Below, piece after piece: positions 1 to 64,000 of a stretch of DNA of 64,000 nucleotides. This DNA comes from Formosa algae (GTDB lineage Bacteria; Bacteroidota; Bacteroidia; Flavobacteriales; Flavobacteriaceae), in contig NZ_LMAK01000004.1 in NCBI RefSeq assembly GCF_001439665.1, positions 124,001 through 188,000 on the forward strand, written 5' to 3'. The notes below the pieces were generated by a model. That model searched no databases. It was not told where the DNA came from and worked only from the letters and a program-made list of their open reading frames with translations. A program made the position numbers and the translations under genes. Within the stretch, counting starts at the first letter, position 1; the number at the start of each line of letters is the position of its first letter.

Positions 1-557
1 GTTTTCGTCTCGTACCAAAACCAAAGTAAAATACCAATGCCTATAGGAATTAAAAATAAAAACTGACTTCGTGTTTGTATTAAAACTAACAGTATAGGAA
101 GTGCCATTACAATAGGCTTTACTGTAGATGTGAATATACCCTTTAAAAAAAAGCCAATGGTAAAGAGATATAAGGGATATGCGAGTGCTTCAGATAAAAA
201 GACGTTAGCTAATTTATGATTATAAAGATAGGGAACTAATAAAATAAGATTGAGAAGCATCAACCAAATAACATCTAAATTAGCATGTTTTTTTAATGTT
301 GAAATAAAATAGTGAATAGCAGCGACACCCAATATATACTGAATTATTATGGTGGCTATGCTAAATAACGAACCAAATATAAAGCGTAAAATAGATAAAA
401 ATAAAGGATAAGTTGCAGACCTGTTTATATACATATTTAAATATCCCTCAGAATCGTTGGACATTGTAATTGGTCTGTTTATTACCACGATAAAGCCTAA
501 CAAGAACATAGAAAATATGATGATAAAAAACGATTTTTCAGACAATTTATAGGTCAC
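1..557 (-). CDS. Polytopic membrane protein, GT-C-like (3' part cut by window edge)
   Basis: An open frame of about 185 codons runs off the left edge without a stop, so only the N-terminal part is seen. The product is very hydrophobic with several probable membrane helices. An early loop containing RPITMSNDSEGYL precedes a second helix block (TYPLFLSILRF). An acidic first loop followed by many helices resembles GT-C glycosyltransferases that use polyprenyl-phosphate sugars, and the position beside a polysaccharide locus agrees, but this is inference. The start is taken as GTG at 557-555, because an in-frame TAA lies at 572-570 and no ATG occurs before about residue 17. A TTG four codons downstream is an alternative. 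Confidence 0.5.
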   Translation of the reverse strand, partial: MTYKLSEKSFFIIIFSMFLLGFIVVINRPITMSNDSEGYLNMYINRSATYPLFLSILRFIFGSLFSIATIIIQYILGVAAIHYFISTLKKHANLDVIWLMLLNLILLVPYLYNHKLANVFLSEALAYPLYLFTIGFFLKGIFTSTVKPIVMALPILLVLIQTRSQFLFLIPIGIGILLWFWYETK

Positions 558-880
558 AATGGCTTGTATTTATGGTATTGTAAATATATGGGAAATGTAA
601 AACGTGTAATAGTAAAACGAAGAATTGTTGGTGTTTTTTTCTGAGTGATTTGTGTACTGAAACTCTTTAATTATTTTTAATAAGAACGAATATATTATTT
701 CATCATCGTATTGTCTATGATTTAAATACTGCATTGTAAGTGTAAATAGGATAAAACTCAACACTAAATATTTATATTCGTAGCAAAATCAATATTCACA
801 ATTAAAAGTTATAAAGTCTTAACTTATTTTAAACCTGAACGTATCTAGGTGATAGAAGTTAATGCTAACCATTTTATGTT
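558..880. other. Intergenic region between divergent genes
   Basis: This 323-bp AT-rich stretch separates the leftward membrane protein from the rightward acyltransferase gene. It should contain both promoters. A box TATATTCG near 772-779 on the plus strand resembles the Bacteroidota -7 consensus but is not exact. A 64-codon minus-strand frame here (764 to 570) ends at the TAA directly before the membrane gene; it is lysine-, asparagine- and tyrosine-rich and looks non-coding. I see no RNA gene or repeat. Confidence 0.4.
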
Positions 881-2329
881 ATGCTATTCAATTCGTTAGA
901 TTTTGCAGTCTTTTTACCGATAGTTTTTATACTCTATTGGTTTGTGTGCAATAAGACCTTGAGAATACAGAATGTATTAATTGTAGCCGCAAGTTATTTT
1001 TTTTATGGTTGGTGGGATTGGCGTTTTTTATCGCTTATATTTTTTAGTACAACGGTCGATTACTCTATTGGTTTAGCTCTTCATAAAACAGAAAATCCGT
1101 TTAAACGTAAACAGTTGCTTTGGGTCAGTATTGTTGTTAACCTTGGTTTACTCGGGGTTTTTAAATACTATAATTTCTTTTTAGAAAATCTCGTTAATGC
1201 ATTTTCGTTGTTCGGAAGTGATATTGGTTTCACTACTTTACATATTATTTTACCTGTTGGAATCAGTTTTTACACCTTCCAAACTTTAAGTTACACTATT
1301 GATATTTATAGAAAACAGCTAGAGCCAACAACACACTTTATCAGTTTTATGGCGTTTGTGAGTTTCTTTCCGCAGTTGGTCGCCGGACCTATAGAACGCG
1401 CTAAAAAATTATTACCTCAATTTGAAAGTAAGCGGACTTTCAATTTTGATAACGCCAAAGACGGTTTGAAACAAACACTTTGGGGACTCTTTAAAAAAAT
1501 GGTTATTGCAGATAATTGCGCGCTTTTTGTCGATGAGTTTTTTGGAAATCACCAAGCCTATTCAGGAAGTACGTTGTTAATTGGTGCTTTCTTTTTTACT
1601 ATTCAAATTTATTGCGATTTTTCGGGATATTCAGATATTGCGATCGGAGTATCGAGGTTGTTTGGTTTTAATTTATCTAAGAATTTTGCTTTCCCATATT
1701 TTGCTAAAAATATAGCAGAATTTTGGCGACGTTGGCACATCTCGTTAACCACGTGGTTTAGGGATTATGTGTATATTCCGCTTGGTGGAAATCAAGGAAA
1801 TAAAGCTTTTCAAATAAGAAATACCATATTGCTTTTTGTGTTAATAGGGTTTTGGCATGGTGCCGCATGGAAATTTATAGTATATGGTCTTATTAATGCC
1901 TTGTATTTTTTGCCTCTAATTATATGGCGACGTAAACCGACAGATAAAAAATCAGCGCAATCCAATCATCTTATTCCAAGTAAAAGTGAGCTGATTGGTA
2001 TTATAAAAACCTTTACATTTTTAGTTTTAGTACGTGTGTTTTTTAGAGCAGACAATTTACATATTGCAGTAAGTTATCTGAGTACAATTTTTTCGGCATC
2101 GTTGTTTACGGTACCCCAATTTGCAAACAGAACAGATGCCATCGTGGTTTTTATATTCATACTAATATTTACAAGTATTGAATGGCTTGGTAAAACAAAC
2201 GCATATGCAATAGAACACTTAGGAAATACTTGGAAACGTGCATTTAGATGGGGGTTTTATTACGTTTTAATATTCTGTATTTTTTATTTTTATGCGAAGC
2301 CACAACAATTTATTTATTTCCAATTCTAG
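881..2329 (+). CDS. MBOAT family O-acyltransferase (AlgI-like)
   Basis: This is a membrane-bound O-acyltransferase that probably moves acyl groups from the cytoplasm onto a surface or secreted polysaccharide. The N-terminus MLFNSLDFAVFLPIVF is typical of the AlgI branch, and the 482-residue length is normal. Motifs seen are YCDFSGYSDIAIG (about residues 244-256), FWRRWHISL (281-289) and FWHGAAW (325-331). The last contains the family's catalytic His, near residue 326. About ten hydrophobic segments are visible. The next gene, an SGNH-like protein, starts on the base after this stop; MBOAT plus SGNH pairs usually act together in polysaccharide acetylation. The substrate cannot be read from the sequence. 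Confidence 0.9.
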   Translation: MLFNSLDFAVFLPIVFILYWFVCNKTLRIQNVLIVAASYFFYGWWDWRFLSLIFFSTTVDYSIGLALHKTENPFKRKQLLWVSIVVNLGLLGVFKYYNFFLENLVNAFSLFGSDIGFTTLHIILPVGISFYTFQTLSYTIDIYRKQLEPTTHFISFMAFVSFFPQLVAGPIERAKKLLPQFESKRTFNFDNAKDGLKQTLWGLFKKMVIADNCALFVDEFFGNHQAYSGSTLLIGAFFFTIQIYCDFSGYSDIAIGVSRLFGFNLSKNFAFPYFAKNIAEFWRRWHISLTTWFRDYVYIPLGGNQGNKAFQIRNTILLFVLIGFWHGAAWKFIVYGLINALYFLPLIIWRRKPTDKKSAQSNHLIPSKSELIGIIKTFTFLVLVRVFFRADNLHIAVSYLSTIFSASLFTVPQFANRTDAIVVFIFILIFTSIEWLGKTNAYAIEHLGNTWKRAFRWGFYYVLIFCIFYFYAKPQQFIYFQF

Positions 2330-3238
2330 ATGAAAAAATTCCTAAAACTATTCTTATTTTTCTGTGTGCCTGTTTTGGTTTTGGGGTGTACTATGGAATA
2401 TTTGTTACGACATATTCCTAATGAATTTCAAATAAAATCAGATTATTTAAAGACGAATACAGCAGACATAAAAACACTTTTGGTTGGAAGTTCCCATATT
2501 CTATATGGAATCAATCCAGAGTTTTTAACCGAAAAAGCACTTAACTATGGAAATATATCTCAGACTATTGATATAGATTACGATATCATTCATCAATATA
2601 TAAATGAATTACCTGCCTTAGAAACCGTAGTTTTAAGATTGTCTTATACCACACTTTTCGAACAATTAAAAACCGGAGATGAAAGCTGGCGGATTAAAAA
2701 TTATGCTATCTATACAGGTGTAAATGTAGATGCCGATATAAAACATCATTTTGAAATATTTAGTGTTAAATTCAAGAATAATTTAGAACGCTTGTACACT
2801 TATTACATTCTAAAAGAAACTCCAGACTATGTAAATCCATCGGGTTGGGGAACACATAAAGCAGTACACAGTGTCGCAAGATTAGAAACTTTAGGTGAGC
2901 TTATAGCTAAGAAACATACAGCGTCACATGATGATTTATATGTCGAAAATCTGGGTTATCTCAAGAAAATTGTAAGCGAATGCAAGGAAAAAAATATTGA
3001 TTTGTTGTTAGTTACGCTACCTGCTTATGGTAGTTACGTAAATAACTTAGACAGTTTACAATGGAAAAGGACATTAGATAGCGGAAATTTAATGGATAAA
3101 ACTTATGAAAATTGTGTCTATTTTAATGTTTTAAATACTGAACGTTTTGGGAAACAGTATTTTATCGACGTAGACCATTTAAATGTAGCAGGCGCTGAAA
3201 AATTTTCGAAAATAATTGATAGTTTACTTACACAATAA
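2330..3238 (+). CDS. SGNH/GDSL-like hydrolase, MBOAT partner
   Basis: A 302-residue extracytoplasmic protein with an N-terminal hydrophobic anchor (residues 4-18), which could be a signal anchor or a weak lipobox ending VLGC. GSSH at residues 53-56 fits the SGNH block I nucleophile, and DVDHLN near residue 280 fits the C-terminal Asp-x-x-His pair. Known relatives (AlgJ/AlgX, DltD, PatB-like proteins) take the acyl group exported by an MBOAT protein and place it on a polymer outside the membrane. The ATG abuts the upstream TAG, so the two genes are almost certainly co-translated. The hydrolase-fold assignment is inferred from these motifs. Confidence 0.65.
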   Translation: MKKFLKLFLFFCVPVLVLGCTMEYLLRHIPNEFQIKSDYLKTNTADIKTLLVGSSHILYGINPEFLTEKALNYGNISQTIDIDYDIIHQYINELPALETVVLRLSYTTLFEQLKTGDESWRIKNYAIYTGVNVDADIKHHFEIFSVKFKNNLERLYTYYILKETPDYVNPSGWGTHKAVHSVARLETLGELIAKKHTASHDDLYVENLGYLKKIVSECKEKNIDLLLVTLPAYGSYVNNLDSLQWKRTLDSGNLMDKTYENCVYFNVLNTERFGKQYFIDVDHLNVAGAEKFSKIIDSLLTQ

Positions 3239-3254
3239 AATGTATTTTTAAATA

Positions 3255-4232
3255 ATGAATCAGTTTAAAGTAGAGCGCTATAACGATACCCATTTTGAGC
3301 TTTGGAACACTTTTGTGTCTAAAACCAAAAATGGAACGTTTTTATTTCATAGAGATTTTATGGAGTATCATAAAGATCGTTTTAAAGATTACTCTTTATT
3401 GGTGTTTAAAAAGAATAGATTGATTGCGCTTTTACCTGCCAATGTTAAAGATAATGTGTTGTATTCACATCAGGGTTTAACTTATGGCGGATTGTTAATT
3501 GAACCTGCTACTAAATTTCAAATGGTTTTCGATTGTTTTAAAACCATCATGCATTGGTTGTCTGTAGCAGGTATTAGTACTTTTAATTTAAAAGTGTTGC
3601 CCGCTATATATTCGCCTGTTCCAAACGACGAGTTATTGTACCTTATGTTTGCAATGAATGCTAATTTATACCGAAGAGATTCTTTAGCAGTTATTAATTT
3701 ACAGTCGCCAGTGGCGTTTTCAAAAAGTAGATTGGAAGGTTGTAAACGTGCCGAAAAACATAAACTAATTATTAAAGAAGAGCATACCTTTGACGCTTTT
3801 TGGAACACTATTTTAATTCCTAATTTATCAAATAAACATAAAGCTTCACCTGTACACAGTTTAGAAGAAATAACATATCTTAAATCTAAATTTCCTGAAA
3901 ACATACGTCAGTTTAATGTTTATCACGACGATCAACTTGTGGCAGGAACCACGGTTTTTGTTACAGATTATGTTGCACATTCACAATATATTTCGGGGAA
4001 TGCGTCTAAAAATGAATTAGGGAGTTTAGATGTTCTACATGCGCATTTAATTCAAAATGTATTTAATAAACAGTTGTATTTTGATTTTGGAACATCGAAT
4101 GAGAATGCTGGAAAACAAATTAATACAGGGCTGCAATTCTGGAAAGAAGGTTTTGGGGCACGAACAGGTGTACAAGACTTCTATAGTTTAGAAACAAAGC
4201 AATACAAAGCTTTAGAATCTGTTTTAATATGA
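3255..4232 (+). CDS. GNAT/FemAB-like acyltransferase of the polysaccharide locus
   Basis: This 325-residue soluble protein resembles FemAB-type proteins, which are tandem GNAT domains. The features are an N-terminal half ending around LTYGGLLI, a central region rich in Lys and His ([14 protein letters not shown]), and a C-terminal half with [18 protein letters not shown] and [10 protein letters not shown]. Relatives use acyl-CoA or aminoacyl donors to acylate amino groups. Its stop overlaps the start of the following sugar aminotransferase gene (ATGA, 4229-4232), so a role in acylating the amino sugar made next door is plausible. No left-handed beta-helix (hexapeptide) acetyltransferase, the usual FdtC type, is seen nearby. 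The substrate is unknown. Confidence 0.6.
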
Positions 4233-5329
4233 TTAAATTTTTAGACTTACATAAAATAAACGCACGTTTTCATCCGGAGTTTCAGACTAGATTTCAGCAG
4301 TTTTTGGATTCTGGATATTATATTTTAGGAAAAGGAGTGTCGACTTTTGAAGAAGAGTTTTCTGCCTTTTGTGGCACTAAGTATGCAGTTGGTGTTGGTA
4401 ATGGCTTAGATGCAATTACACTTATATTAAAAGGTTATATAGCTTTAGGGAAACTGCAAGAAAACGATGAAGTGTTGGTGCCTGCGAATACATATATTGC
4501 TAGCGTGCTAGGCATTCTTCAAGCAGGATTACAACCAGTTTTGGTAGAGCCAGATTTAGATACCTATAATATATGTGTTTCCGATTTAAATACAAAAATA
4601 ACAACAAAAACCAAAGCCGTTTTAGTGGTGCATTTATATGGTCAATTGGCCAATATGGATGCTGTACAACATGTCGCTAATCAGCATAATTTATTAATTA
4701 TAGAAGATGCCGCTCAAGCTCACGGCGCAGTATATAAAGATGGCAGAACGGCTGGGAATTTAGGAGACGCTGCAGCATTTAGTTTTTATCCGAGTAAAAA
4801 TTTAGGAGCTTTAGGAGATGGAGGTGCGGTTACTACAAACCATTTAGACTTAGCGAATACCATTAAAAAGCTCCGTAATTACGGTACAAAATCTAAATAT
4901 GTAAATGAACTTGCTGGATGTAATTCCAGATTAGACGAAATACAGGCTTTATTTTTAAGTGTTAAATTACACCAACTCAATGCAGATAATGACGTTCGTC
5001 GAAAAATTGCAAATCGGTACCTATCAAATATTGAAAATAATAAAATAATATTACCTTTATACACAGGGTCTAAGTCACATGTGTTTCATTTATTTGTTGT
5101 GAGAGTAAACAATAGAGACAATTTTACATCCTATTTGCTTAAACATCAAATAGAAACTCTAAATCATTATCCTATCCCTCCACATAAACAAGAAGCTTTA
5201 TTAGGTTTTAATCATTTAAAGCTCCCAATAACAGAGCAAATCCATAATACAATTGTAAGTTTGCCCATAAGTCCGGTTATGAAAACACATGAAGTGGATT
5301 ATTTAATTAATGTCTTAAACGCTTATTAA
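4229..5329 (+). CDS. DegT/DnrJ/EryC1/StrS sugar aminotransferase (FdtB/QdtB-like)
   Basis: A PLP-dependent aminotransferase of 366 residues, the usual family length. The PLP-binding Asp lies in [11 protein letters not shown] (about residues 157-167), and the Schiff-base Lys is K190 in [16 protein letters not shown]. Such enzymes transfer an amino group from glutamate to a nucleotide-linked keto-sugar. With an FdtA-type 3,4-ketoisomerase gene 3.6 kb downstream, the likely product is dTDP-3-amino-3,6-dideoxyhexose (Fuc3N or Qui3N). Which isomer is made cannot be told. The ATG overlaps the stop of the upstream acyltransferase, and the flippase gene follows immediately. Confidence 0.85.
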
Positions 5330-6673
5330 TTGAGAAAATTAATAGATTACATAAATAATAATGTTTTAATTAAAGTTGCCTCTTTAAATTCGGCATCTGT
5401 GATTACAAAAATCGTGACCGGATTCTTAACGTCCAAAGCGATTGCCATTTTTATTGGTGCAGAAGGTTTGGCTTTAATTGGAAATTTAAGAAACTTAGTG
5501 AGTTCTATGCAAGCCTTTGCTGTTTTAGGCATGTATAATGGTATTGTAAAGTATATTGCAGAATTTAAAAATAATACAGTAGAGCTTAGTAAAACCTTAT
5601 CCACAGCTTTTTATCTGGGTTTTATTTCAACTATAATAGTCGCATTTCTTTGTTATTTTAATGCCGAGTATATAAATACACTCATTTTTCCCACGTATAA
5701 CGATTACGCTTATGTAATTCGGATTATGGCAATTGCTCTTCCGTTTTACTCTATGAATATGTTTGCGTTTTCTATAATGAACGGGTTTTCTAAATATAAA
5801 ATGCTGCTAATAATTAATATTATTGGTCAGATTTTAGGCGCTTCAATTACCTTAATTTTAATTTACCAAAACAGAATAGATGGGGCATTAATATCTATTG
5901 TGATTGCAGAATCTATTATATTTTTAATCACATTGGTAGGTGTTGTTAATCAGCGTAGTTTAATTCCTTTAATTCGTTCCAGTCAGGTTAATTTTACCAA
6001 TATTAAAAATCTGAGTTCGTATTCTATAATGGCGCTCTTTTCGGCTTTAATACTACCGCTAGTAGCTATTTCTATTCGGACGTACATTATCGATAATATA
6101 GGGTATAAAGATGCTGGATTTTGGGAGGCGATGACTAGGATTTCAAAATATTATTTAATGTTTGTGAGCTCGTTAATGTCACTTTATATTTTACCTCGTT
6201 TTTCTGAAATTGACAATAATAAAGAGTTTAGAGAAGAGGTTTTTGGATTCTATAAAACAATTATTCCTGTCTTTGGATTAGGACTATTGGTTATCTTTTT
6301 ACTCCGAAGATTTATTGTGGCTATTGTCTTTACAGATGAGTTTAAACCTGTAGAAGATCTTTTCTTATGGCAGCTTTTAGGAGATTTTATAAAAGTGCTT
6401 TCTATCGTGATTTCTTATCAGTTTTTAGCTAAAAAAATGTTTTGGCATTATATTATTACTGAAGCATTTTCTGTAATGATATTGTATTTAACAAGTATTT
6501 ATTTCATCGATTTATACGGTGTTAAAGGAGCTACAATTGCGCACTTTGTTACCTATGTGATGTATTATGGTATTATACTGCTTATTTTTAGTTCGTCTTT
6601 ATTTGGTGTAATAGGAGAAACAGAAATACTTAAAGACAAATATGAAGATGACGAAAATGAAGAAGAAGATTAA
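5330..6673 (+). CDS. wzx: Wzx-type polysaccharide flippase (WzxE-like)
   Basis: An integral membrane protein of 447 residues with 12 or more hydrophobic segments, fitting the MATE/MOP-superfamily O-antigen translocases that flip undecaprenyl-diphosphate-linked repeat units. The N-terminal stretch with TGFLTSKAIAIFIGAEG and LIGNLRNL is typical of the WzxE branch. The start is TTG at 5330, directly after the upstream TAA; no ATG lies nearby. The C-terminus is highly acidic (DEDDENEEED-like). The stop overlaps by 4 bp the stop of the convergent glycosyltransferase gene, so there is no room for a dedicated terminator between them. Confidence 0.85.
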   Translation: MRKLIDYINNNVLIKVASLNSASVITKIVTGFLTSKAIAIFIGAEGLALIGNLRNLVSSMQAFAVLGMYNGIVKYIAEFKNNTVELSKTLSTAFYLGFISTIIVAFLCYFNAEYINTLIFPTYNDYAYVIRIMAIALPFYSMNMFAFSIMNGFSKYKMLLIINIIGQILGASITLILIYQNRIDGALISIVIAESIIFLITLVGVVNQRSLIPLIRSSQVNFTNIKNLSSYSIMALFSALILPLVAISIRTYIIDNIGYKDAGFWEAMTRISKYYLMFVSSLMSLYILPRFSEIDNNKEFREEVFGFYKTIIPVFGLGLLVIFLLRRFIVAIVFTDEFKPVEDLFLWQLLGDFIKVLSIVISYQFLAKKMFWHYIITEAFSVMILYLTSIYFIDLYGVKGATIAHFVTYVMYYGIILLIFSSSLFGVIGETEILKDKYEDDENEEED

Positions 6674-7818
6674 GCGTTTTTAACTTTTGTCCATAAGTCT
6701 AAATAATGTTTAGCAGAATCTATATAATAATGTTCAGATTCTATAAAACGGCGTGCGTTTTTAGATATTGTTTCTATGGTTTTTGGATTTAAAATAAGCC
6801 ATTCTAAAGTTTTAACTAAGTATTCTACATTCGGTAATGCATTAATCGCAACGGTGTTTTCTTTAACATTATAATAGCTTAACCAGTCTTGTTCGGCACC
6901 CGTAAATACCACTTTTCCTTTTGCCATAGCTTCTAGAGCATTAAACCCTTGGTCGTAGGCATAAACCTGATCTAATACAATATGTGCCTTATTAAAAGTG
7001 TTTATGTATTCGTGATATGGTAGGTTTGTAACAGTTAGGATTTCAACTTTGTCTGGATGTTTCTTTTGAATAATTTCTAAAGCCTCAGTAAAGAAATTAT
7101 TTCCTTTTTTGTAATATTTAGATGCATTTACACCATGAAATATTACAATTTTATTAGAAGAATCGACTTCAGAATATTTTAATGTGTCGGTATTGATAGG
7201 GTTAGGGGCAAGCCCTAAGTATTTCGGATTATGTTCTAGCGGAATATGGTAATCTAAATCTGATGCAATTATGCCTTTTACATTTTTGTAGATGTACTGA
7301 TGTAAATCTTTGTATGCTTTTGTAGAAAATTTTAAGGCGTAATAGTATGATTTTTTTGATTCTCTATTTTCAAAATATGGAGTTAAAATAGAATATTTAA
7401 ACTTTTTGTTTAAGGCGTAATTTACACTGGTGTAATCGGTGCCACAGGATAATAAAAAGACATTTTTGTTGTGGCTAAAAATATATTCTAATAATTTTTT
7501 TTCTACTTTAGGAATGGTTTTAAAAGCATTTTCGTTAATCAGCTGTACCACATCGTAATGGGTTAGCTGTGATGTATAAGATTGGAATTGCTTTTGTATA
7601 TTACGTGAAACAAGGTCTAATTTAAAAAGTTTAAAGATTACCTGTTTTAAAAATTTAGAACGTCCTGTTTGATAGTACTCTTGTAATTTTATATCGACCG
7701 GATAATCTTTAAAATCATCTCCAAATCCAATTATAGTAACATGATGGCCTAATTTTTCTAAACCTTCCTTTAAAGAATTATGAAGTCGGCTGTATTCCCC
7801 TATTAATAAGATTTTCAT
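6670..7818 (-). CDS. Glycosyltransferase, GT4-like
   Basis: A 382-residue cytoplasmic glycosyltransferase with a GT-B layout. The N-terminus MKILLIGEYSRLHNSL carries the first Rossmann strand and a loop contacting the acceptor. A C-terminal donor-binding block QGFNALEAMAKGKVVFTG includes the conserved Glu followed by a hydrophobic stretch. The gene is transcribed opposite to its neighbours and shares 4 bp with the end of the flippase gene. It probably adds one sugar to the lipid-linked repeat unit; donor and linkage are not predictable. Its start lies 33 bp from the divergent glycosyltransferase gene. Confidence 0.8.
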   Translation of the reverse strand: MKILLIGEYSRLHNSLKEGLEKLGHHVTIIGFGDDFKDYPVDIKLQEYYQTGRSKFLKQVIFKLFKLDLVSRNIQKQFQSYTSQLTHYDVVQLINENAFKTIPKVEKKLLEYIFSHNKNVFLLSCGTDYTSVNYALNKKFKYSILTPYFENRESKKSYYYALKFSTKAYKDLHQYIYKNVKGIIASDLDYHIPLEHNPKYLGLAPNPINTDTLKYSEVDSSNKIVIFHGVNASKYYKKGNNFFTEALEIIQKKHPDKVEILTVTNLPYHEYINTFNKAHIVLDQVYAYDQGFNALEAMAKGKVVFTGAEQDWLSYYNVKENTVAINALPNVEYLVKTLEWLILNPKTIETISKNARRFIESEHYYIDSAKHYLDLWTKVKNA

Positions 7819-7822
7819 TTAG

Positions 7823-7830
7823 TATATTTG
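7823..7830 (+). promoter_or_regulatory. Bacteroidota -7 promoter box (TATATTTG)
   Basis: TATATTTG matches the Bacteroidota -7 consensus TAnnTTTG. It sits 22 bp before the TTG start of the rightward glycosyltransferase gene. It supports a separate promoter for that gene and thus its 7852 start. No clear -33 TTG was found at the usual distance. Confidence 0.5.
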
Positions 7831-7851
7831 ATCGATTTAAACCATTAAGTA

Positions 7852-8967
7852 TTGCAAAGTAACAATAAAAAGATTTGTATTGTGGCATCCTCTTTAGGAA
7901 AAGGTGGAGCAGAACGTTCGTCGGCTCAATTGTCGATTATGTTACAGAATTTGGGTTACGACGTCCATGTTGTAATTGTTTTAAATCACGTTGATTTTGA
8001 ATTTAAAGGTACACTTTTAAACTTAGGTGTTTTAAAAGATAAGGATGATTCTTCTTTAGGGAGGTTGCAGCGCTTACAAGTTTTTAGAAGGTATTTAAAA
8101 ACACATAGTTTCGATCTTATTATAGACGGAAGATCTCGGGTGGAAGCACTTCGAGAATTTTTAATATCTAAATGGGTCTATGCCGGAATTCCTGTAGTTT
8201 ATGTGCTACATTGTTACCAGATTTCTAAAGCCTTTACGCCTTATGCGTGGTTAAATTCTTATTTATATAAAAATGAACATATGGTTGCCGTGTCAGAATC
8301 TGCAGCAAAACATTGTAAAAAAGTATTAGGATTACATCATGTGCAATATATATACAATGGCTTTGATTTTGAAACGCTAAATTTAAATGCAAATGCATTA
8401 CAAGAAAACAATTTAGGTATTGAAAATTATATTATATTCTTTGGAAGAATTCATGAGGAACCTAAAAATTTGAAATTATTATTAAATGCTTACAAACAAT
8501 CTATTTTAATAGCAAAAAATGTAAAGTTATTAATAGTTGGAGATGGTCCTGATTTAAAAAGCATTCAAGATTATGTAGTGAAATTAAATTTGATAGATCA
8601 CGTCATATTTAAAGGCTTTACAATAAATCCCTATCCTTATGTGAAGTATGCACGTTTCACCATGTTAACAAGTAGGCATGAGGGGTTTCCAATGGTTATT
8701 CCTGAAGCATTAGGATTGGGAACACCTGTAATATCTGTCGACTGTAAATCTGGGCCAAGTGAAGTTATTACAACTGGTGAAAATGGGTTGTTAGTCGAGA
8801 ACTTTAATGTTAAGGCAATATCTCAAGCAATGAATAGTTTAATTTTAGATGAAACTTTATACCAAACCTGTAAATCTAATGCAAAAGAAAGTGTAGCACG
8901 ATTTTCGGTTAAAAACATAACAAACGATTGGAAACAACTACTAGACAAAATATTATTTCAACAGTAA
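7852..8967 (+). CDS. Glycosyltransferase, GT4 family
   Basis: A retaining GT-B glycosyltransferase of 371 residues. The N-terminal SSLGKGGAERS loop is the classic GT4 acceptor-side motif. The C-terminal half carries IIFFGRIHEEPKN, LLIVGDGPDLKSI and TSRHEGFPMVIPEALGLG; the last is the E-x7-E nucleotide-sugar block. The start is TTG at 7852, since no ATG or GTG gives a complete first Rossmann strand, and a -7 box lies 22 bp upstream. The 3' end overlaps the next gene's proposed start by 40 bp. It is a likely repeat-unit assembly enzyme. Confidence 0.85.
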   Translation: MQSNNKKICIVASSLGKGGAERSSAQLSIMLQNLGYDVHVVIVLNHVDFEFKGTLLNLGVLKDKDDSSLGRLQRLQVFRRYLKTHSFDLIIDGRSRVEALREFLISKWVYAGIPVVYVLHCYQISKAFTPYAWLNSYLYKNEHMVAVSESAAKHCKKVLGLHHVQYIYNGFDFETLNLNANALQENNLGIENYIIFFGRIHEEPKNLKLLLNAYKQSILIAKNVKLLIVGDGPDLKSIQDYVVKLNLIDHVIFKGFTINPYPYVKYARFTMLTSRHEGFPMVIPEALGLGTPVISVDCKSGPSEVITTGENGLLVENFNVKAISQAMNSLILDETLYQTCKSNAKESVARFSVKNITNDWKQLLDKILFQQ

Positions 8968-9362
8968 ACGATTTACAGCGCATAGAAATTCCAAAGATTA
9001 AAGATGCACGCGGAAATCTGGCTGTTATTGAAAAAGAATGTATTCCGTTTGAGATTAAGCGCGTTTACTACCTCTACGATGTGCCCAGTGATGCCTTTAG
9101 AGGTGGTCATGCTCATAAGACGTTATATCAGTTTTTAATTCCCGTTAGTGGGAGTTTTGAAGTTCGAGTTAAAGACGGTTGTAATGAGCGTTTAATTACC
9201 ATGAATAAACCAGACAAAGGCTTATTAATAGTACCAGGTATTTGGCGTGAAATTGAAAATTTTTCGTCTGGATCAGTTTGTTTGGTGCTAGCTTCAGCAG
9301 AATTTAATGAAGATGATTATATCAGGGATTTTGAAGATTATTTGTCTTTTAAAGGCATATAA
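8928..9362 (+). CDS. fdtA: dTDP-6-deoxy-hexose 3,4-ketoisomerase (FdtA/QdtA, WxcM-like)
   Basis: A 144-residue RmlC-like cupin that converts dTDP-4-keto-6-deoxyglucose to the 3-keto isomer, the step before 3-amination. Seen are DARGNLAVIEKE, the VYYLYDVPS strand, the conserved RGGHAHK motif (its His pair near residues 61 and 63 carries the isomerase chemistry in FdtA) and VPGIWREIENFS. Homologues usually begin close to TVNDLQ-like sequence, so the TTG at 8928, which overlaps the preceding gene by 40 bp, is uncertain. No ATG or GTG exists nearer. The RmlA/RmlB enzymes that make its substrate are not in the window. The 3' end overlaps the convergent GT2 gene by 25 bp. Confidence 0.88.
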   Translation: METTTRQNIISTVNDLQRIEIPKIKDARGNLAVIEKECIPFEIKRVYYLYDVPSDAFRGGHAHKTLYQFLIPVSGSFEVRVKDGCNERLITMNKPDKGLLIVPGIWREIENFSSGSVCLVLASAEFNEDDYIRDFEDYLSFKGI

Positions 9363-10270
9363 TAAAGCTTTTGCCCTTTCAAAGATTTTATTTTCAAAAG
9401 TGTTTTTAAGAGCCAAGGAGAGCAGTGTAGCAAAATCCTTTTTCCTAAAGGCAAGTTCTTTAAGTCTATAGCTTTCTTATAAAAATAATATGTGGTTTTA
9501 TAGCCATTTAATCTGCTTAAAATAGCTAAAGAGTATCTGTTTCTGTCAACAAATGCTTTCAAATCGGTATTTAAAGCTTCTTCAATATTATACTTGTCGT
9601 ATTTTGGTTTTGTATTCGGATTAAAAGAGGTATTTGATAAGCTATCATTAATGTATCTATAATGAACTAACACTTTATTTAAAAATACAACTTGGTAGTG
9701 CATACCAATCCGAATCCACATATCAGTGTCCTGACCCGATTTAATAGAAGTGTCATACCAACCGACAGTATCAATAATTTCCTTCTTGAATATCGTGCTA
9801 GAGCTAGTTAATAAGGTGTAGCTATTTAAACTACTTTTAAAGTAATCTCTGATTTTTATAATCTCAGAGTCTTTGAAATTGTAAGAGACGGGAACTGTTT
9901 TTTTTGTATAAGTGTTTGCAATGGCACAGGCAAATACATTTGCATTAGAATGAGATTTTATCATTTCGACCATTTGTTTTAAATAGTCTGATAACCAAAT
10001 ATCATCACCATCTAGGAGGGCTATGTAATCTGTTTTAGCTTCTTTAATTCCTCGATTTCTAGCTGCAGATGCTCCTAAATTACTTTGGTTAAAGATGCGT
10101 ATTCTAGGGTCTTTAATTTGATGTAATACATTTAAACTATTGTCCGTTGACCCATCATTAACTACTACGATTTCAAAATTTTTGTAAGATTGATTAATCA
10201 CAGATTCGAGAGTGGCTTTTAAATGACGCTCTTTATTATATACAGAAATAATAATTGATAATTTAATCAT
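9338..10270 (-). CDS. Glycosyltransferase family 2
   Basis: An inverting GT-A glycosyltransferase of 310 residues. The N-terminal SIIISVYNKERHL, the nucleotide-binding VVVNDGSTDNS and the metal-binding LLDGDDIWL (DxD-like) are all clear, followed by SGQDTDMWIRIG in the acceptor region. The ATG at 10270 lies inside the upstream GT2 gene (8-bp overlap), and that gene overlaps ftsE by one base. The three therefore form a tightly coupled leftward unit. The 3' end runs 25 bp into the convergent fdtA gene. Confidence 0.88.
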   Translation of the reverse strand: MIKLSIIISVYNKERHLKATLESVINQSYKNFEIVVVNDGSTDNSLNVLHQIKDPRIRIFNQSNLGASAARNRGIKEAKTDYIALLDGDDIWLSDYLKQMVEMIKSHSNANVFACAIANTYTKKTVPVSYNFKDSEIIKIRDYFKSSLNSYTLLTSSSTIFKKEIIDTVGWYDTSIKSGQDTDMWIRIGMHYQVVFLNKVLVHYRYINDSLSNTSFNPNTKPKYDKYNIEEALNTDLKAFVDRNRYSLAILSRLNGYKTTYYFYKKAIDLKNLPLGKRILLHCSPWLLKTLLKIKSLKGQKLYYMPLKDK

Positions 10271-11117
10271 TTTTTTTGTTTAAAACGCATATATAACCAA
10301 ATCTATAAAAATCAAAAATCCATAATTTAGGTTTGGGAGTAAGTAAATTTTTAAGTAAAAGAGGTTTTAACATCTTAAAGGTAAATATTGTTAAGTTTAA
10401 TAATTTTACCCTTTCTATTCTAGAATAAAATAATAGAAATTTGTGTTCTTGAGTAGAGATTTTTTTTGCTTTATATAAGATAGTTAAATTAAACATAGCT
10501 TGTTCTGTTTTCCTTATAAAAGTAGTAGCATCGTCATCTGGAAAGTGAATAACTGGATTTTCAATCTTAAGAATGTCAATGTTATTTTTTTTTAGACTAT
10601 TAAATAAAAGAGTGTCTTCACAGCCGTAAGTCTTGATACTTTCGTCAAAAGGATGTTTTTCAAAAACAGATTTTTTAATTAAAAAATTTGAAGAACAAAG
10701 AGATCTTGATTCTCTGTGTTTTGTGTAAATCCAACGTAATATATATGGCTTATCTGGAATTGAATCAGTAAATGTCATGCCTCCATTAACAACGTCGTTC
10801 AAGGAATTTAAATATTGTTGGATAAAAGTTGTTTTTTTGGGAAATGTGCCAGAATCTATAAAAAGAAGTGAATCAAACTTAGCATTTTTAGCGAGTAAGT
10901 TTCTTATAGCACTTCTGCCTATATTTTGAGAAAAGGCTTTATATGTACAGTTTTTAATTTGGTTTATGTCATTATTTATTACATTACAATCAGAATTGGA
11001 ACCATCGTCATAAACTAAAATTTCAAAATTAATATTACATTCAACACATTGTTTTTTTAGCTCTTTTACTAATGGAACGCTATTGTAATTATATGTTGGA
11101 ATTAATATAGATAGCAT
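10263..11117 (-). CDS. Glycosyltransferase family 2 (GT-A)
   Basis: A 284-residue GT-A enzyme. [17 protein letters not shown] starts the fold, VYDDGSNSDC binds the nucleotide, and LLFIDSGTFPKK stands where the DxD metal motif usually lies, here with Asp-Ser-Gly rather than D-x-D. A later YGCEDTLLF matches the W/G-x-ED block common to GT2/GT7 members, whose ED is thought to supply the catalytic base. Its ATG shares one base with the ftsE stop (TAATG), which suggests coupled translation. Base composition is somewhat more AT-rich than ftsE, as is common for polysaccharide genes. Confidence 0.8.
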   Translation of the reverse strand: MLSILIPTYNYNSVPLVKELKKQCVECNINFEILVYDDGSNSDCNVINNDINQIKNCTYKAFSQNIGRSAIRNLLAKNAKFDSLLFIDSGTFPKKTTFIQQYLNSLNDVVNGGMTFTDSIPDKPYILRWIYTKHRESRSLCSSNFLIKKSVFEKHPFDESIKTYGCEDTLLFNSLKKNNIDILKIENPVIHFPDDDATTFIRKTEQAMFNLTILYKAKKISTQEHKFLLFYSRIERVKLLNLTIFTFKMLKPLLLKNLLTPKPKLWIFDFYRFGYICVLNKKND

Positions 11118-11803
11118 TATTCACTCTTACGTTGTACCACCTCGAAAAGTTGATTGTTATCGCACTTTAAGGTTTTACTTGGGTATTTTAAAAGTAAAGC
11201 ATAATCGTGAGTAGCCATTAAAATAGTATTTCCATTTTTATTAATATCCTGAAGCACCTTCATAACTTCTAAACTGGTTTGCGGATCTAAATTCCCAGTT
11301 GGCTCATCTGCAAGAATTAATTCGGGATCGTTAAGTAAGGCTCGTGCAATGGCCACACGTTGTTGTTCTCCGCCAGAAAGTTCGTGAGGGAATTTAAAGC
11401 CTTTGGTTTTCATACCTACTTTCTCTAAGACTTCATCTATACGGGTTTTCATGGCAGATTTGTCTTTCCAACCTGTAGCTTTTAAAACAAAACGTAAATT
11501 TTCATTAATATTTCTATCAACTAAAAGTTTAAAATCCTGAAACACTACACCCAATTTGCGTCTTAAAAACGGAATTTCTTTTTCTTTTAATGCTCGCAAA
11601 TCAAAGTCAACAATACTTCCTTCGCCTTGTGTGAGCTGTAAGTCGCCATACAAAGTTTTCATAAAACTACTCTTTCCCGTACCGGTTTTTCCAATTAGAT
11701 ATACAAAATCGCCTTTGAAAACTTCAACGTTTACATTAGAAAGCACTAGACTTTCGCCTTGAAATATAGAAACATCTTTTAAGTGGAGTACAGTTTGCGG
11801 CAT
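11117..11803 (-). CDS. ftsE: Cell division ATP-binding protein FtsE
   Basis: An ABC ATPase of 228 residues. Walker A is GKTGTGKS (residues 38-45), the Q-loop is VFQDFKLL, the signature is [15 protein letters not shown], Walker B is [13 protein letters not shown] and the switch His is in MATHDYALL. The GK-x-G-T-G Walker A and the following FMKTLYG helix are typical of FtsE. With FtsX it controls peptidoglycan hydrolases at the septum. No ftsX is in the window; a separate location is common in Bacteroidota. It is the first gene of a leftward unit ending in two glycosyltransferases. The start region faces the divergent TPR gene. Confidence 0.88.
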
Positions 11804-11930
11804 AATATCAGATCGATTTTTTAGAGATGTAAATGTATCATTTTATAATAACTTAAAAAATAGAGATAGATTGCTTTTTATTTAAAATATTTTAAAATTT
11901 GTAATATAAATGAATAATATTTGAATTAAT

Positions 11931-11963
11931 TTTCGTTAAAGGATAGAGATTAAATTATCTTTG
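11931..11963 (+). promoter_or_regulatory. Promoter of the TPR/barrel pair (-33 TTG, -7 TATCTTTG)
   Basis: TTG at 11931-11933 and TATCTTTG at 11956-11963 are separated by 22 bp and match the Bacteroidota -33/-7 arrangement. They lie about 22 bp before the ATG of the TPR gene at 11986, inside the 182-bp AT-rich gap shared with the divergent ftsE gene. Confidence 0.6.
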
Positions 11964-11985
11964 ATTTAAATAAAACTTAAGGTTA

Positions 11986-14900
11986 ATGACTAGAAGTAAG
12001 ATTGTATTATTTTTATTAGCAATTGTGGTGTGTAGTAAGATGCTCGCACAACAAACCGCGATTTATACAAACGATCAGGCCGAATACTTAAAAGCACTGT
12101 CTTTATACAATAGTAAACAGTATTTAGCAGCGCAAAATATATTTACGAGCATACAAAAAAAGACTAAGGAAGAAGTGATGCAGTCTGAGTGTGCGTATTA
12201 TATTGCAAGTGCGGCTATTCGTTTAAATCAGATTAAAGCAGACGATTTGGTTGAAGAATTTGTAGAAGAATTTCCTACAAGTCCTAAACGTAACTCTGCA
12301 TATATAGACGTTGCAGATTTCTATTTTAAAGGTGGAAAATATGCGCGTGCAAAAAAATGGTACGACCGTGTAGATGAGCGCTCATTAACAGATTTAGAAA
12401 AAGACAGATATTATTTCAATAAAGGGTATACGGCATTTGTAACTAAAAATTATAAAAACGCCAGAACGTATTTAAATAAAGTAGAGAATTCTGCTACTTA
12501 TGGCGCACAAGCGAAATACTATATTGGCTATATGGCTTACCAAAGTGACGATGTTAAGCAAGCAAATCAGTATTTCGATCAGGTTAAAGATCAAGAGAAG
12601 TACAAAGAAAAAATGTCTTACTATAAGGCCGATTTAAATTTTAAATTAGGAAATTTTCCACAAGCAATTGCTTTAGCCGAAGAGCAAATTCCGTATAGCA
12701 GTAGAGAAGAAGAGTCTGAGTTAAATAAAATTATTGGTGAGAGTTATTTTAACTTGGGACAGTACGATCAGGCTATTCCGTATTTATCTTTATACGAAGG
12801 TAAAAGAGGAAAATGGAGTAATACAGATTACTATTTATTAGGATATGCGTATTATAAGCAAGCAGATTACGAGAGTGCTATTTCCGAGTTTAGTAAAATT
12901 ATTAGTGGCGATAATAGCGTCGCACAAAATGCATACTATCATTTAGGTGAAAGTTATATTCATTTAAATAAAAAAACAGAAGCTTTAAATGCCTTTAGAA
13001 ATGCTTCTCAAATGGATTTTGAACCTAAAATTCAAGAAGACGCTTACTATAACTATGCTAAAATTAGTTATGAAACCGGTAACCCTTACGAGTCTGTACC
13101 TACTGTATTATCTAGTTATTTAACAAAATATCCAGAAACAGCTAATCGTACAGAAATTGAAGGATTATTAGTAGACTCTTATATTACATCTAAAAACTAT
13201 AAAGAAGCTTTAAAAATATTAGAAGGTAAAAAAGACGCAGCCAGTAAAGAAGCTTACCAAAAAGTAGCTTTTTATAGAGGATTAGAATTATTAGAAGATG
13301 AAAATTATAAAGATGCTATTGGTTTTTTCGATAAAGCTGTAAAGTCACAAATAAATCCAGAATACACTGCTCGTGCAAGTTTTTGGAAAGGAGAGTGTAA
13401 TTATAACCTAAATAATTATAGTGAATCTGTGTTAGACTTTAAAACGTTTAAACAATTTCCAACATCAGATAATGAAGAAAGTCGTGTGGTAGATTATAAC
13501 TTAGGTTATGCTTATTTTAAACAAAAAGAATACACTCAGGCTACAGAACATTTCAGTGCATTTACTTCTAATTTCACCGAAGATCAGACAAAGCTTAATG
13601 ATGCATATTTACGTTTAGGCGATAGTTATTTTGTAAGTAGCAATTACGATAGTGCTATTAAAGCCTACGATTCTGCAATAGCGTTAAATAAGATTGAAAC
13701 AGACTATGCCGCCTTTCAAAAAGCGATTAGTTATGGTTATGTTGGAAACTCCAAAACTAAAGTTTCAGAATTAGAACGTTTTTTAGATGACTATCCAAAA
13801 TCTAAATTACGAGATGATGCAATGTATGAATTAGGAAATTCGTACACCAAAACAAATCAGAATGATAGAGCCGTGGCTATGTATAATAGATTAGGCTCAG
13901 AATATAGAATGAGTTCTTTAGCACCAAAAGCGATGCTTCGTGAAGGATTAATTTTTTATAACGATAATAAAAATGAAGGGGCTTTAGCTATTTTTAAAAC
14001 TGTAGCTGCAAATTATCCTGGTACGCCAGAAGCTATTCAGGCAGTATCTACAGCGCGTTTAATTTATATAGATATGGGAGAAGTTGATACCTACGCGAGT
14101 TGGGTTGAAACTTTAGATTATGTTCGTGTTACAGATGCCGATTTAGATAACTCGACATATGAAGCCGCTGAGAAAAAATATCTTGATAATAATACAGACG
14201 AAGCTATTAAACAATTTAACGGCTACTTAAATCAATTTAAAACAGGTCTTCATACCAATCAAGCGCATTTTTATCTTGCTCAATTATATTATAAAAAAGG
14301 ATTAAAAGCTAACGCAGTGCCACATTATAAATATGTTGTAGATGCTCCAAGAAGTGAATTTTCTGAAGAAGCTTTAATGCGATTGTCTCAAAGTTATTTA
14401 GATGGTAAAAACTGGATAGATGCCATTCCTGTCTTAGAACGTTTAGAGACAGAAGCAGCTTTTCCTCAGAACGTCGTTTTTGCACAATCTAACTTAATGA
14501 AAGCAAATTATCAGTTAAGTAAGTACAAAAGTGCAGTGAGTTATGCAGATAAAGTATTAGCAAATACATCTATAGATAATAAAATAAAGAGTGATGCTCA
14601 CATTATTATTGCCAGATCTGCGTTTAGTTCTAACGACTTGGTTTTAGCAAAAGAGGCATACGAAGAAGTAAGTAAAGTGGCTACAGGAGAAACTGCTGCT
14701 GAAGCTTTGTTTTATAATGCCTATTTTAAACATAAAGATGGCGAATATGAAGATTCTAATATTGCCGTTCAGCGTTTAGCAAAAGACTACTCAAGCTACA
14801 AATATTTTAGTGCAAAAGGTTTAGTTATTATGGCTATGAATTATAAAGAATTAGGAGATGCATTTCAAGCGACATACATTTTAGAAAGTGTGATTGAAAA

Positions 14901-15003
14901 TTTCAAATCTTATAACGATGTTATTTCAGAAGCGAATAAGCAATTAACCGAAATTAAGAAGGAGCAAGCGAAAACCAATTCTTCAGTTCAAACCCAAAAC
15001 TAA
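11986..15003 (+). CDS. Large periplasmic tetratricopeptide-repeat protein
   Basis: This 1005-residue protein begins with a signal peptide (positively charged start, hydrophobic core, cleavage near MLAQQ). Almost all the rest is TPR-like helix pairs; repeated blocks such as YNLGYAYFKQKEYTQA, YLRLGDSYFVSSNYDSA and AMYELGNSYTKTNQNDRA recur about every 34-37 residues. There is no enzymatic motif, and the C-terminus (TNSSVQTQN) is low in complexity. TPR proteins of this kind scaffold envelope complexes. The gene is followed after 24 bp by an outer-membrane barrel gene, and the two very likely form an operon. The specific function is unknown to me. Confidence 0.8.
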   Translation: MTRSKIVLFLLAIVVCSKMLAQQTAIYTNDQAEYLKALSLYNSKQYLAAQNIFTSIQKKTKEEVMQSECAYYIASAAIRLNQIKADDLVEEFVEEFPTSPKRNSAYIDVADFYFKGGKYARAKKWYDRVDERSLTDLEKDRYYFNKGYTAFVTKNYKNARTYLNKVENSATYGAQAKYYIGYMAYQSDDVKQANQYFDQVKDQEKYKEKMSYYKADLNFKLGNFPQAIALAEEQIPYSSREEESELNKIIGESYFNLGQYDQAIPYLSLYEGKRGKWSNTDYYLLGYAYYKQADYESAISEFSKIISGDNSVAQNAYYHLGESYIHLNKKTEALNAFRNASQMDFEPKIQEDAYYNYAKISYETGNPYESVPTVLSSYLTKYPETANRTEIEGLLVDSYITSKNYKEALKILEGKKDAASKEAYQKVAFYRGLELLEDENYKDAIGFFDKAVKSQINPEYTARASFWKGECNYNLNNYSESVLDFKTFKQFPTSDNEESRVVDYNLGYAYFKQKEYTQATEHFSAFTSNFTEDQTKLNDAYLRLGDSYFVSSNYDSAIKAYDSAIALNKIETDYAAFQKAISYGYVGNSKTKVSELERFLDDYPKSKLRDDAMYELGNSYTKTNQNDRAVAMYNRLGSEYRMSSLAPKAMLREGLIFYNDNKNEGALAIFKTVAANYPGTPEAIQAVSTARLIYIDMGEVDTYASWVETLDYVRVTDADLDNSTYEAAEKKYLDNNTDEAIKQFNGYLNQFKTGLHTNQAHFYLAQLYYKKGLKANAVPHYKYVVDAPRSEFSEEALMRLSQSYLDGKNWIDAIPVLERLETEAAFPQNVVFAQSNLMKANYQLSKYKSAVSYADKVLANTSIDNKIKSDAHIIIARSAFSSNDLVLAKEAYEEVSKVATGETAAEALFYNAYFKHKDGEYEDSNIAVQRLAKDYSSYKYFSAKGLVIMAMNYKELGDAFQATYILESVIENFKSYNDVISEANKQLTEIKKEQAKTNSSVQTQN

Positions 15004-15027
15004 ACACGTCATAAATCTACTTATATC

Positions 15028-16770
15028 ATGTATAAGACATTTCAATATATATTAACACCTCTAGTTTTTCTACTTTGTGCGACCGTAATGTATTCGCAAG
15101 AGAAAGACACCATACAGACAGATGTTATTAACGTCGTTAAACCTTACACGCCAACAATTTCTGATGCGTTTAAAGTGAAAACGATACCAACAACAGACGA
15201 TAATGCGACCTCTACAAAGAAACCTGTAGATTATAACATATTATCTGTGCCTGTAGCTTCAACATTTATTCCTACTAAAGGAAAAGCAGCTTTGGTAGAA
15301 CGTGAAAAACCAGAATTATACTATGAAAATTACTTCACTTTAGGTTATGGATCTTACGGGAATTTAGTTTCAGAATTATACGTGACTAAAGAGTTTAATC
15401 GTATTGGTTCTTTTGGAGCTAGATTAACGCAAGAGATGTCGGATGGCGGAATTGACGATAAAATCTTAGATAATTCTTTCACCAATACAAATGTAGAATT
15501 AGAATACATTAAAAGACAACGAGACATTACTTGGAGTGTAAAAGGAGGTCTAGAACGCCAGAAATACAATTGGTACGGTATAGAAAATCGCTACGAAAAT
15601 GCGACGAACGATAATGAACAAGTGGGACATAATTACTACGATTTATATGCTATTGGAGATGTGGCTTTCGATTATACTTATGTAAAATCTGCGAGTGTAA
15701 CACTTAGACGTTTTTATGATGAATTTGAGTCTGGTGAGAACCATTTAAACTTTAAAGGACGCGTAGACTTGCCTATTGTAGATCAAGAAATAACAACTAA
15801 CGTAAGATTAGAGTATTTAAACGGGCATGCAGGAGAAAGTTATTTTCAGAGCATAGATGCTCCAGAATATGGGAACTTATTATTTGGAGTGTCTCCAGCG
15901 TATCAATTGCGACGAGATAATTTAACTTTAAATATTGGAGCATCTGCATACTATATGTTGGGTATAAATGATACAGAAAGTAATTTATATTTATATCCAA
16001 ACATTACAGGGTCGTTTAGAATTGTAGACGATGTTGTTATTGCTTATGGAGGACTAACCGGAGATGTTGAGCAAAACTCTTACCGTAAATTTAGTCAGGC
16101 AAACCAATTTTTATCGCCTACAATTAGCGTAAGACCTACAGATAATAGTTTTAATGCCTATTTAGGGATGTTAGGAAAGTTTACTAACGATATTGGTTAT
16201 AACGTTAAATTAGGATACACCTCTGAGAGAGACAAGGCTTTATTTAGAAAAAACGCTTTCCCAGCAAGTGGAACAAGTATGAATGGTTCTCATGTTTACG
16301 GTTATGGAAACTCATTTACAGTTGTGTATGATAATATAAAAACCATTCAGGCTTTAGTGGAATTAAATGTTGAGATGAATCGCAACTTGAAAATGGGGCT
16401 TAGAGCAGAATACATGAATTACCAAAGCGAATTAGAAGATGAAGCTTGGAATTTACCAAATATTAAGGCGTCTGTTTTTGGTGATTATTTGTCTGATAAT
16501 AAATGGTTCGCAGGAGCAAAAATATTTTATGTAGGCGAGCGTAAAGATCAAAATGTATTAACCGGAGATAATGTAACAACTCCAGAATCTACTATAAGTA
16601 TTGATGGTTATGTAGATGTAAATGTTAATGCGGGATATAATATTAGTAACAGGTTTACAGTGTTTTTAAACTTAAACAATGTTACTGGAGATAGTTATGA
16701 ACGTTGGAGTAATTACAACGTACAAGGCTTTCAAATATTAGGAGGCGCAACTTATAAATTCGATTTTTAA
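15028..16770 (+). CDS. Outer-membrane beta-barrel protein (TonB-receptor-like, no plug seen)
   Basis: The protein has 580 residues with a signal peptide ending near MYSQEK. The next 90 residues are soluble and contain VINVVKPYTPTISDAF, a Pro/Thr-rich linker and a conserved-looking VEREKPELYYENYFTLGYG junction. The remaining roughly 470 residues alternate in barrel style (ARLTQEMSDGG, LGYTSERDKALFRK) and end in YKFDF, a good BAM-recognised terminal strand with a C-terminal Phe. No TonB plug domain or clear TonB box is visible, so annotation as a receptor would be loose. It lies just behind the large TPR gene, and both are followed by a terminator. The pair may form a two-part outer-membrane/periplasm module. 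Confidence 0.7.
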   Translation: MYKTFQYILTPLVFLLCATVMYSQEKDTIQTDVINVVKPYTPTISDAFKVKTIPTTDDNATSTKKPVDYNILSVPVASTFIPTKGKAALVEREKPELYYENYFTLGYGSYGNLVSELYVTKEFNRIGSFGARLTQEMSDGGIDDKILDNSFTNTNVELEYIKRQRDITWSVKGGLERQKYNWYGIENRYENATNDNEQVGHNYYDLYAIGDVAFDYTYVKSASVTLRRFYDEFESGENHLNFKGRVDLPIVDQEITTNVRLEYLNGHAGESYFQSIDAPEYGNLLFGVSPAYQLRRDNLTLNIGASAYYMLGINDTESNLYLYPNITGSFRIVDDVVIAYGGLTGDVEQNSYRKFSQANQFLSPTISVRPTDNSFNAYLGMLGKFTNDIGYNVKLGYTSERDKALFRKNAFPASGTSMNGSHVYGYGNSFTVVYDNIKTIQALVELNVEMNRNLKMGLRAEYMNYQSELEDEAWNLPNIKASVFGDYLSDNKWFAGAKIFYVGERKDQNVLTGDNVTTPESTISIDGYVDVNVNAGYNISNRFTVFLNLNNVTGDSYERWSNYNVQGFQILGGATYKFDF

Positions 16771-16788
16771 ACGAATAACTAACAGTTT

Positions 16789-16819
16789 AAAAAAGCATTC
16801 TTCGGGATGCTTTTTTTGT
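16789..16819 (+). terminator. Intrinsic terminator after the barrel gene
   Basis: A stem AAAAAGCATTC / GGATGCTTTTT closes a TTCG tetraloop and is followed by a T-run. It lies about 20 bp after the barrel gene stop and closes the TPR/barrel operon. Confidence 0.85.
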
Positions 16820-16913
16820 TTTTATAGTAGCGAGTAGCACTTTTTAAAAGTTAAGTTTCCCGTTTTTTAGTATCTTTATTATGTTAAAAACCATCTAACC
16901 AAATTCAACCCTT

Positions 16914-17447
16914 ATGAAATCTGTTTTGTCCCTATGTATAGGTTTACTTATAAATCTAACGGTGTTTTCGCAGTCAGAAGTATACGTTGCAGAAGCAACT
17001 CAGTGTCTTAATGTTACAGGAATGTCTGCACATTACGAATCTATTTTCGAAACTTGTTTTAAACAAATGCAGGATCAATATAATAAATTAGATATCCCTT
17101 CAGAAACTTGGGCAGAGTTTAAATCTGTAAAACCAGAAGCCTTAGCCAATGTAAATAATAGACTAGTAGCTGTGTATTCAGATTATTTTACGCTTGAAGA
17201 TGTACAAAAAATGAATGCCTTATACCGTTCCTCTGCAGGACAAACCATGATTAAAAATCCGAATGCATTAACCAAAAAAGATAAAAAGGAAATAGATCGT
17301 TTTTATAAATCTGACACTGGAAAAAAAGTGGTAAATTCTCAATCTGGAATGAATGAGAAAATGCAAGTCATATCAGATTTTTGGTGCGGAGAAATGTATA
17401 AACAAGTTAACGACAAGTTAGAAGCCAAAGGCTATACTATTCGCTAA
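16914..17447 (+). CDS. DUF2059 domain protein, exported
   Basis: A 177-residue protein with a cleavable signal peptide (core LSLCIGLLINLTV, cleavage near FSQSE). The DUF2059 core is seen in the C-terminal half: YFTLEDVQKMNALYRSSAGQ followed by FYKSDTGKKVV, the two pieces of this small helical domain. Two Cys in the mature N-terminal part (TQCLN, ETCFK) and one near the end (FWCGE) might form disulfides. The function of DUF2059 is unknown. A TATCTTTA box at 16871-16878 could be the -7 element. The last 11 bp overlap the convergent methyltransferase gene. Confidence 0.8.
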   Translation: MKSVLSLCIGLLINLTVFSQSEVYVAEATQCLNVTGMSAHYESIFETCFKQMQDQYNKLDIPSETWAEFKSVKPEALANVNNRLVAVYSDYFTLEDVQKMNALYRSSAGQTMIKNPNALTKKDKKEIDRFYKSDTGKKVVNSQSGMNEKMQVISDFWCGEMYKQVNDKLEAKGYTIR

Positions 17448-18141
17448 GCGTTAGTTTGGCTAAATAATCAAAATGTTCGCCTTCTAGTATGTTTTCGCAG
17501 TGTAAACCTACTGTTAGGCAAGCGGTTTTTAAGGTGTTAAAATCTAAATACAACCACGTTAAAGGTGCTTCTTTTTGACCTTTATAACTTAAAAAATAAT
17601 CAAGTTCGCCATAGTAATTCGCATTGGTATCAATCCATAAACCGCCATCTTCATCTTCGTACATATATTGGATGTCTGAAGAATCAATTAAAATTTGGCC
17701 GTTAGGTTTCAGAAGTGATTTTAGATGCGATAAATATTTGGTAACATAGCTTAATTTTTGGAAGATTCCTGTACCATTCATCAGCAATAAAATCGTGTCA
17801 AACTGTGCAGTTTCATCTAAGATAGAAGCCACTTTAGCCTTATCTAAACCACGAGCTTTACATACAGCAATAGCGCCCTCAGAAATATCGATAGATTTCA
17901 CAGCAAATCCCTTGTCTTGAAGGTATAAACTATGTCCGCCAGCACCACAACCAACATCTAACACATGCCCTTTTGCTAACTTTAAAGCCTTTTGTTCCAG
18001 TTTAGGCATGTCTTTAAATGTTCTAAATAAATAGGGGAGCGGCAAGGAATCTTCATCAGATATGTTTGTAGATGTGATGAGGTCTTGGGTGTAATTTCCG
18101 TTTTGGTAATCTAAAAGTGCTTGTCCTAAAAGGTCTTTCAT
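17437..18141 (-). CDS. Class I SAM-dependent methyltransferase
   Basis: A 234-residue cytoplasmic enzyme. SAM-binding motif I is HVLDVGCGAGGHSLYL. It is followed by KSIDISEGAIAVCKARG (motif II, acidic residue for the ribose) and FDTILLLMNGTGIF (motif IV). The pattern is that of small-molecule methyltransferases; the acceptor is unknown. It is a single gene that converges on the DUF2059 gene with an 11-bp overlap and diverges from the YkgJ-type gene. Its N-terminal 40 residues before the Rossmann domain may contact the acceptor. Confidence 0.8.
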   Translation of the reverse strand: MKDLLGQALLDYQNGNYTQDLITSTNISDEDSLPLPYLFRTFKDMPKLEQKALKLAKGHVLDVGCGAGGHSLYLQDKGFAVKSIDISEGAIAVCKARGLDKAKVASILDETAQFDTILLLMNGTGIFQKLSYVTKYLSHLKSLLKPNGQILIDSSDIQYMYEDEDGGLWIDTNANYYGELDYFLSYKGQKEAPLTWLYLDFNTLKTACLTVGLHCENILEGEHFDYLAKLTLSE

Positions 18142-18197
18142 AATAAGGTGTGTAGATTTTCTTAGTAATCTAAAAAGGATTTATTTCAATTAAATCG

Positions 18198-18205
18198 TAT
18201 TTTTG
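18198..18205 (+). promoter_or_regulatory. -7 box TATTTTTG abutting a start codon
   Basis: TATTTTTG matches TAnnTTTG and ends 5 bp before the ATG at 18211. Transcription would start at or very near the ATG, so the YkgJ-type mRNA may be leaderless. Confidence 0.5.
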
Positions 18206-18210
18206 TGTTT

Positions 18211-18702
18211 ATGCAAGACCTATTAAATAATCTGCCTAAAGAGGCCAAAGATAAGCATAACGAGAATACCACCTTTTTTAAAAAACTAAAAAAGAAGCCG
18301 CCAAAGCAATTAGATTATATTATGCAAGAATTGCATGAGGCTGAATTTAACCGCACAGATTGTTTGGAGTGTGCAAATTGTTGTAAAACTACAGGACCTT
18401 TGTTTACCGATAAAGATGTAGAGCGTATCTCTAAGCATTTTAAGATGAAACCGCAGCGCTTTATTGACCAATTTTTACGTGTAGATGAAGAGAATGATTA
18501 TGTTTTGCAAAGTGTGCCGTGTACGTTTTTAGGTGCAGATAATTATTGTTCTATTTATGATGTGAGGCCCAAAGCATGTCGTGAATTTCCGCATACAGAC
18601 AGAAAAAAGTTTCAACAAATTTCAAATCTGACGTTAAAGAATGTAGCCATTTGCCCAGCGGCATTTAATATTGTTGAAGCCATGAAAAAACGCATTAAAT
18701 AA
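18211..18702 (+). CDS. YkgJ family zinc/iron-chelating cysteine-cluster protein
   Basis: A 163-residue protein with the family's cysteine arrangement. CLECANCC comes first, then CTFLGADNYC and the RPKACREFPH block, and a final Cys in VAICPAAF. Members bind metal through these Cys; the function is poorly known. The ATG at 18211 is preferred over a GTG two codons upstream because that GTG is part of the promoter box. The next gene starts 4 bp after the stop, so the two are probably co-transcribed. Confidence 0.85.
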   Translation: MQDLLNNLPKEAKDKHNENTTFFKKLKKKPPKQLDYIMQELHEAEFNRTDCLECANCCKTTGPLFTDKDVERISKHFKMKPQRFIDQFLRVDEENDYVLQSVPCTFLGADNYCSIYDVRPKACREFPHTDRKKFQQISNLTLKNVAICPAAFNIVEAMKKRIK

Positions 18703-18705
18703 ATT

Positions 18706-19602
18706 ATGAATAAGTTTCTAACATGTATAATATTGTGCCTAACGTTTACCTTGAGTTCTGCGCAAGAGTGGATGACTAATTTAGAGGTTGCAGAACGGCT
18801 TGCTCTGGCACAAAATAAAATGTTAGTTGTGGTTTGGGAAGATACCTATTATAACGGTGTTGCTGCGACGGTAAACAATGTTGAGAAACAGGAAGTATTT
18901 ATAGAAAATATGTTTTCTAAACCCGTTTTAGATAGCTTAATGTGGGAGCATTTTGTTCCAGTTATACTTAGTGAGGATAACTATTCTAGTCTTTTTGAAA
19001 AAATAAAAAATAAGAGGTCTGCAAAATATATCAATACATTTAACGATGACAGTTTAAAGATAATGGATGCTAATGGTAACATCTTAAACCTGTCTAACGG
19101 GGATTATATTTTAAACCTCTCTGAGTTTATTTATAAGTATAGTATAGATACGTCTTTTTTAAAATCTGAAATACAAAATTATAAAGACGATAACGATTTT
19201 TACTCATCGGTTTATTTGGCATCAAAATATATGGATTTTGCCTATTTCTCTTCAAATAGTATTCGTCCCGAACTTGTAGATTTAGCTTTAATTTATTTAG
19301 ACGAAGCTTCCGATTTTTTTAAAGAAGAAACCTTAGACAATAAGGAAACGTTAAATCAGCGTCTTGAGTTATTAGACATTCAAAAATATATACTTCTAAA
19401 AGAACCTAAAAAAGCACTTAGAAAACTGAATAAAATTAAAACATCTGAAGTCGAAAAAGCAAATGTTAATTTACGTTCTTTTTTATATTTAGCGGCTTAT
19501 ACACTCTTACAAGATCAAGTTAATATGGCTATTTGGGAGCCGAAGGTTTTGTTATGGGATAAGAAAAAAATGCAGAGTTTAATGTCTTCACAGTATAATT
19601 AA
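18706..19602 (+). CDS. Exported protein of unknown function, thioredoxin-like start without CXXC
   Basis: A 298-residue protein with a signal peptide ending near SSAQEW. The first mature segment, with EVAERLALAQNKMLVVVWED, resembles DUF255/thioredoxin-like exported proteins in which a helper helix is followed by a strand and then the active site. Here the position after the strand reads DTYYNGVAA with no CXXC, so redox activity is unlikely. The C-terminal 120 residues look helical and TPR-like (DLALIYLDEASDFF, EPKKALRKLNKI). It is probably co-transcribed with the YkgJ-type gene 4 bp upstream. I do not recognise a specific function. Confidence 0.55.
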   Translation: MNKFLTCIILCLTFTLSSAQEWMTNLEVAERLALAQNKMLVVVWEDTYYNGVAATVNNVEKQEVFIENMFSKPVLDSLMWEHFVPVILSEDNYSSLFEKIKNKRSAKYINTFNDDSLKIMDANGNILNLSNGDYILNLSEFIYKYSIDTSFLKSEIQNYKDDNDFYSSVYLASKYMDFAYFSSNSIRPELVDLALIYLDEASDFFKEETLDNKETLNQRLELLDIQKYILLKEPKKALRKLNKIKTSEVEKANVNLRSFLYLAAYTLLQDQVNMAIWEPKVLLWDKKKMQSLMSSQYN

Positions 19603-19687
19603 GTGGGGTGAACTATTCGAATCTACAGCACGAATAAGTCAGGTAGTCACTTATGAAGATGCACTATGTTTTAATTCAGTATTAAAA

Positions 19688-20911
19688 TTAATTATACAAT
19701 ATATATTTCTTGCGCATTTTCTTATAGGCATCTAAACCTGTTTTCCAAGATTGTTTAATTTCGGTAACACTTAAATTGCCTTCAATTTGTTTCTGAAGTT
19801 TTTTAGATCCTGCTAGCTTGGTAAAAAAAGAATTAAAGAATTCTGTTTTGTTTTCTGTCGCTTGATACGCTTTCATTAAATAAGCTAAATTAAGCTGATG
19901 TAATTGTTTTTCTTCGGTTAAATCTACGCCGTAACACACCTTGCCTTCGTGCTTAGGATGCTTTGATCCTGAATTTGGTTTTGGTGTATAACTAAAAGGT
20001 TGGTCTTTTAAAAAAGGCGATCCATACACCTGAAATTGTGTGTCTGTTCCACGCCCCGCATTTACATTTGTACCTTCAAAAAAACATAAACTTGGATACA
20101 AATTTATTGATTGACTGTTTGGTAAATTAGGCGATGGTTTTATTGGTAACTCATAAAAGGTATCGTGGGTATAATGCTCCATTTCAATGATGGTTAAATC
20201 GCACTGTACGCCGTTTAATAACCAATTTTGTCCGTTTATCATTTGTGCGTATTCTCCAATGGTCATACCATGAACAATAGGTACAGGATGCATACCCACA
20301 AAGCTTTTGTGTTCCATTTCTAAAATTGGACCATCAATATAATGTCCGTTTGGATTTGGTCTGTCTAAAATAAGAACAGGAATACCATGTTCTGCAGCGG
20401 CTTCCATAATATAGTGCAAGGTCGAAATGTAAGTGTAAAATCGTGCGCCAACATCTTGAATATCGAAAATTAAAAGCTCTATGTTTTTAAGCTGATCTGT
20501 TGTTGGTTTTTTGTTAGACCCGTAAAGCGAAACTATAGGTAACTTTGTTTTGGTATCTATGCCGTCTTTAACCACTTCTCCCGCATCTGCAGTGCCACGG
20601 AAACCGTGTTCAGGCGAAAATACTTTAGTGACCTCTACATTCAATTGCAATAAAGAGTCTACCAAATGGCTAAAAGTGTTGTCAGTTTTAAATATAACCG
20701 AAGTCTGATTGGCCACAACACCTATTTTTTTTCCTTCTAAAAGTGGCAGATATACGTCGGTTCTGTTAGCTCCAACAATAATAGTGCTGTCATTTTTTAG
20801 AACAACATGGGCTTCATTTAAATTTTTAGGAGACGACATTGCGCGACAACCAAAAGAAATCATGATGAAAACCAATAATAAAACTGTATTTTTGAGGACA
20901 TTTAAATGCAT
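19688..20911 (-). CDS. DUF1343 / NamZ-like exo-beta-N-acetylmuramidase, lipoprotein
   Basis: A 407-residue lipoprotein with a signal peptide and lipobox ISFGC. NamZ (YbbC) family enzymes remove terminal MurNAc from peptidoglycan fragments. Motifs seen are GKKIGVVANQTSV, the conserved VTKVFSPEHGFRG with acidic and His residues in the active region, FDIQDVGARFYTY, LDRPNPNGHYIDGP and VPIVHGMTIGEYA. The length matches the family. It probably acts on cell-wall fragments in the periplasm for recycling. Its ATG lies in the palindrome ATGCAT, which is also the first candidate ATG of the divergent permease gene. Confidence 0.85.
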   Translation of the reverse strand: MHLNVLKNTVLLLVFIMISFGCRAMSSPKNLNEAHVVLKNDSTIIVGANRTDVYLPLLEGKKIGVVANQTSVIFKTDNTFSHLVDSLLQLNVEVTKVFSPEHGFRGTADAGEVVKDGIDTKTKLPIVSLYGSNKKPTTDQLKNIELLIFDIQDVGARFYTYISTLHYIMEAAAEHGIPVLILDRPNPNGHYIDGPILEMEHKSFVGMHPVPIVHGMTIGEYAQMINGQNWLLNGVQCDLTIIEMEHYTHDTFYELPIKPSPNLPNSQSINLYPSLCFFEGTNVNAGRGTDTQFQVYGSPFLKDQPFSYTPKPNSGSKHPKHEGKVCYGVDLTEEKQLHQLNLAYLMKAYQATENKTEFFNSFFTKLAGSKKLQKQIEGNLSVTEIKQSWKTGLDAYKKMRKKYILYN

Positions 20912-22156
20912 ACCAATAATTTGAATTACGAATTTTTTTTAGCTAAACGCATAATAGGCAGTAAAGCCTATAAAAGTAGTGTTTCGGCACCAATAATAAA
21001 AATTGGAATCGCGGCAATTGCAATTGGAATTGTGGTCATGATGATTGCCATTGCAACGGGAATTGGCTTGCAGCAAAAGATTCGCGATAAAGTTGTTGCT
21101 TTTAATGGGCACATAACTATTTCTAATTTTGATGGGAATAATTCTCAAGAAAGTGTTGTGCCAATTTCTACACAACAAGATTTTTATCCAGAATTTAAAG
21201 ACATAGATGGGATTAACCATATACAAGCTGTGGCAACAAAATTTGGAGTGATAAGAACCGCTACAGATTTTGAAGGTGTGGTTGTAAAAGGTGTAGGTAA
21301 AGATTTTACTTGGAGATACTTTAAAGACTTTTTAATAGAAGGACGCTTACCAGATTTTACACAAGACAGAAATGAGGATGTTTTAATGTCGCAGTTTATT
21401 GCTAATAAAATGGGATTTAAATTAGGCGATAAATTCAATACCTATTTCATTAAAGACGATACCAATAAACCCCCAAGTATAATTACATATTCTATAGTTG
21501 GGATTTATAATTCCGGTTTTCAAGAGTTTGATGCGTCTTATATTATTGGAGATATTAGACACATACAGCGATTAAATAAATGGGAAGCCACACAAGTTGG
21601 CGATTTTGAAGTGTTTATAGATGATTTTGATCGCGTTCAGGAAATTGGAACCGAAGTTTATAAAAACACACCACCTACATTAAATACACAAACTATAGTT
21701 GATAAATTTTACTCCATTTTCGAGTGGATTAAAATTTTCGATAATAATATCTATGCCATTATCGGTATTATGATTCTAGTTGCAGGAATTAATATGATTA
21801 CTGCCTTATTAGTACTTATTTTAGAACGTACACAAATGATTGGCGTTCTAAAAGCTCTAGGAAGTAATAATTGGAGTGTTAGAAAACTGTTCTTATTTAA
21901 CGCCTCTTATTTAATTATACTTGGATTGTTTTGGGGGAATGTTATCGGACTTGGATTGTTGTTTGCTCAGAAATATTTGAAACTCTTTCCGTTAGACCCG
22001 AGTATTTATTATGTTACCGAAGCTCCCGTCTACATAAATCTTAATTATATTATCGCGTTAAATATTGGGACATTTGTATTGTGTTTAGTGATGCTTTTAG
22101 TACCATCTTACATAATTACCAAAATATCTCCGGTAAAAGCGATGCGTTTCGAGTAG
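20906..22156 (+). CDS. ABC transporter permease, LolC/LolE-like
   Basis: A 416-residue inner-membrane protein. It has one N-terminal helix (IGIAAIAIGIVVMMIAIATG), a large periplasmic MacB-PCD-like domain (about residues 60-270) and three C-terminal helices of the FtsX type (around IIGIMILVAGINMITALLVL, LIILGLFWGNVIGLG and IALNIGTFVLCLVMLL). It ends in SPVKAMRFE, the usual end of these permeases. Relatives extract lipoproteins from the inner membrane with LolD, whose gene is not adjacent. The ATG at 20906 overlaps the divergent gene's start by 6 bp. TTG at 20921, giving MNYEFFLAKRII, is a credible alternative start because relatives begin near there. Confidence 0.82.
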   Translation: MHTNNLNYEFFLAKRIIGSKAYKSSVSAPIIKIGIAAIAIGIVVMMIAIATGIGLQQKIRDKVVAFNGHITISNFDGNNSQESVVPISTQQDFYPEFKDIDGINHIQAVATKFGVIRTATDFEGVVVKGVGKDFTWRYFKDFLIEGRLPDFTQDRNEDVLMSQFIANKMGFKLGDKFNTYFIKDDTNKPPSIITYSIVGIYNSGFQEFDASYIIGDIRHIQRLNKWEATQVGDFEVFIDDFDRVQEIGTEVYKNTPPTLNTQTIVDKFYSIFEWIKIFDNNIYAIIGIMILVAGINMITALLVLILERTQMIGVLKALGSNNWSVRKLFLFNASYLIILGLFWGNVIGLGLLFAQKYLKLFPLDPSIYYVTEAPVYINLNYIIALNIGTFVLCLVMLLVPSYIITKISPVKAMRFE

Positions 22157-22401
22157 GTTTTCAGTGTAATACTATTCATTTTTAAATTTTCAAAGCCTTA
22201 GGTTTCTAAGAGCTTTATAAAGTCTATTGCGGTTTTCCCGTAAAGCAAAATTATAATTACTTCTTTTTTCCGTAAAACTCACATTTCTTTAACAAAAATG
22301 AATACACTATTTATTTAAATTTAAACGATTGTAAGTAAAATCTTAGGTTGTAAAGAGACTTAGTGTAGTGTTTTGCATATATCTTCAAACGTTTAAATAG
22401 T

Positions 22402-23184
22402 ATGAAACATTTATTTTTAATATTAACTGTCTTATGGGGTTCAAATAGTATATCCCAAAATGGACTAGTAACTTATGGGCACAAGCAAAGTATGGGGATG
22501 GGAGGGCCTATAGGGATAGATTATAATGCGGCGTTACAATTTAATACAACCTGTTCGCTATATATATTTGCGCAAGATGCTTTAGAAGGCGGATCTGTAA
22601 ATAAAACAGAAACTATCCGTAAGAATAAAAATAAAGTGTTCGTTAAACAAAAATTTAGCTTGCCCGAAGGGTTTCAATATTATACAGATCGTAAGACACA
22701 AACCCTAATGTCTAGAGATTTGGGGCTTGTCTATGTTAAAGAACAAATTCCAGAAATTCATTGGAAAATCTCTGATGACACGAAAACCATAGGTAATTTT
22801 AATTGTATAAAAGCTACGGCTGCGTTTCGAGGTAGAGCGTATACGGCGTGGTTTACAACTGAAATTCCACTGCCTTACGGACCATGGAAACTTCAAGGTT
22901 TGCCAGGTTTAATTTTGGAAGCTTACGACACAAACAAAGAAGTCTATTTTTATTTTAAGTCTATTAAATATCCGCTGGATACCAAAACCAGCATACAAGC
23001 CCCAGATCCGAAAACAGAACAAAAAGATTGGATATCATTTGCAGAGTACAAACAGGGATTAATTGAAGCTCATAACAGAGCAATTGAAAATGGTAGGATG
23101 TTTATGGAAGACTTCGATGCAGAAGAAAACGCAGAAGAAAAAACAATGGCAGATTCTTATATAGAGGTGTTTGATGAAAACTAA
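22402..23184 (+). CDS. GLPGLI family protein, exported
   Basis: A 260-residue protein with a signal peptide ending near SISQN. The name-giving motif is exact: PYGPWKLQGLPGLILEA (about residues 158-174), followed by YFYFKSIKY. This Bacteroidota family is exported and of unknown function. It is almost always next to a CarboxypepD_reg-like outer-membrane protein, as here with 13 bp between the genes. The C-terminus is acidic and helical (EDFDAEENAEEKT). No promoter box was clearly seen in the 245-bp upstream gap. Confidence 0.9.
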   Translation: MKHLFLILTVLWGSNSISQNGLVTYGHKQSMGMGGPIGIDYNAALQFNTTCSLYIFAQDALEGGSVNKTETIRKNKNKVFVKQKFSLPEGFQYYTDRKTQTLMSRDLGLVYVKEQIPEIHWKISDDTKTIGNFNCIKATAAFRGRAYTAWFTTEIPLPYGPWKLQGLPGLILEAYDTNKEVYFYFKSIKYPLDTKTSIQAPDPKTEQKDWISFAEYKQGLIEAHNRAIENGRMFMEDFDAEENAEEKTMADSYIEVFDEN

Positions 23185-23197
23185 AACCAAAACCTAA

Positions 23198-25828
23198 ATG
23201 GGTAAATTTTTGGTATTATTATTTCTAACAATTTGGGGTAGCCATGTAACAGCGCAAACTATAAAAGTTCAAGGTGTTTTAAGGTCTACTAAAAACGTAG
23301 TTATACCCAATACATCAGTGATTATATACCTTAATAATACTATTGTTGCTTTTGGGTATTCTAATGATATTGGAATATACCAAACAGAATTTGATTTAAA
23401 AAAATCAGAATCTAAAACATTAAAACTAGTTGCAAACGGTTTAGGATTCGAGCAACAAGAAAAAACAATTGGATTAGGGAAGGATACCGAATTTAAAGTC
23501 GATTTTATTTTAAAAGAGAAATTAGAAGACCTTAACGAAGTGGTTTTAGAGGCTTGGGAGAAAATTTCCGTAAAAACAGATACCATTATTTATAAAGTTT
23601 CAGCGTTCCAAGATGGTTCGGAACAAGTTCTAGAAGATTTACTCAAAAACATTCCCGGAATTGAAATTGCATCAGATGGGAATATAAAAGTAAATGGTAA
23701 AAATATTGATAAATTACTTATTGAGGGTGATGATTTGTTTGATGATAAATATAAGTTACTTACTAAAAACTTAGATGCCAATGTTATCAATGAAGTGGAG
23801 GTTCTTAATAATTTTGAAGATAATCCGGTTCTAAAAAGTTTTCAAGATTCTGAAAAAGTCGCACTCAACCTAAAGTTAAAAGCGGAGAAGAAAAACGTAT
23901 GGTTTGGAAATGTAGATGTGGGATTTGGTGTTGAAAATCATTTTAATAGTAGTGCAAATATAGGATTACTTAAAAAGAAAGTTAAAGTTCTTAATTTAAT
24001 TAATGGTAATACTATTGGTACTACAGCAACCTCTCAAGTTAAACCTAGCGAAACTATTAATATATCTAGTGCCAACATAGATAAAAAAATAGAAAAGCGG
24101 AATACTGAAATTGTAAAAGTAGATAATGTGTCTAGTACGAACTTCTCTAACAATGCAGATGTGTTTAATACCTCGTTTTTAAATTCACTTAGTTTTGTTA
24201 CCAGTTTATCAGATCACACAAAATTAAGGAGTCATACCTATTTTACATTTGATGAAATAGAAAAACAAAATTTAAATCTTACCGAATATTTCATTTCACC
24301 AGAATCTATTACATTTTCAGAACAAAATAATATTAAGATTAAAGATATATCTTTTGCGACAGAATTAGAATTGAAGCATTTCTCTAAAAATGAAACGTAT
24401 TATACGTACGATTTCGCTTTTGAAAATAACCCAACACAAACTAGAAATCATGTATTGTTTAATACAGAACGGATTTCTCAAGTTCAGGATGATGAAAAGT
24501 ATAATCTGTTCAATCATTTAAATGTCACTAAAAAATTATCTGACCAAATATTATGGTTAACCTATGGGTATTTGGGCATCAATAAAACAAATCAATCCTT
24601 AAGTGTTTTTCCAAATGTTTTGAGTGATGTTTTTAATAATGATGATAATACTCAAATCAATCAAAAAAGCGAAACACCTTTAACATACTATGGTTTAATT
24701 TCTGAAATAATTGCAAAGCATAATGCGTCTGAATATGGCGTTGAGTTTTCTGCAACTGTAGATAAAGATGATATTGAAAGCGCATTTAGGTTTGATAATG
24801 CGCCTATAATAGATAGTTTAAGTAATAATACAAGCTATAGAAATACAAAATTTGAAGCTACTTTAAAATATAATTATACCATTTCTAAGCTGTTAAAGTT
24901 GAGTAGCTCATTACGGTTTTCTCAAAATTATTTAGAGCTGAATACTGCTAAACAACAATTCTTTTTTGTAAACCCGAAAATTAGGTTACACACTAAAAAA
25001 ACAAAAATCGGAAATTTTGGAGTGAGTTATAATTATAAAAGTGATTTGCCAAATTCCAGATATTTAACCGAAGATTATATATTAAAAAACTACAGAACAT
25101 TTACTAAAGGTACAGCTGAAATTCAGCAAATAAACAACCATAATTTTGGATTTTATTACACGTTTAATAATTATAAAAAACAGTTTTTAATTAATTCAAT
25201 GGTTATGCATAGTTTTTCTGATAGGGGATATGGTTTAAACAGTCAGGTTACAGAACAAAGTAATTTTAGTACCTATACGGTTATAGATGGAGGAAGATTT
25301 ACAAATTATAATTTAAGCATAACAAAATATCTTTCGCCGCTTTCCAGTACTTTAAAAATAAGTACAAATCACAATTGGACAAATACTCCAATTATTATTA
25401 ATACTATAATAAGTCCAACTATTAATTATTCTGCGAACTATAGGTTACAAGGGACAACCTATTTTAAATTACCAATCAATTTTAAATTCGGATTCCAATA
25501 TAATTATGCTAAAGGTGAATTCGATTCACAAATAACTACAAATCATTATTACGAAAGCAATGTAGATGCTACTTTAAGATTTTCAGATGTATGGTTATGT
25601 AAATTCGAGAATATCTACTATTCAATTAATCATAACACCTATTGGTTCTCTAATTTCAATGTGAATTATACGCCAGAAAATAGTCGGTGGTCATATCGTT
25701 TGTCTGCTAATAATCTATTAAATGTTAAGGCGTTTCAGAATGTTTATGTTTCAGAATTTCAAAGAAATGAAACGCGTATTGATATTTTACCTTTGTATGT
25801 ACTTCTAAATGTAAAATATCGGTTTTAA
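23198..25828 (+). CDS. CarboxypepD_reg-like / TonB-dependent-receptor-like outer-membrane protein
   Basis: An 876-residue outer-membrane protein with a signal peptide ending near VTAQT. Residues about 22-110 form a CarboxypepD_reg-like Ig fold (VQGVLRSTKNVVIPNTSVII). A plug-like region follows with LEDLLKNIPGIEIASDGNI and KVNGKNIDKLLIEGDDLF. From about residue 240 to the end is an Asn-, Ser- and Thr-rich barrel ending in LNVKYRF with a terminal Phe. There is no SusD neighbour, so it is not a classic SusCD pair. It pairs with the GLPGLI gene 13 bp upstream, an arrangement common in this phylum. The cargo is unknown. Confidence 0.82.
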   Translation: MGKFLVLLFLTIWGSHVTAQTIKVQGVLRSTKNVVIPNTSVIIYLNNTIVAFGYSNDIGIYQTEFDLKKSESKTLKLVANGLGFEQQEKTIGLGKDTEFKVDFILKEKLEDLNEVVLEAWEKISVKTDTIIYKVSAFQDGSEQVLEDLLKNIPGIEIASDGNIKVNGKNIDKLLIEGDDLFDDKYKLLTKNLDANVINEVEVLNNFEDNPVLKSFQDSEKVALNLKLKAEKKNVWFGNVDVGFGVENHFNSSANIGLLKKKVKVLNLINGNTIGTTATSQVKPSETINISSANIDKKIEKRNTEIVKVDNVSSTNFSNNADVFNTSFLNSLSFVTSLSDHTKLRSHTYFTFDEIEKQNLNLTEYFISPESITFSEQNNIKIKDISFATELELKHFSKNETYYTYDFAFENNPTQTRNHVLFNTERISQVQDDEKYNLFNHLNVTKKLSDQILWLTYGYLGINKTNQSLSVFPNVLSDVFNNDDNTQINQKSETPLTYYGLISEIIAKHNASEYGVEFSATVDKDDIESAFRFDNAPIIDSLSNNTSYRNTKFEATLKYNYTISKLLKLSSSLRFSQNYLELNTAKQQFFFVNPKIRLHTKKTKIGNFGVSYNYKSDLPNSRYLTEDYILKNYRTFTKGTAEIQQINNHNFGFYYTFNNYKKQFLINSMVMHSFSDRGYGLNSQVTEQSNFSTYTVIDGGRFTNYNLSITKYLSPLSSTLKISTNHNWTNTPIIINTIISPTINYSANYRLQGTTYFKLPINFKFGFQYNYAKGEFDSQITTNHYYESNVDATLRFSDVWLCKFENIYYSINHNTYWFSNFNVNYTPENSRWSYRLSANNLLNVKAFQNVYVSEFQRNETRIDILPLYVLLNVKYRF

Positions 25829-25849
25829 TAAAATTGGTGTTTTATGGAA

Positions 25850-26245
25850 TTAACTATTCTCAATATCACTAATATGGTGTTCTAGGGCTTTTACAGAAAT
25901 CTGTATTTCCATAATAAGTAATGCTAACGATATAATTAATAAAATTAAGGCGAATCCAAATACCCAAATGGCTATAAATTGCTGATTAATGTAAATTAAA
26001 AACATAGTCAGAACGCAAAGTAGCAAACTAGAAATCCCTGCAATTTGCATAGAACGCGTTAAATAAAGGCGTTTTTTTATATTCTTTATTTGTTTAATAT
26101 AACGTTCGTCTCGTTTTTCTAAATACTTTGCATGCAAATCGCGTACAACAGCAGCATAAGCTAAAAAGCGATTGGTGTAGGCTAACATAATTAAAGATAT
26201 TGCGGAAAATAATAGGGCTGGAGTCGTTAGCGTTAATTCGTTCAT
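25850..26245 (-). CDS. DUF2721 membrane protein
   Basis: A small membrane protein of 131 residues. The N-terminus TPALLFSAISLIMLAYTNRF and the following basic loop (DLHAKYLEKRDERYIKQI) match DUF2721. Two further helices follow (IAGISSLLLCVLTMFLIYI and IWVFGFALILLIISLAL). The function is unknown. It is a single gene that converges on the CarboxypepD-like gene and diverges from the DUF2851 gene. Confidence 0.8.
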   Translation of the reverse strand: MNELTLTTPALLFSAISLIMLAYTNRFLAYAAVVRDLHAKYLEKRDERYIKQIKNIKKRLYLTRSMQIAGISSLLLCVLTMFLIYINQQFIAIWVFGFALILLIISLALLIMEIQISVKALEHHISDIENS

Positions 26246-26341
26246 ATTAAAGTTTTTTTTACAAATTTAATAACTTCAACGGTCTTAATATAATTAGTAA
26301 GAGAAATTTGGAGATTTTGCAACGGAATTCTATCTTTAGCT

Positions 26342-27616
26342 ATGCAAGAAGATTTTTTACATTATTTGTGGAAATATAAAAAGTTCGATACGAGTAAGTT
26401 ACGAACCGTTCTTGGTGAGTCTATACAGCTGCTTCAAGTTGGGGAGCATAACCTTAACTCTGGTCCAGATTTTTTTAATGCGCAACTTAAAATAGAAGAT
26501 CAGTTATGGGCTGGGAATGTAGAGATTCATATAAAGTCTTCAGATTGGTATGTGCATCATCACGAAATAGATCCCGCTTACGATAATGTTATTCTTCATG
26601 TGGTTTGGGAACACGATATAGATATCTTTAGAAAAGACAATTCAGTCATTCCAACGTTAATATTACAAGATCAGGTCGCCAAAACGGCATTACACGGGTA
26701 TCATCAATTGTTTTCAAAGTCACAAAAATGGATCAATTGTGAACAAGATTTTGCTTCGGTAGATGATTTTGTACTTCAGAATTGGCTAGAACGTTTATTT
26801 TTTGAACGTTTAGAACGTAAATCGAACGCTATTCAGGAGCTTTTATCTACGTCTAAAAACGATTGGGAAGCGGTGCTTTTTAAATTACTCGCTAAAAATT
26901 TTGGTTTAAAGGTAAATGCCGATGCTTTTTTTAGTCTAGCAAACGCTATAGATTTTAAAATTATTAGAAAAATTCAGAACAAAGAACAAGAGCTAGAAGC
27001 ATTACTGTTTGGACAAAGTGGTTTGTTGGAAACAAATGTAGAAGACGAGTATTATAAAACGCTTCAAAAAGACTATCAGTTTTTAAAGCAAAAATTTAGT
27101 TTAATTCAGGAACACGTGGTACCACTTCAGTTTTTTAGATTGCGTCCACCTAATTTTCCAACCATAAGATTGTCTCAATTGGCACAAGTTTATGTGAAGA
27201 ATAATAATTTTTTTTCAAAAATTATTGAAGCAAATACCAAACAGGAATTTTACGATATGTTTAAAGTGACTACTTCAAGTTATTGGAATACGCATTATAC
27301 ATTTCAGAAATCTTCAAAGTTTTTAGTAAAGTCTACTTCTAATAATTTTATTGATTTGTTAATTATAAATACAATTATACCTATAAAATTTAGTTATTCT
27401 AAAATTTCTAGTCAGATAAATACCGAAGATTTAATTGCGTTAATAAACGAGTTAGATCCAGAGCACAATACGGTCATTAAAAAGTTCGAATCTTTAAAAC
27501 CAATTTCCAAATCCGCTTTGCAAACTCAAGGACTAATCCAGTTAAAAAACGAATACTGTAATTATAAAAAATGCTTGCAATGTGCTATAGGAAATACCAT
27601 TTTAAACCGATTTTAG
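26342..27616 (+). CDS. DUF2851 family protein
   Basis: A 424-residue soluble protein recognised by its N-terminus MQEDFLHYLWKYKKF, VGEHNLNSGPDFFNAQ and WAGNVEIHIKSSDWYVH; these belong to DUF2851, a Bacteroidota family with an endonuclease-like arrangement of acidic residues and H-x-K. The C-terminus has a Cys-rich end (CNYKKCLQCAIGN), perhaps metal-binding. A promoter TTG (26308-26310) and TATCTTTA (26331-26338) lie so close that the message may be leaderless. The PspC gene starts 12 bp after the stop. The function is uncharacterised. Confidence 0.85.
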   Translation: MQEDFLHYLWKYKKFDTSKLRTVLGESIQLLQVGEHNLNSGPDFFNAQLKIEDQLWAGNVEIHIKSSDWYVHHHEIDPAYDNVILHVVWEHDIDIFRKDNSVIPTLILQDQVAKTALHGYHQLFSKSQKWINCEQDFASVDDFVLQNWLERLFFERLERKSNAIQELLSTSKNDWEAVLFKLLAKNFGLKVNADAFFSLANAIDFKIIRKIQNKEQELEALLFGQSGLLETNVEDEYYKTLQKDYQFLKQKFSLIQEHVVPLQFFRLRPPNFPTIRLSQLAQVYVKNNNFFSKIIEANTKQEFYDMFKVTTSSYWNTHYTFQKSSKFLVKSTSNNFIDLLIINTIIPIKFSYSKISSQINTEDLIALINELDPEHNTVIKKFESLKPISKSALQTQGLIQLKNEYCNYKKCLQCAIGNTILNRF

Positions 27617-27628
27617 CTATATTGCGAC

Positions 27629-27856
27629 ATGAAATTTTTTTATAAGATTTTACTTTACTTTCAGAAACGCGGTTTTTACGTGTGTCAACGTATCGCAGAT
27701 CGTATTGGATTAAGAGCTAAAGTGGTAAGAACATCTTTTATATATCTTACTTTCGTGACAGTTGGTTTTGGATTTGCGTTGTATTTATTTTTAGCTTTTT
27801 GGATTAGAATAAAGGATATGTTATATACCAAACGTACTTCTGTTTTCGATCTTTAG
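27629..27856 (+). CDS. PspC domain protein
   Basis: A 75-residue protein whose core matches the PspC domain: a short amphipathic region (CQRIADRIGLRAKVVRTSF) followed by one membrane helix (FVTVGFGFALYLFLAFW). In Proteobacteria PspC senses envelope stress; stand-alone PspC domains in Bacteroidota have no assigned role. It is 12 bp downstream of the DUF2851 gene and probably in its operon. The 113 bp that follow hold no gene. Confidence 0.8.
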   Translation: MKFFYKILLYFQKRGFYVCQRIADRIGLRAKVVRTSFIYLTFVTVGFGFALYLFLAFWIRIKDMLYTKRTSVFDL

Positions 27857-27969
27857 AGTTTGATTTGTTTCTTTGAGTAAAATATATTTTTTTAAAATAA
27901 TTTTTTTTAGCAACTTGTAACACTTAACTGGGGTTCCCACCCAAAAATATTAACTAACATAAAACAATT

Positions 27970-29592
27970 ATGAAGAAGTATCTTCTATCAATTACTACCT
28001 TATTATTACCCATATTAACTTTCGCACAACAAACTACATCAGAAAAAATTGATGTCATCTTTAAAGAATATACAGGATGGTTTGTAGATGCGATTTTTTA
28101 TGAAATACCATTTACAGATACATTCCAATTACCTTGGGTGTTAATTGTATTAGTAGGAGGAGCTGTTTACTTTACTATATATTTTAAATTTATAAATTTT
28201 ACTGGTTTTAGAATTGCTTTAGATGTGGTTCAAGATAAATACCACGATATTGAAAAGCACGGTGCAGATACTTTATATGGTGACGTAACGCCTAATGAAG
28301 ACGAAAATATTATCGAAACCTTAAGAGATGATAGTGCAGACGGAGAAGTTTCGCACTTTCAGGCTTTAACTGCAGCCTTGTCTGCTACAGTAGGTTTAGG
28401 AAATATAGCCGGAGTTGCTGTTGCCTTATCTATTGGTGGGCCAGGAGCAACCTTCTGGATGATTATTGCAGGACTTTTAGGAATGGCTTCTAAATTTGCA
28501 GAATGTACATTAGGTGTAAAATACCGTGATGTAGGTGAAGATGGAACGGTTTACGGAGGTCCGATGTACTACTTGAAAAAAGGACTTAAAGAAAAAGGGT
28601 TTGGCGGCTTAGGAAAAGTATTAGCTGTTATTTTTGCCATTTTTGTTATTGGTGGTTCTTTTGGTGGTGGTAACATGTTTCAGGCCAACCAAGCAGCTGC
28701 TCAGTTTGTGAAATTAGCAGGTATTGAAGGCTCTAACGGAGGTTTATACTTCGGATTAGTTATGGCGGCTATTGTAGCTGTAGTTATTATTGGAGGTATT
28801 AAACGTATTGCTTCTGTAACAGAAAAAATTGTACCATTTATGGCTGGTATTTATGTTTTAGCCTCTTTAATTATTTTAGGTGCTAATTACAGTCATATTG
28901 GAGATGCCTTTGCTTTAATATACGAAGGTGCTTTTTCTGGTTTAGGAATTGCTGGTGGTTTAGTAGGAGTTATGATTCAAGGGGTACGTCGTGGGGCATT
29001 CTCTAATGAAGCTGGTGTAGGTTCTGCTGCTATTGCGCATTCTGCAGTACGTACAATCTATCCTGCGAGTGAAGGTATTGTAGCTTTATTAGAACCTTTT
29101 GTAGATACCGTTGTAATTTGTACAATGACTGCTTTAGTAATTATCATTACAAATTTTGATGGGCAATTTATGGAATACGGAGTGCCAATCTCTGAAGGTG
29201 TAGAATTAACCGCTACAGCTTTCGATAGTGTAATTCCTCACTTTTCAATTGTATTAACGATTGCTGTAATTTTATTCGCATTCTCTACCATGATTTCTTG
29301 GTCGTATTATGGAATGCAAGGTTGGGTTTACCTTTTCGGAAAAGGAAAAATTACAGATTTAGTGTATAAAGTATTATTCTTGTTTTTCGTAGTAGTAGGA
29401 GCTTCTATTAGTTTAGGTGCGGTTATCGATTTCTCTGATGCCATGATCTTTGCAATGGTAGTGCCAAACATTATTGGTGTGGTATTGCTTACGCCAGTGG
29501 TTAAACGCGAATTAAATAGATATATGACTGCTATCTCTAAGAAAGATGATGCTATAGAAGAAGGTGCTACAGATTATACAGAGCATATGTAA
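27970..29592 (+). CDS. Alanine/glycine:cation symporter (AGCS family)
   Basis: A 540-residue inner-membrane transporter coupling Na+ or H+ to alanine or glycine uptake. Seen are the family signature LGNIAGVAVALSIGGPGATFWM, FAECTLGVKYRD, a GGPMYYLKKGL segment and RGAFSNEAGVGSAAIAHSA with the conserved NEAG. The N-terminus has a cleavable-looking signal peptide ending FAQQ, a variant common in Bacteroidota members. About ten transmembrane segments follow. It is followed after 10 bp by a helix-hairpin-helix gene. I saw no riboswitch in the 113-bp upstream region. Confidence 0.9.
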   Translation: MKKYLLSITTLLLPILTFAQQTTSEKIDVIFKEYTGWFVDAIFYEIPFTDTFQLPWVLIVLVGGAVYFTIYFKFINFTGFRIALDVVQDKYHDIEKHGADTLYGDVTPNEDENIIETLRDDSADGEVSHFQALTAALSATVGLGNIAGVAVALSIGGPGATFWMIIAGLLGMASKFAECTLGVKYRDVGEDGTVYGGPMYYLKKGLKEKGFGGLGKVLAVIFAIFVIGGSFGGGNMFQANQAAAQFVKLAGIEGSNGGLYFGLVMAAIVAVVIIGGIKRIASVTEKIVPFMAGIYVLASLIILGANYSHIGDAFALIYEGAFSGLGIAGGLVGVMIQGVRRGAFSNEAGVGSAAIAHSAVRTIYPASEGIVALLEPFVDTVVICTMTALVIIITNFDGQFMEYGVPISEGVELTATAFDSVIPHFSIVLTIAVILFAFSTMISWSYYGMQGWVYLFGKGKITDLVYKVLFLFFVVVGASISLGAVIDFSDAMIFAMVVPNIIGVVLLTPVVKRELNRYMTAISKKDDAIEEGATDYTEHM

Positions 29593-29602
29593 TATAAAAT
29601 AA

Positions 29603-30481
29603 ATGAATAAATTTAAATCCCATATCATGTTTACTAAACAACAGCGATATGGGATTTTTTTATTGCTTTTAATTATCGTTATTCTTCAATATGTGTATCT
29701 GTTTTGGGATCATACTTCTGAAGAGATTTCATTACCTTCAGACGAATTGGAGGGGTTTCAACAAAAGATAGATTCTCTTAAACTCATAGAATTAGAAGGT
29801 GCTAAACCAAAACTATTCCCTTTTAATCCCAATTATATAACCGATTTTAAAGGTTATAGTTTGGGGATGACGAATGAAGAAATAGATCTTTTACATGCGT
29901 ATCGTGCTCAAAATAAATGGGTAAATTCTGCTAAAGATTTTCAACAAGTTACTGGGGTTTCAGATTCATTACTTCAACAAATATCACCTTTTTTTAAATT
30001 CCCAGAATGGGTGAATCAGAAATCCAATGTGGTAAAATCGTCTTCAAAATCTTCAAATAGAACACTCACTTTTAATGAGAAAACAGATTTAAATACAGCT
30101 ACCGCTGCACAATTACAAACGGTTTATGGTATAGGAAAAACACGGTCTCTTGGGATTATAAAATTCAGAAATTCTTTTGATGGCGGTTTTATTGCAGACG
30201 TTCAGTTAGAAGATGTTTATGGGTTAACTCCAGAAGTAATCGAAAATATTAAATCAAAATTTACAGTAAAGACTCCAAGAACGGTAATTAAGGTAGATTT
30301 AAATACAGCGAACGCTAACGATTTAGTAAAAATACAACATATTGATTATCCGTTAGCTAAAGAAATTTTAGATTACAGAACATTGCACGAAGGCTTCACT
30401 GATTTAGATGAATTATTGAAAGTAAAGGGTTTTCCGTCTCAGAAATTAGATATAATTAAACTATATTTGGCGATCAATTAG
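29603..30481 (+). CDS. ComEA-like helix-hairpin-helix protein
   Basis: A 292-residue protein. A single membrane helix (about residues 17-32, GIFLLLLIIVILQYVYLF) anchors it. Three HhH-like segments follow: DEEIDLLHAYRAQNKW-like, DLNTATAAQLQTVYGIGKTR (about residues 157-176) and DLNTANANDLVKIQHIDY (about 232-249), the last ending in ELLKVKGFPSQKLDII. Such modules bind DNA without sequence specificity, and ComEA uses one in DNA uptake, but the role here is not shown. An internal ATG at 29627 is an alternative start nearer the membrane helix. It probably shares a transcript with the symporter gene. Confidence 0.75.
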   Translation: MNKFKSHIMFTKQQRYGIFLLLLIIVILQYVYLFWDHTSEEISLPSDELEGFQQKIDSLKLIELEGAKPKLFPFNPNYITDFKGYSLGMTNEEIDLLHAYRAQNKWVNSAKDFQQVTGVSDSLLQQISPFFKFPEWVNQKSNVVKSSSKSSNRTLTFNEKTDLNTATAAQLQTVYGIGKTRSLGIIKFRNSFDGGFIADVQLEDVYGLTPEVIENIKSKFTVKTPRTVIKVDLNTANANDLVKIQHIDYPLAKEILDYRTLHEGFTDLDELLKVKGFPSQKLDIIKLYLAIN

Positions 30482-30515
30482 TCCTGTATTCATGGATTAA
30501 AATAGAACTTATTAT

Positions 30516-31682
30516 ATGTATACAATGTACTTCACCGAGGAGCATGAACTGTTTAGAAAGAGTCTTCAAGATTTTTTAAAAAAAGAAGTTGTTCCTCATA
30601 TAAATAAATGGGAAGAAACGGGAACCATAGAACGCTTTATTTGGAAAAAATTTGGTGACATGGGGTATTTCGGAATTAATTATCCTGAGGCCTATGGTGG
30701 ATTAAATTTAGATCTTTTTTATACAGTAATCTTTTTAGAGGAATTACAAAAAATAGACTCTTGTGGTTTTGCAGCTGCAATGTGGGCACATGCCTATTTA
30801 GCGATGACGCATCTTGAAAAAGAAGGCGATGAAACCATAAAGCAAAACTATTTGGTTCCGAGTATTACAGGAGATAAAATTGGTTGTCTGTGTATAAGTG
30901 AGCCTTCTGCAGGGAGTGATGTTGCAGGTATGCGAACAACAGCTGTAAAAGATGGCGATACTTATGTGTTAAACGGATCGAAAACATTTATTACAAATGG
31001 AGTGTATAGCGATTATTTAGTGGTATCTGCTAAAACGAGCCAGGAAGAAGCGCATAAATCTATTAGTATTTTTGTAGTCGATAGAAATACTCCTGGAATT
31101 TCTGCAACAAAGTTAAATAAATTAGGTTGGAGAGCTTCAGATACTGCAGAGATTGCTTTTGATAATGTGGTTATTCCAGCAACTCAGTTAATGGGTGAAG
31201 AAGGAAAAGGATTTCCATACATTATGCAACATTTCGCTTTAGAGCGTTTAATTATGGGAGTGAATGCACATGCTAGAGCAGAATATGCTTTAGACTATGC
31301 ACAAAATTACATGAGTGAGCGTATGGCTTTTGGAAAAACTATAGATAAATTCCAAGCGTTACGTCATAGTTTTGCCGATTTATATTCGGATATGACGATT
31401 TGTAAAACCTTTAATTACGCTGTAACCTATCAATTAAATAAAGGCGAATACGTCGTAAAAGAAGCCACGATTTCTAAATTAAAATCGACTAAAATGGCAG
31501 ATGAAGTGATTTATCAATGTCTTCAATTTTTAGGTGGTTATGGATATATGGAAGATTACCCGTTGGCACGTTTGTTACGTGATAGCCGTTTAGGACCAAT
31601 TGGAGGAGGAACTTCAGAAATCCTTAAAGAAATCATTTCAAAAATGGTTTTAGATAAAAAATATTACAAGCCTGCAACGTAA
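30516..31682 (+). CDS. Acyl-CoA dehydrogenase
   Basis: A 388-residue FAD enzyme that oxidises acyl-CoA at the alpha-beta bond. Signatures are CISEPSAGSDVAGMRTTA (FAD and substrate loop), KTFITNGVYSDYLVV, LGWRASDTAEIAFDNV, and QCLQFLGGYGYMEDYPLARL near the end. The C-terminal position where many members carry the catalytic Glu (EGT) reads GGGTSEI here. Instead Glu243 in FALERLIMG sits where isovaleryl- and long-chain-type enzymes place their base, so the active site is probably of that kind. The natural substrate is unknown. It is preceded by the HhH gene (34 bp) and has no electron-transfer-flavoprotein gene beside it. Confidence 0.88.
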   Translation: MYTMYFTEEHELFRKSLQDFLKKEVVPHINKWEETGTIERFIWKKFGDMGYFGINYPEAYGGLNLDLFYTVIFLEELQKIDSCGFAAAMWAHAYLAMTHLEKEGDETIKQNYLVPSITGDKIGCLCISEPSAGSDVAGMRTTAVKDGDTYVLNGSKTFITNGVYSDYLVVSAKTSQEEAHKSISIFVVDRNTPGISATKLNKLGWRASDTAEIAFDNVVIPATQLMGEEGKGFPYIMQHFALERLIMGVNAHARAEYALDYAQNYMSERMAFGKTIDKFQALRHSFADLYSDMTICKTFNYAVTYQLNKGEYVVKEATISKLKSTKMADEVIYQCLQFLGGYGYMEDYPLARLLRDSRLGPIGGGTSEILKEIISKMVLDKKYYKPAT

Positions 31683-31770
31683 TCGGGTTTGTTAATTTGA
31701 GATTTGTATATTAGATATATAACTAATTACAATTTAAAAATTAATATATTAATGGTTAAATTATAAGGTA

Positions 31771-33198
31771 TTGCATATGAATGTCATCAACAAAACACAT
31801 AGTTTAACCATTTTAGCTTTTCTGTTTGTCGCCTCGATATACGCGCAAACAGAACTAAAAAATAAGATAGTCGATTTCTCGACTATGGTGCCTATAGAAA
31901 GTGCAAGTATTTATATTCAGAATACAACAACAGGTACAATAAGTAATGCCGATGGTAAGTTCGTGTTATTGGTGCCTAATGCCATGGAAAACGATACTCT
32001 GGTTATCTCGTCTATAGGATATAAGAGTTTTAAAACCGTTGTAAAAGATTTCGATAACACTGAAGAGGTGTATCTTGAAGAAGATGTTGCCTCTCTAGAC
32101 GAAGTGTTACTAGTAGGCGAGCCGCGTCCTAAAACAGGAAACGATATTGTACTAAAAATGATTAGTAAACTTCCAGAGAATCTTCCCGAATTACCATATT
32201 TAGAAAAAGGATTTTTACGCCATAAAGAGGAAAATAAAAAAGAGTTTAAATGGCTTATTGAAAGCGCAATTACGCTTTACGATTCTAGTGCACAATCTCC
32301 AGCCTATAGAAACTTAAAAATTAATGTAGACGAGATGCGTAAAAGTTACGACTTACGCGATGTAGATAGTTTATTGGCATACACATCCTACTTAAAGCAA
32401 AACGGAAATAGAAACCTTCGCGCACAAAATTTAAAAAGAGATACTATACAAACAGCATCTTTAATTAAAGCGATTAAGTGGAACGATACGAGAACTAACG
32501 GACTTAAAAACTTGTTTGGAGGTAAATTGAATTTACTTAGAAATACAACATCTGCAAGAGCATTATTTGGTGAACATGTTTTAGATTATCATCAGTTTGC
32601 ATTAGATACTGTGTTAGTAGATAATGAAAGAAAAATTTATAAAATTAAAATCGCTGAAGGGAAGGAGTATGTGAATTTAGAAACACCTGGTATTTTTAAC
32701 GATGGTTATGTTGCCAATGGATGGTTGTATGTGTATTGGGACACTTATGCAGTAAAGAAAATTGAATATGAATTAATTGCAACTTCAGAAGCTCAGAAAA
32801 ATAGAAGTAAAATATTGTTCGACACCCAAGTGAATCATAAACTGGTAATGACATATATGGAATACGATGGTAAAATGTATCCAAATTATGTGTCTTACGA
32901 AACACCTAAACTAGTTAATGTTGGCCCTAAGGTTGTTAATACAGACGATCCGGTAGCTGCACAACGAGCCAAAGACGAGCGGTTTTATAAAACAAAACAA
33001 GAAATATTATTTACAGAAATTATATTAGACCCTGAATTGGTGCAGTCTGCACTTCAAAAAGACTGGGATCCAAATATATTTGCTATCAAGCCCTATAATA
33101 AAGAGTTTTGGGATAATTATAATACGCTTCTAGAGAGTGAAGAAGACGAAAAGTTAATTCAAGACTTAACAAAAAGGTCAGGCTTGTTTAAGGACTAA
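31771..33198 (+). CDS. CarboxypepD_reg-like exported protein
   Basis: A 475-residue protein with a signal peptide ending SIYAQTE. Residues about 27-115 form the CarboxypepD_reg-like beta-sandwich: IVDFSTMVPIESASIYIQNT, GTISNADGKFVL and ISSIGYKSFKT. The remaining 360 residues have an LPYLEKGFLRHKEEN region and a beta-rich part, without TonB plug or barrel motifs and without an aromatic C-terminus (it ends SGLFKD). It is likely periplasmic or attached to the outer membrane. The function is unknown; the domain also occurs in SusC-like receptors, but this is a different architecture. The start could also be the second Met (residue 3). Confidence 0.7.
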   Translation: MHMNVINKTHSLTILAFLFVASIYAQTELKNKIVDFSTMVPIESASIYIQNTTTGTISNADGKFVLLVPNAMENDTLVISSIGYKSFKTVVKDFDNTEEVYLEEDVASLDEVLLVGEPRPKTGNDIVLKMISKLPENLPELPYLEKGFLRHKEENKKEFKWLIESAITLYDSSAQSPAYRNLKINVDEMRKSYDLRDVDSLLAYTSYLKQNGNRNLRAQNLKRDTIQTASLIKAIKWNDTRTNGLKNLFGGKLNLLRNTTSARALFGEHVLDYHQFALDTVLVDNERKIYKIKIAEGKEYVNLETPGIFNDGYVANGWLYVYWDTYAVKKIEYELIATSEAQKNRSKILFDTQVNHKLVMTYMEYDGKMYPNYVSYETPKLVNVGPKVVNTDDPVAAQRAKDERFYKTKQEILFTEIILDPELVQSALQKDWDPNIFAIKPYNKEFWDNYNTLLESEEDEKLIQDLTKRSGLFKD

Positions 33199-33251
33199 AT
33201 GCTTCTTTTTAAATATTTTATTTTTTTAATAGGATAATTTAAATTAATTTT

Positions 33252-33259
33252 TAATTTTG
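33252..33259 (+). promoter_or_regulatory. -7 promoter box of rpsU (TAATTTTG)
   Basis: TAATTTTG matches TAnnTTTG. It lies 35 bp before the rpsU ATG at 33295, so the mRNA leader would be about 30 nt and would contain the Shine-Dalgarno sequence. An upstream ATG at 33268 would lie almost at the transcript's first bases. Confidence 0.6.
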
Positions 33260-33279
33260 CAGCCCGAATGCTAAAAGAG

Positions 33280-33286
33280 AGGAGGT
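33280..33286 (+). promoter_or_regulatory. Strong Shine-Dalgarno sequence of rpsU (AGGAGGT)
   Basis: AGGAGGT is a full match to the anti-SD core and ends 8 nt before the ATG at 33295. Almost no other gene in the window has an SD, so this site decides the start. It fits the published model in which bS21, with bS18 and bS6, hides the anti-SD on Bacteroidota ribosomes and so controls its own translation. Confidence 0.85.
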
Positions 33287-33294
33287 TAAGGACT

Positions 33295-33489
33295 ATGTTA
33301 ATAATACCAATTAAAGAAGGAGAAAATATAGATAGAGCGTTAAAGCGTTACAAACGAAAGTTTGATAAGACAGGTACAAGACGTCAATTACAGTCTCGTA
33401 AGCAGTTTTTAAAACCTTCAGTGAATAATAGAGCGCTTGTTCAAAAAGCACAATACGTACAAGGATTAAGAGATCAAGAACAAATCTAA
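33295..33489 (+). CDS. rpsU: 30S ribosomal protein bS21
   Basis: A 64-residue bS21 with IPIKEGENIDRALKRYKRKF and TRRQLQSRKQFLKPS, the usual Bacteroidota form. It starts at the ATG at 33295, 8 nt after a perfect Shine-Dalgarno sequence; the upstream in-frame ATG at 33268 would precede the SD and is rejected. In this phylum bS21 helps to shield the 16S rRNA 3' tail, which explains why SD sequences are rare elsewhere. The gene stands alone, closed by a terminator 23 bp downstream. Confidence 0.95.
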   Translation: MLIIPIKEGENIDRALKRYKRKFDKTGTRRQLQSRKQFLKPSVNNRALVQKAQYVQGLRDQEQI

Positions 33490-33511
33490 TCTGTACATTA
33501 AGTAATACATG

Positions 33512-33539
33512 AAAATCCTGCAATAGCAGGATTTTTTTT
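33512..33539 (+). terminator. Intrinsic terminator of rpsU
   Basis: A perfect 10-bp stem AAAATCCTGC / GCAGGATTTT with an AATA loop is followed by a T-run (33532-33539). Confidence 0.9.
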
Positions 33540-33603
33540 GCGCTTTATTTAACTATTTCTCATTTTAAACTTACTATATTAGCAATAACACAGATGCTAG
33601 CTT

Positions 33604-34494
33604 ATGATTTTTTCTTCCTTTTTAGACTATTTACTGCTCGAGAAAAACTACTCGGCTTTAACTGTAAATGCCTATAAAAAAGATTTACAAGATTGTTTAG
33701 ACTTTATTACTGCTGAGTATGAGCAAGACACCTTAGTTGATGTAAACTATCCACAACTACGAAGATGGATTGTGAGTTTGGTAGAAAGTGGTCTGTCTAA
33801 TCGTAGTGTGAACAGAAAATTATCAGCATTAAATTCATATTACAAATTTTTAATGAAGGTCGGAGATCTCGATCAGAATCCATTAGCCAAGCATAAAGCA
33901 TTAAAAGCAAAAAAGACCATTCAGATTCCGTTTTCAGAAAAAGAAGTGAAATCTGTGTTGGACGATTTTCCCCACGAACACGATTTTGAAGGTTTACGCA
34001 ATAGATTAATTATAGAGTTATTCTATTCAACAGGTATACGGCGTATTGAACTTGTACAATTACAAGTGGCCGATTTCAATCTTTCTAACCATACCTTAAA
34101 AGTATTGGGGAAGCGTAATAAAGAGCGTTTAGTGCCTTTGTTACCTTCTGTAATAGAGGTGATTGTATTGTATTTACAGGCGCGAAAATCCCTAAATCAT
34201 ATTACAGATACGGGCTATATGTTTTTAACCCAAAAAGGCGTTAAAATTTATGAAACACTTGTTTACAGAATAATAAATAACTATTTTAGTTTAGCATCTA
34301 CAAAAGTAAAAAAGAGCCCGCATATATTAAGGCATTCATTTGCAACTCATTTACTCAATCAAGGTGCAGATTTGAATGCCGTTAAAGAACTTCTAGGGCA
34401 TTCCAGTCTCGCGTCAACTCAAGTTTATACGCATAATAGCATAGCAGAATTAAAAAAGGTGTATTTAAATACGCATCCAAGAAATAAGAAATAG
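33604..34494 (+). CDS. xerC: Tyrosine recombinase XerC
   Basis: A 296-residue tyrosine recombinase that resolves chromosome dimers with XerD at dif. The N-terminal SAM-like core-binding domain (residues 1-85) includes NRKLSALNSYYKFL. Catalytic residues are Arg146 (TGIRRIEL), Lys170 (LGKRNKERLVPL), His240 and Arg243 (PHILRHSFATHLL), His266 (LLGHSSLASTQVY) and the Tyr275 nucleophile. The length and the position between rpsU and hpf are typical of Flavobacteriaceae, so this is the housekeeping enzyme and not a phage integrase. Confidence 0.9.
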   Translation: MIFSSFLDYLLLEKNYSALTVNAYKKDLQDCLDFITAEYEQDTLVDVNYPQLRRWIVSLVESGLSNRSVNRKLSALNSYYKFLMKVGDLDQNPLAKHKALKAKKTIQIPFSEKEVKSVLDDFPHEHDFEGLRNRLIIELFYSTGIRRIELVQLQVADFNLSNHTLKVLGKRNKERLVPLLPSVIEVIVLYLQARKSLNHITDTGYMFLTQKGVKIYETLVYRIINNYFSLASTKVKKSPHILRHSFATHLLNQGADLNAVKELLGHSSLASTQVYTHNSIAELKKVYLNTHPRNKK

Positions 34495-34533
34495 TACGAA
34501 AGGACCTATTGTTTAATATTAAATTTAATAAGT

Positions 34534-34836
34534 ATGAAAGTAAACATTCAATCAGTTAATTTTAACGCAGACCAAAAATTGATAGATTTTGTTCAAAAGC
34601 GAATGGATAAATTAGACCAGTTTTACGATAAGGTAATAAGTTCCGATGTTTATTTAAAAGTAGAAAACACTAGCGACAAGGAAAATAAAATTTTTGAAGC
34701 CAGAGTAAGTGTTCCCGGCGATAGTTTTATGGTTAAGAAACAATGCAAGTCTTTTGAAGAAGGCGCAGATTGTGCTGCTTCATCCCTAGAAAGACAGTTA
34801 AAAAAGCGTAAAGAGAAATTAAAATCATATTTATAA
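34534..34836 (+). CDS. hpf: Ribosome hibernation-promoting factor (HPF/RaiA)
   Basis: A 100-residue short-form HPF/RaiA protein with a beta-alpha-beta-beta-beta-alpha fold. The start MKVNIQSVNFNADQKLIDFV and FVQKRMDKLDQFYDKVI match the family, and the C-terminal helix is rich in Lys (LERQLKKRKEKLKSYL). It binds the 30S decoding site in stationary phase to inactivate ribosomes. It lies between xerC and the tRNA-tuf operon. Confidence 0.9.
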   Translation: MKVNIQSVNFNADQKLIDFVQKRMDKLDQFYDKVISSDVYLKVENTSDKENKIFEARVSVPGDSFMVKKQCKSFEEGADCAASSLERQLKKRKEKLKSYL

Positions 34837-34858
34837 TAAAAATATTTGCAAAAATGTT

Positions 34859-34887
34859 TTGAATAAAAGAATAAATATATACATTTG
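34859..34887 (+). promoter_or_regulatory. Promoter of the tRNA-tuf operon (TTG, TACATTTG)
   Basis: TTG at 34859-34861 and TACATTTG at 34880-34887, 18 bp apart, match the -33/-7 consensus. The expected start point is close to 34891-34895, at the foot of the hairpin that follows. Confidence 0.6.
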
Positions 34888-34888
34888 C

Positions 34889-34917
34889 AGTCCGTTAGAA
34901 ATAGCGGACTTTTTTTG
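34889..34917 (+). terminator. Terminator-like hairpin between promoter and tRNA-Thr
   Basis: A 9-bp stem AGTCCGTTA / TAGCGGACT (one T-G pair) with a GAAA tetraloop is followed by seven Ts. It is either the hpf terminator overlapping the next promoter or an attenuator at the very 5' end of the tRNA-tuf transcript. Confidence 0.7.
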
Positions 34918-34938
34918 TGAAAGAAAAAAGTGTAAAAA

Positions 34939-35012
34939 GCCGATGTAGCTCAGCTGGCTAGAGCAGCTGATTTGTAATCAGCAGGTCGTGGGTTCGAGTC
35001 CCTCCATCGGCT
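34939..35012 (+). tRNA. tRNA-Thr(TGT)
   Basis: A 74-nt cloverleaf: acceptor GCCGATG / CATCGGC, D-arm GCTC..GAGC, anticodon stem GCTGA / TCAGC with loop TTTGTAA (anticodon TGT) and the T-arm around GGTTCGAGTCC. CCA is not encoded. An identical copy lies at 52782-52855, and the last bases recur at 35105-35124. Confidence 0.95.
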
Positions 35013-35080
35013 CAATAAAGTGAAAAGTGCAACAGGAAGTTGAAAGTGTAGTGAAAATGCAATTTTAACTGGGACGAGAA

Positions 35081-35105
35081 GTTTATCCTGAGCATAGTCG
35101 AAGGG
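35081..35105. repeat. REP-like sequence (TCCTGAGCATAGTCGAAGGG core)
   Basis: The core TCCTGAGCATAGTCGAAGGG resembles a short dispersed repeat common in many bacterial genomes (its reverse complement begins CCCTTCGAC). Here it directly adjoins a copy of the tRNA-Thr 3' end. Only one copy is seen in this window. Confidence 0.45.
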
Positions 35106-35124
35106 AGTCCCTCCATCGGCTCAA
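35105..35124 (+). repeat. 20-bp duplicate of the tRNA-Thr 3' end
   Basis: GAGTCCCTCCATCGGCTCAA is identical to 34997-35016 (3' half of the T-arm, acceptor strand and flank of tRNA-Thr). No tRNA can form here. It may be a scar of recombination at the tRNA or the remnant of a third tRNA-Thr copy. Confidence 0.75.
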
Positions 35125-35154
35125 GTTCTTTTAAAGAGTGAAAAATTTATAATT

Positions 35155-35236
<82 letters not shown>

Positions 35237-35301
35237 CATTATTTTTAGAATGGAAACATTGTGAAAGTGATTATAATTATAAATACAGGAATTAAAATAA
35301 T

Positions 35302-35374
35302 GCGAGAGTAGCTCAGTTGGTAGAGCGTCAGCCTTCCAAGCTGAATGTCGCCGGTTCGAACCCGGTCTCTCGCT
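35302..35374 (+). tRNA. tRNA-Gly(TCC)
   Basis: A 73-nt cloverleaf: acceptor GCGAGAG / CTCTCGC, anticodon stem CAGC / GCTG around loop CTTCCAA (anticodon TCC) and the T-arm GGTTCGAACCC. Confidence 0.94.
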
Positions 35375-35383
35375 CAATTTTAA

Positions 35384-35455
35384 GCCGGTGTAGCTCAGGG
35401 GTAGAGCGTTTCCTTGGTAAGGAAGAGGTCACGGGTTCAATTCCCGTCATTGGCT
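35384..35455 (+). tRNA. tRNA-Thr(GGT)
   Basis: A 72-nt cloverleaf: acceptor GCCGGTG / CATTGGC with two G-T pairs, anticodon stem TTTCC / GGAA with loop TTGGTAA (anticodon GGT) and the T-arm GGTTCAATTCC. It lies 63 bp before tuf. Confidence 0.92.
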
Positions 35456-35518
35456 CTATTAAAGACATAAAGTAGAATACACTAATATTATTATATAACT
35501 AAGATTAAATTTTAAAAC

Positions 35519-36706
35519 ATGGCAAAGGCAACTTTTGATCGTTCCAAACCACACTTAAATATAGGTACAATTGGACACGTAGATCACGGTAAAACAACAT
35601 TAACTGCTGCTATTACTACTGTACTAGCTGCTGCAGGACTTTCAGAAGTAAAGAACTTCGATCAGATTGACAACGCTCCAGAAGAAAAAGAAAGAGGTAT
35701 TACTATTAATACATCTCACGTAGAGTATCAAACAGCTAACCGTCACTACGCTCACGTTGACTGTCCAGGTCACGCGGATTACGTAAAGAACATGGTTACT
35801 GGTGCTGCTCAAATGGATGGTGCAATTTTAGTAGTTGCTGCAACTGACGGACCAATGCCTCAAACTAGAGAGCATATCTTATTAGGAAAACAAGTAGGTA
35901 TTCCATCTATTGTTGTTTTTATGAATAAGGTAGATTTAGTTGATGATGAAGAATTATTAGAATTAGTTGAAATGGAAGTTAGAGATTTACTTTCTTTTTA
36001 TGACTATGATGGTGATAACGGACCTGTAATTGCTGGATCTGCTTTAGGCGGATTAAACGGTGAGCCAAAATGGTCTGAAAAAATCATGGAATTAATGGAA
36101 GCTTGTGATACTTGGATTAAAGAACCTTTAAGAGAAGTAGATAAAGATTTCTTAATGCCTATCGAAGATGTATTTTCTATTACAGGTCGTGGTACAGTAG
36201 CAACTGGACGTATCGAAACTGGAGTAGCGAAAACTGGAGATCCTGTTGAAATTATTGGTATGGGTGCTGAAAAGTTAACTTCTACTATTACAGGTATCGA
36301 AATGTTCCGTCAAATCTTAGATAGAGGTGAGGCTGGAGATAACGCAGGTATCTTATTAAGAGGTATTGCAAAAGAAGATATTAAAAGAGGAATGGTTATT
36401 ACTAAGCCAGGATCTGTAACACCACACGCTAAATTCAAAGCAGAAGTTTATGTTTTGAAAAAAGAAGAAGGTGGTCGTCACACTCCATTCCACAACAACT
36501 ACCGTCCACAGTTCTACGTACGTACAACTGATGTAACAGGAACTATTAACTTACCTGAAGGAGTTGAAATGGTAATGCCAGGAGATAACTTAACAATTAC
36601 TGTTGACTTACACCAAGCAATCGCAATGAATGTTGGTTTACGTTTCGCTATCCGTGAAGGAGGTAGAACTGTAGGTGCAGGACAAGTAACTGAAATTTTA
36701 GACTAA
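35519..36706 (+). CDS. tuf: Elongation factor Tu
   Basis: The EF-Tu GTPase of 395 residues brings aminoacyl-tRNA to the ribosome. G1 is GHVDHGKT, the switch I region includes [14 protein letters not shown]3 is DCPGHADY, G4 is NKVD and G5 is GSALGG. Domains 2 and 3 follow ([35 protein letters not shown]). It is in the classic cluster of tRNAs, tuf, tRNA-Trp, secE and nusG. Codon use is strongly biased (mostly TTA, AAA, GAA, GGT), as expected for a highly expressed gene. Confidence 0.98.
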
Positions 36707-36766
36707 ATTTAAGTTTAATACAATATAAGTTGAGGTGTTTCAATTATGAAATACCTTGACTTTTAT

Positions 36767-36839
36767 ACGGGCGTAGCTCAGTTGGTAGAGCACTGGTCTC
36801 CAAAACCAGGTGTCGGGAGTTCGAGTCTCTCCGCCCGTG
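36767..36839 (+). tRNA. tRNA-Trp(CCA)
   Basis: A 73-nt cloverleaf: acceptor ACGGGCG / CGCCCGT, anticodon stem CTGGT / ACCAG with loop CTCCAAA (anticodon CCA) and the T-arm AGTTCGAGTCT. It lies between tuf and secE, the usual location. Confidence 0.95.
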
Positions 36840-36860
36840 CTAATAAAGTTTTGAAAAATA

Positions 36861-37055
36861 ATGGCTGGATTTGTAAATTACGTAAAAGAATCATTCGAAG
36901 AGTTAAAGCATAATGTAACTTGGCCTACTATGGCAGAAGCACAAAGCTTAACTATTTTGGTTGCTGTGTTTTCTACAGTGTTCTCTTTAGCAATATGGGG
37001 AGTAGATACAGTATTCAGCAAGGCTATATCGTATTACTTTCATTTAATCAACTAA
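36861..37055 (+). CDS. secE: Preprotein translocase subunit SecE
   Basis: A 64-residue short SecE with one membrane helix. FVNYVKESFEELKHNVTWPT is the conserved cytoplasmic amphipathic part, followed by the transmembrane segment LTILVAVFSTVFSLAIWGVD. It stabilises SecY in the translocon. It lies 22 bp after tRNA-Trp and 12 bp before nusG, the usual order. Confidence 0.95.
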   Translation: MAGFVNYVKESFEELKHNVTWPTMAEAQSLTILVAVFSTVFSLAIWGVDTVFSKAISYYFHLIN

Positions 37056-37067
37056 AAATATATTTTT

Positions 37068-37622
37068 ATGTCTGAAACAAATGCTAAAAAGTGGTACGTT
37101 GTAAGAGCTGTAAGTGGTCAAGAAAATAAAATTAAAGCGTATATCGAGAATGAAATTACTCGTTTAGGCTTGCAAGATTATGTAGATCAAGTACTAGTTC
37201 CAACAGAAAAAGTAATTCAAATCCGTAACGGGAAAAAAATACAAAAAGAAAAAGTATATTTTCCTGGTTACATTATGGTTCAAGCAAATTTAACAGGAGA
37301 AGTACCTCACATTATTAGATCGGTAACTAACGTTATTGGTTTTTTAGGTGAAACCAAAGGAGGTGATCCTGTACCATTAAGACAATCTGAAGTAAACAGA
37401 ATGTTAGGTAAGGTAGATGAGTTAACAGTGGATACTGAAACTAATGTTGCAATTCCTTACGATATTGGAGAAACCGTTAAAGTAATAGACGGTCCTTTTA
37501 ATGGGTTTGATGGTACTATTGAAAAAATTAACGAAGAAAAGCGTAAGCTTGAAGTAATGGTAAAGATTTTTGGAAGAAAAACACCATTAGAGTTAAATTA
37601 TATGCAAGTAGAGAAAGTATAA
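37068..37622 (+). CDS. nusG: Transcription termination/antitermination factor NusG
   Basis: A 184-residue NusG. The NGN domain starts WYVVRAVSGQENKIKAYIE and contains VYFPGYIMVQ. The C-terminal KOW domain is seen as GETVKVIDGPFNGFDGTIE, followed by LEVMVKIFGRKTPLEL. It contacts RNA polymerase and, through KOW, Rho or ribosomal protein S10. It lies between secE and rplK with a 74-bp gap before rplK. Confidence 0.96.
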   Translation: MSETNAKKWYVVRAVSGQENKIKAYIENEITRLGLQDYVDQVLVPTEKVIQIRNGKKIQKEKVYFPGYIMVQANLTGEVPHIIRSVTNVIGFLGETKGGDPVPLRQSEVNRMLGKVDELTVDTETNVAIPYDIGETVKVIDGPFNGFDGTIEKINEEKRKLEVMVKIFGRKTPLELNYMQVEKV

Positions 37623-37696
37623 TAACTGTTACAAGTATACAAGGTGTGTCATACCGCTTCCAACAGTAGAAGCACATCAAAATTAAATTAATAGAA

Positions 37697-38134
37697 ATGG
37701 CAAAAGAATTAGGTAAAGTAGTTAAGTTACAAGTTCGGGGAGGTGCAGCGAATCCGTCGCCACCGGTTGGACCCGCTTTAGGAGCTGCAGGTGTTAACAT
37801 CATGGAGTTCTGTAAGCAATTCAATGCTAGAACGCAAGACAAACAAGGTAAGGTATTACCGGTTGTGATCTCTGTTTACAAAGACAAATCATTTGATTTT
37901 GTAATCAAGACACCACCAGCTGCAGTACAATTATTAGAAGCAGCTAAGTTGAAAAAGGGTTCTGGTGAGCCAAACCGAAAAAAAGTAGCTAAAGTTTCTT
38001 GGGATCAAATTAAAACTATTGCTGAAGATAAAATGCAAGATTTAAATGCATTTACAATCGAATCAGCTATGAAAATGATCGCAGGTACCGCAAGGTCTAT
38101 GGGTATAACCGTGACTGGAAACGCGCCAAATTAA
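37697..38134 (+). CDS. rplK: 50S ribosomal protein uL11
   Basis: A 145-residue uL11. The N-terminal domain has [20 protein letters not shown] and [16 protein letters not shown], and the rRNA-binding C-terminal domain ends in RSMGITVTG. It forms the base of the stalk at the GTPase-associated centre. First of the rplKAJL set. Confidence 0.97.
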
Positions 38135-38154
38135 TCTAGAAAAAGACATTTAAA

Positions 38155-38844
38155 ATGGCAAGATTAACAAAAAAGCAAAAAGAAGCTTTAGCAAAAATAG
38201 AAAAAGGAAAACTTTATTCTGTTAATGAAGCATCTTCATTAGTAAAAGACATAACAAATGCAAAGTTTGACGCGTCTGTAGACATCGCTGTTCGTTTAGG
38301 AGTAGATCCTAGAAAAGCAAACCAAATGGTAAGAGGTGTAGTATCTTTACCTCATGGTACAGGTAAAGACGTTAAAGTTTTAGCATTAGTTACTCCAGAC
38401 AAAGAAGCAGAAGCTAAAGAAGCTGGAGCAGATTACGTAGGTTTAGATGAATTTCTTGATAAAATCAAGAGTGGTTGGACAGACGTAGATGTAATTATCA
38501 CTATGCCAAGTGTAATGGGTAAATTAGGACCATTAGGACGTATATTAGGACCTAGAGGATTAATGCCTAACCCTAAAACTGGTACAGTAACTATGGATAT
38601 AGCAAAGGCAGTAACTGAAGTAAAAGCTGGTAAAATTGACTTTAAAGTTGATAAAACTGGTATTGTACACGCAGCTATTGGAAAAGCATCTTTTAGTGCA
38701 GATCAAATTGCAGGTAACGCAAACGAATTATTACAAACATTAATGAAATTAAAGCCAACTGCGGCAAAAGGAACTTATGTAAAAAGCATCTTCATGTCTT
38801 CTACAATGAGTCCTAGTATAGCTGTTGAGCCTAAAATTGGTTAA
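38155..38844 (+). CDS. rplA: 50S ribosomal protein uL1
   Basis: A 229-residue uL1 with [40 protein letters not shown] and the final [11 protein letters not shown]. It binds the L1 stalk of 23S rRNA; in other bacteria it represses translation of the rplKA mRNA. It lies 20 bp after rplK. Confidence 0.97.
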
Positions 38845-38863
38845 TTAGTTAAAAACTTTTATT

Positions 38864-39385
38864 ATGACAAGAGAAGAAAAATCACAAGTAATTGAAGAAC
38901 TAACTGCACAATTAGCCGATAATGCAAATATCTACCTAGCAGATATTTCAGGTTTAAATGCAGTGACTACATCAGACTTACGTCGCGCTTGTTTCAAAGC
39001 TAATATTAAATTAGCTATTGTTAAAAATACATTACTTGAAAAAGCAATGGAAGCTTCAGATCGTGAATTTGGAGACTTACCAACGGTTTTAAAAGGAAAC
39101 ACTTCAGTGATGTATTCTGAAACTGGAAACGCTCCAGCTAAAGTAATTAAAGCTTTCAGAAAGAAATCAGAAAAGCCTTTATTAAAAGGTGCTTTCATTG
39201 AAGAAGCTGTTTACATTGGAGACGACCAATTAGATGCCTTAGTAGATATTAAATCACGTGAAGAGTTGATTGGAGATATCATTGGATTATTACAATCGCC
39301 TGCTAAGAACGTTGTATCTGCACTTCAATCAAGTGGAGGGAAACTTTCAGGTATCTTAAAAACATTATCTCAAAAAGAGGGATAG
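38864..39385 (+). CDS. rplJ: 50S ribosomal protein uL10
   Basis: A 173-residue uL10, the stalk protein that carries bL12 dimers. Seen are the N-terminal NIYLADISGLNAVTTSDLRR, KLAIVKNTLLEKAM and a C-terminal helix with NVVSALQSSGGKLSGILKTL for bL12 binding. It starts 19 bp after rplA, with no obvious separate leader for L10-type autoregulation. Confidence 0.96.
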   Translation: MTREEKSQVIEELTAQLADNANIYLADISGLNAVTTSDLRRACFKANIKLAIVKNTLLEKAMEASDREFGDLPTVLKGNTSVMYSETGNAPAKVIKAFRKKSEKPLLKGAFIEEAVYIGDDQLDALVDIKSREELIGDIIGLLQSPAKNVVSALQSSGGKLSGILKTLSQKEG

Positions 39386-39448
39386 TATTAAATAGTACGC
39401 ATTATTACACAAATATATTACATTAAAAATTTATTAAAACGATAGAAA

Positions 39449-39820
39449 ATGGCAGATTTAAAAGATTTCGCAGAACAATTAGTTAACTTAACAGTTAAAG
39501 AAGTAAACGAGTTAGCTACTATATTAAAAGATGAGTATGGTATTGAGCCTGCTGCTGCTGCTGTAGCTGTTGCTGCTGGACCAGCTGGAGGTGAAGCTGC
39601 TGAAGAAAAAACTGAATTTGATGTTATTCTTAAAGCCGCTGGAGGTTCTAAATTAGCTGTAGTAAAGTTAGTTAAAGAATTAACTGGATTAGGTTTAAAA
39701 GAAGCTAAAGGATTAGTTGATGACGCACCAAGTCCAATCAAAGAAGGTATTTCTAAAGACGAAGCAGAAGCTTTAAAAGCATCATTAGAAGAGGCAGGAG
39801 CTGAGGTTGAGCTTAAGTAA
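39449..39820 (+). CDS. rplL: 50S ribosomal protein bL12 (L7/L12)
   Basis: A 123-residue bL12. N-terminal dimer domain [20 protein letters not shown], an Ala- and Gly-rich hinge (about residues 34-52) and a C-terminal domain with [20 protein letters not shown] and [20 protein letters not shown]. The last carries the factor-binding helices. Followed by a long hairpin before rpoB. Confidence 0.97.
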
Positions 39821-39843
39821 GCTTACTTACCAAACAACATAAA

Positions 39844-39879
39844 GGTTTAGGTCTGGAGTAGTACTCTAAGACCTAAACC
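39844..39879 (+). promoter_or_regulatory. Long hairpin between rplL and rpoB
   Basis: A perfect 11-bp outer stem (GGTTTAGGTCT / AGACCTAAACC) encloses an inner GAGT / ACTC stem. Only four Ts follow, so it is not a strong terminator. It is a likely attenuator or RNA-processing signal that lowers rpoBC output relative to the ribosomal genes. Confidence 0.75.
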
Positions 39880-39943
39880 ATTTTGCGTATATAATACTTA
39901 GATACGCGCACACTATTATTTTTAATCAAAATTTCGTCCATTG

Positions 39944-42900
39944 ATGTTAGTAACACAAGCTGAAAGATTAAATTTCTCGTCTATTGTTAATAGAACAGAG
40001 TATCCAGATTTCTTGGATATTCAGATTAAATCCTTCCAGGATTTTTTCCAACTAGAGACCAAATCTGAAGAAAGAGGTAATGAAGGTTTATATAACACCT
40101 TCATGGAGAATTTTCCAATAACAGACACTCGTAATCAATTCGTACTAGAATTTTTAGATTACTTTGTTGATCCACCAAGATATTCTTTAGAAGAATGTAT
40201 TGAAAGAGGGCTTACATACAGCGTTCCGCTTAAAGCAAGGTTAAAATTATACTGTACAGACCCTGAACATGAGGATTTCGAGACCATTGTTCAAGATGTG
40301 TATTTAGGTACAATTCCTTACATGACACCTAGTGGTACGTTTTGTATTAACGGTGCAGAGCGTGTTGTAGTTTCTCAATTACACCGTTCTCCTGGAGTAT
40401 TCTTTGGTCAATCATTCCACGCGAATGGTACAAAGTTATATTCAGCTAGAGTTATCCCTTTTAAAGGATCTTGGATTGAATTTGCTACAGACATTAACAG
40501 TGTTATGTATGCATATATCGATCGTAAGAAAAAGTTACCTGTAACCACTTTATTTAGAGCAATTGGTTTTGAACGTGATAAAGATATTCTTGAAATATTT
40601 GATCTTGCAGAAGAAATTAAAGTTTCTAAATCTGGGTTAAAGAAATATCAAGGACGTAAATTGGCTGCACGTGTATTGAATACATGGCACGAAGATTTTG
40701 TTGATGAAGATACTGGTGAAGTAGTTTCTATTGAACGTAATGAAATTGTATTAGATCGTGATACAGTTTTAGATAAAGATAATATTGAAGAAATTCTTGA
40801 AGCTAATGTAAAGACTGTCCTTTTACATAAAGAAAGCGCTGAACAAGGAGATTACGCAATTATCCATAATACGCTTCAAAAAGATCCAACAAACTCTGAA
40901 AAAGAAGCTGTCGAGCATATCTACCGTCAATTACGTAATGCAGAGCCGCCAGATGAGGAAACTGCAAGAGGAATTATTGATAAATTATTCTTCTCAGATC
41001 AACGTTACTCTTTAGGTGAAGTTGGGCGTTACAGAATGAACAAGAAATTACAGTTAGATATTGGTATGGATAAGCAAGTGCTTACCAAAGAAGATATTAT
41101 AACCATTATAAAGTATTTAATCGAGCTTATCAATTCTAAAGCAGAGATTGATGATATTGACCACTTATCTAACCGTCGTGTGCGTACAGTAGGTGAACAA
41201 TTATCTTCTCAGTTTGGTGTTGGTTTAGCACGTATGGCACGTACTATTCGTGAGCGTATGAATGTACGTGATAACGAAGTCTTTACTCCTATAGATTTAA
41301 TTAATGCGAAGACTTTATCGTCTGTTATTAATTCATTCTTTGGTACAAACCAGTTATCTCAATTTATGGACCAAACCAATCCTCTTGCAGAGATTACGCA
41401 CAAGCGTCGTCTTTCAGCATTAGGACCAGGAGGTTTATCAAGAGAAAGAGCAGGTTTCGAGGTACGTGACGTTCACTATACACACTACGGTCGTCTTTGT
41501 CCGATTGAAACTCCTGAAGGTCCAAACATTGGATTAATTTCTTCACTTTCTGTATATGCAAAAGTGAATTCAATGGGATTCATCGAAACACCTTATAGAC
41601 CCGTTACAGATGGTGTTGTAGATATCGTTAATCCTCCAGTATATTTAAGTGCTGAAGAGGAAGAAGAAAAATTAATTGCACAGGCCACTGTAAAAATTGA
41701 TGAAAATGCTAAAATTATTCATGAGAAGGTAATTGCCCGTATGGAAGGTGATTTTCCTGTTATTGAACCAACAGCATTACATTATACAGATGTTGCACCA
41801 AACCAAATTTCGTCTATCTCGGCTTCATTAATTCCGTTCTTAGAACATGATGATGCCAACCGTGCATTGATGGGATCTAACATGATGCGTCAGGCAGTAC
41901 CTTTATTAAGAGTAGATTCTCCAATTGTAGGAACAGGATTAGAACGCCAAGTGGCTAAAGATTCTCGTGTACTTATTAATGCAGAAGGTTCTGGTGTTGT
42001 TGAATATGTAGACGCTAACGAAATAACTATCCGTTACGATAGAACAGAAGATGAAGCTTCTGTAAGTTTTGATGCCGAAACAAAAACATATCCTTTAGTT
42101 AAGTTTAGAAAAACTAACCAAGGTACATCTATTAACCTTAAACCAATTGTTCGTAAAGGCGATGTGGTTCAAAAAGGTCAAGTACTTTGTCAAGGTTATG
42201 CAACTGAAAATGGAGAATTAGCTTTAGGTAGAAACATGAAAGTAGCCTTTATGCCTTGGAAAGGGTATAACTTTGAGGATGCGATTGTGATCTCAGAAAA
42301 AGTTGTTCGTGAAGATATCTTTACATCTATCCATATTGATGAGTATTCTTTAGAAGTTCGTGATACAAAATTAGGTAACGAAGAGTTAACTAATGATATC
42401 CCTAACGTATCTGAAGAAGCTACCAAAGATTTAGATGAAAATGGTATGATTCGTGTTGGTGCAGAAGTGAAACCTGGTGATATCCTTATTGGAAAAATTA
42501 CTCCAAAAGGTGAATCTGATCCAACTCCAGAAGAAAAATTATTACGTGCTATTTTTGGTGATAAAGCAGGTGATGTAAAAGATGCATCATTAAAAGCTTC
42601 TCCATCATTAAATGGTGTAGTAATAGATAAGAAATTATTTGCTCGTGCGGTAAAAGATAAACGTAAGAGAGCTAAAGATAAAGAAGATATTACGCAATTA
42701 GAAGCGATTTATTACGCGAAGTTCGAAGAGCTTAAAGCGATATTAATCGATAAATTATTTGCTTTAGTAGGTGGTAAAACAGCTCAAGGTATCTTTAATG
42801 ACTTAGGTGAAGAAGTTTTACCAAAAGGTAAGAAATACACACTTAAAATGTTAAACTCTGTTGAGGATTATACACACTTAACATCAGGAGTGTGGACAAC

Positions 42901-43756
42901 AGATGACCATACTAATAAATTAGTTGCTGACTTAATTCACAACTACAAAATTAAAGAAAACGACTTACAAGGATCTTTAAGACGTGAGAAGTTTACAATT
43001 TCTGTAGGAGACGAATTACCAGCAGGTATTATTAAATTGGCTAAAGTTTATATCGCTAAAAAACGTAAACTAAAAGTTGGAGATAAAATGGCAGGACGTC
43101 ACGGTAACAAAGGTATTGTTGCACGTATCGTTCGTCAGGAAGATATGCCTTTCTTAGAAGACGGAACACCAGTAGATATTGTCTTGAATCCACTTGGGGT
43201 ACCATCTCGTATGAACATTGGTCAGATTTACGAAACTGTACTTGGTTGGGCAGGTCAGAAATTAGGTCAGAAATATGCAACACCAATTTTTGATGGTGCT
43301 ACTATAGATCAAATTACTGAATTAACCAACAAAGCAGGAGTTCCAGAATTTGGACATACATATTTATATGATGGTGGAACAGGAGATCGTTTTGATCAAA
43401 AAGCCACAGTTGGAGTTATTTATATGATTAAGTTAGGTCATATGATTGATGATAAAATGCATGCTCGTTCTATAGGACCTTACTCTTTAATTACACAACA
43501 ACCATTAGGTGGTAAAGCACAATTTGGTGGACAACGTTTTGGAGAGATGGAAGTATGGGCACTAGAAGCATATGGTGCATCTGCAACTCTTAGAGAAATA
43601 TTGACAGTGAAATCTGATGATGTTATTGGTAGAGCTAAAACTTACGAAGCAATCGTAAAAGGAGAGCAAATGCCAGAACCTGGATTACCAGAATCTTTCA
43701 ACGTACTTATGCACGAATTGAAAGGTTTAGGATTAGACATTAGATTAGAGGAATAA
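39944..43756 (+). CDS. rpoB: RNA polymerase subunit beta
   Basis: A protein of 1270 residues, the usual Bacteroidota length. Landmarks are [20 protein letters not shown], the rifampicin-region segment [20 protein letters not shown] with [68 protein letters not shown] and the C-terminal [20 protein letters not shown]. The ATG at 39944 is chosen over the TTG one codon before. Residues in the rifampicin-binding region (QFMDQ, HKRR, LGPGG) look wild-type. It is flanked by two long hairpins. Confidence 0.97.
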
Positions 43757-43761
43757 TATAT

Positions 43762-43792
43762 TGTTCATCAGGTTTGTTTTAAACCTGATGAA
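43762..43792 (+). promoter_or_regulatory. Perfect 13-bp hairpin between rpoB and rpoC
   Basis: GTTCATCAGGTTT pairs exactly with AAACCTGATGAAC around a 5-nt loop. No T-run follows. It stands 6 bp behind the rpoB stop and 36 bp before the rpoC ATG, so it probably acts in RNA processing or stability and not in termination. Confidence 0.75.
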
Positions 43793-43827
43793 CTCAGTTT
43801 ACAAATAATTCGATATCACCATATATT

Positions 43828-46800
43828 ATGGCAAGAAAACAAGATAAGAATACAGTAAAGAGGTTTAATAAAATCTCAATTGGTTTAGCATCACCAGAGT
43901 CTATATTAGCAGATTCTAATGGGGAGGTGTTAAAGCCAGAAACTATCAATTATCGAACACATAAACCAGAACGAGATGGTTTATTCTGTGAGCGTATTTT
44001 TGGTCCTGTAAAAGACTACGAATGTGCCTGTGGAAAATATAAGCGTATTCGCTACAAAGGTATTGTATGTGACCGTTGTGGTGTAGAAGTAACAGAAAAG
44101 AAAGTACGTCGTGATAGAGTAGGACACATTAATCTTGTTGTTCCTGTAGCTCACATATGGTATTTCCGTTCTTTACCAAATAAAATAGGATATTTATTAG
44201 GATTACCGTCTAAGAAATTAGATATGATTATCTACTACGAACGCTATGTAGTTATTCAGCCAGGTAATGCTAAAAATGAAGAAGGAGAACCATTACAAAA
44301 AATGGACTTCTTAACAGAAGAAGAGTATTTAAATGTTTTAGAAACACTTCCTCAAGATAATCAATATTTAGAAGACACAGACCCAAATAAATTCCTAGCG
44401 AAAATGGGTGCTGAGTGTTTAATAGATCTTTTAGCACGTATCGATCTTGATGCTTTATCATATCAATTACGTCACAAAGCAAATACAGAAACATCTAAAC
44501 AACGTAAAACTGAAGCGTTAAAACGTTTACAAGTTGTTGAAGCGTTACGTGAATCTAACGAACATAGAGAGAACCGTCCAGAATGGATGATTATGAAAGT
44601 GGTTCCTGTAATTCCACCAGAATTACGTCCGTTAGTGCCATTAGATGGTGGTCGTTTTGCAACATCAGATTTAAATGATTTATACCGTCGTGTAATTATT
44701 CGTAACAACCGTTTAAAACGTCTTGTTGAGATTAAAGCACCAGAAGTTATTTTACGTAACGAAAAACGTATGTTACAGGAATCTGTAGATTCGTTATTCG
44801 ATAACACACGTAAAGCATCAGCGGTAAAAACAGATTCTAACAGACCTTTAAAATCGTTATCAGATTCATTAAAAGGTAAGCAAGGACGTTTCCGTCAAAA
44901 CTTATTAGGGAAACGTGTGGATTATTCAGCACGTTCTGTAATTGTTGTAGGACCAGAAATGAGATTGTTCGAATGTGGTTTACCTAAGAACATGGCAGCC
45001 GAGCTTTACAAACCTTTCGTAATTAGAAAATTAATTGAAAGAGGTATTGTTAAAACTGTAAAGTCTGCAAAGAAAATTATAGATAAAAAAGAGCCAGTAG
45101 TTTGGGATATTTTGGAAAATGTTCTTAAAGGACATCCAATATTACTAAACCGTGCTCCTACATTACACAGATTGGGTATTCAAGCTTTCCAGCCAAAATT
45201 AATTGAAGGTAAAGCAATCCAATTACACCCATTAGTATGTACAGCCTTTAACGCCGATTTTGATGGTGACCAGATGGCAGTGCATTTACCATTAGGACCA
45301 GAAGCTATTCTTGAAGCGCAAATGTTAATGTTAGCTTCTCACAATATCTTAAACCCTGCAAATGGTTCTCCTGTAACTGTACCTTCTCAGGATATGGTAC
45401 TTGGTCTATATTATATGACTAAGCTACGTAAATCTACTCCAGAAGTGCCAATTAAAGGGGAAGGCTTAACATTCTATTCTCCGGAAGAAGTAGAAATTGC
45501 TTTCAACGAGAAAAGTGTAGACTTAAATGCTAGTATTAAAGTAAGAACTTACGACTTTAATGAAGCTGGAGAAAACGTATTACAAATTATAGAAACTACT
45601 GTAGGTCGTGTTTTATTTAACAATAAAGTACCTCATGCAGCTGGATATATAAACCAAGTGTTAACTAAAAAATCGTTAAGAGATATTATTGGTAATATCT
45701 TAAGAGTAACTTCTGTTCCTGAAACAGCAGATTTCCTTGACGAAATTAAAACATTAGGTTACAAATTTGCATTCCAAGGTGGACTATCATTTAGTTTAGG
45801 TGATATTATTATCCCACCAGAAAAGCAAAGTATGATTGATAAAGCGAATGGCTTAGTTGATGGTATTATGGGTAACTATAACATGGGACTTATAACAAAC
45901 AACGAACGTTATAACCAAGTTATTGATATCTGGACTTCTACAAATGCTGAATTGACTGAATTGTCAATGAAACGTATTCGCGAAGATCAACAAGGGTTTA
46001 ACTCGGTATTTATGATGCTTGACTCTGGAGCGCGTGGATCTAAAGAACAGATTCGTCAGCTTACAGGTATGCGTGGATTAATGGCGAAACCTAAAAAATC
46101 GAATGCAGGTGGAGGAGAAATTATTGAAAACCCGATTCTTTCTAACTTTAAGGAAGGTCTTTCAATTTTAGAATACTTTATCTCTACTCACGGTGCGCGT
46201 AAAGGTCTTGCCGATACGGCTCTTAAAACTGCCGATGCCGGGTATTTAACTCGTCGTTTGGTAGATGTATCTCAAGATGTTATTGTTAACAGTGAAGACT
46301 GTGGTACATTAAGAGGTGTTGAAGTTACGGCATTAAAGAAAAATGATGAAATTGTAGAATCTCTTGGAGAACGCGTAATTGGACGTGTATCTTTATACGA
46401 TGTATACAACCCATTAACTGAAGAATTATTAGCTTCTGAAGGACAATTAATTGATGATGATATCGCAGATAAAATTAATCAATCACCTTTAGATGCTGTA
46501 GAAGTACGTTCAGCATTAACTTGTGAAGCTAAAAAAGGTATTTGTGCTAAATGTTACGGTCGTAACTTATCTACCAATAAAATGGTTCAGTTAGGTGAAG
46601 CTGTTGGTGTTGTTGCTGCCCAATCTATTGGAGAACCAGGAACACAGTTAACATTACGTACATTCCACGTAGGTGGTATTGCAGGTAACATTTCAGAAGA
46701 CAATAAACTTATTGTTAAGTTTGATGGAGTTGCAGAAATCGAAGACCTTAAAACAGTTAAAGGTGTAGATGGAGAAGGAAATACAGTAGATATTGTAATT

Positions 46801-48132
46801 TCTCGTACTTCAGAATTAAAACTTATTGATAAGAAAACAGGAATCACTTTAAGTACAAACAACATTCCTTACGGTTCTACAATCTTTACAGATAATGGAG
46901 CAGATCTTAAAAAAGGAGATGTAGTTTGTCAATGGGATCCATATAACGGTGTTATTATTTCTGAATTTGCTGGTAAAGTACGTTACGAAAACATCGAACA
47001 AGGGATTACTTATCAAGTAGAAATTGATGAACAAACAGGATTCCAAGAAAAAGTAATTTCTGAATCAAGAAATAAAAAATTAATTCCAACCCTTCACGTA
47101 GATGATGCGAAAGGAAACCCTATCCGTTCTTACAACTTACCAGTTGGAGCACACTTAATGATAGATGATGGTGAAAAGATTGGAGTTGGTAAAATTTTAG
47201 TAAAAATTCCACGTAAATCTGCAAAAGCAGGGGATATTACAGGAGGTTTACCTCGTGTTACCGAATTATTCGAAGCACGTAACCCTTCTAACCCAGCCGT
47301 AGTAAGTGCTATTGATGGTGTTGTTACTTTTGGTAAAATTAAGCGTGGTAACCGTGAAATTATCGTAGAATCTAAATTAGGAGATATTAAGAAATACCTA
47401 GTTAAATTATCTAATCAGATCTTAGTACAAGAGAATGATTTCGTAAAAGCTGGTATGCCTCTTTCTGATGGTTCTATTACACCAAACGATATCTTAAACA
47501 TTAAAGGCCCTTCAGCTGTACAACAATACTTAGTGAACGAAGTTCAAGAAGTATACCGTTTACAAGGGGTGAAAATTAATGATAAGCATTTCGAAGTTGT
47601 TGTAAGACAAATGATGCGTAAGGTTCAAATTAAAGACTCTGGAGATACTATCTTCTTAGAAGATCAATTAGCTCATAAAGCAGACTTTATTGAAGAAAAT
47701 GATAAAATTTTCGGATTAAAAGTTGTGGAAAGTGCTGGTGAATCTACTAATCTTAAAGAAGGTCAATTAATAACACCTTTCACATTAAGAGACGAGAATT
47801 CATTATTACGTCGTGAAGATAAAGAACTTGTAACAGCTAGAGATGCACAGCCAGCAACGGCTACGCCAATCTTACAAGGTATTACAAGAGCATCTCTTCA
47901 AACAAAATCATTTATCTCTGCAGCATCGTTCCAAGAAACGACTAAGGTTCTTAACGAAGCAGCTGTAGCTGGTAAAATAGATTATCTTGAAGGTCTTAAA
48001 GAAAATGTAATTGTAGGACACAAAATTCCAGCTGGTACTGGGATGCGTAAATACGATCATATTATCGTTGGATCTAAAGAAGAGTTTGATGAAATGATGC
48101 AAGCTAAAAAACAAGAAGTTAATTTTAATTAA
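43828..48132 (+). CDS. rpoC: RNA polymerase subunit beta-prime
   Basis: A protein of 1434 residues. The N-terminal zinc site is [20 protein letters not shown]. The catalytic loop is [15 protein letters not shown] with three Asp binding Mg2+. The bridge-helix region and trigger-loop neighbourhood ([40 protein letters not shown]) and a second zinc site ([22 protein letters not shown]) are all present. There is no split or fusion. Three hairpins follow the stop. Confidence 0.97.
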
Positions 48133-48138
48133 TACAAG

Positions 48139-48164
48139 TAATCCCATGAAAGCGGGATTATTTT
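48139..48164 (+). terminator. Hairpin after rpoC (first of three)
   Basis: TAATCCC / GGGATTA with an 8-nt loop, then four Ts, 7 bp after the rpoC stop. A weak intrinsic terminator. Confidence 0.6.
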
Positions 48165-48166
48165 AC

Positions 48167-48187
48167 CCCAACGCAGGTTGGGTTTCT
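48167..48187 (+). terminator. Hairpin after rpoC (second of three)
   Basis: CCCAAC / GTTGGG around the loop GCAG, then TTTCT. A short GC-rich stem between the two other hairpins. Confidence 0.5.
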
Positions 48188-48198
48188 TAAAAAATTTT

Positions 48199-48232
48199 AA
48201 ATCCTGCACAACGCAATTGTGCAGGATTTTTT
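48199..48232 (+). terminator. Strong terminator before the DUF3467 gene
   Basis: A 13-bp perfect stem (AAATCCTGCACAA / TTGTGCAGGATTT) with loop CGCAA is followed by Ts. It lies 18 bp before the DUF3467 ATG at 48250, so that gene needs read-through or a promoter inside the hairpin area. Confidence 0.85.
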
Positions 48233-48249
48233 ATATAAAAACAATAGAT

Positions 48250-48567
48250 ATGGCAGACGAAAAAGATCCCTTAAAACACGGACAAATTAATATAGAATTA
48301 GACGAAAAAATTGCAGAAGGTACCTATTCTAATTTAGCAATTATAAATCATTCGGTATCCGAATTCGTAGTAGACTTTGTAAGCATTATGCCTGGCACAC
48401 CTAAGAGTAAGGTTAAATCTAGAATTATATTAACACCACAGCATGCTAAACGCCTTTTAAAGGCTTTAGCTGATAATGTTAATCGTTTTGAAAATGCTCA
48501 TGGTGAAATTAAAGATTACGAGCAACCACCAATTCCATTAAATTTTGGACCAACCGGAGAGGCTTAA
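48250..48567 (+). CDS. DUF3467 domain protein
   Basis: A 105-residue cytoplasmic protein: INIELDEKIAEGTYSNLAII, FVVDFVSIMPGTPKSKVKSR and a helix LTPQHAKRLLKALADN. These are the DUF3467 signatures; the family has no assigned function. The start is the ATG at 48250, just behind the rpoC terminator; an upstream in-frame extension would run through that hairpin and is rejected. The last 14 residues (QPPIPLNFGPTGEA) are repeated twice more downstream as out-of-gene copies, a tandem duplication of the gene's 3' end. Confidence 0.9.
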   Translation: MADEKDPLKHGQINIELDEKIAEGTYSNLAIINHSVSEFVVDFVSIMPGTPKSKVKSRIILTPQHAKRLLKALADNVNRFENAHGEIKDYEQPPIPLNFGPTGEA

Positions 48568-48776
48568 TCTATAATTTAAAAGTTTATCTATAATAATATT
48601 CTGGTTGCTCTAAATGATTTTTCTCAGCAACCACCAATTCCATTAAGTTTTGTACCAACTGGAGAGGCTTAATCTATAACTTAAAAGTTTATATAGGATA
48701 ATATTCTGGTTGCTCGAATTATTTTTCTCAGCAACCACCAATTCTATTAAATTTTGGACCAACTGAAGAAGCTTAA
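48521..48776 (+). repeat. Tandem repeat: 2.4 copies of the DUF3467 3' end (about 105 bp each)
   Basis: Copies start at 48521, 48626 and 48730 (periods 105 and 104 bp). Each contains the 3' coding tail with its TAA. Copies 1 and 2 also share the downstream AT-rich stretch and TGGTTGCTC; copy 3 stops after the tail. The TGGTTGCT element pairs with the AGCAACCA at the start of the next copy (48602-48609 with 48626-48633; 48707-48714 with 48730-48737). Copies differ at about 10 percent of positions. Confidence 0.9.
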
Positions 48777-48781
48777 AAATT

Positions 48782-48815
48782 AAAAAGCCCTTTGATAATT
48801 TCAAAGGGCTTTTTA
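48782..48815. terminator. Bidirectional terminator between the DUF3467 gene and prfC
   Basis: A 14-bp stem AAAAAGCCCTTTGA / TCAAAGGGCTTTTT with a 5-nt loop is flanked by A-rich and T-rich sides, so it can serve both converging transcripts. Confidence 0.88.
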
Positions 48816-48834
48816 TATATTATAGACTTACTAT

Positions 48835-50424
48835 TTAATCAAATTCAGATGTTAAATGGAATTTGATACTTGGGTATTTTTGCTCGGTCATTTGTAAAGA
48901 GAACTGTGAGTCTGCTAAAAAAACCAATTGGTTTCTTTTATCTTTCGCTAAGAAACGTTGTTTTACACGCAGAAACTCTTTAAACTCGTCGCTTTTCTTA
49001 TCTTTTGGTTCAACCCAACATGCTTTAAACACGTTTAAATTTTCGTATGTACATTTTGCACCGTATTCGTGTTCTAAACGGTATTGTATTACTTCGTATT
49101 GTAAGGCTCCAACCGTACCAATAACTTTTCGTCCGTTAAGTTCTAACGTAAATAATTGGGCAACCCCTTCATCCATTAATTGATCAACTCCTTTATTAAG
49201 CTGTTTAGATTTTAAAGGATCGGCGTTATTAATATATCTAAAGTGTTCTGGTGAGAAACTAGGAACACCTTTATAATTAATAATTTCGCCTTCAGTAAAG
49301 GTATCACCAATTTTAAAACTTCCGGTATCTTGCAATCCTACAATATCTCCAGGATAAGAAATATCTACAATTTCTTTCTTTTCTGCAAAAAAGGCATTAG
49401 GACTCGAGAATTTTACTTTTTTGTTACTTCTAACATGTAAATAAGGTGCATTACGCTTAAATTCTCCAGATACAATTTTAACGAAAGCCAAACGGTTTCT
49501 ATGGTTCGGATCCATGTTGGCGTGTATTTTAAATACAAACCCACTAAACTTGTTTTCGTCTGGTTGTACTAAACGTTCTTCACTTTGTTTAGGTCTTGGT
49601 TTTGGAGCAATATCTACGAAACAATCTAATAATTCCCGAACACCAAAATTATTTAATGCAGAACCAAAAAATACAGGTTGTTGTGTTCCGTTAAGGTAAT
49701 CTTCTTTATTAAATCGTGGGTAAATACCATCAACCAATTCAATTTCTTCTCTTAGTGTATTGGCTGCTTTTTCTCCAACTAATGTATCTAATTCTGGAGA
49801 CGATAAATCTGAAATTTCAATAGTTTCTTCAATATCTTTTCTGCTATCTCCACTAAAAAGGTTTACATTTTTTTCCCAAATGTTATAAATTCCTTTAAAG
49901 TCATAACCCATTCCAATAGGGAAGCTTAAAGGCACAACTTTTAAACCTAGCTTTTGTTCAACTTCATCTAATAAATCAAATGCATCTTTACCTTCACGAT
50001 CCATCTTGTTTATAAAAACAATCATAGGAATGTTTCGCATACGGCAAACTTCAACCAACTTCTCTGTTTGTTCCTCGACCCCTTTGGCCACATCAATTAC
50101 AACAATTACACTATCTACAGCAGTAAGTGTTCTAAAGGTGTCTTCAGCAAAATCCTTGTGACCAGGTGTATCAAGAATATTAATTTTTATACCGTCATAT
50201 TCAAAAGCTAATACAGATGTAGCAACAGAAATTCCACGCTGACGCTCAATTTCCATAAAGTCACTCGTTGCTCCTTTTTTTATTTTATTACTTTTTACAG
50301 CTCCTGCTTCTTGAATAGCTCCACCAAAAAGAAGTAATTTTTCTGTTAATGTGGTTTTTCCGGCATCGGGGTGCGATATAATTCCGAAGGTACGACGTCT
50401 GTTTATTTCACTTTTAAAACTCAT
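48835..50424 (-). CDS. prfC: Peptide chain release factor 3
   Basis: RF3, a 529-residue translational GTPase that removes RF1 or RF2 after termination. G1 is SHPDAGKTTLTE, then ERQRGISVATSV, G3 is LDTPGHKDFAEDT, and G4 is FINKMDREGKDAFDLLDEVE with RF3-specific continuation. Later blocks FVFKIHANMDPNHRNRLAFV and PEHFRYINNADPLKSKQL are typical for RF3 and not EF-G. The gene is transcribed alone. The upstream region (50425-50550) holds no other gene. Confidence 0.95.
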   Translation of the reverse strand: MSFKSEINRRRTFGIISHPDAGKTTLTEKLLLFGGAIQEAGAVKSNKIKKGATSDFMEIERQRGISVATSVLAFEYDGIKINILDTPGHKDFAEDTFRTLTAVDSVIVVIDVAKGVEEQTEKLVEVCRMRNIPMIVFINKMDREGKDAFDLLDEVEQKLGLKVVPLSFPIGMGYDFKGIYNIWEKNVNLFSGDSRKDIEETIEISDLSSPELDTLVGEKAANTLREEIELVDGIYPRFNKEDYLNGTQQPVFFGSALNNFGVRELLDCFVDIAPKPRPKQSEERLVQPDENKFSGFVFKIHANMDPNHRNRLAFVKIVSGEFKRNAPYLHVRSNKKVKFSSPNAFFAEKKEIVDISYPGDIVGLQDTGSFKIGDTFTEGEIINYKGVPSFSPEHFRYINNADPLKSKQLNKGVDQLMDEGVAQLFTLELNGRKVIGTVGALQYEVIQYRLEHEYGAKCTYENLNVFKACWVEPKDKKSDEFKEFLRVKQRFLAKDKRNQLVFLADSQFSLQMTEQKYPSIKFHLTSEFD

Positions 50425-50550
50425 AATAATTCTTGAAAATAGGTCGCAAAGATACTATTATTAGTAAGAAATGTAATAAATGATAGCGCTGCTTTTTAAT
50501 TTTATCCTCACATTAACGTATTTTATAATTTTACTTGGTATTTTTACATT

Positions 50551-51072
50551 ATGATAGAAGAAAACGTAATATTAGTTAACGAAAAAGATGAGCAAATAGG
50601 CCTTATGCCTAAATTAGAAGCACATGAAAAAGGGGTATTACACCGCGCTTTTTCTGTATTTGTTTTTAATGATGATAACGAATTAATGTTGCAACAACGT
50701 GCATTAGATAAATATCACACACCTGGGCTTTGGACAAACACATGTTGCAGCCACCAACGCAATGGAGAATCTAATATAGAAGCGGGAAGAAGACGTTTAC
50801 AAGAAGAAATGGGATTTGTAACTGCTTTAGAAGAGTCTACTTCTTTTATGTATAAATCGCCTTTTGAAAATGGACTAACAGAACATGAATACGATCATAT
50901 TTTAATTGGTTATTATAGTGGTGAGCCAGATATAAACCCAGAAGAAGTGGCCGATTGGAAATGGATGTCTTTAGATGCAGTAAAAGCAGATATTAAATTA
51001 AATCCAGAGCATTACACTTCATGGTTTAAAATTATTTTTGATAAGTTTTATGAATACATAAATATCGCGTAA
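50551..51072 (+). CDS. idi: Isopentenyl-diphosphate delta-isomerase (type I)
   Basis: A 173-residue Nudix-fold enzyme converting IPP and DMAPP. The catalytic Cys is in WTNTCCSHQRNGES. The Nudix-like block is AGRRRLQEEMGF, and the catalytic Glu is in LTEHEYDHILIG. Metal-binding His residues lie at HRAFSVFVFN and in the two motifs. The length is usual. It is followed after 3 bp by the queD-like gene. A box TATTTTTA at 50539-50546 lies just before the ATG. Confidence 0.95.
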   Translation: MIEENVILVNEKDEQIGLMPKLEAHEKGVLHRAFSVFVFNDDNELMLQQRALDKYHTPGLWTNTCCSHQRNGESNIEAGRRRLQEEMGFVTALEESTSFMYKSPFENGLTEHEYDHILIGYYSGEPDINPEEVADWKWMSLDAVKADIKLNPEHYTSWFKIIFDKFYEYINIA

Positions 51073-51075
51073 TAC

Positions 51076-51486
51076 ATGATTGCAAAAGTTAGTAGGCAAG
51101 GGTATTTTAATGCTGCCCACAGATTATATAGAAAAGATTGGAGCGACGAAAAAAATCAAGACATTTTTGGAAGATGTAATAATGCCAATTACCACGGACA
51201 TAACTATGATGTTATTGTAAGTGTTTCTGGAGAGATAGATCAAGAAACTGGGTTTGTTATAGATTTAAAGATTTTAAAACAACTTATAAAAGATGAAGTA
51301 GAAGAGGCATTCGACCATAAAAATTTAAATTTAGATGTGCCAGATTTTAAAGATCTTAATCCTACTGCAGAGAATATTGCAGTTGTTATTTATAATAAGT
51401 TAAAACCTAGGTTAGCGTCTCATTTAGACTTGGAAATTACACTTTACGAAACACCTAGAAACTTTGTAAGTTACTGTGGTAACTAA
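51076..51486 (+). CDS. queD: 6-pyruvoyl-tetrahydropterin synthase / QueD family
   Basis: A 136-residue T-fold enzyme. Zinc-binding His residues are in YFNAAHRLYR and NYHGHNYDV. The catalytic Cys lies in FGRCNNANYHG, and the Asp-His pair in EEAFDHKNLNLDV. The conserved Glu is in ITLYETPRNF. The members make 6-carboxy-tetrahydropterin (queuosine pathway) or related pterins; which reaction applies here cannot be told from motifs alone. It follows idi by 3 bp and is closed by a terminator. Confidence 0.85.
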   Translation: MIAKVSRQGYFNAAHRLYRKDWSDEKNQDIFGRCNNANYHGHNYDVIVSVSGEIDQETGFVIDLKILKQLIKDEVEEAFDHKNLNLDVPDFKDLNPTAENIAVVIYNKLKPRLASHLDLEITLYETPRNFVSYCGN

Positions 51487-51591
51487 ATACTTCTTTATAA
51501 TTTCTTAGATTTAGTATTTAAGCTAGATTCTGTGAAATTACTTTTAAAATAGGCTATACATTAGGTGTCTCCTTAAATAAAAAACAAAAAA

Positions 51592-51618
51592 AATCCCGGG
51601 TGTAACACTCGGGAATTT
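51592..51618. terminator. Bidirectional terminator between the queD-like and hotdog-like genes
   Basis: TCCCGGGTGT / ACACTCGGGA (one G-T pair) with a minimal loop is flanked by A-rich and T-rich sides. It serves the plus-strand idi/queD-like transcript and the convergent gene. Confidence 0.75.
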
Positions 51619-51621
51619 TAT

Positions 51622-51990
51622 TTAACAAGCCGTTTTTGTTTCTTTTAAGTATTCCTTGTCCAAGGTAAAACCAAATAGCGCACTACAAATTGTTTCATGG
51701 TGATTATTGCTTTTGGGTTTGGTAACAATAACATTTATTAAATAGCCATTGTCATGTTTTTTTATTAATTGAGCCTGGATAGTTAACTCATCATTTAAAA
51801 ATGCGTTTTTATGCATTTTAAATTTAAAATCTTCAAGATCAGGGACATCTTGTAAATAAAATTCTTTAATAGGGTAAGTTGCTACAGTTTTAACTTTGCT
51901 ATATAAATTGTGTGGTAATAAAAAGCCGTTAGCATTACTTACATGTTCTGTTACAGTAAAAGGTACGTTGGTGTTTATATGTGTGCTCAT
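51622..51990 (-). CDS. Hypothetical protein, hotdog-fold-like
   Basis: A 122-residue protein without signal peptide. A segment FLNDELTIQAQLIKKHDNGY followed by LINVIVTKPKS and ETICSALFGFTL has the strand pattern and spacing of a hotdog-fold thioesterase or dehydratase half (Asn/Asp-Asp-x-Leu strands, then a final strand). No catalytic residue can be assigned. It stands alone, facing the queD-like terminator. The upstream 460-bp gap has no plus-strand gene. It could equally be of unknown fold. Confidence 0.5.
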   Translation of the reverse strand: MSTHINTNVPFTVTEHVSNANGFLLPHNLYSKVKTVATYPIKEFYLQDVPDLEDFKFKMHKNAFLNDELTIQAQLIKKHDNGYLINVIVTKPKSNNHHETICSALFGFTLDKEYLKETKTAC

Positions 51991-52164
51991 AATGTGTTGT
52001 ATTTAAGGATATATTAAAGTGGGTCTCAAGTTATAATTGTGGTATGTGCTAAACATGACGCTGACGTTAGAACGATTGGAACAAATAATAAACTTCTGGC
52101 TGTTTGATTTAATTGTTTTTAGATTTTTCATGATTTTAAAATTTATATTAGTAATTGATTAAAA

Positions 52165-52198
52165 ATAAAAAAGGTGCCTTTAAAAAAGCACCTTTATT
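52165..52198 (-). terminator. Minus-strand terminator after the candidate small gene
   Basis: Read leftwards, the stem AAAGGTGC / GCACCTTT with a 10-nt loop is followed by TTTTTT and more Ts (TTTATTTTT). Read rightwards no U-run follows. It therefore ends a minus-strand transcript coming from above 52200. Confidence 0.8.
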
Positions 52199-52222
52199 GA
52201 TTATCGTTATATTATATAATAG

Positions 52223-52339
52223 TTAACTCAGTTCAAGATGCATGGGATGCTTACATTTAAGCATAAAAATGACAATCGAGTTCCACTGTTGTGAAATGCG
52301 ATTGCAGATTGAATTATATTGCTTCTTGATTGTATTCAT
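52223..52339 (-). CDS. Candidate small protein (38 residues)
   Basis: A 38-codon frame from ATG at 52339 to TAA at 52223. The product is basic at the N-terminus (MNTIKKQYNS), hydrophobic in the middle (SIVIFMLKC) and ends HPMHLELS. It contains two Cys and is not recognised. Supporting it is a complete transcription unit: a -7-like TATTTTTA with an upstream TTG just before the ATG, and a minus-strand terminator 25-58 bp behind the stop. It might instead be a small RNA whose frame is accidental; no other gene explains the terminator. Confidence 0.35.
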   Translation of the reverse strand: MNTIKKQYNSICNRISQQWNSIVIFMLKCKHPMHLELS

Positions 52340-52354
52340 GCTATAAAAATAAGG

Positions 52355-52389
52355 AAAACATTTTAATTCAACAATAATTAAAATGTTTT
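52355..52389. repeat. Perfect 14-bp inverted repeat between divergent promoters
   Basis: AAAACATTTTAATT pairs with AATTAAAATGTTTT around a 7-nt spacer. It lies between the candidate small gene and the divergent 52451 gene, at a position suited to an operator. It could also be a weak terminator. Confidence 0.5.
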
Positions 52390-52416
52390 TATAACACATT
52401 ATATTTAGGATTAATG

Positions 52417-52424
52417 TAATTTTG
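52417..52424 (+). promoter_or_regulatory. -7 box TAATTTTG of the 52451 gene
   Basis: TAATTTTG matches TAnnTTTG and lies 26 bp before the ATG at 52451. This supports transcription of the small hypothetical gene. Confidence 0.6.
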
Positions 52425-52450
52425 CACTCAAATAAATACAATATTATATT

Positions 52451-52720
52451 ATGGCAAATGTTAGAGATCTTAAAAAAGACATTAATTTCGTTTTAGGAGA
52501 TATTATTGAAGCTGTTTATGTTTGGGAATATGCCAACACAGACAAAGACACAAAACAAAGTGAAGCAATTATAGATGAAGCAATCAATACTTTTGATGAA
52601 TTAATTACAAAAGTTAATGATAAGAAAGTAGCAGACAAAAAAGCTCATTTTAAAGCCATTAACCAAGAGTTAGAAACTAAAGGGCGTGCGTTAATTGATA
52701 AAATTAATAATTTAAGCTAA
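52451..52720 (+). CDS. Small conserved-looking helical protein of unknown function
   Basis: An 89-residue cytoplasmic protein, charged and mostly helical. It starts MANVRDLKKDINFVLGD and has a Glu- and Asp-rich middle (SEAIIDEAINTFDELI) and a Lys-rich end (LETKGRALIDKINNLS). No domain is recognised. A good promoter box lies 26 bp upstream, and tRNA-Thr with its own promoter follows after 61 bp, so it is its own unit. The clear promoter and normal codon use support a real gene. Confidence 0.7.
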   Translation: MANVRDLKKDINFVLGDIIEAVYVWEYANTDKDTKQSEAIIDEAINTFDELITKVNDKKVADKKAHFKAINQELETKGRALIDKINNLS

Positions 52721-52735
52721 ATTTTTTTGAAAAAG

Positions 52736-52767
52736 ATTTGCAGATATTAGAAATAGCTCTATATTTG
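52736..52767 (+). promoter_or_regulatory. Promoter of the second tRNA-Thr
   Basis: TTG at 52736-52738 and TATATTTG at 52760-52767 (21 bp apart) match the -33/-7 consensus. The tRNA starts 14 bp after the -7 box. Confidence 0.65.
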
Positions 52768-52781
52768 CACTCGATTTTCAA

Positions 52782-52855
52782 GCCGATGTAGCTCAGCTGG
52801 CTAGAGCAGCTGATTTGTAATCAGCAGGTCGTGGGTTCGAGTCCCTCCATCGGCT
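52782..52855 (+). tRNA. tRNA-Thr(TGT), second copy
   Basis: All 74 bases are identical to the copy at 34939-35012. The flanks differ. It has its own promoter and terminator, a single-gene transcription unit. Confidence 0.95.
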
Positions 52856-52860
52856 CTTTA

Positions 52861-52895
52861 AAAGTTCAATGTTTAAGCATTGAACTTTTTTTTTT
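52861..52895 (+). terminator. Terminator of tRNA-Thr
   Basis: AAAAGTTCAATG / CATTGAACTTTT (12 bp, loop TTTAAG) followed by Ts begins 6 bp after the tRNA. Confidence 0.9.
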
Positions 52896-52928
52896 GCTTC
52901 AATACTTCTGAAGCTATTTTTAGATGTA

Positions 52929-52969
52929 AAAAACCCCACACTATTAAAATAGTGTGGGGTTTTTATTTT
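52929..52969. terminator. Terminator of the DegT-family gene
   Basis: A 16-bp perfect stem AAAAACCCCACACTAT / ATAGTGTGGGGTTTTT with loop TAAA, symmetric, so bidirectional. It lies 17 bp behind the leftward aminotransferase stop. Confidence 0.92.
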
Positions 52970-52985
52970 TATATCAATTATAGTA

Positions 52986-54179
52986 TTATAATACGCTTTT
53001 AATGGCTTCTACCATCTTTAATGCTCTTTGCTTAACATCAGCTTCAGTCCAAGAGAGTTTAATTAAACACGAAATGTTTCTCGCAATATAATGATCTGAT
53101 TGTTTAAACGATTTAGTACTTAATGCATTTAAAGCCTCTTTAGTTTGAGCTGGTATAGGAAATAATGTTTTAGCTTCTTTTAAATGATCCCATTTTCTTA
53201 CATAGTGCCAATTGTTATCATAATAATGAAAACACCCATCTATACCTGCATGTTTTAAAGCAGCCATAGCTTTAGTAGTCGTTTCTAAGTCTGTTAAAAA
53301 GAAATTTAAAAACGAGTAGTTTTCTACACCTTCTTCAGGTATGGTTCTAAATGTAAGTTCTGGTATACTTTTTAAAGCATCTTTTAAAATTGTATAATGT
53401 TTTTGCTGTATATCAAGAAATTCTTGTAAACGTCGTACTTGCGCTAATCCTACAGCAGCGTGTAGTTCTGATATTCTGAAATTATATCCTAAAAACGGAT
53501 GAGTTTCTGCACCACGATCAGACCCTACATGGTCATGTCCGTGATCACTATAATGATCTGCCCAAGTTGCGTAGTCGTCATTGTTGGTTATAATGGCTCC
53601 GCCTTCGGCAGCAGTGATAGTTTTTACAAAATCGAACGAAAAACATCCAACATCTCCATAACTTCCTAAAGGTTTACCTTCATAAGTTCCTCCAATAGCC
53701 TGACAGGCGTCTTCAATTAATTTTAAATTATGGGTTTCGCAAATCTCTTTAAGCTCTTTTAAGCGCGCCATTCCGCCGCACATATGCACAGGCATAATGG
53801 CTTTTGTTTTAGGTGTAATAGCATCTTTAACAGCTGCAATATCTAAAGTCAAGGTATCGTCTATATCAACAAGAATAGGAATAGCTCCTAACATTAAGAC
53901 GGCTTCAAAGCTTGCGACAAACGTAAAAGTTGGCAGAATAACTTCATCACCAGTGCCAACACCTGCAACAGCTAATGCTACAGAAACCGCTGCCGTACCA
54001 CTAGATACCAGCTGTGCATGTTTTACTTGCATATGTGTTTGTAATTCTGCTTCAAGTGCTTTGGCTTTCCAATGTCCATTTCGCATGGCATCAAAGCCAT
54101 AACGCATTAAAATTCCGCTATCTAATACATCGTTTACTTCTTTATGTTCTGAAGGGCCAAAAAGTTCAAATCCAGGCAT
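52986..54179 (-). CDS. DegT/DnrJ/EryC1/StrS aminotransferase
   Basis: A 397-residue PLP enzyme, longer than the polysaccharide-locus paralogue. GTAAVSVALAVAGVGTGDEVIL binds the cofactor phosphate. The Asp lies in LIEDACQAIGGTYEGK, and the Schiff-base Lys in FSFDFVKTITAAEGGAI. The 'DFVK' context and C-terminal FHYYDNNWHYVRKWDHLK separate it from the FdtB type. The substrate is probably a keto-sugar or an aminocyclitol-like ketone, but this is not determined. A single gene with its own terminator and no sugar genes around. Confidence 0.8.
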   Translation of the reverse strand: MPGFELFGPSEHKEVNDVLDSGILMRYGFDAMRNGHWKAKALEAELQTHMQVKHAQLVSSGTAAVSVALAVAGVGTGDEVILPTFTFVASFEAVLMLGAIPILVDIDDTLTLDIAAVKDAITPKTKAIMPVHMCGGMARLKELKEICETHNLKLIEDACQAIGGTYEGKPLGSYGDVGCFSFDFVKTITAAEGGAIITNNDDYATWADHYSDHGHDHVGSDRGAETHPFLGYNFRISELHAAVGLAQVRRLQEFLDIQQKHYTILKDALKSIPELTFRTIPEEGVENYSFLNFFLTDLETTTKAMAALKHAGIDGCFHYYDNNWHYVRKWDHLKEAKTLFPIPAQTKEALNALSTKSFKQSDHYIARNISCLIKLSWTEADVKQRALKMVEAIKSVL

Positions 54180-54592
54180 GTGTTTTATTTAAAAAGTTGA
54201 ATCAAATTTACAATTAAACCAAGGAATATAAAAGGTGATAAAACGAAGATTTTTGATCTTATCATTTTTATATTTTTACATTTAGAAAATCAGCCTTATA
54301 CGAGCAAGGGTTTAGATTACTGTATAAAAAAGGTTGAGTAAGAGCTTTATCTTTTGCAAGTGTAATTAGCAATCTATAGTAGTAACTATTTTAAGTATAT
54401 GAAGTTTAAGAGTGATCCCTAGTTTAGTTGAAAATGTGGTTGGAAAAATATTTTTATATATAATACTTTGATTTTTATTAAGTTGTGTGTTTGTTCTAAA
54501 AATTTTTTAATTTTTTTTGTTTTTTGTTTTATAAAACCGAAAAAGGTTCTTATATTTGCACCCGCATTCAGGGAATACCTGATGAGACACTT
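54180..54592. other. Intergenic region before tRNA-Ser
   Basis: This 413-bp AT-rich gap holds the leftward promoter of the aminotransferase gene and the tRNA-Ser promoter near its right end. I see no protein gene in it. A minus-strand frame at 54419-54646 runs through the tRNA and is not coding. Confidence 0.5.
54524..54558 (+). promoter_or_regulatory. Promoter of tRNA-Ser
   Basis: TATATTTG at 54551-54558 matches the -7 consensus; a TTG lies at 54524-54526. Another 34 bp precede the tRNA, so the precursor has a 5' leader of about 25-30 nt. Confidence 0.6.
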
Positions 54593-54677
54593 GGAGAAAT
54601 GGCAGAGTGGTCGAATGCGGCAGTCTTGAAAACTGTTGAGGGTCACACCTCCGGGGGTTCGAATCCCTCTTTCTCCG
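54593..54677 (+). tRNA. tRNA-Ser(TGA)
   Basis: An 85-nt class II tRNA: acceptor GGAGAAA / TTTCTCC, anticodon stem GCAGT / ACTGT with loop CTTGAAA (anticodon TGA), a long variable arm (GAGGGTCACACCTC) and the T-arm GGTTCGAATCC. Confidence 0.94.
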
Positions 54678-54680
54678 CAG

Positions 54681-54715
54681 AAACCCTATAAACAGTACGT
54701 TTATAGGGTTTTCTT
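54681..54715 (+). terminator. Terminator of tRNA-Ser
   Basis: AAACCCTATAAAC / GTTTATAGGGTTT (13 bp, loop AGTAC), followed by TTCTTTTT, 3 bp behind the tRNA. Confidence 0.9.
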
Positions 54716-54824
54716 TTTAGTTTCAATCTTCGTATTCCTGTCCAACTATTAAGTAGATATTATCTCTATAGTTTTGAATGTATTCCTTGAGATAGTGTAG
54801 AGCGCGCTTAAAATGCATTAAACA

Positions 54825-55745
54825 TTATAAAATAGGGATACATAAATCTACGATACATTTTTGTTCAGGGTGTGTTCTAAAATCATTTTGGTATATTTCA
54901 TACGGATGTGCTTCACTTTTTTGATATCCGTTTTCATTCATCCATATAAAAAGTCCTGTCCACGATTTTTCAAAATTATTAGGATTAATTTTAAAACGGG
55001 CCACAATACATTTCCCCTTGTTTAGTGTTAGGTTGTTAATTTCACCTTCTGAATTTATAGGTGTTTTAGTAATCAAAAAAACACTCATTCTTACTTTATC
55101 AGGAGCTGTTACTTTAAAACTATCGTAAAAAAGTCTACCTATTCTAGATTCAGGCTGAGTCATTAAATGTTTAGAATTTGCCCATAATATAAGTTTTTCA
55201 AAAGTTTGTTCTATGCCGTGTACGCCAATGTGTGTTAGTCCTGCGGCATATCTTTCTGGCAATTCTTTTATTTCAATATTAGCATTCATAGTAATCCAAG
55301 TTTTTAAGTTATCAATCATACAAATATATTTGTCGTAACTGGGGTAGACTTGACCATTCTTGCTTTGTAATTGACTAATCTTGCTAAACTTGTTCGGGTT
55401 TTCCTTTCTAAATACAGTAGGACTTACGCCATAATAGTTTTTAAATGCTCTGGTGAAAGAAGAATTATCATTAAAGCCGCACTCTATTGCAAGTTCAGTT
55501 ATACTCGTGTTTTTGTGAATTAAAGCTAAAGCAGCTTTTTCTATTCTCCGTCTGTTTACATAACTGTTTAGAGTTTCATTTGTAATAAACTTAAAAATAC
55601 GATGAAAATGATAAGGTGAGAAAAATGCAATACCTGATAAGGTGTCCAAAGACAAATCTTCGTTTAGATGGCTGTCTATATATGCAAAAACAGTATTAAT
55701 TCTATGTTTATATGTAGTATGTAGCTCTTCTTGTGAATGTGCCAT
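54825..55745 (-). CDS. AraC family regulator with GyrI-like domain
   Basis: A 306-residue protein. The N-terminal AraC DNA-binding domain (about residues 14-115) has both helix-turn-helix units: LSLDTLSGIAFFSPYHFHRIF and ITELAIECGFNDNSSFTRAF, then FKNYYGVSPTVFRKEN. The C-terminal GyrI-like effector domain (about 155-306) shows IKELPERYAAGLTHIGVH and EAHPYEIYQNDF. The arrangement is that of SoxS/Rob-type regulators with a small-molecule pocket. Single gene; the divergent lipoprotein gene 250 bp away could be a target, but no operator was seen. The ligand is unknown. Confidence 0.88.
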   Translation of the reverse strand: MAHSQEELHTTYKHRINTVFAYIDSHLNEDLSLDTLSGIAFFSPYHFHRIFKFITNETLNSYVNRRRIEKAALALIHKNTSITELAIECGFNDNSSFTRAFKNYYGVSPTVFRKENPNKFSKISQLQSKNGQVYPSYDKYICMIDNLKTWITMNANIEIKELPERYAAGLTHIGVHGIEQTFEKLILWANSKHLMTQPESRIGRLFYDSFKVTAPDKVRMSVFLITKTPINSEGEINNLTLNKGKCIVARFKINPNNFEKSWTGLFIWMNENGYQKSEAHPYEIYQNDFRTHPEQKCIVDLCIPIL

Positions 55746-55995
55746 GTTAGCGTTTGCTAGTAGTTATTTTGTTTAATGCTGTACTAATGTAAGTATTAAA
55801 ATCTAACACTTTTAAGCTTCGTTGTAGGAAAGTAGGGGTGAAACAATGCGAAAGGTAGTTTTAAGTGATTGATATTTAAAAGATTAACATGTTTGTTGTG
55901 AGGATGCTTATTATATTGTGATTTATATGAAAGAAAATGAAAGGTTTATCGATTATACACGGCTAAAGCGAGAGTCTAATTAAATACACACATTA

Positions 55996-56808
55996 ATGCG
56001 TTCACTCAAATTAGTTTTAATCATTTTTACAATTGGTTTATTTGCGTCTTGTCAATCTACCGAAAAAAAGAAAGTAATCTCTACAGAGGTTACTAAAGAT
56101 ACAATTCCAGATCCATCTGAAATTCCAGTTTCCTTATCAGAATCTGAAAAAATAATACAAGAATCTATTGAAGCTCATGGAGGTGATTTGTACGACTCTG
56201 CTAATTATTCTTTTGTCTTTAGAAAAAACACCTTTCAATTTAAAAACGATAAATCTAATTACGAATATACTAAGACCTATAAAAAAGGAGATTCTTTAAT
56301 AGTAGATGTGTTAAAAAGCGGAGATTTCTCTAGATCTGTTAATGGTAGCGTAGTAGAGTTATCTGATAAAGATATTGCTGTTGGCACTGGAGCTATAAAT
56401 TCTGTTATCTATTTTGCTACACTTCCTTATAAACTAAGTGACAAAGCCGTAAACTCTAAACTTATAGAAAAGATTACAGTTAAAGGTGAAAATTATTATG
56501 CTATACAAGTGACTTTTGATGAAGAAGGTGGGGGAGAAGATCATGACGACCATTATTTTTATTGGATAAATACCAAAACTAAAAAGATAGATTTCTTAGC
56601 TTATAACTATAGTGTGAATGAAGGTGGTGTGCGATTTAGAGTGGGATACAATAAAAGCGTAGTAGATGGGATTACGTTTCAGGATTACACAAATTATGAA
56701 GCGGCTGTTGGTACACCTTTAAAAGATTTACCAAAGCTTTATGAAGCGAATTCGCTGAAAGAACTTTCTAAGATAAAAACAGAAAACGTAATTAATTTAA
56801 ATAAATAA
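55996..56808 (+). CDS. DUF6503 lipoprotein
   Basis: A 270-residue lipoprotein with lipobox LFASCQ. The mature part starts with a low-complexity Lys/Thr linker, then ESIEAHGGDLYDSANYSFVF, which matches DUF6503. Further features are VLKSGDFSRSVNGSVVEL, AINSVIYFATLPYKL and DDHYFYWINTKTKKIDFLAY. The fold resembles lipoprotein-carrier (LolA-like) beta-half-barrels; the role is unknown. The DUF2911 gene follows 4 bp after the stop, so the two form an operon. Confidence 0.8.
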   Translation: MRSLKLVLIIFTIGLFASCQSTEKKKVISTEVTKDTIPDPSEIPVSLSESEKIIQESIEAHGGDLYDSANYSFVFRKNTFQFKNDKSNYEYTKTYKKGDSLIVDVLKSGDFSRSVNGSVVELSDKDIAVGTGAINSVIYFATLPYKLSDKAVNSKLIEKITVKGENYYAIQVTFDEEGGGEDHDDHYFYWINTKTKKIDFLAYNYSVNEGGVRFRVGYNKSVVDGITFQDYTNYEAAVGTPLKDLPKLYEANSLKELSKIKTENVINLNK

Positions 56809-56812
56809 TAGA

Positions 56813-57391
56813 ATGAAAAGAATACTACTTATTGCCGCAATTGTATTAGCAGGAACGACTGTAAACGCACAAGAGTTTGAAAAAATGGATAAAAGTACCA
56901 TGGATCGTGCATATTTTCCTCCAAAATCTGCTCACGATCGTATTTTTGAAAAAGATGCAGCTAAAAAAGCGGCTTTAACACCACAAATTCGTGTTACATA
57001 TTCTCGTCCAGCTAAAAAAGGCAGAGTAGTTTTTGGAGAACTTTTAAAGTTCGGACAACCTTGGAGAGTTGGAGCTAACGAGTCTACCGAAATACTATTT
57101 ATGAATGATGTTAAATTTGCAGGAAAAGATATAAAAGCAGGACGTTACACCATCATTATTATTCCAACAGAAAAGGAGTGGACTTTAAAATTAAATACAG
57201 ATTTAGACGGCTGGGGAAATTACGGTTACGAACCAAGCCTGGATATTGCTAGTTTAAGCGTGCCTATTACAAAAAGTGACAAAGAGATAGAGAACTTATC
57301 TATTGCGCTATACGAAGCTTCTGAAAACACGGTTCACCTTAAAATAGGTTGGGATACTACGGTTGCAGAATTCCCTATTACCATAAAATAA
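56813..57391 (+). CDS. DUF2911 protein, exported
   Basis: A 192-residue exported protein with a signal peptide ending near VNAQEF. The DUF2911 core is clear: RVTYSRPAKKGRVVFGEL, QPWRVGANESTEILF and KAGRYTIIIIPTEKEWTLKL, followed by a beta-sandwich. The function is unknown. It is 4 bp behind the DUF6503 lipoprotein gene and closed by a strong terminator. Confidence 0.88.
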   Translation: MKRILLIAAIVLAGTTVNAQEFEKMDKSTMDRAYFPPKSAHDRIFEKDAAKKAALTPQIRVTYSRPAKKGRVVFGELLKFGQPWRVGANESTEILFMNDVKFAGKDIKAGRYTIIIIPTEKEWTLKLNTDLDGWGNYGYEPSLDIASLSVPITKSDKEIENLSIALYEASENTVHLKIGWDTTVAEFPITIK

Positions 57392-57413
57392 ATTTTTACT
57401 ACACTCTCATTAT

Positions 57414-57448
57414 AAAAAAAAGCGAAAACATCTGTTTTCGCTTTTTTT
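57414..57448. terminator. Bidirectional terminator after the DUF2911 gene
   Basis: AAAAAGCGAAAACA / TGTTTTCGCTTTTT with a 2-nt loop and flanking A and T runs lies between convergent genes. Confidence 0.9.
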
Positions 57449-57464
57449 ATACTAATATTTTAAT

Positions 57465-58262
57465 TTAAAATTCGGTTTCTAATTTAGGCACTATAGTACC
57501 GTCTTTCCATTCTAATTCTCGGCTTACCGTATTCGTTTCAACCCAATGTGTAGCTTCATCTTGGTAAGAGCCACTTTCTTTTTTATACACTATTTTATCT
57601 TTAACTCCGTTTTCATCTACAGGAAATATAAGTTCTTCAAAAAACCAGTATACACCAGCGTCCGAGACCTGAGAAATAGTAAATACTTTTTTCATCTCAC
57701 TATTCACCTGAAAAAAGTAAACACCTCCACCTTCAACTGCGCAAGCTTCAGCTAAATAATTTACAAAGATTATATTTTGAATTCCTTCAATGCCTTTATT
57801 GTCGTAAACTTCTACAGCAAAGTCGTTTGTTCTTAAATCTGTAATAGCTTCGTGTATATCTAATTGTTCATTTACATGTCTAATTATAATGTAATAAGTA
57901 TCATCTTTTTTGCCGTAAGTATAGAAATATTTAGAAGGTCCCATTTCTTTCTTACCGAGCGAAATTAAACCACCTAGAATATATCCTATCTGCCCATTAT
58001 ATCTTGCTTTGTAATAATGAGACTCTACGCCGTTATAGATTAGAGTCTGTTCAGATTTTTCAATAATTTCTATCTCAGAACCTATTTTTAACGCATCTAA
58101 AGCTTTAGAGTTTTTATCAGCCTCAGATCTAAAAGCAACATTATCTCCGAATACATAATACGTTTTGCCATTGTCAAAATCGGAGTAAGTGTTGTTGTAA
58201 TCTATGTCTTGACCGTAAATTAAGCATGACATTAAAAGGAAAAGTAATACGAGTTTATTCAT
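57465..58262 (-). CDS. Exported SH3-like (SH3b) domain protein
   Basis: A 265-residue protein with a signal peptide ending near LIYGQD. Residues about 35-105 form a bacterial SH3 domain: YYVFGDNVAFRSEADKNSKA, LKIGSEIEIIEKSE and YKARYNGQIGYILGG. The rest is a beta-rich region of about 160 residues (FFQVNSEMKKVFTISQ) without known domain. Such proteins may bind cell wall, but this is not shown. It converges on the DUF2911 gene across a terminator. Confidence 0.7.
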   Translation of the reverse strand: MNKLVLLFLLMSCLIYGQDIDYNNTYSDFDNGKTYYVFGDNVAFRSEADKNSKALDALKIGSEIEIIEKSEQTLIYNGVESHYYKARYNGQIGYILGGLISLGKKEMGPSKYFYTYGKKDDTYYIIIRHVNEQLDIHEAITDLRTNDFAVEVYDNKGIEGIQNIIFVNYLAEACAVEGGGVYFFQVNSEMKKVFTISQVSDAGVYWFFEELIFPVDENGVKDKIVYKKESGSYQDEATHWVETNTVSRELEWKDGTIVPKLETEF

Positions 58263-58352
58263 TAAGATAATTATTATGAATGTTTATTAGCTGTTAAGTT
58301 ACAGTTTTATTCGTGTTTTTACCATCCCAATTCTCCTTTAAATGTTTAAGTT

Positions 58353-60089
58353 TTAAAAGACTTCTTTCATGTGCTTGTAATTGGTTTTAACCATTTCTAG
58401 TACTTCATCCATACGTCCGCCTAAAATCATTTTACTTATAGATAATGTATACCCTTTCATTTGATCGAATTCCATTTTTGGAGGCATTGCTAAGGCTTGA
58501 GGATTAGTGAATACGCTCACTAACACCGGACCATTATGAGCAAATGCTTCTGTTAATGCGAGTTTCACATCTTTAGGATCGTTAACTGAAATGCCCTTAA
58601 ATCCCATAGCTTGAGCGATGATTTCAAAATCGGGGTTTACCATATCCGTTTCATTATTCGGTAAGCCTTCTACTTGCATTTCTAATTGTACCATACCTAA
58701 TGATCGATTATTAAAAACAATCAGTTTTATAGGAAGATTATATTGCTTTATGGTTGCTAAGTCGCCTAATAGCATTGAGAGACCGCCATCGCCACAAAAT
58801 GCGACTACTTGACGTTCTGGATAGGCTAATTGTGCTCCTATAGCCATAGGCATAGCATTTGCCATAGAACCATGATTAAAAGAGCCCAACATTTTACGTT
58901 TCCCAGTACCGTCAATATATCTAGCACCCCATACACAACACATTCCGGTGTCTACAGTAAAAACGGTATCGTTATTAGCCATCTCGTTAATTGTAGTCGC
59001 TACATATTCAGGACTAATATGGTTTTCAGTGCCCGTTTCTTTGACATAGATATCTAAATTTTCTTTGACTTTTTCGTAAAATTCTAATTGAGCTTTTAAG
59101 AAGCTATCGTCTTCTTTTTCTTTAATTAGTGGAAGTAAAGCTGTAACAGTATCTGTTATTTTTCCTGCAAGTCCGATTTCTAATTTGGCACGTCTTCCTA
59201 AGCGTTCTGGTTTTTCGTCTACCTGAATAATTTTATTTTTAACAGGCATAAAATGTTCGTAAGGGAAATCTGTTCCTAATAGAATGACCACATCAGATTC
59301 ATGCATGGCATGAAATGCAGAGGGTACACCAAGTAAGCCTGTCATACCTACTTCGTACGGATTATCGTATTGCATGCCCATTTTTCCTCTAAATGAATAG
59401 CCAATTGGGGCTTTTAATAAGCCAGCAAGTGTTATAATATCATCGTGTGCTTCTTGCGCACCTATACCACAATAAATTGAAATTTTAGGGTGTTTGTTAA
59501 CGAGCTCTGCAAATTTTAGCATCTCGTTATTTGAAGGTCTTAAAATAGTTTCGCCATGAAAGTTGTACATTGAAGTGGCACTTTCTTCGGCAGGCATGGA
59601 AGATACGTCTCCTGGTAATCCAAATACAGCAACGCCTTTTTTATGTACTGCGTTTTGAATGGCAGCTTGTAACATACGCGGAACTTGTTTTGGTGTGCTT
59701 GCTAATTCATTGTAAACACTGCAGTCGTCAAATAATTTGTAAGTGTTTGTAGCTTGAAAATAATCTACACCAAATTCGGGCGTGTTAATTGTAGATGCAA
59801 TAGCTATAATAGGCACTCCAGAGCGGTTAGCATCATAAAGACCATTTATTAAATGTACATGTCCAGGGCCACTACTTCCAGCACAACATGCTAGTCCGTC
59901 TAATTCTGCTTCAGCGGCAGCTGCATAGGCACCAACTTCTTCATGACGAACATGAATCCATTTTATTTTTCCGCTTCTTCTTACAGCATCATTTAATTCG
60001 TTTAAACTATCTCCCGTTACTGCATATATTCTTTTTACATTATTATTAACCAACATTTCAACGATTTGGTCTGCTACTTTCTTTCCCAT
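58353..60089 (-). CDS. poxB: ThDP-dependent pyruvate oxidase/dehydrogenase (PoxB-like)
   Basis: A 578-residue ThDP enzyme with PYR, FAD-binding and PP domains. The catalytic Glu lies in HVRHEEVGAYAAAAEAEL, followed by CAGSSGPGHVHLINGLYDAN. The ThDP/Mg motif is AFCGDGGLSMLLGDLATIKQ with NNRSLGMVQLEM completing the GDG-x(n)-NN signature. The whole chain parallels E. coli PoxB, which oxidises pyruvate to acetate and passes electrons to quinone. A PoxB-type membrane-binding tail is not clear at the C-terminus, so membrane association is uncertain. Confidence 0.85.
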   Translation of the reverse strand: MGKKVADQIVEMLVNNNVKRIYAVTGDSLNELNDAVRRSGKIKWIHVRHEEVGAYAAAAEAELDGLACCAGSSGPGHVHLINGLYDANRSGVPIIAIASTINTPEFGVDYFQATNTYKLFDDCSVYNELASTPKQVPRMLQAAIQNAVHKKGVAVFGLPGDVSSMPAEESATSMYNFHGETILRPSNNEMLKFAELVNKHPKISIYCGIGAQEAHDDIITLAGLLKAPIGYSFRGKMGMQYDNPYEVGMTGLLGVPSAFHAMHESDVVILLGTDFPYEHFMPVKNKIIQVDEKPERLGRRAKLEIGLAGKITDTVTALLPLIKEKEDDSFLKAQLEFYEKVKENLDIYVKETGTENHISPEYVATTINEMANNDTVFTVDTGMCCVWGARYIDGTGKRKMLGSFNHGSMANAMPMAIGAQLAYPERQVVAFCGDGGLSMLLGDLATIKQYNLPIKLIVFNNRSLGMVQLEMQVEGLPNNETDMVNPDFEIIAQAMGFKGISVNDPKDVKLALTEAFAHNGPVLVSVFTNPQALAMPPKMEFDQMKGYTLSISKMILGGRMDEVLEMVKTNYKHMKEVF

Positions 60090-60258
60090 GATTCTTATTT
60101 TTTTTCTGCGTTTACAGTACTTAATCTAATAAAATTACGAAATAGGAATTGTATATGGTTGTAATGTTTTGTTAACTTATGGAAATGGATAAGTTAGAAA
60201 TCTCTATTCGTTTTTTATAATACAAAACCCAGATTGATATTTTTTCGTATAAATACGT

Positions 60259-61221
60259 ATGAGGAACATTATCGTTATTTGTATTATTTCAATACTAAGT
60301 TTACCAGAATATAAAGCTCAAAAAATTGATAATTTAACTTCATTTAGAGACCTTAAAAGTGATACTTACTTTAGATTTCATTATGACAATGACTATTTTG
60401 CAGCTACCGATGAAAATTATACGCAAGGTTATAGCTTTGAACTCGTTTCTCCTTTTTTTAAACGTAACCCCATTAACTCTCTGTTTTATAAACCTGAAGA
60501 CTCTGAGTTACGTTATGGCTTGGCTTTAGAGCATATTGGATACACGCCTAATCACTACGAACTCCCTGAAATTCAATTTGGAGATCGACCATTTGCATCG
60601 GCTATTATGCTTAAAAGTTTTATAATTGCTACAGATCAAGTAAAAAAAAGACGGTTTACATCGTCTTTTAGTTTAGGGATTATCGGACCTGCTGCCTTTG
60701 GAGAAGAGATGCAAGTAGGAATTCATGAAGCAACAGGAAATAAAATACCGTTAGGATGGCGACACCAAATTAAGAATGATATTGTAGTTAATTATGAGCT
60801 TGGTTATGAAAAACAACTTGTAAGATTCAGTAATATTTTTTCGCTTCAAGCTATGGTAAATGTAAAAGTTGGAACACTCTTTACAAATGGATCTATCGGA
60901 TTTAATACCACATTGGGGCATATAAATTCGCCATTTACAACATTGATTAATAAGAAAGATTTTTCACTTTATGCTTACGCAACACCTATGCTAAATGTAA
61001 TAGGGTATGATGCCACACTACAGGGCGGCATGTTTAATAAGCAGAGTGTATATACCATTTCTGCTGAAAATATTGAGCGATTTACAGGACAGTTAAATTA
61101 TGGCATTGTCTTACAAACTAAAACACTGTATTTTGAGTATTCGCGCTCCATGATTACAAAGGAGTATGAAAGCGGAAATGCTTATAAATGGGGTGGCATT
61201 AAGATAGGATTTACACTTTAA
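60259..61221 (+). CDS. LpxR-like outer-membrane lipid A 3'-O-deacylase
   Basis: A 320-residue outer-membrane barrel. The signal peptide ends near EYKAQK. Family hallmarks are FHYDNDYFAATDENYTQGYS, with the Asn44-Asp45 pair and Thr55 in the places of the LpxR active-site residues, FGDRPFASAIML, and GPAAFGEEMQVGIHEATG with His156 as the probable catalytic base. The end GGIKIGFTL with terminal hydrophobic residue suits barrel insertion. LpxR removes the 3'-acyloxyacyl chain from lipid A with Ca2+. Homologues in Bacteroidota are common and not all tested, so the reaction is inferred. Confidence 0.8.
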   Translation: MRNIIVICIISILSLPEYKAQKIDNLTSFRDLKSDTYFRFHYDNDYFAATDENYTQGYSFELVSPFFKRNPINSLFYKPEDSELRYGLALEHIGYTPNHYELPEIQFGDRPFASAIMLKSFIIATDQVKKRRFTSSFSLGIIGPAAFGEEMQVGIHEATGNKIPLGWRHQIKNDIVVNYELGYEKQLVRFSNIFSLQAMVNVKVGTLFTNGSIGFNTTLGHINSPFTTLINKKDFSLYAYATPMLNVIGYDATLQGGMFNKQSVYTISAENIERFTGQLNYGIVLQTKTLYFEYSRSMITKEYESGNAYKWGGIKIGFTL

Positions 61222-61340
61222 AGAGACTATTGAACCTTATACGTTTCTTTAACGTCTTAATAAAAATAAAGTTTAAAATATTTGATCGGTTTTATACATG
61301 ATCTAATAGTGCGCTTGGCAGTTTTATATGGACTTACTTT

Positions 61341-61835
61341 CTATTTAATTATAATAGATGCAATCTCTAATTTAAAATGTTCTGCTTTTTTATTGGCGAT
61401 TAAAAAGGCGACTTCTTCTATGTTTTGCATATCGAAATTTGGAAGATCTAGTTTACGACCTTTAAAAGTTGGGCACATGTCTTCTAAATCGAATTCGACA
61501 ATATCCCATGTTGTTGAGGTGTTAAAATAGGTTATATACGCATGTTTGTTAGTAGATTTGTCTTTTATTCTGAATTGATACCGTTTCCCGTCTCCTTTAA
61601 TTTTTAGTTTAATTTTTGAAAAATCTTTGGTGTCTAGAGCATCAAAACGATATCTAACAGAAGCAAATCCGCCATTGTTTTCTAAAGACACATCGCCTTC
61701 GTAAACACCGTATCCGTTTTCATTTAAAGAAAATTGACTAGAAGAATTTCCGCCCATAACAACATCATTAACCGTTGTCCATGATGTAATGTCTGCCGTT
61801 TTATTAAATTTGAATATGTGATGTTCTTGTGTCAT
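61341..61835 (-). CDS. CIA30 (NDUFAF1-like) domain protein
   Basis: A 164-residue soluble protein. The CIA30 domain covers nearly all of it: SWTTVNDVVMGGNSSSQFSL, NNGGFASVRYRFDAL and the C-terminal FDMQNIEEVAFLIANK, a jelly-roll related to carbohydrate-binding domains. In eukaryotes the homologue assists complex I assembly; the role of bacterial members is unknown. It lies 4 bp behind the photolyase-related gene and so is the last gene of a DUF2256, photolyase, CIA30 operon. Confidence 0.82.
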   Translation of the reverse strand: MTQEHHIFKFNKTADITSWTTVNDVVMGGNSSSQFSLNENGYGVYEGDVSLENNGGFASVRYRFDALDTKDFSKIKLKIKGDGKRYQFRIKDKSTNKHAYITYFNTSTTWDIVEFDLEDMCPTFKGRKLDLPNFDMQNIEEVAFLIANKKAEHFKLEIASIIIK

Positions 61836-61839
61836 GATA

Positions 61840-63324
61840 TTATTTTAAACTATTTAAATAATTATTAGCGTATTCTAAATGCTTTTGTTGTTTGTCTTCA
61901 GGCATTTTATCGTACATACGTATTAACATGCCTAACCTAGGGTTCGATAAGAAGAAATCGCGTTGCGTATGCATAAATCGCCAAAACAGACCATCCCAAA
62001 TATTTTGCCAATCTCCTTTTTTGTAATTACTCATTTTCATGATATAATTACTACCGCTAATATAAGGTTTAGTTGCTATTAAACCTCCGTCTGCAAACTG
62101 ACTCATTCCATACACATTGGTAACCATAACCCAATCGTAAGCATCAATAAAGAGTTCCATAAACCATTTATAGACTTCATCGGGATCAAATTCACAAAGC
62201 AACATAAAATTACTGAGTATCATTAATCGTTCTATATGATGGCAATATCCAGTTTGTAATACCTTTTTTATGGTTTGATCTATTGGAGGTATTCCTGTTG
62301 TGCCGTTGTAAAAGGACGTAGGTATTTTCTTTTTAAATGCCCAAAAATTAGTGGTGCGTTCTTCGCTTCCTCTAGTTTCGTAAACACCTCTAATAAATTC
62401 CCGCCAACCTATAATTTGTCTTACAAAACCTTCGGTAGAATTAATAGGGATGTTATGTTTTTTAGTATAGCTTAAACAGGAATTAATAACTTCTTTTGGT
62501 GTTATTAAGCCAATATTTAACATGGGAGTTAAAACGCTGTGGTTAAGTATAGAGTTTTCTGCAACAATAGCATCTTCGTAAATACCAAACTCCATAAAGC
62601 GTTGTTCAAAAAATTGGTATAGCCAATCTTTTGTTATTTTAAAATTTGTGGGATATATTTGGTATTCTGTGAGGTGTCCTAGATGATTATCGAAGTGTTT
62701 ATTTACGTATTTTACAGCATTAACATAGTACTGATCTGTTTCAGGAAACTGAATTGAAGGCGGCGTTTTTTTAGCTGGATATTTCTTTCTGTTTTCTGCA
62801 TCGAAAGTCCATTTTCCACCGGTTGGTTGCCCATCTGCATCTATAAGTATGTGTCGTTTTTTACGTTCTTCTGTATAAAATGTGGTTTGATGATACTTTT
62901 TTTTGTCACTCTTGAAAAATACAGAGAGTTCTTCTTTTGTATTTATAAACAAAGGAGAGGGGAGCATGGTTGTTGAAATATTATGTTTAGAACACCCTTG
63001 TTCTATCCGTTTCTGTAACCAATTATCTGTTGGATCTATATAATTTATATGCTGAATGCCTTGTTCTTTTAATACCGGTATTAATTTTCTGATGTCAGAC
63101 AGATTATCAATAGCATCTATATAATGCACTTTGAATTTCTTTTCGGTCAAAAGAAAATCTTCATAACATGTCATGGTTGCCCTATGAAATGCAATTTTTT
63201 GTTTGTGAAAGGGGTATTGTTTAAAAAATAAATACTCTTCAATTAAATACATTGGTGCATCAATTTCAAAAAGTGGAGATTCTTGAAATAATTGATGTGG
63301 AAATATTAAGTTAATGCTTTTCAT
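61840..63324 (-). CDS. Cryptochrome/photolyase-related protein lacking the Fe-S ligands
   Basis: A 494-residue member of the deoxyribodipyrimidine photolyase-related (FeS-BCP/PhrB-CryB) family. It starts [15 protein letters not shown]. The FAD-binding half has [38 protein letters not shown] and [19 protein letters not shown]. Characterised relatives continue with a Cys-x-x-Cys and a third Cys that hold a 4Fe-4S cluster. Here the matching stretch reads [19 protein letters not shown], with K435 and D438 in the Cys places and about ten residues missing. It is probably a flavoprotein for DNA repair or light sensing without the cluster. Its ATG overlaps the stop of the DUF2256 gene. Confidence 0.85.
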
Positions 63325-63449
63325 TTATTTTTTCTGCAACGTTCGCTACAATATTTAACGTGTTCCCAATTGGTTTTCCATTTTTTACGCCAACTAAAAG
63401 GACGTTTACAAACTGCACATATTTTTTGAGGAAGGTGTTCTTTTTTTAT
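63321..63449 (-). CDS. DUF2256 small zinc-ribbon-like protein, AUA start
   Basis: A 42-residue protein with two Cys pairs (KICAVC at residues 9-14 and YCSERC at 33-38) around [17 protein letters not shown], the DUF2256 pattern. The frame has no ATG, GTG or TTG: a TAA stands seven codons before the natural start, and the codon where homologues have Met is ATA (63449-63447), followed by KKEHLPQ. So either AUA is used as start or the gene has lost its start codon. The coding sequence is otherwise intact. Its TGA overlaps the photolyase ATG (ATGA), and DUF2256 genes often adjoin photolyase-family genes. Confidence 0.65.
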
Positions 63450-63496
63450 TGCCTTTTGAGTTTTAAATTAAACGTGTCACTATTTTTTATAATCGC

Positions 63497-64000
63497 TTAT
63501 TTCGTGATTATGGGTAAACTGATTTGTGATGGGTATTTAGACGAATGATGTATTTTATTATGAGCCACTATACCTTCTTTTTCATCGTAATTATTTCCTC
63601 CAGTGTTTAAATTTCTTGCAAAACGCGGAAAATTACTACTAGATATCTCTATACGAATACGATGTCCTTTTTTAAAATAGTTACTTGTAGACATTGGTGT
63701 TAAATCTATTTTATACACCTTACCTTTTTTCATAAATACCTCTTTATCGTAGCCTTCGCGATATCTTGCACGTTGTATGGTTTCATCTAAATTATAAGCT
63801 TTACCATCAGGATGCACATCTATAAGTTTTATGGTAAAATCGGTATCTTTTACATCAGAAGATACATATAACGTAGATTCAATAAAACCAGTGACTTCTA
63901 TGCCGTCTTCCAAAACATCTGTGGTGTATATTAAAATATCATCTCTAATTTCTGTTTGTTGATGATCGAATGCGCCACCTCTTAATATATTGTCGTTACA
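63497..64000 (-). CDS. CocE/NonD family hydrolase, C-terminal part (runs off window)
   Basis: The last 167 codons of a gene that enters from the right edge. [20 protein letters not shown] and [20 protein letters not shown] belong to the C-terminal jelly-roll (X-Pro dipeptidyl-peptidase C-terminal domain) of CocE/NonD hydrolases, and [20 protein letters not shown] continues it. The end is [20 protein letters not shown]. The catalytic alpha/beta-hydrolase part lies outside the window. Family members cleave esters, amides or acyl-amino bonds; the substrate cannot be given. It lies 47 bp upstream of the DUF2256 start on the same strand. Confidence 0.85.

Follow-up and report, generated by a model that had tools for sequence, protein, structure and literature searches.

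A photolyase gene in Formosa algae raises the question of whether a prokaryotic (6-4) photolyase can do without a [4Fe-4S] cluster and, if so, what the cluster contributes in those enzymes that hold one. The gene lies near the end of a 64,000-nucleotide stretch of contig NZ_LMAK01000004.1, referred to here as the window. The cluster cannot simply be removed, because the A. fabrum enzyme PhrB, once its Cys are mutated, either is insoluble or fails to be expressed (PMC4619345), and a 2025 paper still called its function elusive while reporting that several orthologues miss cysteines (PMC12082625). A gene that lacks the ligands naturally therefore offers another way to approach the question.

The gene product and its former cluster site

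The gene and the parts of it discussed below are as follows.

61840..63324, minus strand: cluster-less prokaryotic (6-4) photolyase P0001, 494 aa (ORF, Pfam, structure homologues, alignment, model)
62665..63309, minus strand: N-terminal DPRP domain, residues 6-220 (Pfam PF04244)
63181..63297, minus strand: remodelled antenna-pocket stretch, residues 10-48, with H10, F33 and R48 at PhrB D10, E37 and F52
62284..62286, minus strand: P347, at the place of the PhrB Fe-S ligand C350 (alignments)
62236..62238, minus strand: H363, equivalent of the catalytic His366 of PhrB (alignments)
61981..62022, minus strand: former cluster site, residues 435-448 ([14 protein letters not shown]), with C438, C441 and C454 absent and a 10-residue shortening (alignments)

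The reading frame is intact, with exactly the coordinates given by an earlier sequence-only reading of the window, and the 494-aa protein carries both the DPRP N-terminal domain (PF04244, E 3.5e-55) and the photolyase FAD domain (PF03441, E 4.4e-9). The closest solved structures are FeS (6-4) photolyases, led by 7ykn from V. cholerae (E 1.7e-77) and 4dja, which is PhrB (2e-67), with 8ijy (S. elongatus), 3zxs (CryB) and 9hnk (Caulobacter) as further nearest FeS relatives. An AlphaFold2 model built from a 60-sequence input has a mean pLDDT of 84.7 (68.6 to 84.7 across five models) and a pTM of 0.87; confidence is low at residues 171-180 and 401-420 and reaches 80-91 at the former cluster site (431-450). 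Foldseek places 4dja at the top for this model (TM 0.90 by query, 0.88 by target), and VIA-align superposes the two with Z 42.3 and rmsd 2.4 over 480 aligned residues, the ten listed prokaryotic (6-4) entries scoring Z 37-42 and the next group 27. Sequence and predicted fold identify the product as a prokaryotic (6-4) photolyase. Purifying selection acts on the gene, with dN 0.065 and dS 0.595 relative to its nearest relative, L004 (87% identical), dS being near saturation for the four other relatives tried.

Alignments with the solved FeS photolyases and with 190 homologues bear out the central claim of the sequence-only reading, that this is a photolyase-related protein without the Fe-S cysteine ligands. 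In PhrB numbering the [4Fe-4S] ligands are C350, C438, C441 and C454, and the query has none of the four: P347 stands opposite C350, K435 opposite C438, a gap opposite C441, and N441 opposite C454. The C438-to-C454 stretch is 10 residues shorter than in PhrB, in agreement with the earlier estimate that about ten residues, including the third Cys, are missing. That reading had further put K435 and D438 at the Cys places, which is fair, the choice of D438 or the gap as the counterpart of C441 being arbitrary; the fourth ligand position, C350, it did not mention. The FAD-region motifs that it listed ([22 protein letters not shown]) are indeed retained.

The full alignment comprises 191 sequences – the own gene, 80 near loci, 99 further even-draw loci and 11 plasmid loci, with a second copy of the own gene (L003) omitted – and in it the Cys state is all-or-none: 78 sequences have all four, 113 have none, and partial sets do not occur. 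Of these 113, 80 were retrieved as near relatives in a search baited with the query, and the other 33 (31 from the even draw, own genome included, and two Persicobacter plasmid genes) form the set used for conservation below; one of the 113, L035, has a broken frame in its record (303 aa) and was left outside the 112-sequence Cys scan and the trees. Because the frame is intact, dN/dS is low, and 113 of 191 sequences are Cys-less without intermediates, the cluster-less state is not a matter of chance or of a broken gene. Three or four conserved Cys elsewhere in the fold, the finding that the sequence-only reading had named as fatal to its claim, were looked for, and a substitute set was not found: only C377 among the query's five Cys is conserved (30/33 cluster-less sequences), CxxC is absent from all 33, and 20 of the 33 have three or fewer Cys in total. 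At the former site itself, W439 and W443 are each present in 32/33 and D444 in 33/33 cluster-less sequences. At these three positions FeS members show no single conserved residue, usually F, and usually N, respectively. The two Trp may fill the space of the cluster.

The residues of lesion binding, proton transfer and the Mg2+ site are kept. Query D175, D251, H363, L367, M407, Y421 and Y427 correspond to PhrB D179, D254, H366, L370, M410, Y424 and Y430, where the roles of H366, Y424 and Y430, like those of W342 and W390, follow PMC4619345, and the roles of the Asp pair (Mg2+ site) and of the antenna site follow PMC12082625. Among the 113 cluster-less sequences H366, L370, M410, Y424, Y430 and D254 are present in 100% and D179 in 99%, and all seven stand at 99-100% in the FeS and cluster-less groups alike. 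They are also identical in 34/34 rows of a second alignment, including 32/32 later loci of both forms, three of which (L195, L197 and L199) lie on contigs as long as those of L008, L053 and L058 and are probably the same genes.

The antenna site and the electron chain differ from those of PhrB. With the putative antenna contacts taken from the Caulobacter enzyme (PMC12082625) and transferred to PhrB numbering by motif, D10 is replaced by H or N, position 37 by F or Y, and position 52 by R in 33/33 cluster-less sequences; L208, which is outside the 33, has L at position 52. Asp10 is present in 98% of the 78 FeS sequences and is H10 in the query, but it is a weak criterion for FeS-BCP membership because the antenna varies inside the subtype, being DMRL or 8-HDF (PMC9178010). 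At the photoreduction Trp pair W342/W390 the query has Y339 and W387, and W342 is Tyr in 23 and Trp in 10 of the 33 cluster-less sequences; a value of 91% Tyr among cluster-less sequences was dropped, as it is inflated by near relatives. In PhrB itself, W342F abolishes photoreduction (PMC4619345). The query also has Phe at PhrB Y460.

Distribution and exchange of the two forms

In an even draw of the own phylum, PF04244 is matched in 100 of 296 genomes, each with exactly one match, of which 69 have four Cys and 31, own included, have none. In the own family 215 of 397 genomes match, 214 of them with a single match and one (G583) with two, both weak. With at most three best candidates scored per genome and the form read from the gap in identity and E-value rather than from the Cys, 77 of these, at least 54% identical to the query, count as cluster-less-like and 138 as FeS-like (E 1.1e-84 or weaker; identity 39% or less among the matches listed). 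Under independence, 7.2 genomes in the phylum and 26.8 in the family would be expected to have both forms, and the chance of zero overlap is 1.6e-4 and 4.7e-17, respectively, kinship being ignored. The two forms are mutually exclusive in the own phylum. Both are present in families f3, f5, f8, f22 and f23 and in the own family (f1), where by eye at least five genera have both in different species.

A quick tree of 104 rows (103 of the 190, picked by identity, plus the viral relative L194 described below), from which the Cys columns were left out, splits 40 cluster-less from 64 FeS rows by one branch with SH-aLRT 100 and length 1.01, corresponding to one change of state; some rows are long (L194, L192, L179 and L188). 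With this support and with the repair residues intact, the natural cluster-less branch proposed in the sequence-only reading is upheld. Because the tree is unrooted it does not give the direction, gain or loss. One divergent cluster-less member, L179 (G041, genome 2.2 Mb), has W439 replaced by G, W443 by F, and P347 by L, and could be a decaying gene or one with another function.

Two genes adjoin the photolyase in the window.

63321..63449, minus strand: DUF2256 small Cys-containing protein, upstream of the photolyase (Pfam)
61341..61835, minus strand: CIA30 family protein, directly downstream of the photolyase (Pfam)

The DUF2256 stop overlaps the photolyase start (ATGA). The first DUF2256 codon is ATA, where relatives L005, L006, L007 and L012 have ATG, and is either a rare start or the sign of a gene under loss. 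As counted from ORF calls in flanks whose lengths differ among loci, DUF2256 is nearby at 50/81 near loci, 8/30 even-draw cluster-less loci, and 1/39 and 6/30 FeS loci; as a marker of the cluster-less form it was rejected on the even-draw count, on its presence at some FeS loci, and on its presence at nearly all loci of both forms in the genus described below. A CIA30 relative is near 19 of 81 near loci (window counted in both numbers). The other photolyase of the own genome is a separate class I-like protein of 425 aa, below the family cut-offs, and since it is kept separately a CPD enzyme is likely already in the genome.

No match was found in 50,697 phage records, and 87 of 72,556 plasmid records match, the best two being Persicobacter megaplasmids (51-53% identity), both cluster-less; the remaining nine of the 11 plasmid records inspected have four Cys. 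The part of the IMG/VR contigs that was scanned yields one relative, L194:3992-5410 (IMGVR_UViG_3300016474_001053), on a giant-virus-like contig where the neighbours by eye resemble DHFR-thymidylate synthase, NUDIX and endonuclease-IV-like genes. Like the query it has no Fe-S ligands (P, G, S and E at the four places) and groups with the cluster-less rows in the tree, but it is only 33% identical to the query, on a long branch of unsure place.

The closest view of the two forms comes from one genus, g158, in which all 22 searched genomes have one match, five cluster-less and 17 FeS, with the Cys places read directly at 22/22 loci; the completeness/contamination filter was passed by only four of the 22 genomes. 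At 21 of the 22 loci the gene lies in the same operon, in the order SDR, class I-like photolyase, DUF2256, Cry-DASH, (6-4) slot, photolyase/cryptochrome, and DUF2805/TIGR03643, and the slot is FeS in 17 and cluster-less in four (L203, L205, L206 and L207). At L207 (a 4.5 kb contig) and L215 the operon is seen in part, cut by contig ends, and at four loci DUF2256 was not called, a like-sized ORF, or none, standing at its place. The operon, as at L204:5186-12369 and the other g158 loci, has four photolyase/cryptochrome genes plus DUF2256 and DUF2805, and its fourth CPF member, of ~490 aa, is highly variable between relatives in the first 200 residues. The fifth cluster-less g158 gene, L208 (G678 C5), is outside the operon and only 48% identical to the query; it may be a separate acquisition or contamination.

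Gene order in L203 and L204 agrees across 18 genes including the slot, the 17 neighbours being 50-82% identical and the slot genes 33%, and flank identity is 88.8% between L205 and the FeS locus L212, 83.9% between L203 and the FeS locus L214, and 76.8% between L206 and its nearest locus. A flank tree of eight concatenated genes – one of them the gene that follows the slot, which may itself have been exchanged in its 5′ portion – needs at least three changes of state (3-3 over the 5-95% bootstrap range), and shuffled labels do as well in 93-95 of 500 trials, such that the cluster-less slots are scattered rather than clustered. In a quick tree of the slot genes, made without L158, L160, L172, L179 and L180, the four cluster-less genes are mutually nearest (support 100), and the FeS slot genes by eye track their flanking genes in resolved clades.

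DNA identity per 50 columns in the pairs L205/L212 and L203/L214 is 62-96% upstream of the slot, drops to 32-46% right after the slot gene starts, and regains 80% or more only ~300 and ~600 bp, respectively, past the slot-gene end. This suggests a recombination-like junction, and protein comparison suggests a tract start within the final codons of Cry-DASH. Over the 5′ portion of the next gene, L203, L205 and L206 are no more alike mutually than to FeS loci, and for this reason a single common donor tract is not supported. Judging from these comparisons, a cluster-less gene most likely reached g158 and then spread between its species by homologous recombination. In a further genus, g358, which has the two forms beside the same two anchor genes, L201/L225 and L202/L226 share these anchors as well as the DUF2256 and DUF2805 genes, but their cassettes differ; in the same-genus pairs G513/G665, G462/G632 and G427/G608 the slot was not collinear.

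Probable repair without a cluster

From its sequence, the protein very probably functions as a light-driven (6-4) DNA photolyase, in a fold that has no [4Fe-4S] cluster, and (6-4) repair is the most likely role because the repair residues are kept and because the gene is exchanged with the FeS form in one slot. Light would excite reduced FAD, directly or via an antenna, and an electron would pass to the (6-4) lesion; H363 would donate a proton, Y421, Y427 and the two Mg2+-site Asp would help to hold the lesion, and the electron would then return. In PhrB the cluster seems to support the C-terminal roof of the protein; here packing around the shorter loop (P347, W439, W443 and D444) may do so instead. 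In the own phylum the cluster-less and FeS forms would be functional substitutes, exchanged within one genus in one operon slot, most likely by recombination, and since there is one form per genome as well as slot exchange, the cluster is probably an optional feature, structural (or redox-tuning), that repair can do without.

Other functions for the protein have to be weighed against this. If (6-4) specificity had been lost along with the cluster, the query would be a CPD photolyase, the role predicted for the cluster-less Phr2 of picocyanobacteria from its missing Cys, with the UV-B sensitivity of a mutant taken to fit (PMC9426592). Yet His366, its partners L370 and M410, and the lesion Tyr424 and Tyr430 are all kept, replacement of the FeS gene in the g158 slot leaves the operon's class I-like photolyase and Cry-DASH in place, and PromaPL is listed as a cluster-less prokaryotic 6-4 photolyase (PMC9178010); we regard a CPD role as very unlikely, and the evidence argues against judging by the cysteines alone which lesion is repaired, the approach taken for picocyanobacteria. 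The change of W342 to Tyr in 23 of 33 sequences alters the photoreduction chain and could fit a cryptochrome-like light sensor or regulator without repair, in keeping with the regulation of photosynthesis genes by CryB (PMC9178010), but strict conservation of the repair residues and replacement of the FeS form within a photolyase operon make this scarcely probable. Least credible is a cluster that is still bound, via other residues or between two subunits: non-Cys ligands are possible, but the sole conserved Cys, the missing CxxC and the low total of Cys described above speak strongly against it.

Why a species should have one form or the other is a separate matter. We lean, with some reserve, towards the flavobacterial FeS and cluster-less forms being interchangeable alleles of one operon slot, moved between species by homologous recombination, in which case the cluster would be a dispensable structural option under varying selection – by iron, oxidants or light colour – outside the repair chemistry. 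Loss of the cluster as an adaptation to iron-poor sea water would be compatible with a working cluster-less (6-4) photolyase and is a possible, though doubtful, cause. Marine iron shortage was reportedly suggested as the cause of cluster loss by Ma et al. in 2019, who are also said to have found that PromaPL repair is Mg2+-stimulated, and the named near relatives, chosen by closeness to the query, are mostly of marine genera; against it, sister species in one genus differ in form with neighbours 84-89% identical.

Slot exchange does not isolate the cluster, because the antenna site and W342 change too, and the exchange could be tracking light colour or photoreduction instead. The sequence-only reading suggested that such a branch would bear on the function of the cluster; the exchange of the two forms in the same slot strengthens this suggestion, and the joint change of cluster and antenna pocket tempers it. 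A natural ligand-less branch, together with sister species that have the other form in the same slot, provides matched enzyme pairs for comparing stability, redox behaviour, lesion binding and dependence on iron; as loss of the cluster accompanies a new antenna pocket, the natural pairs alone do not isolate its effect.

Relation to known photolyases

The cluster-less branch itself is already in print, and the query belongs to a known type. A 2015 paper noted that 7% of 464 members have neither Tyr460 nor the Cys (PMC4619345), and in 2022 subgroup M was defined as 20 of 110 members without the four Cys, including Prochlorococcus PromaPL (PMC9178010). The V. cholerae Phr2-like protein is said to be without Fe-S cysteines in PMC9426592, and the solved structure 7ykn shows CASC...C there. 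The accessible text of PMC9649867, PMC9498864, PMC7560933 and PMC5887102 adds nothing on cluster-less members, and a literature search by title and beginning of abstract found neither exchange of the forms nor flavobacterial members. As far as the literature searched extends, the mutual exclusion in the phylum, the same-slot exchange in g158, and the antenna pocket with the Trp/Trp/Asp signature are new.

With the FeS-BCP or CryPro enzymes (A. fabrum PhrB 4dja, R. sphaeroides CryB 3zxs, 7ykn, C. crescentus 9hnk and SePhrB 8ijy) the query shares the full-length fold, the repair residues and the Mg2+-site Asp pair; DUF2256 is nearby at some FeS-BCP loci, as at the query locus. It differs from them in that the Fe-S ligands are absent, the loop is shorter, the antenna pocket is remodelled, and Tyr and Phe stand at W342 and Y460, respectively. 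In lacking the Fe-S Cys it agrees with subgroup M, the PromaPL type of prokaryotic 6-4 photolyase, as that subgroup is defined in PMC9178010.
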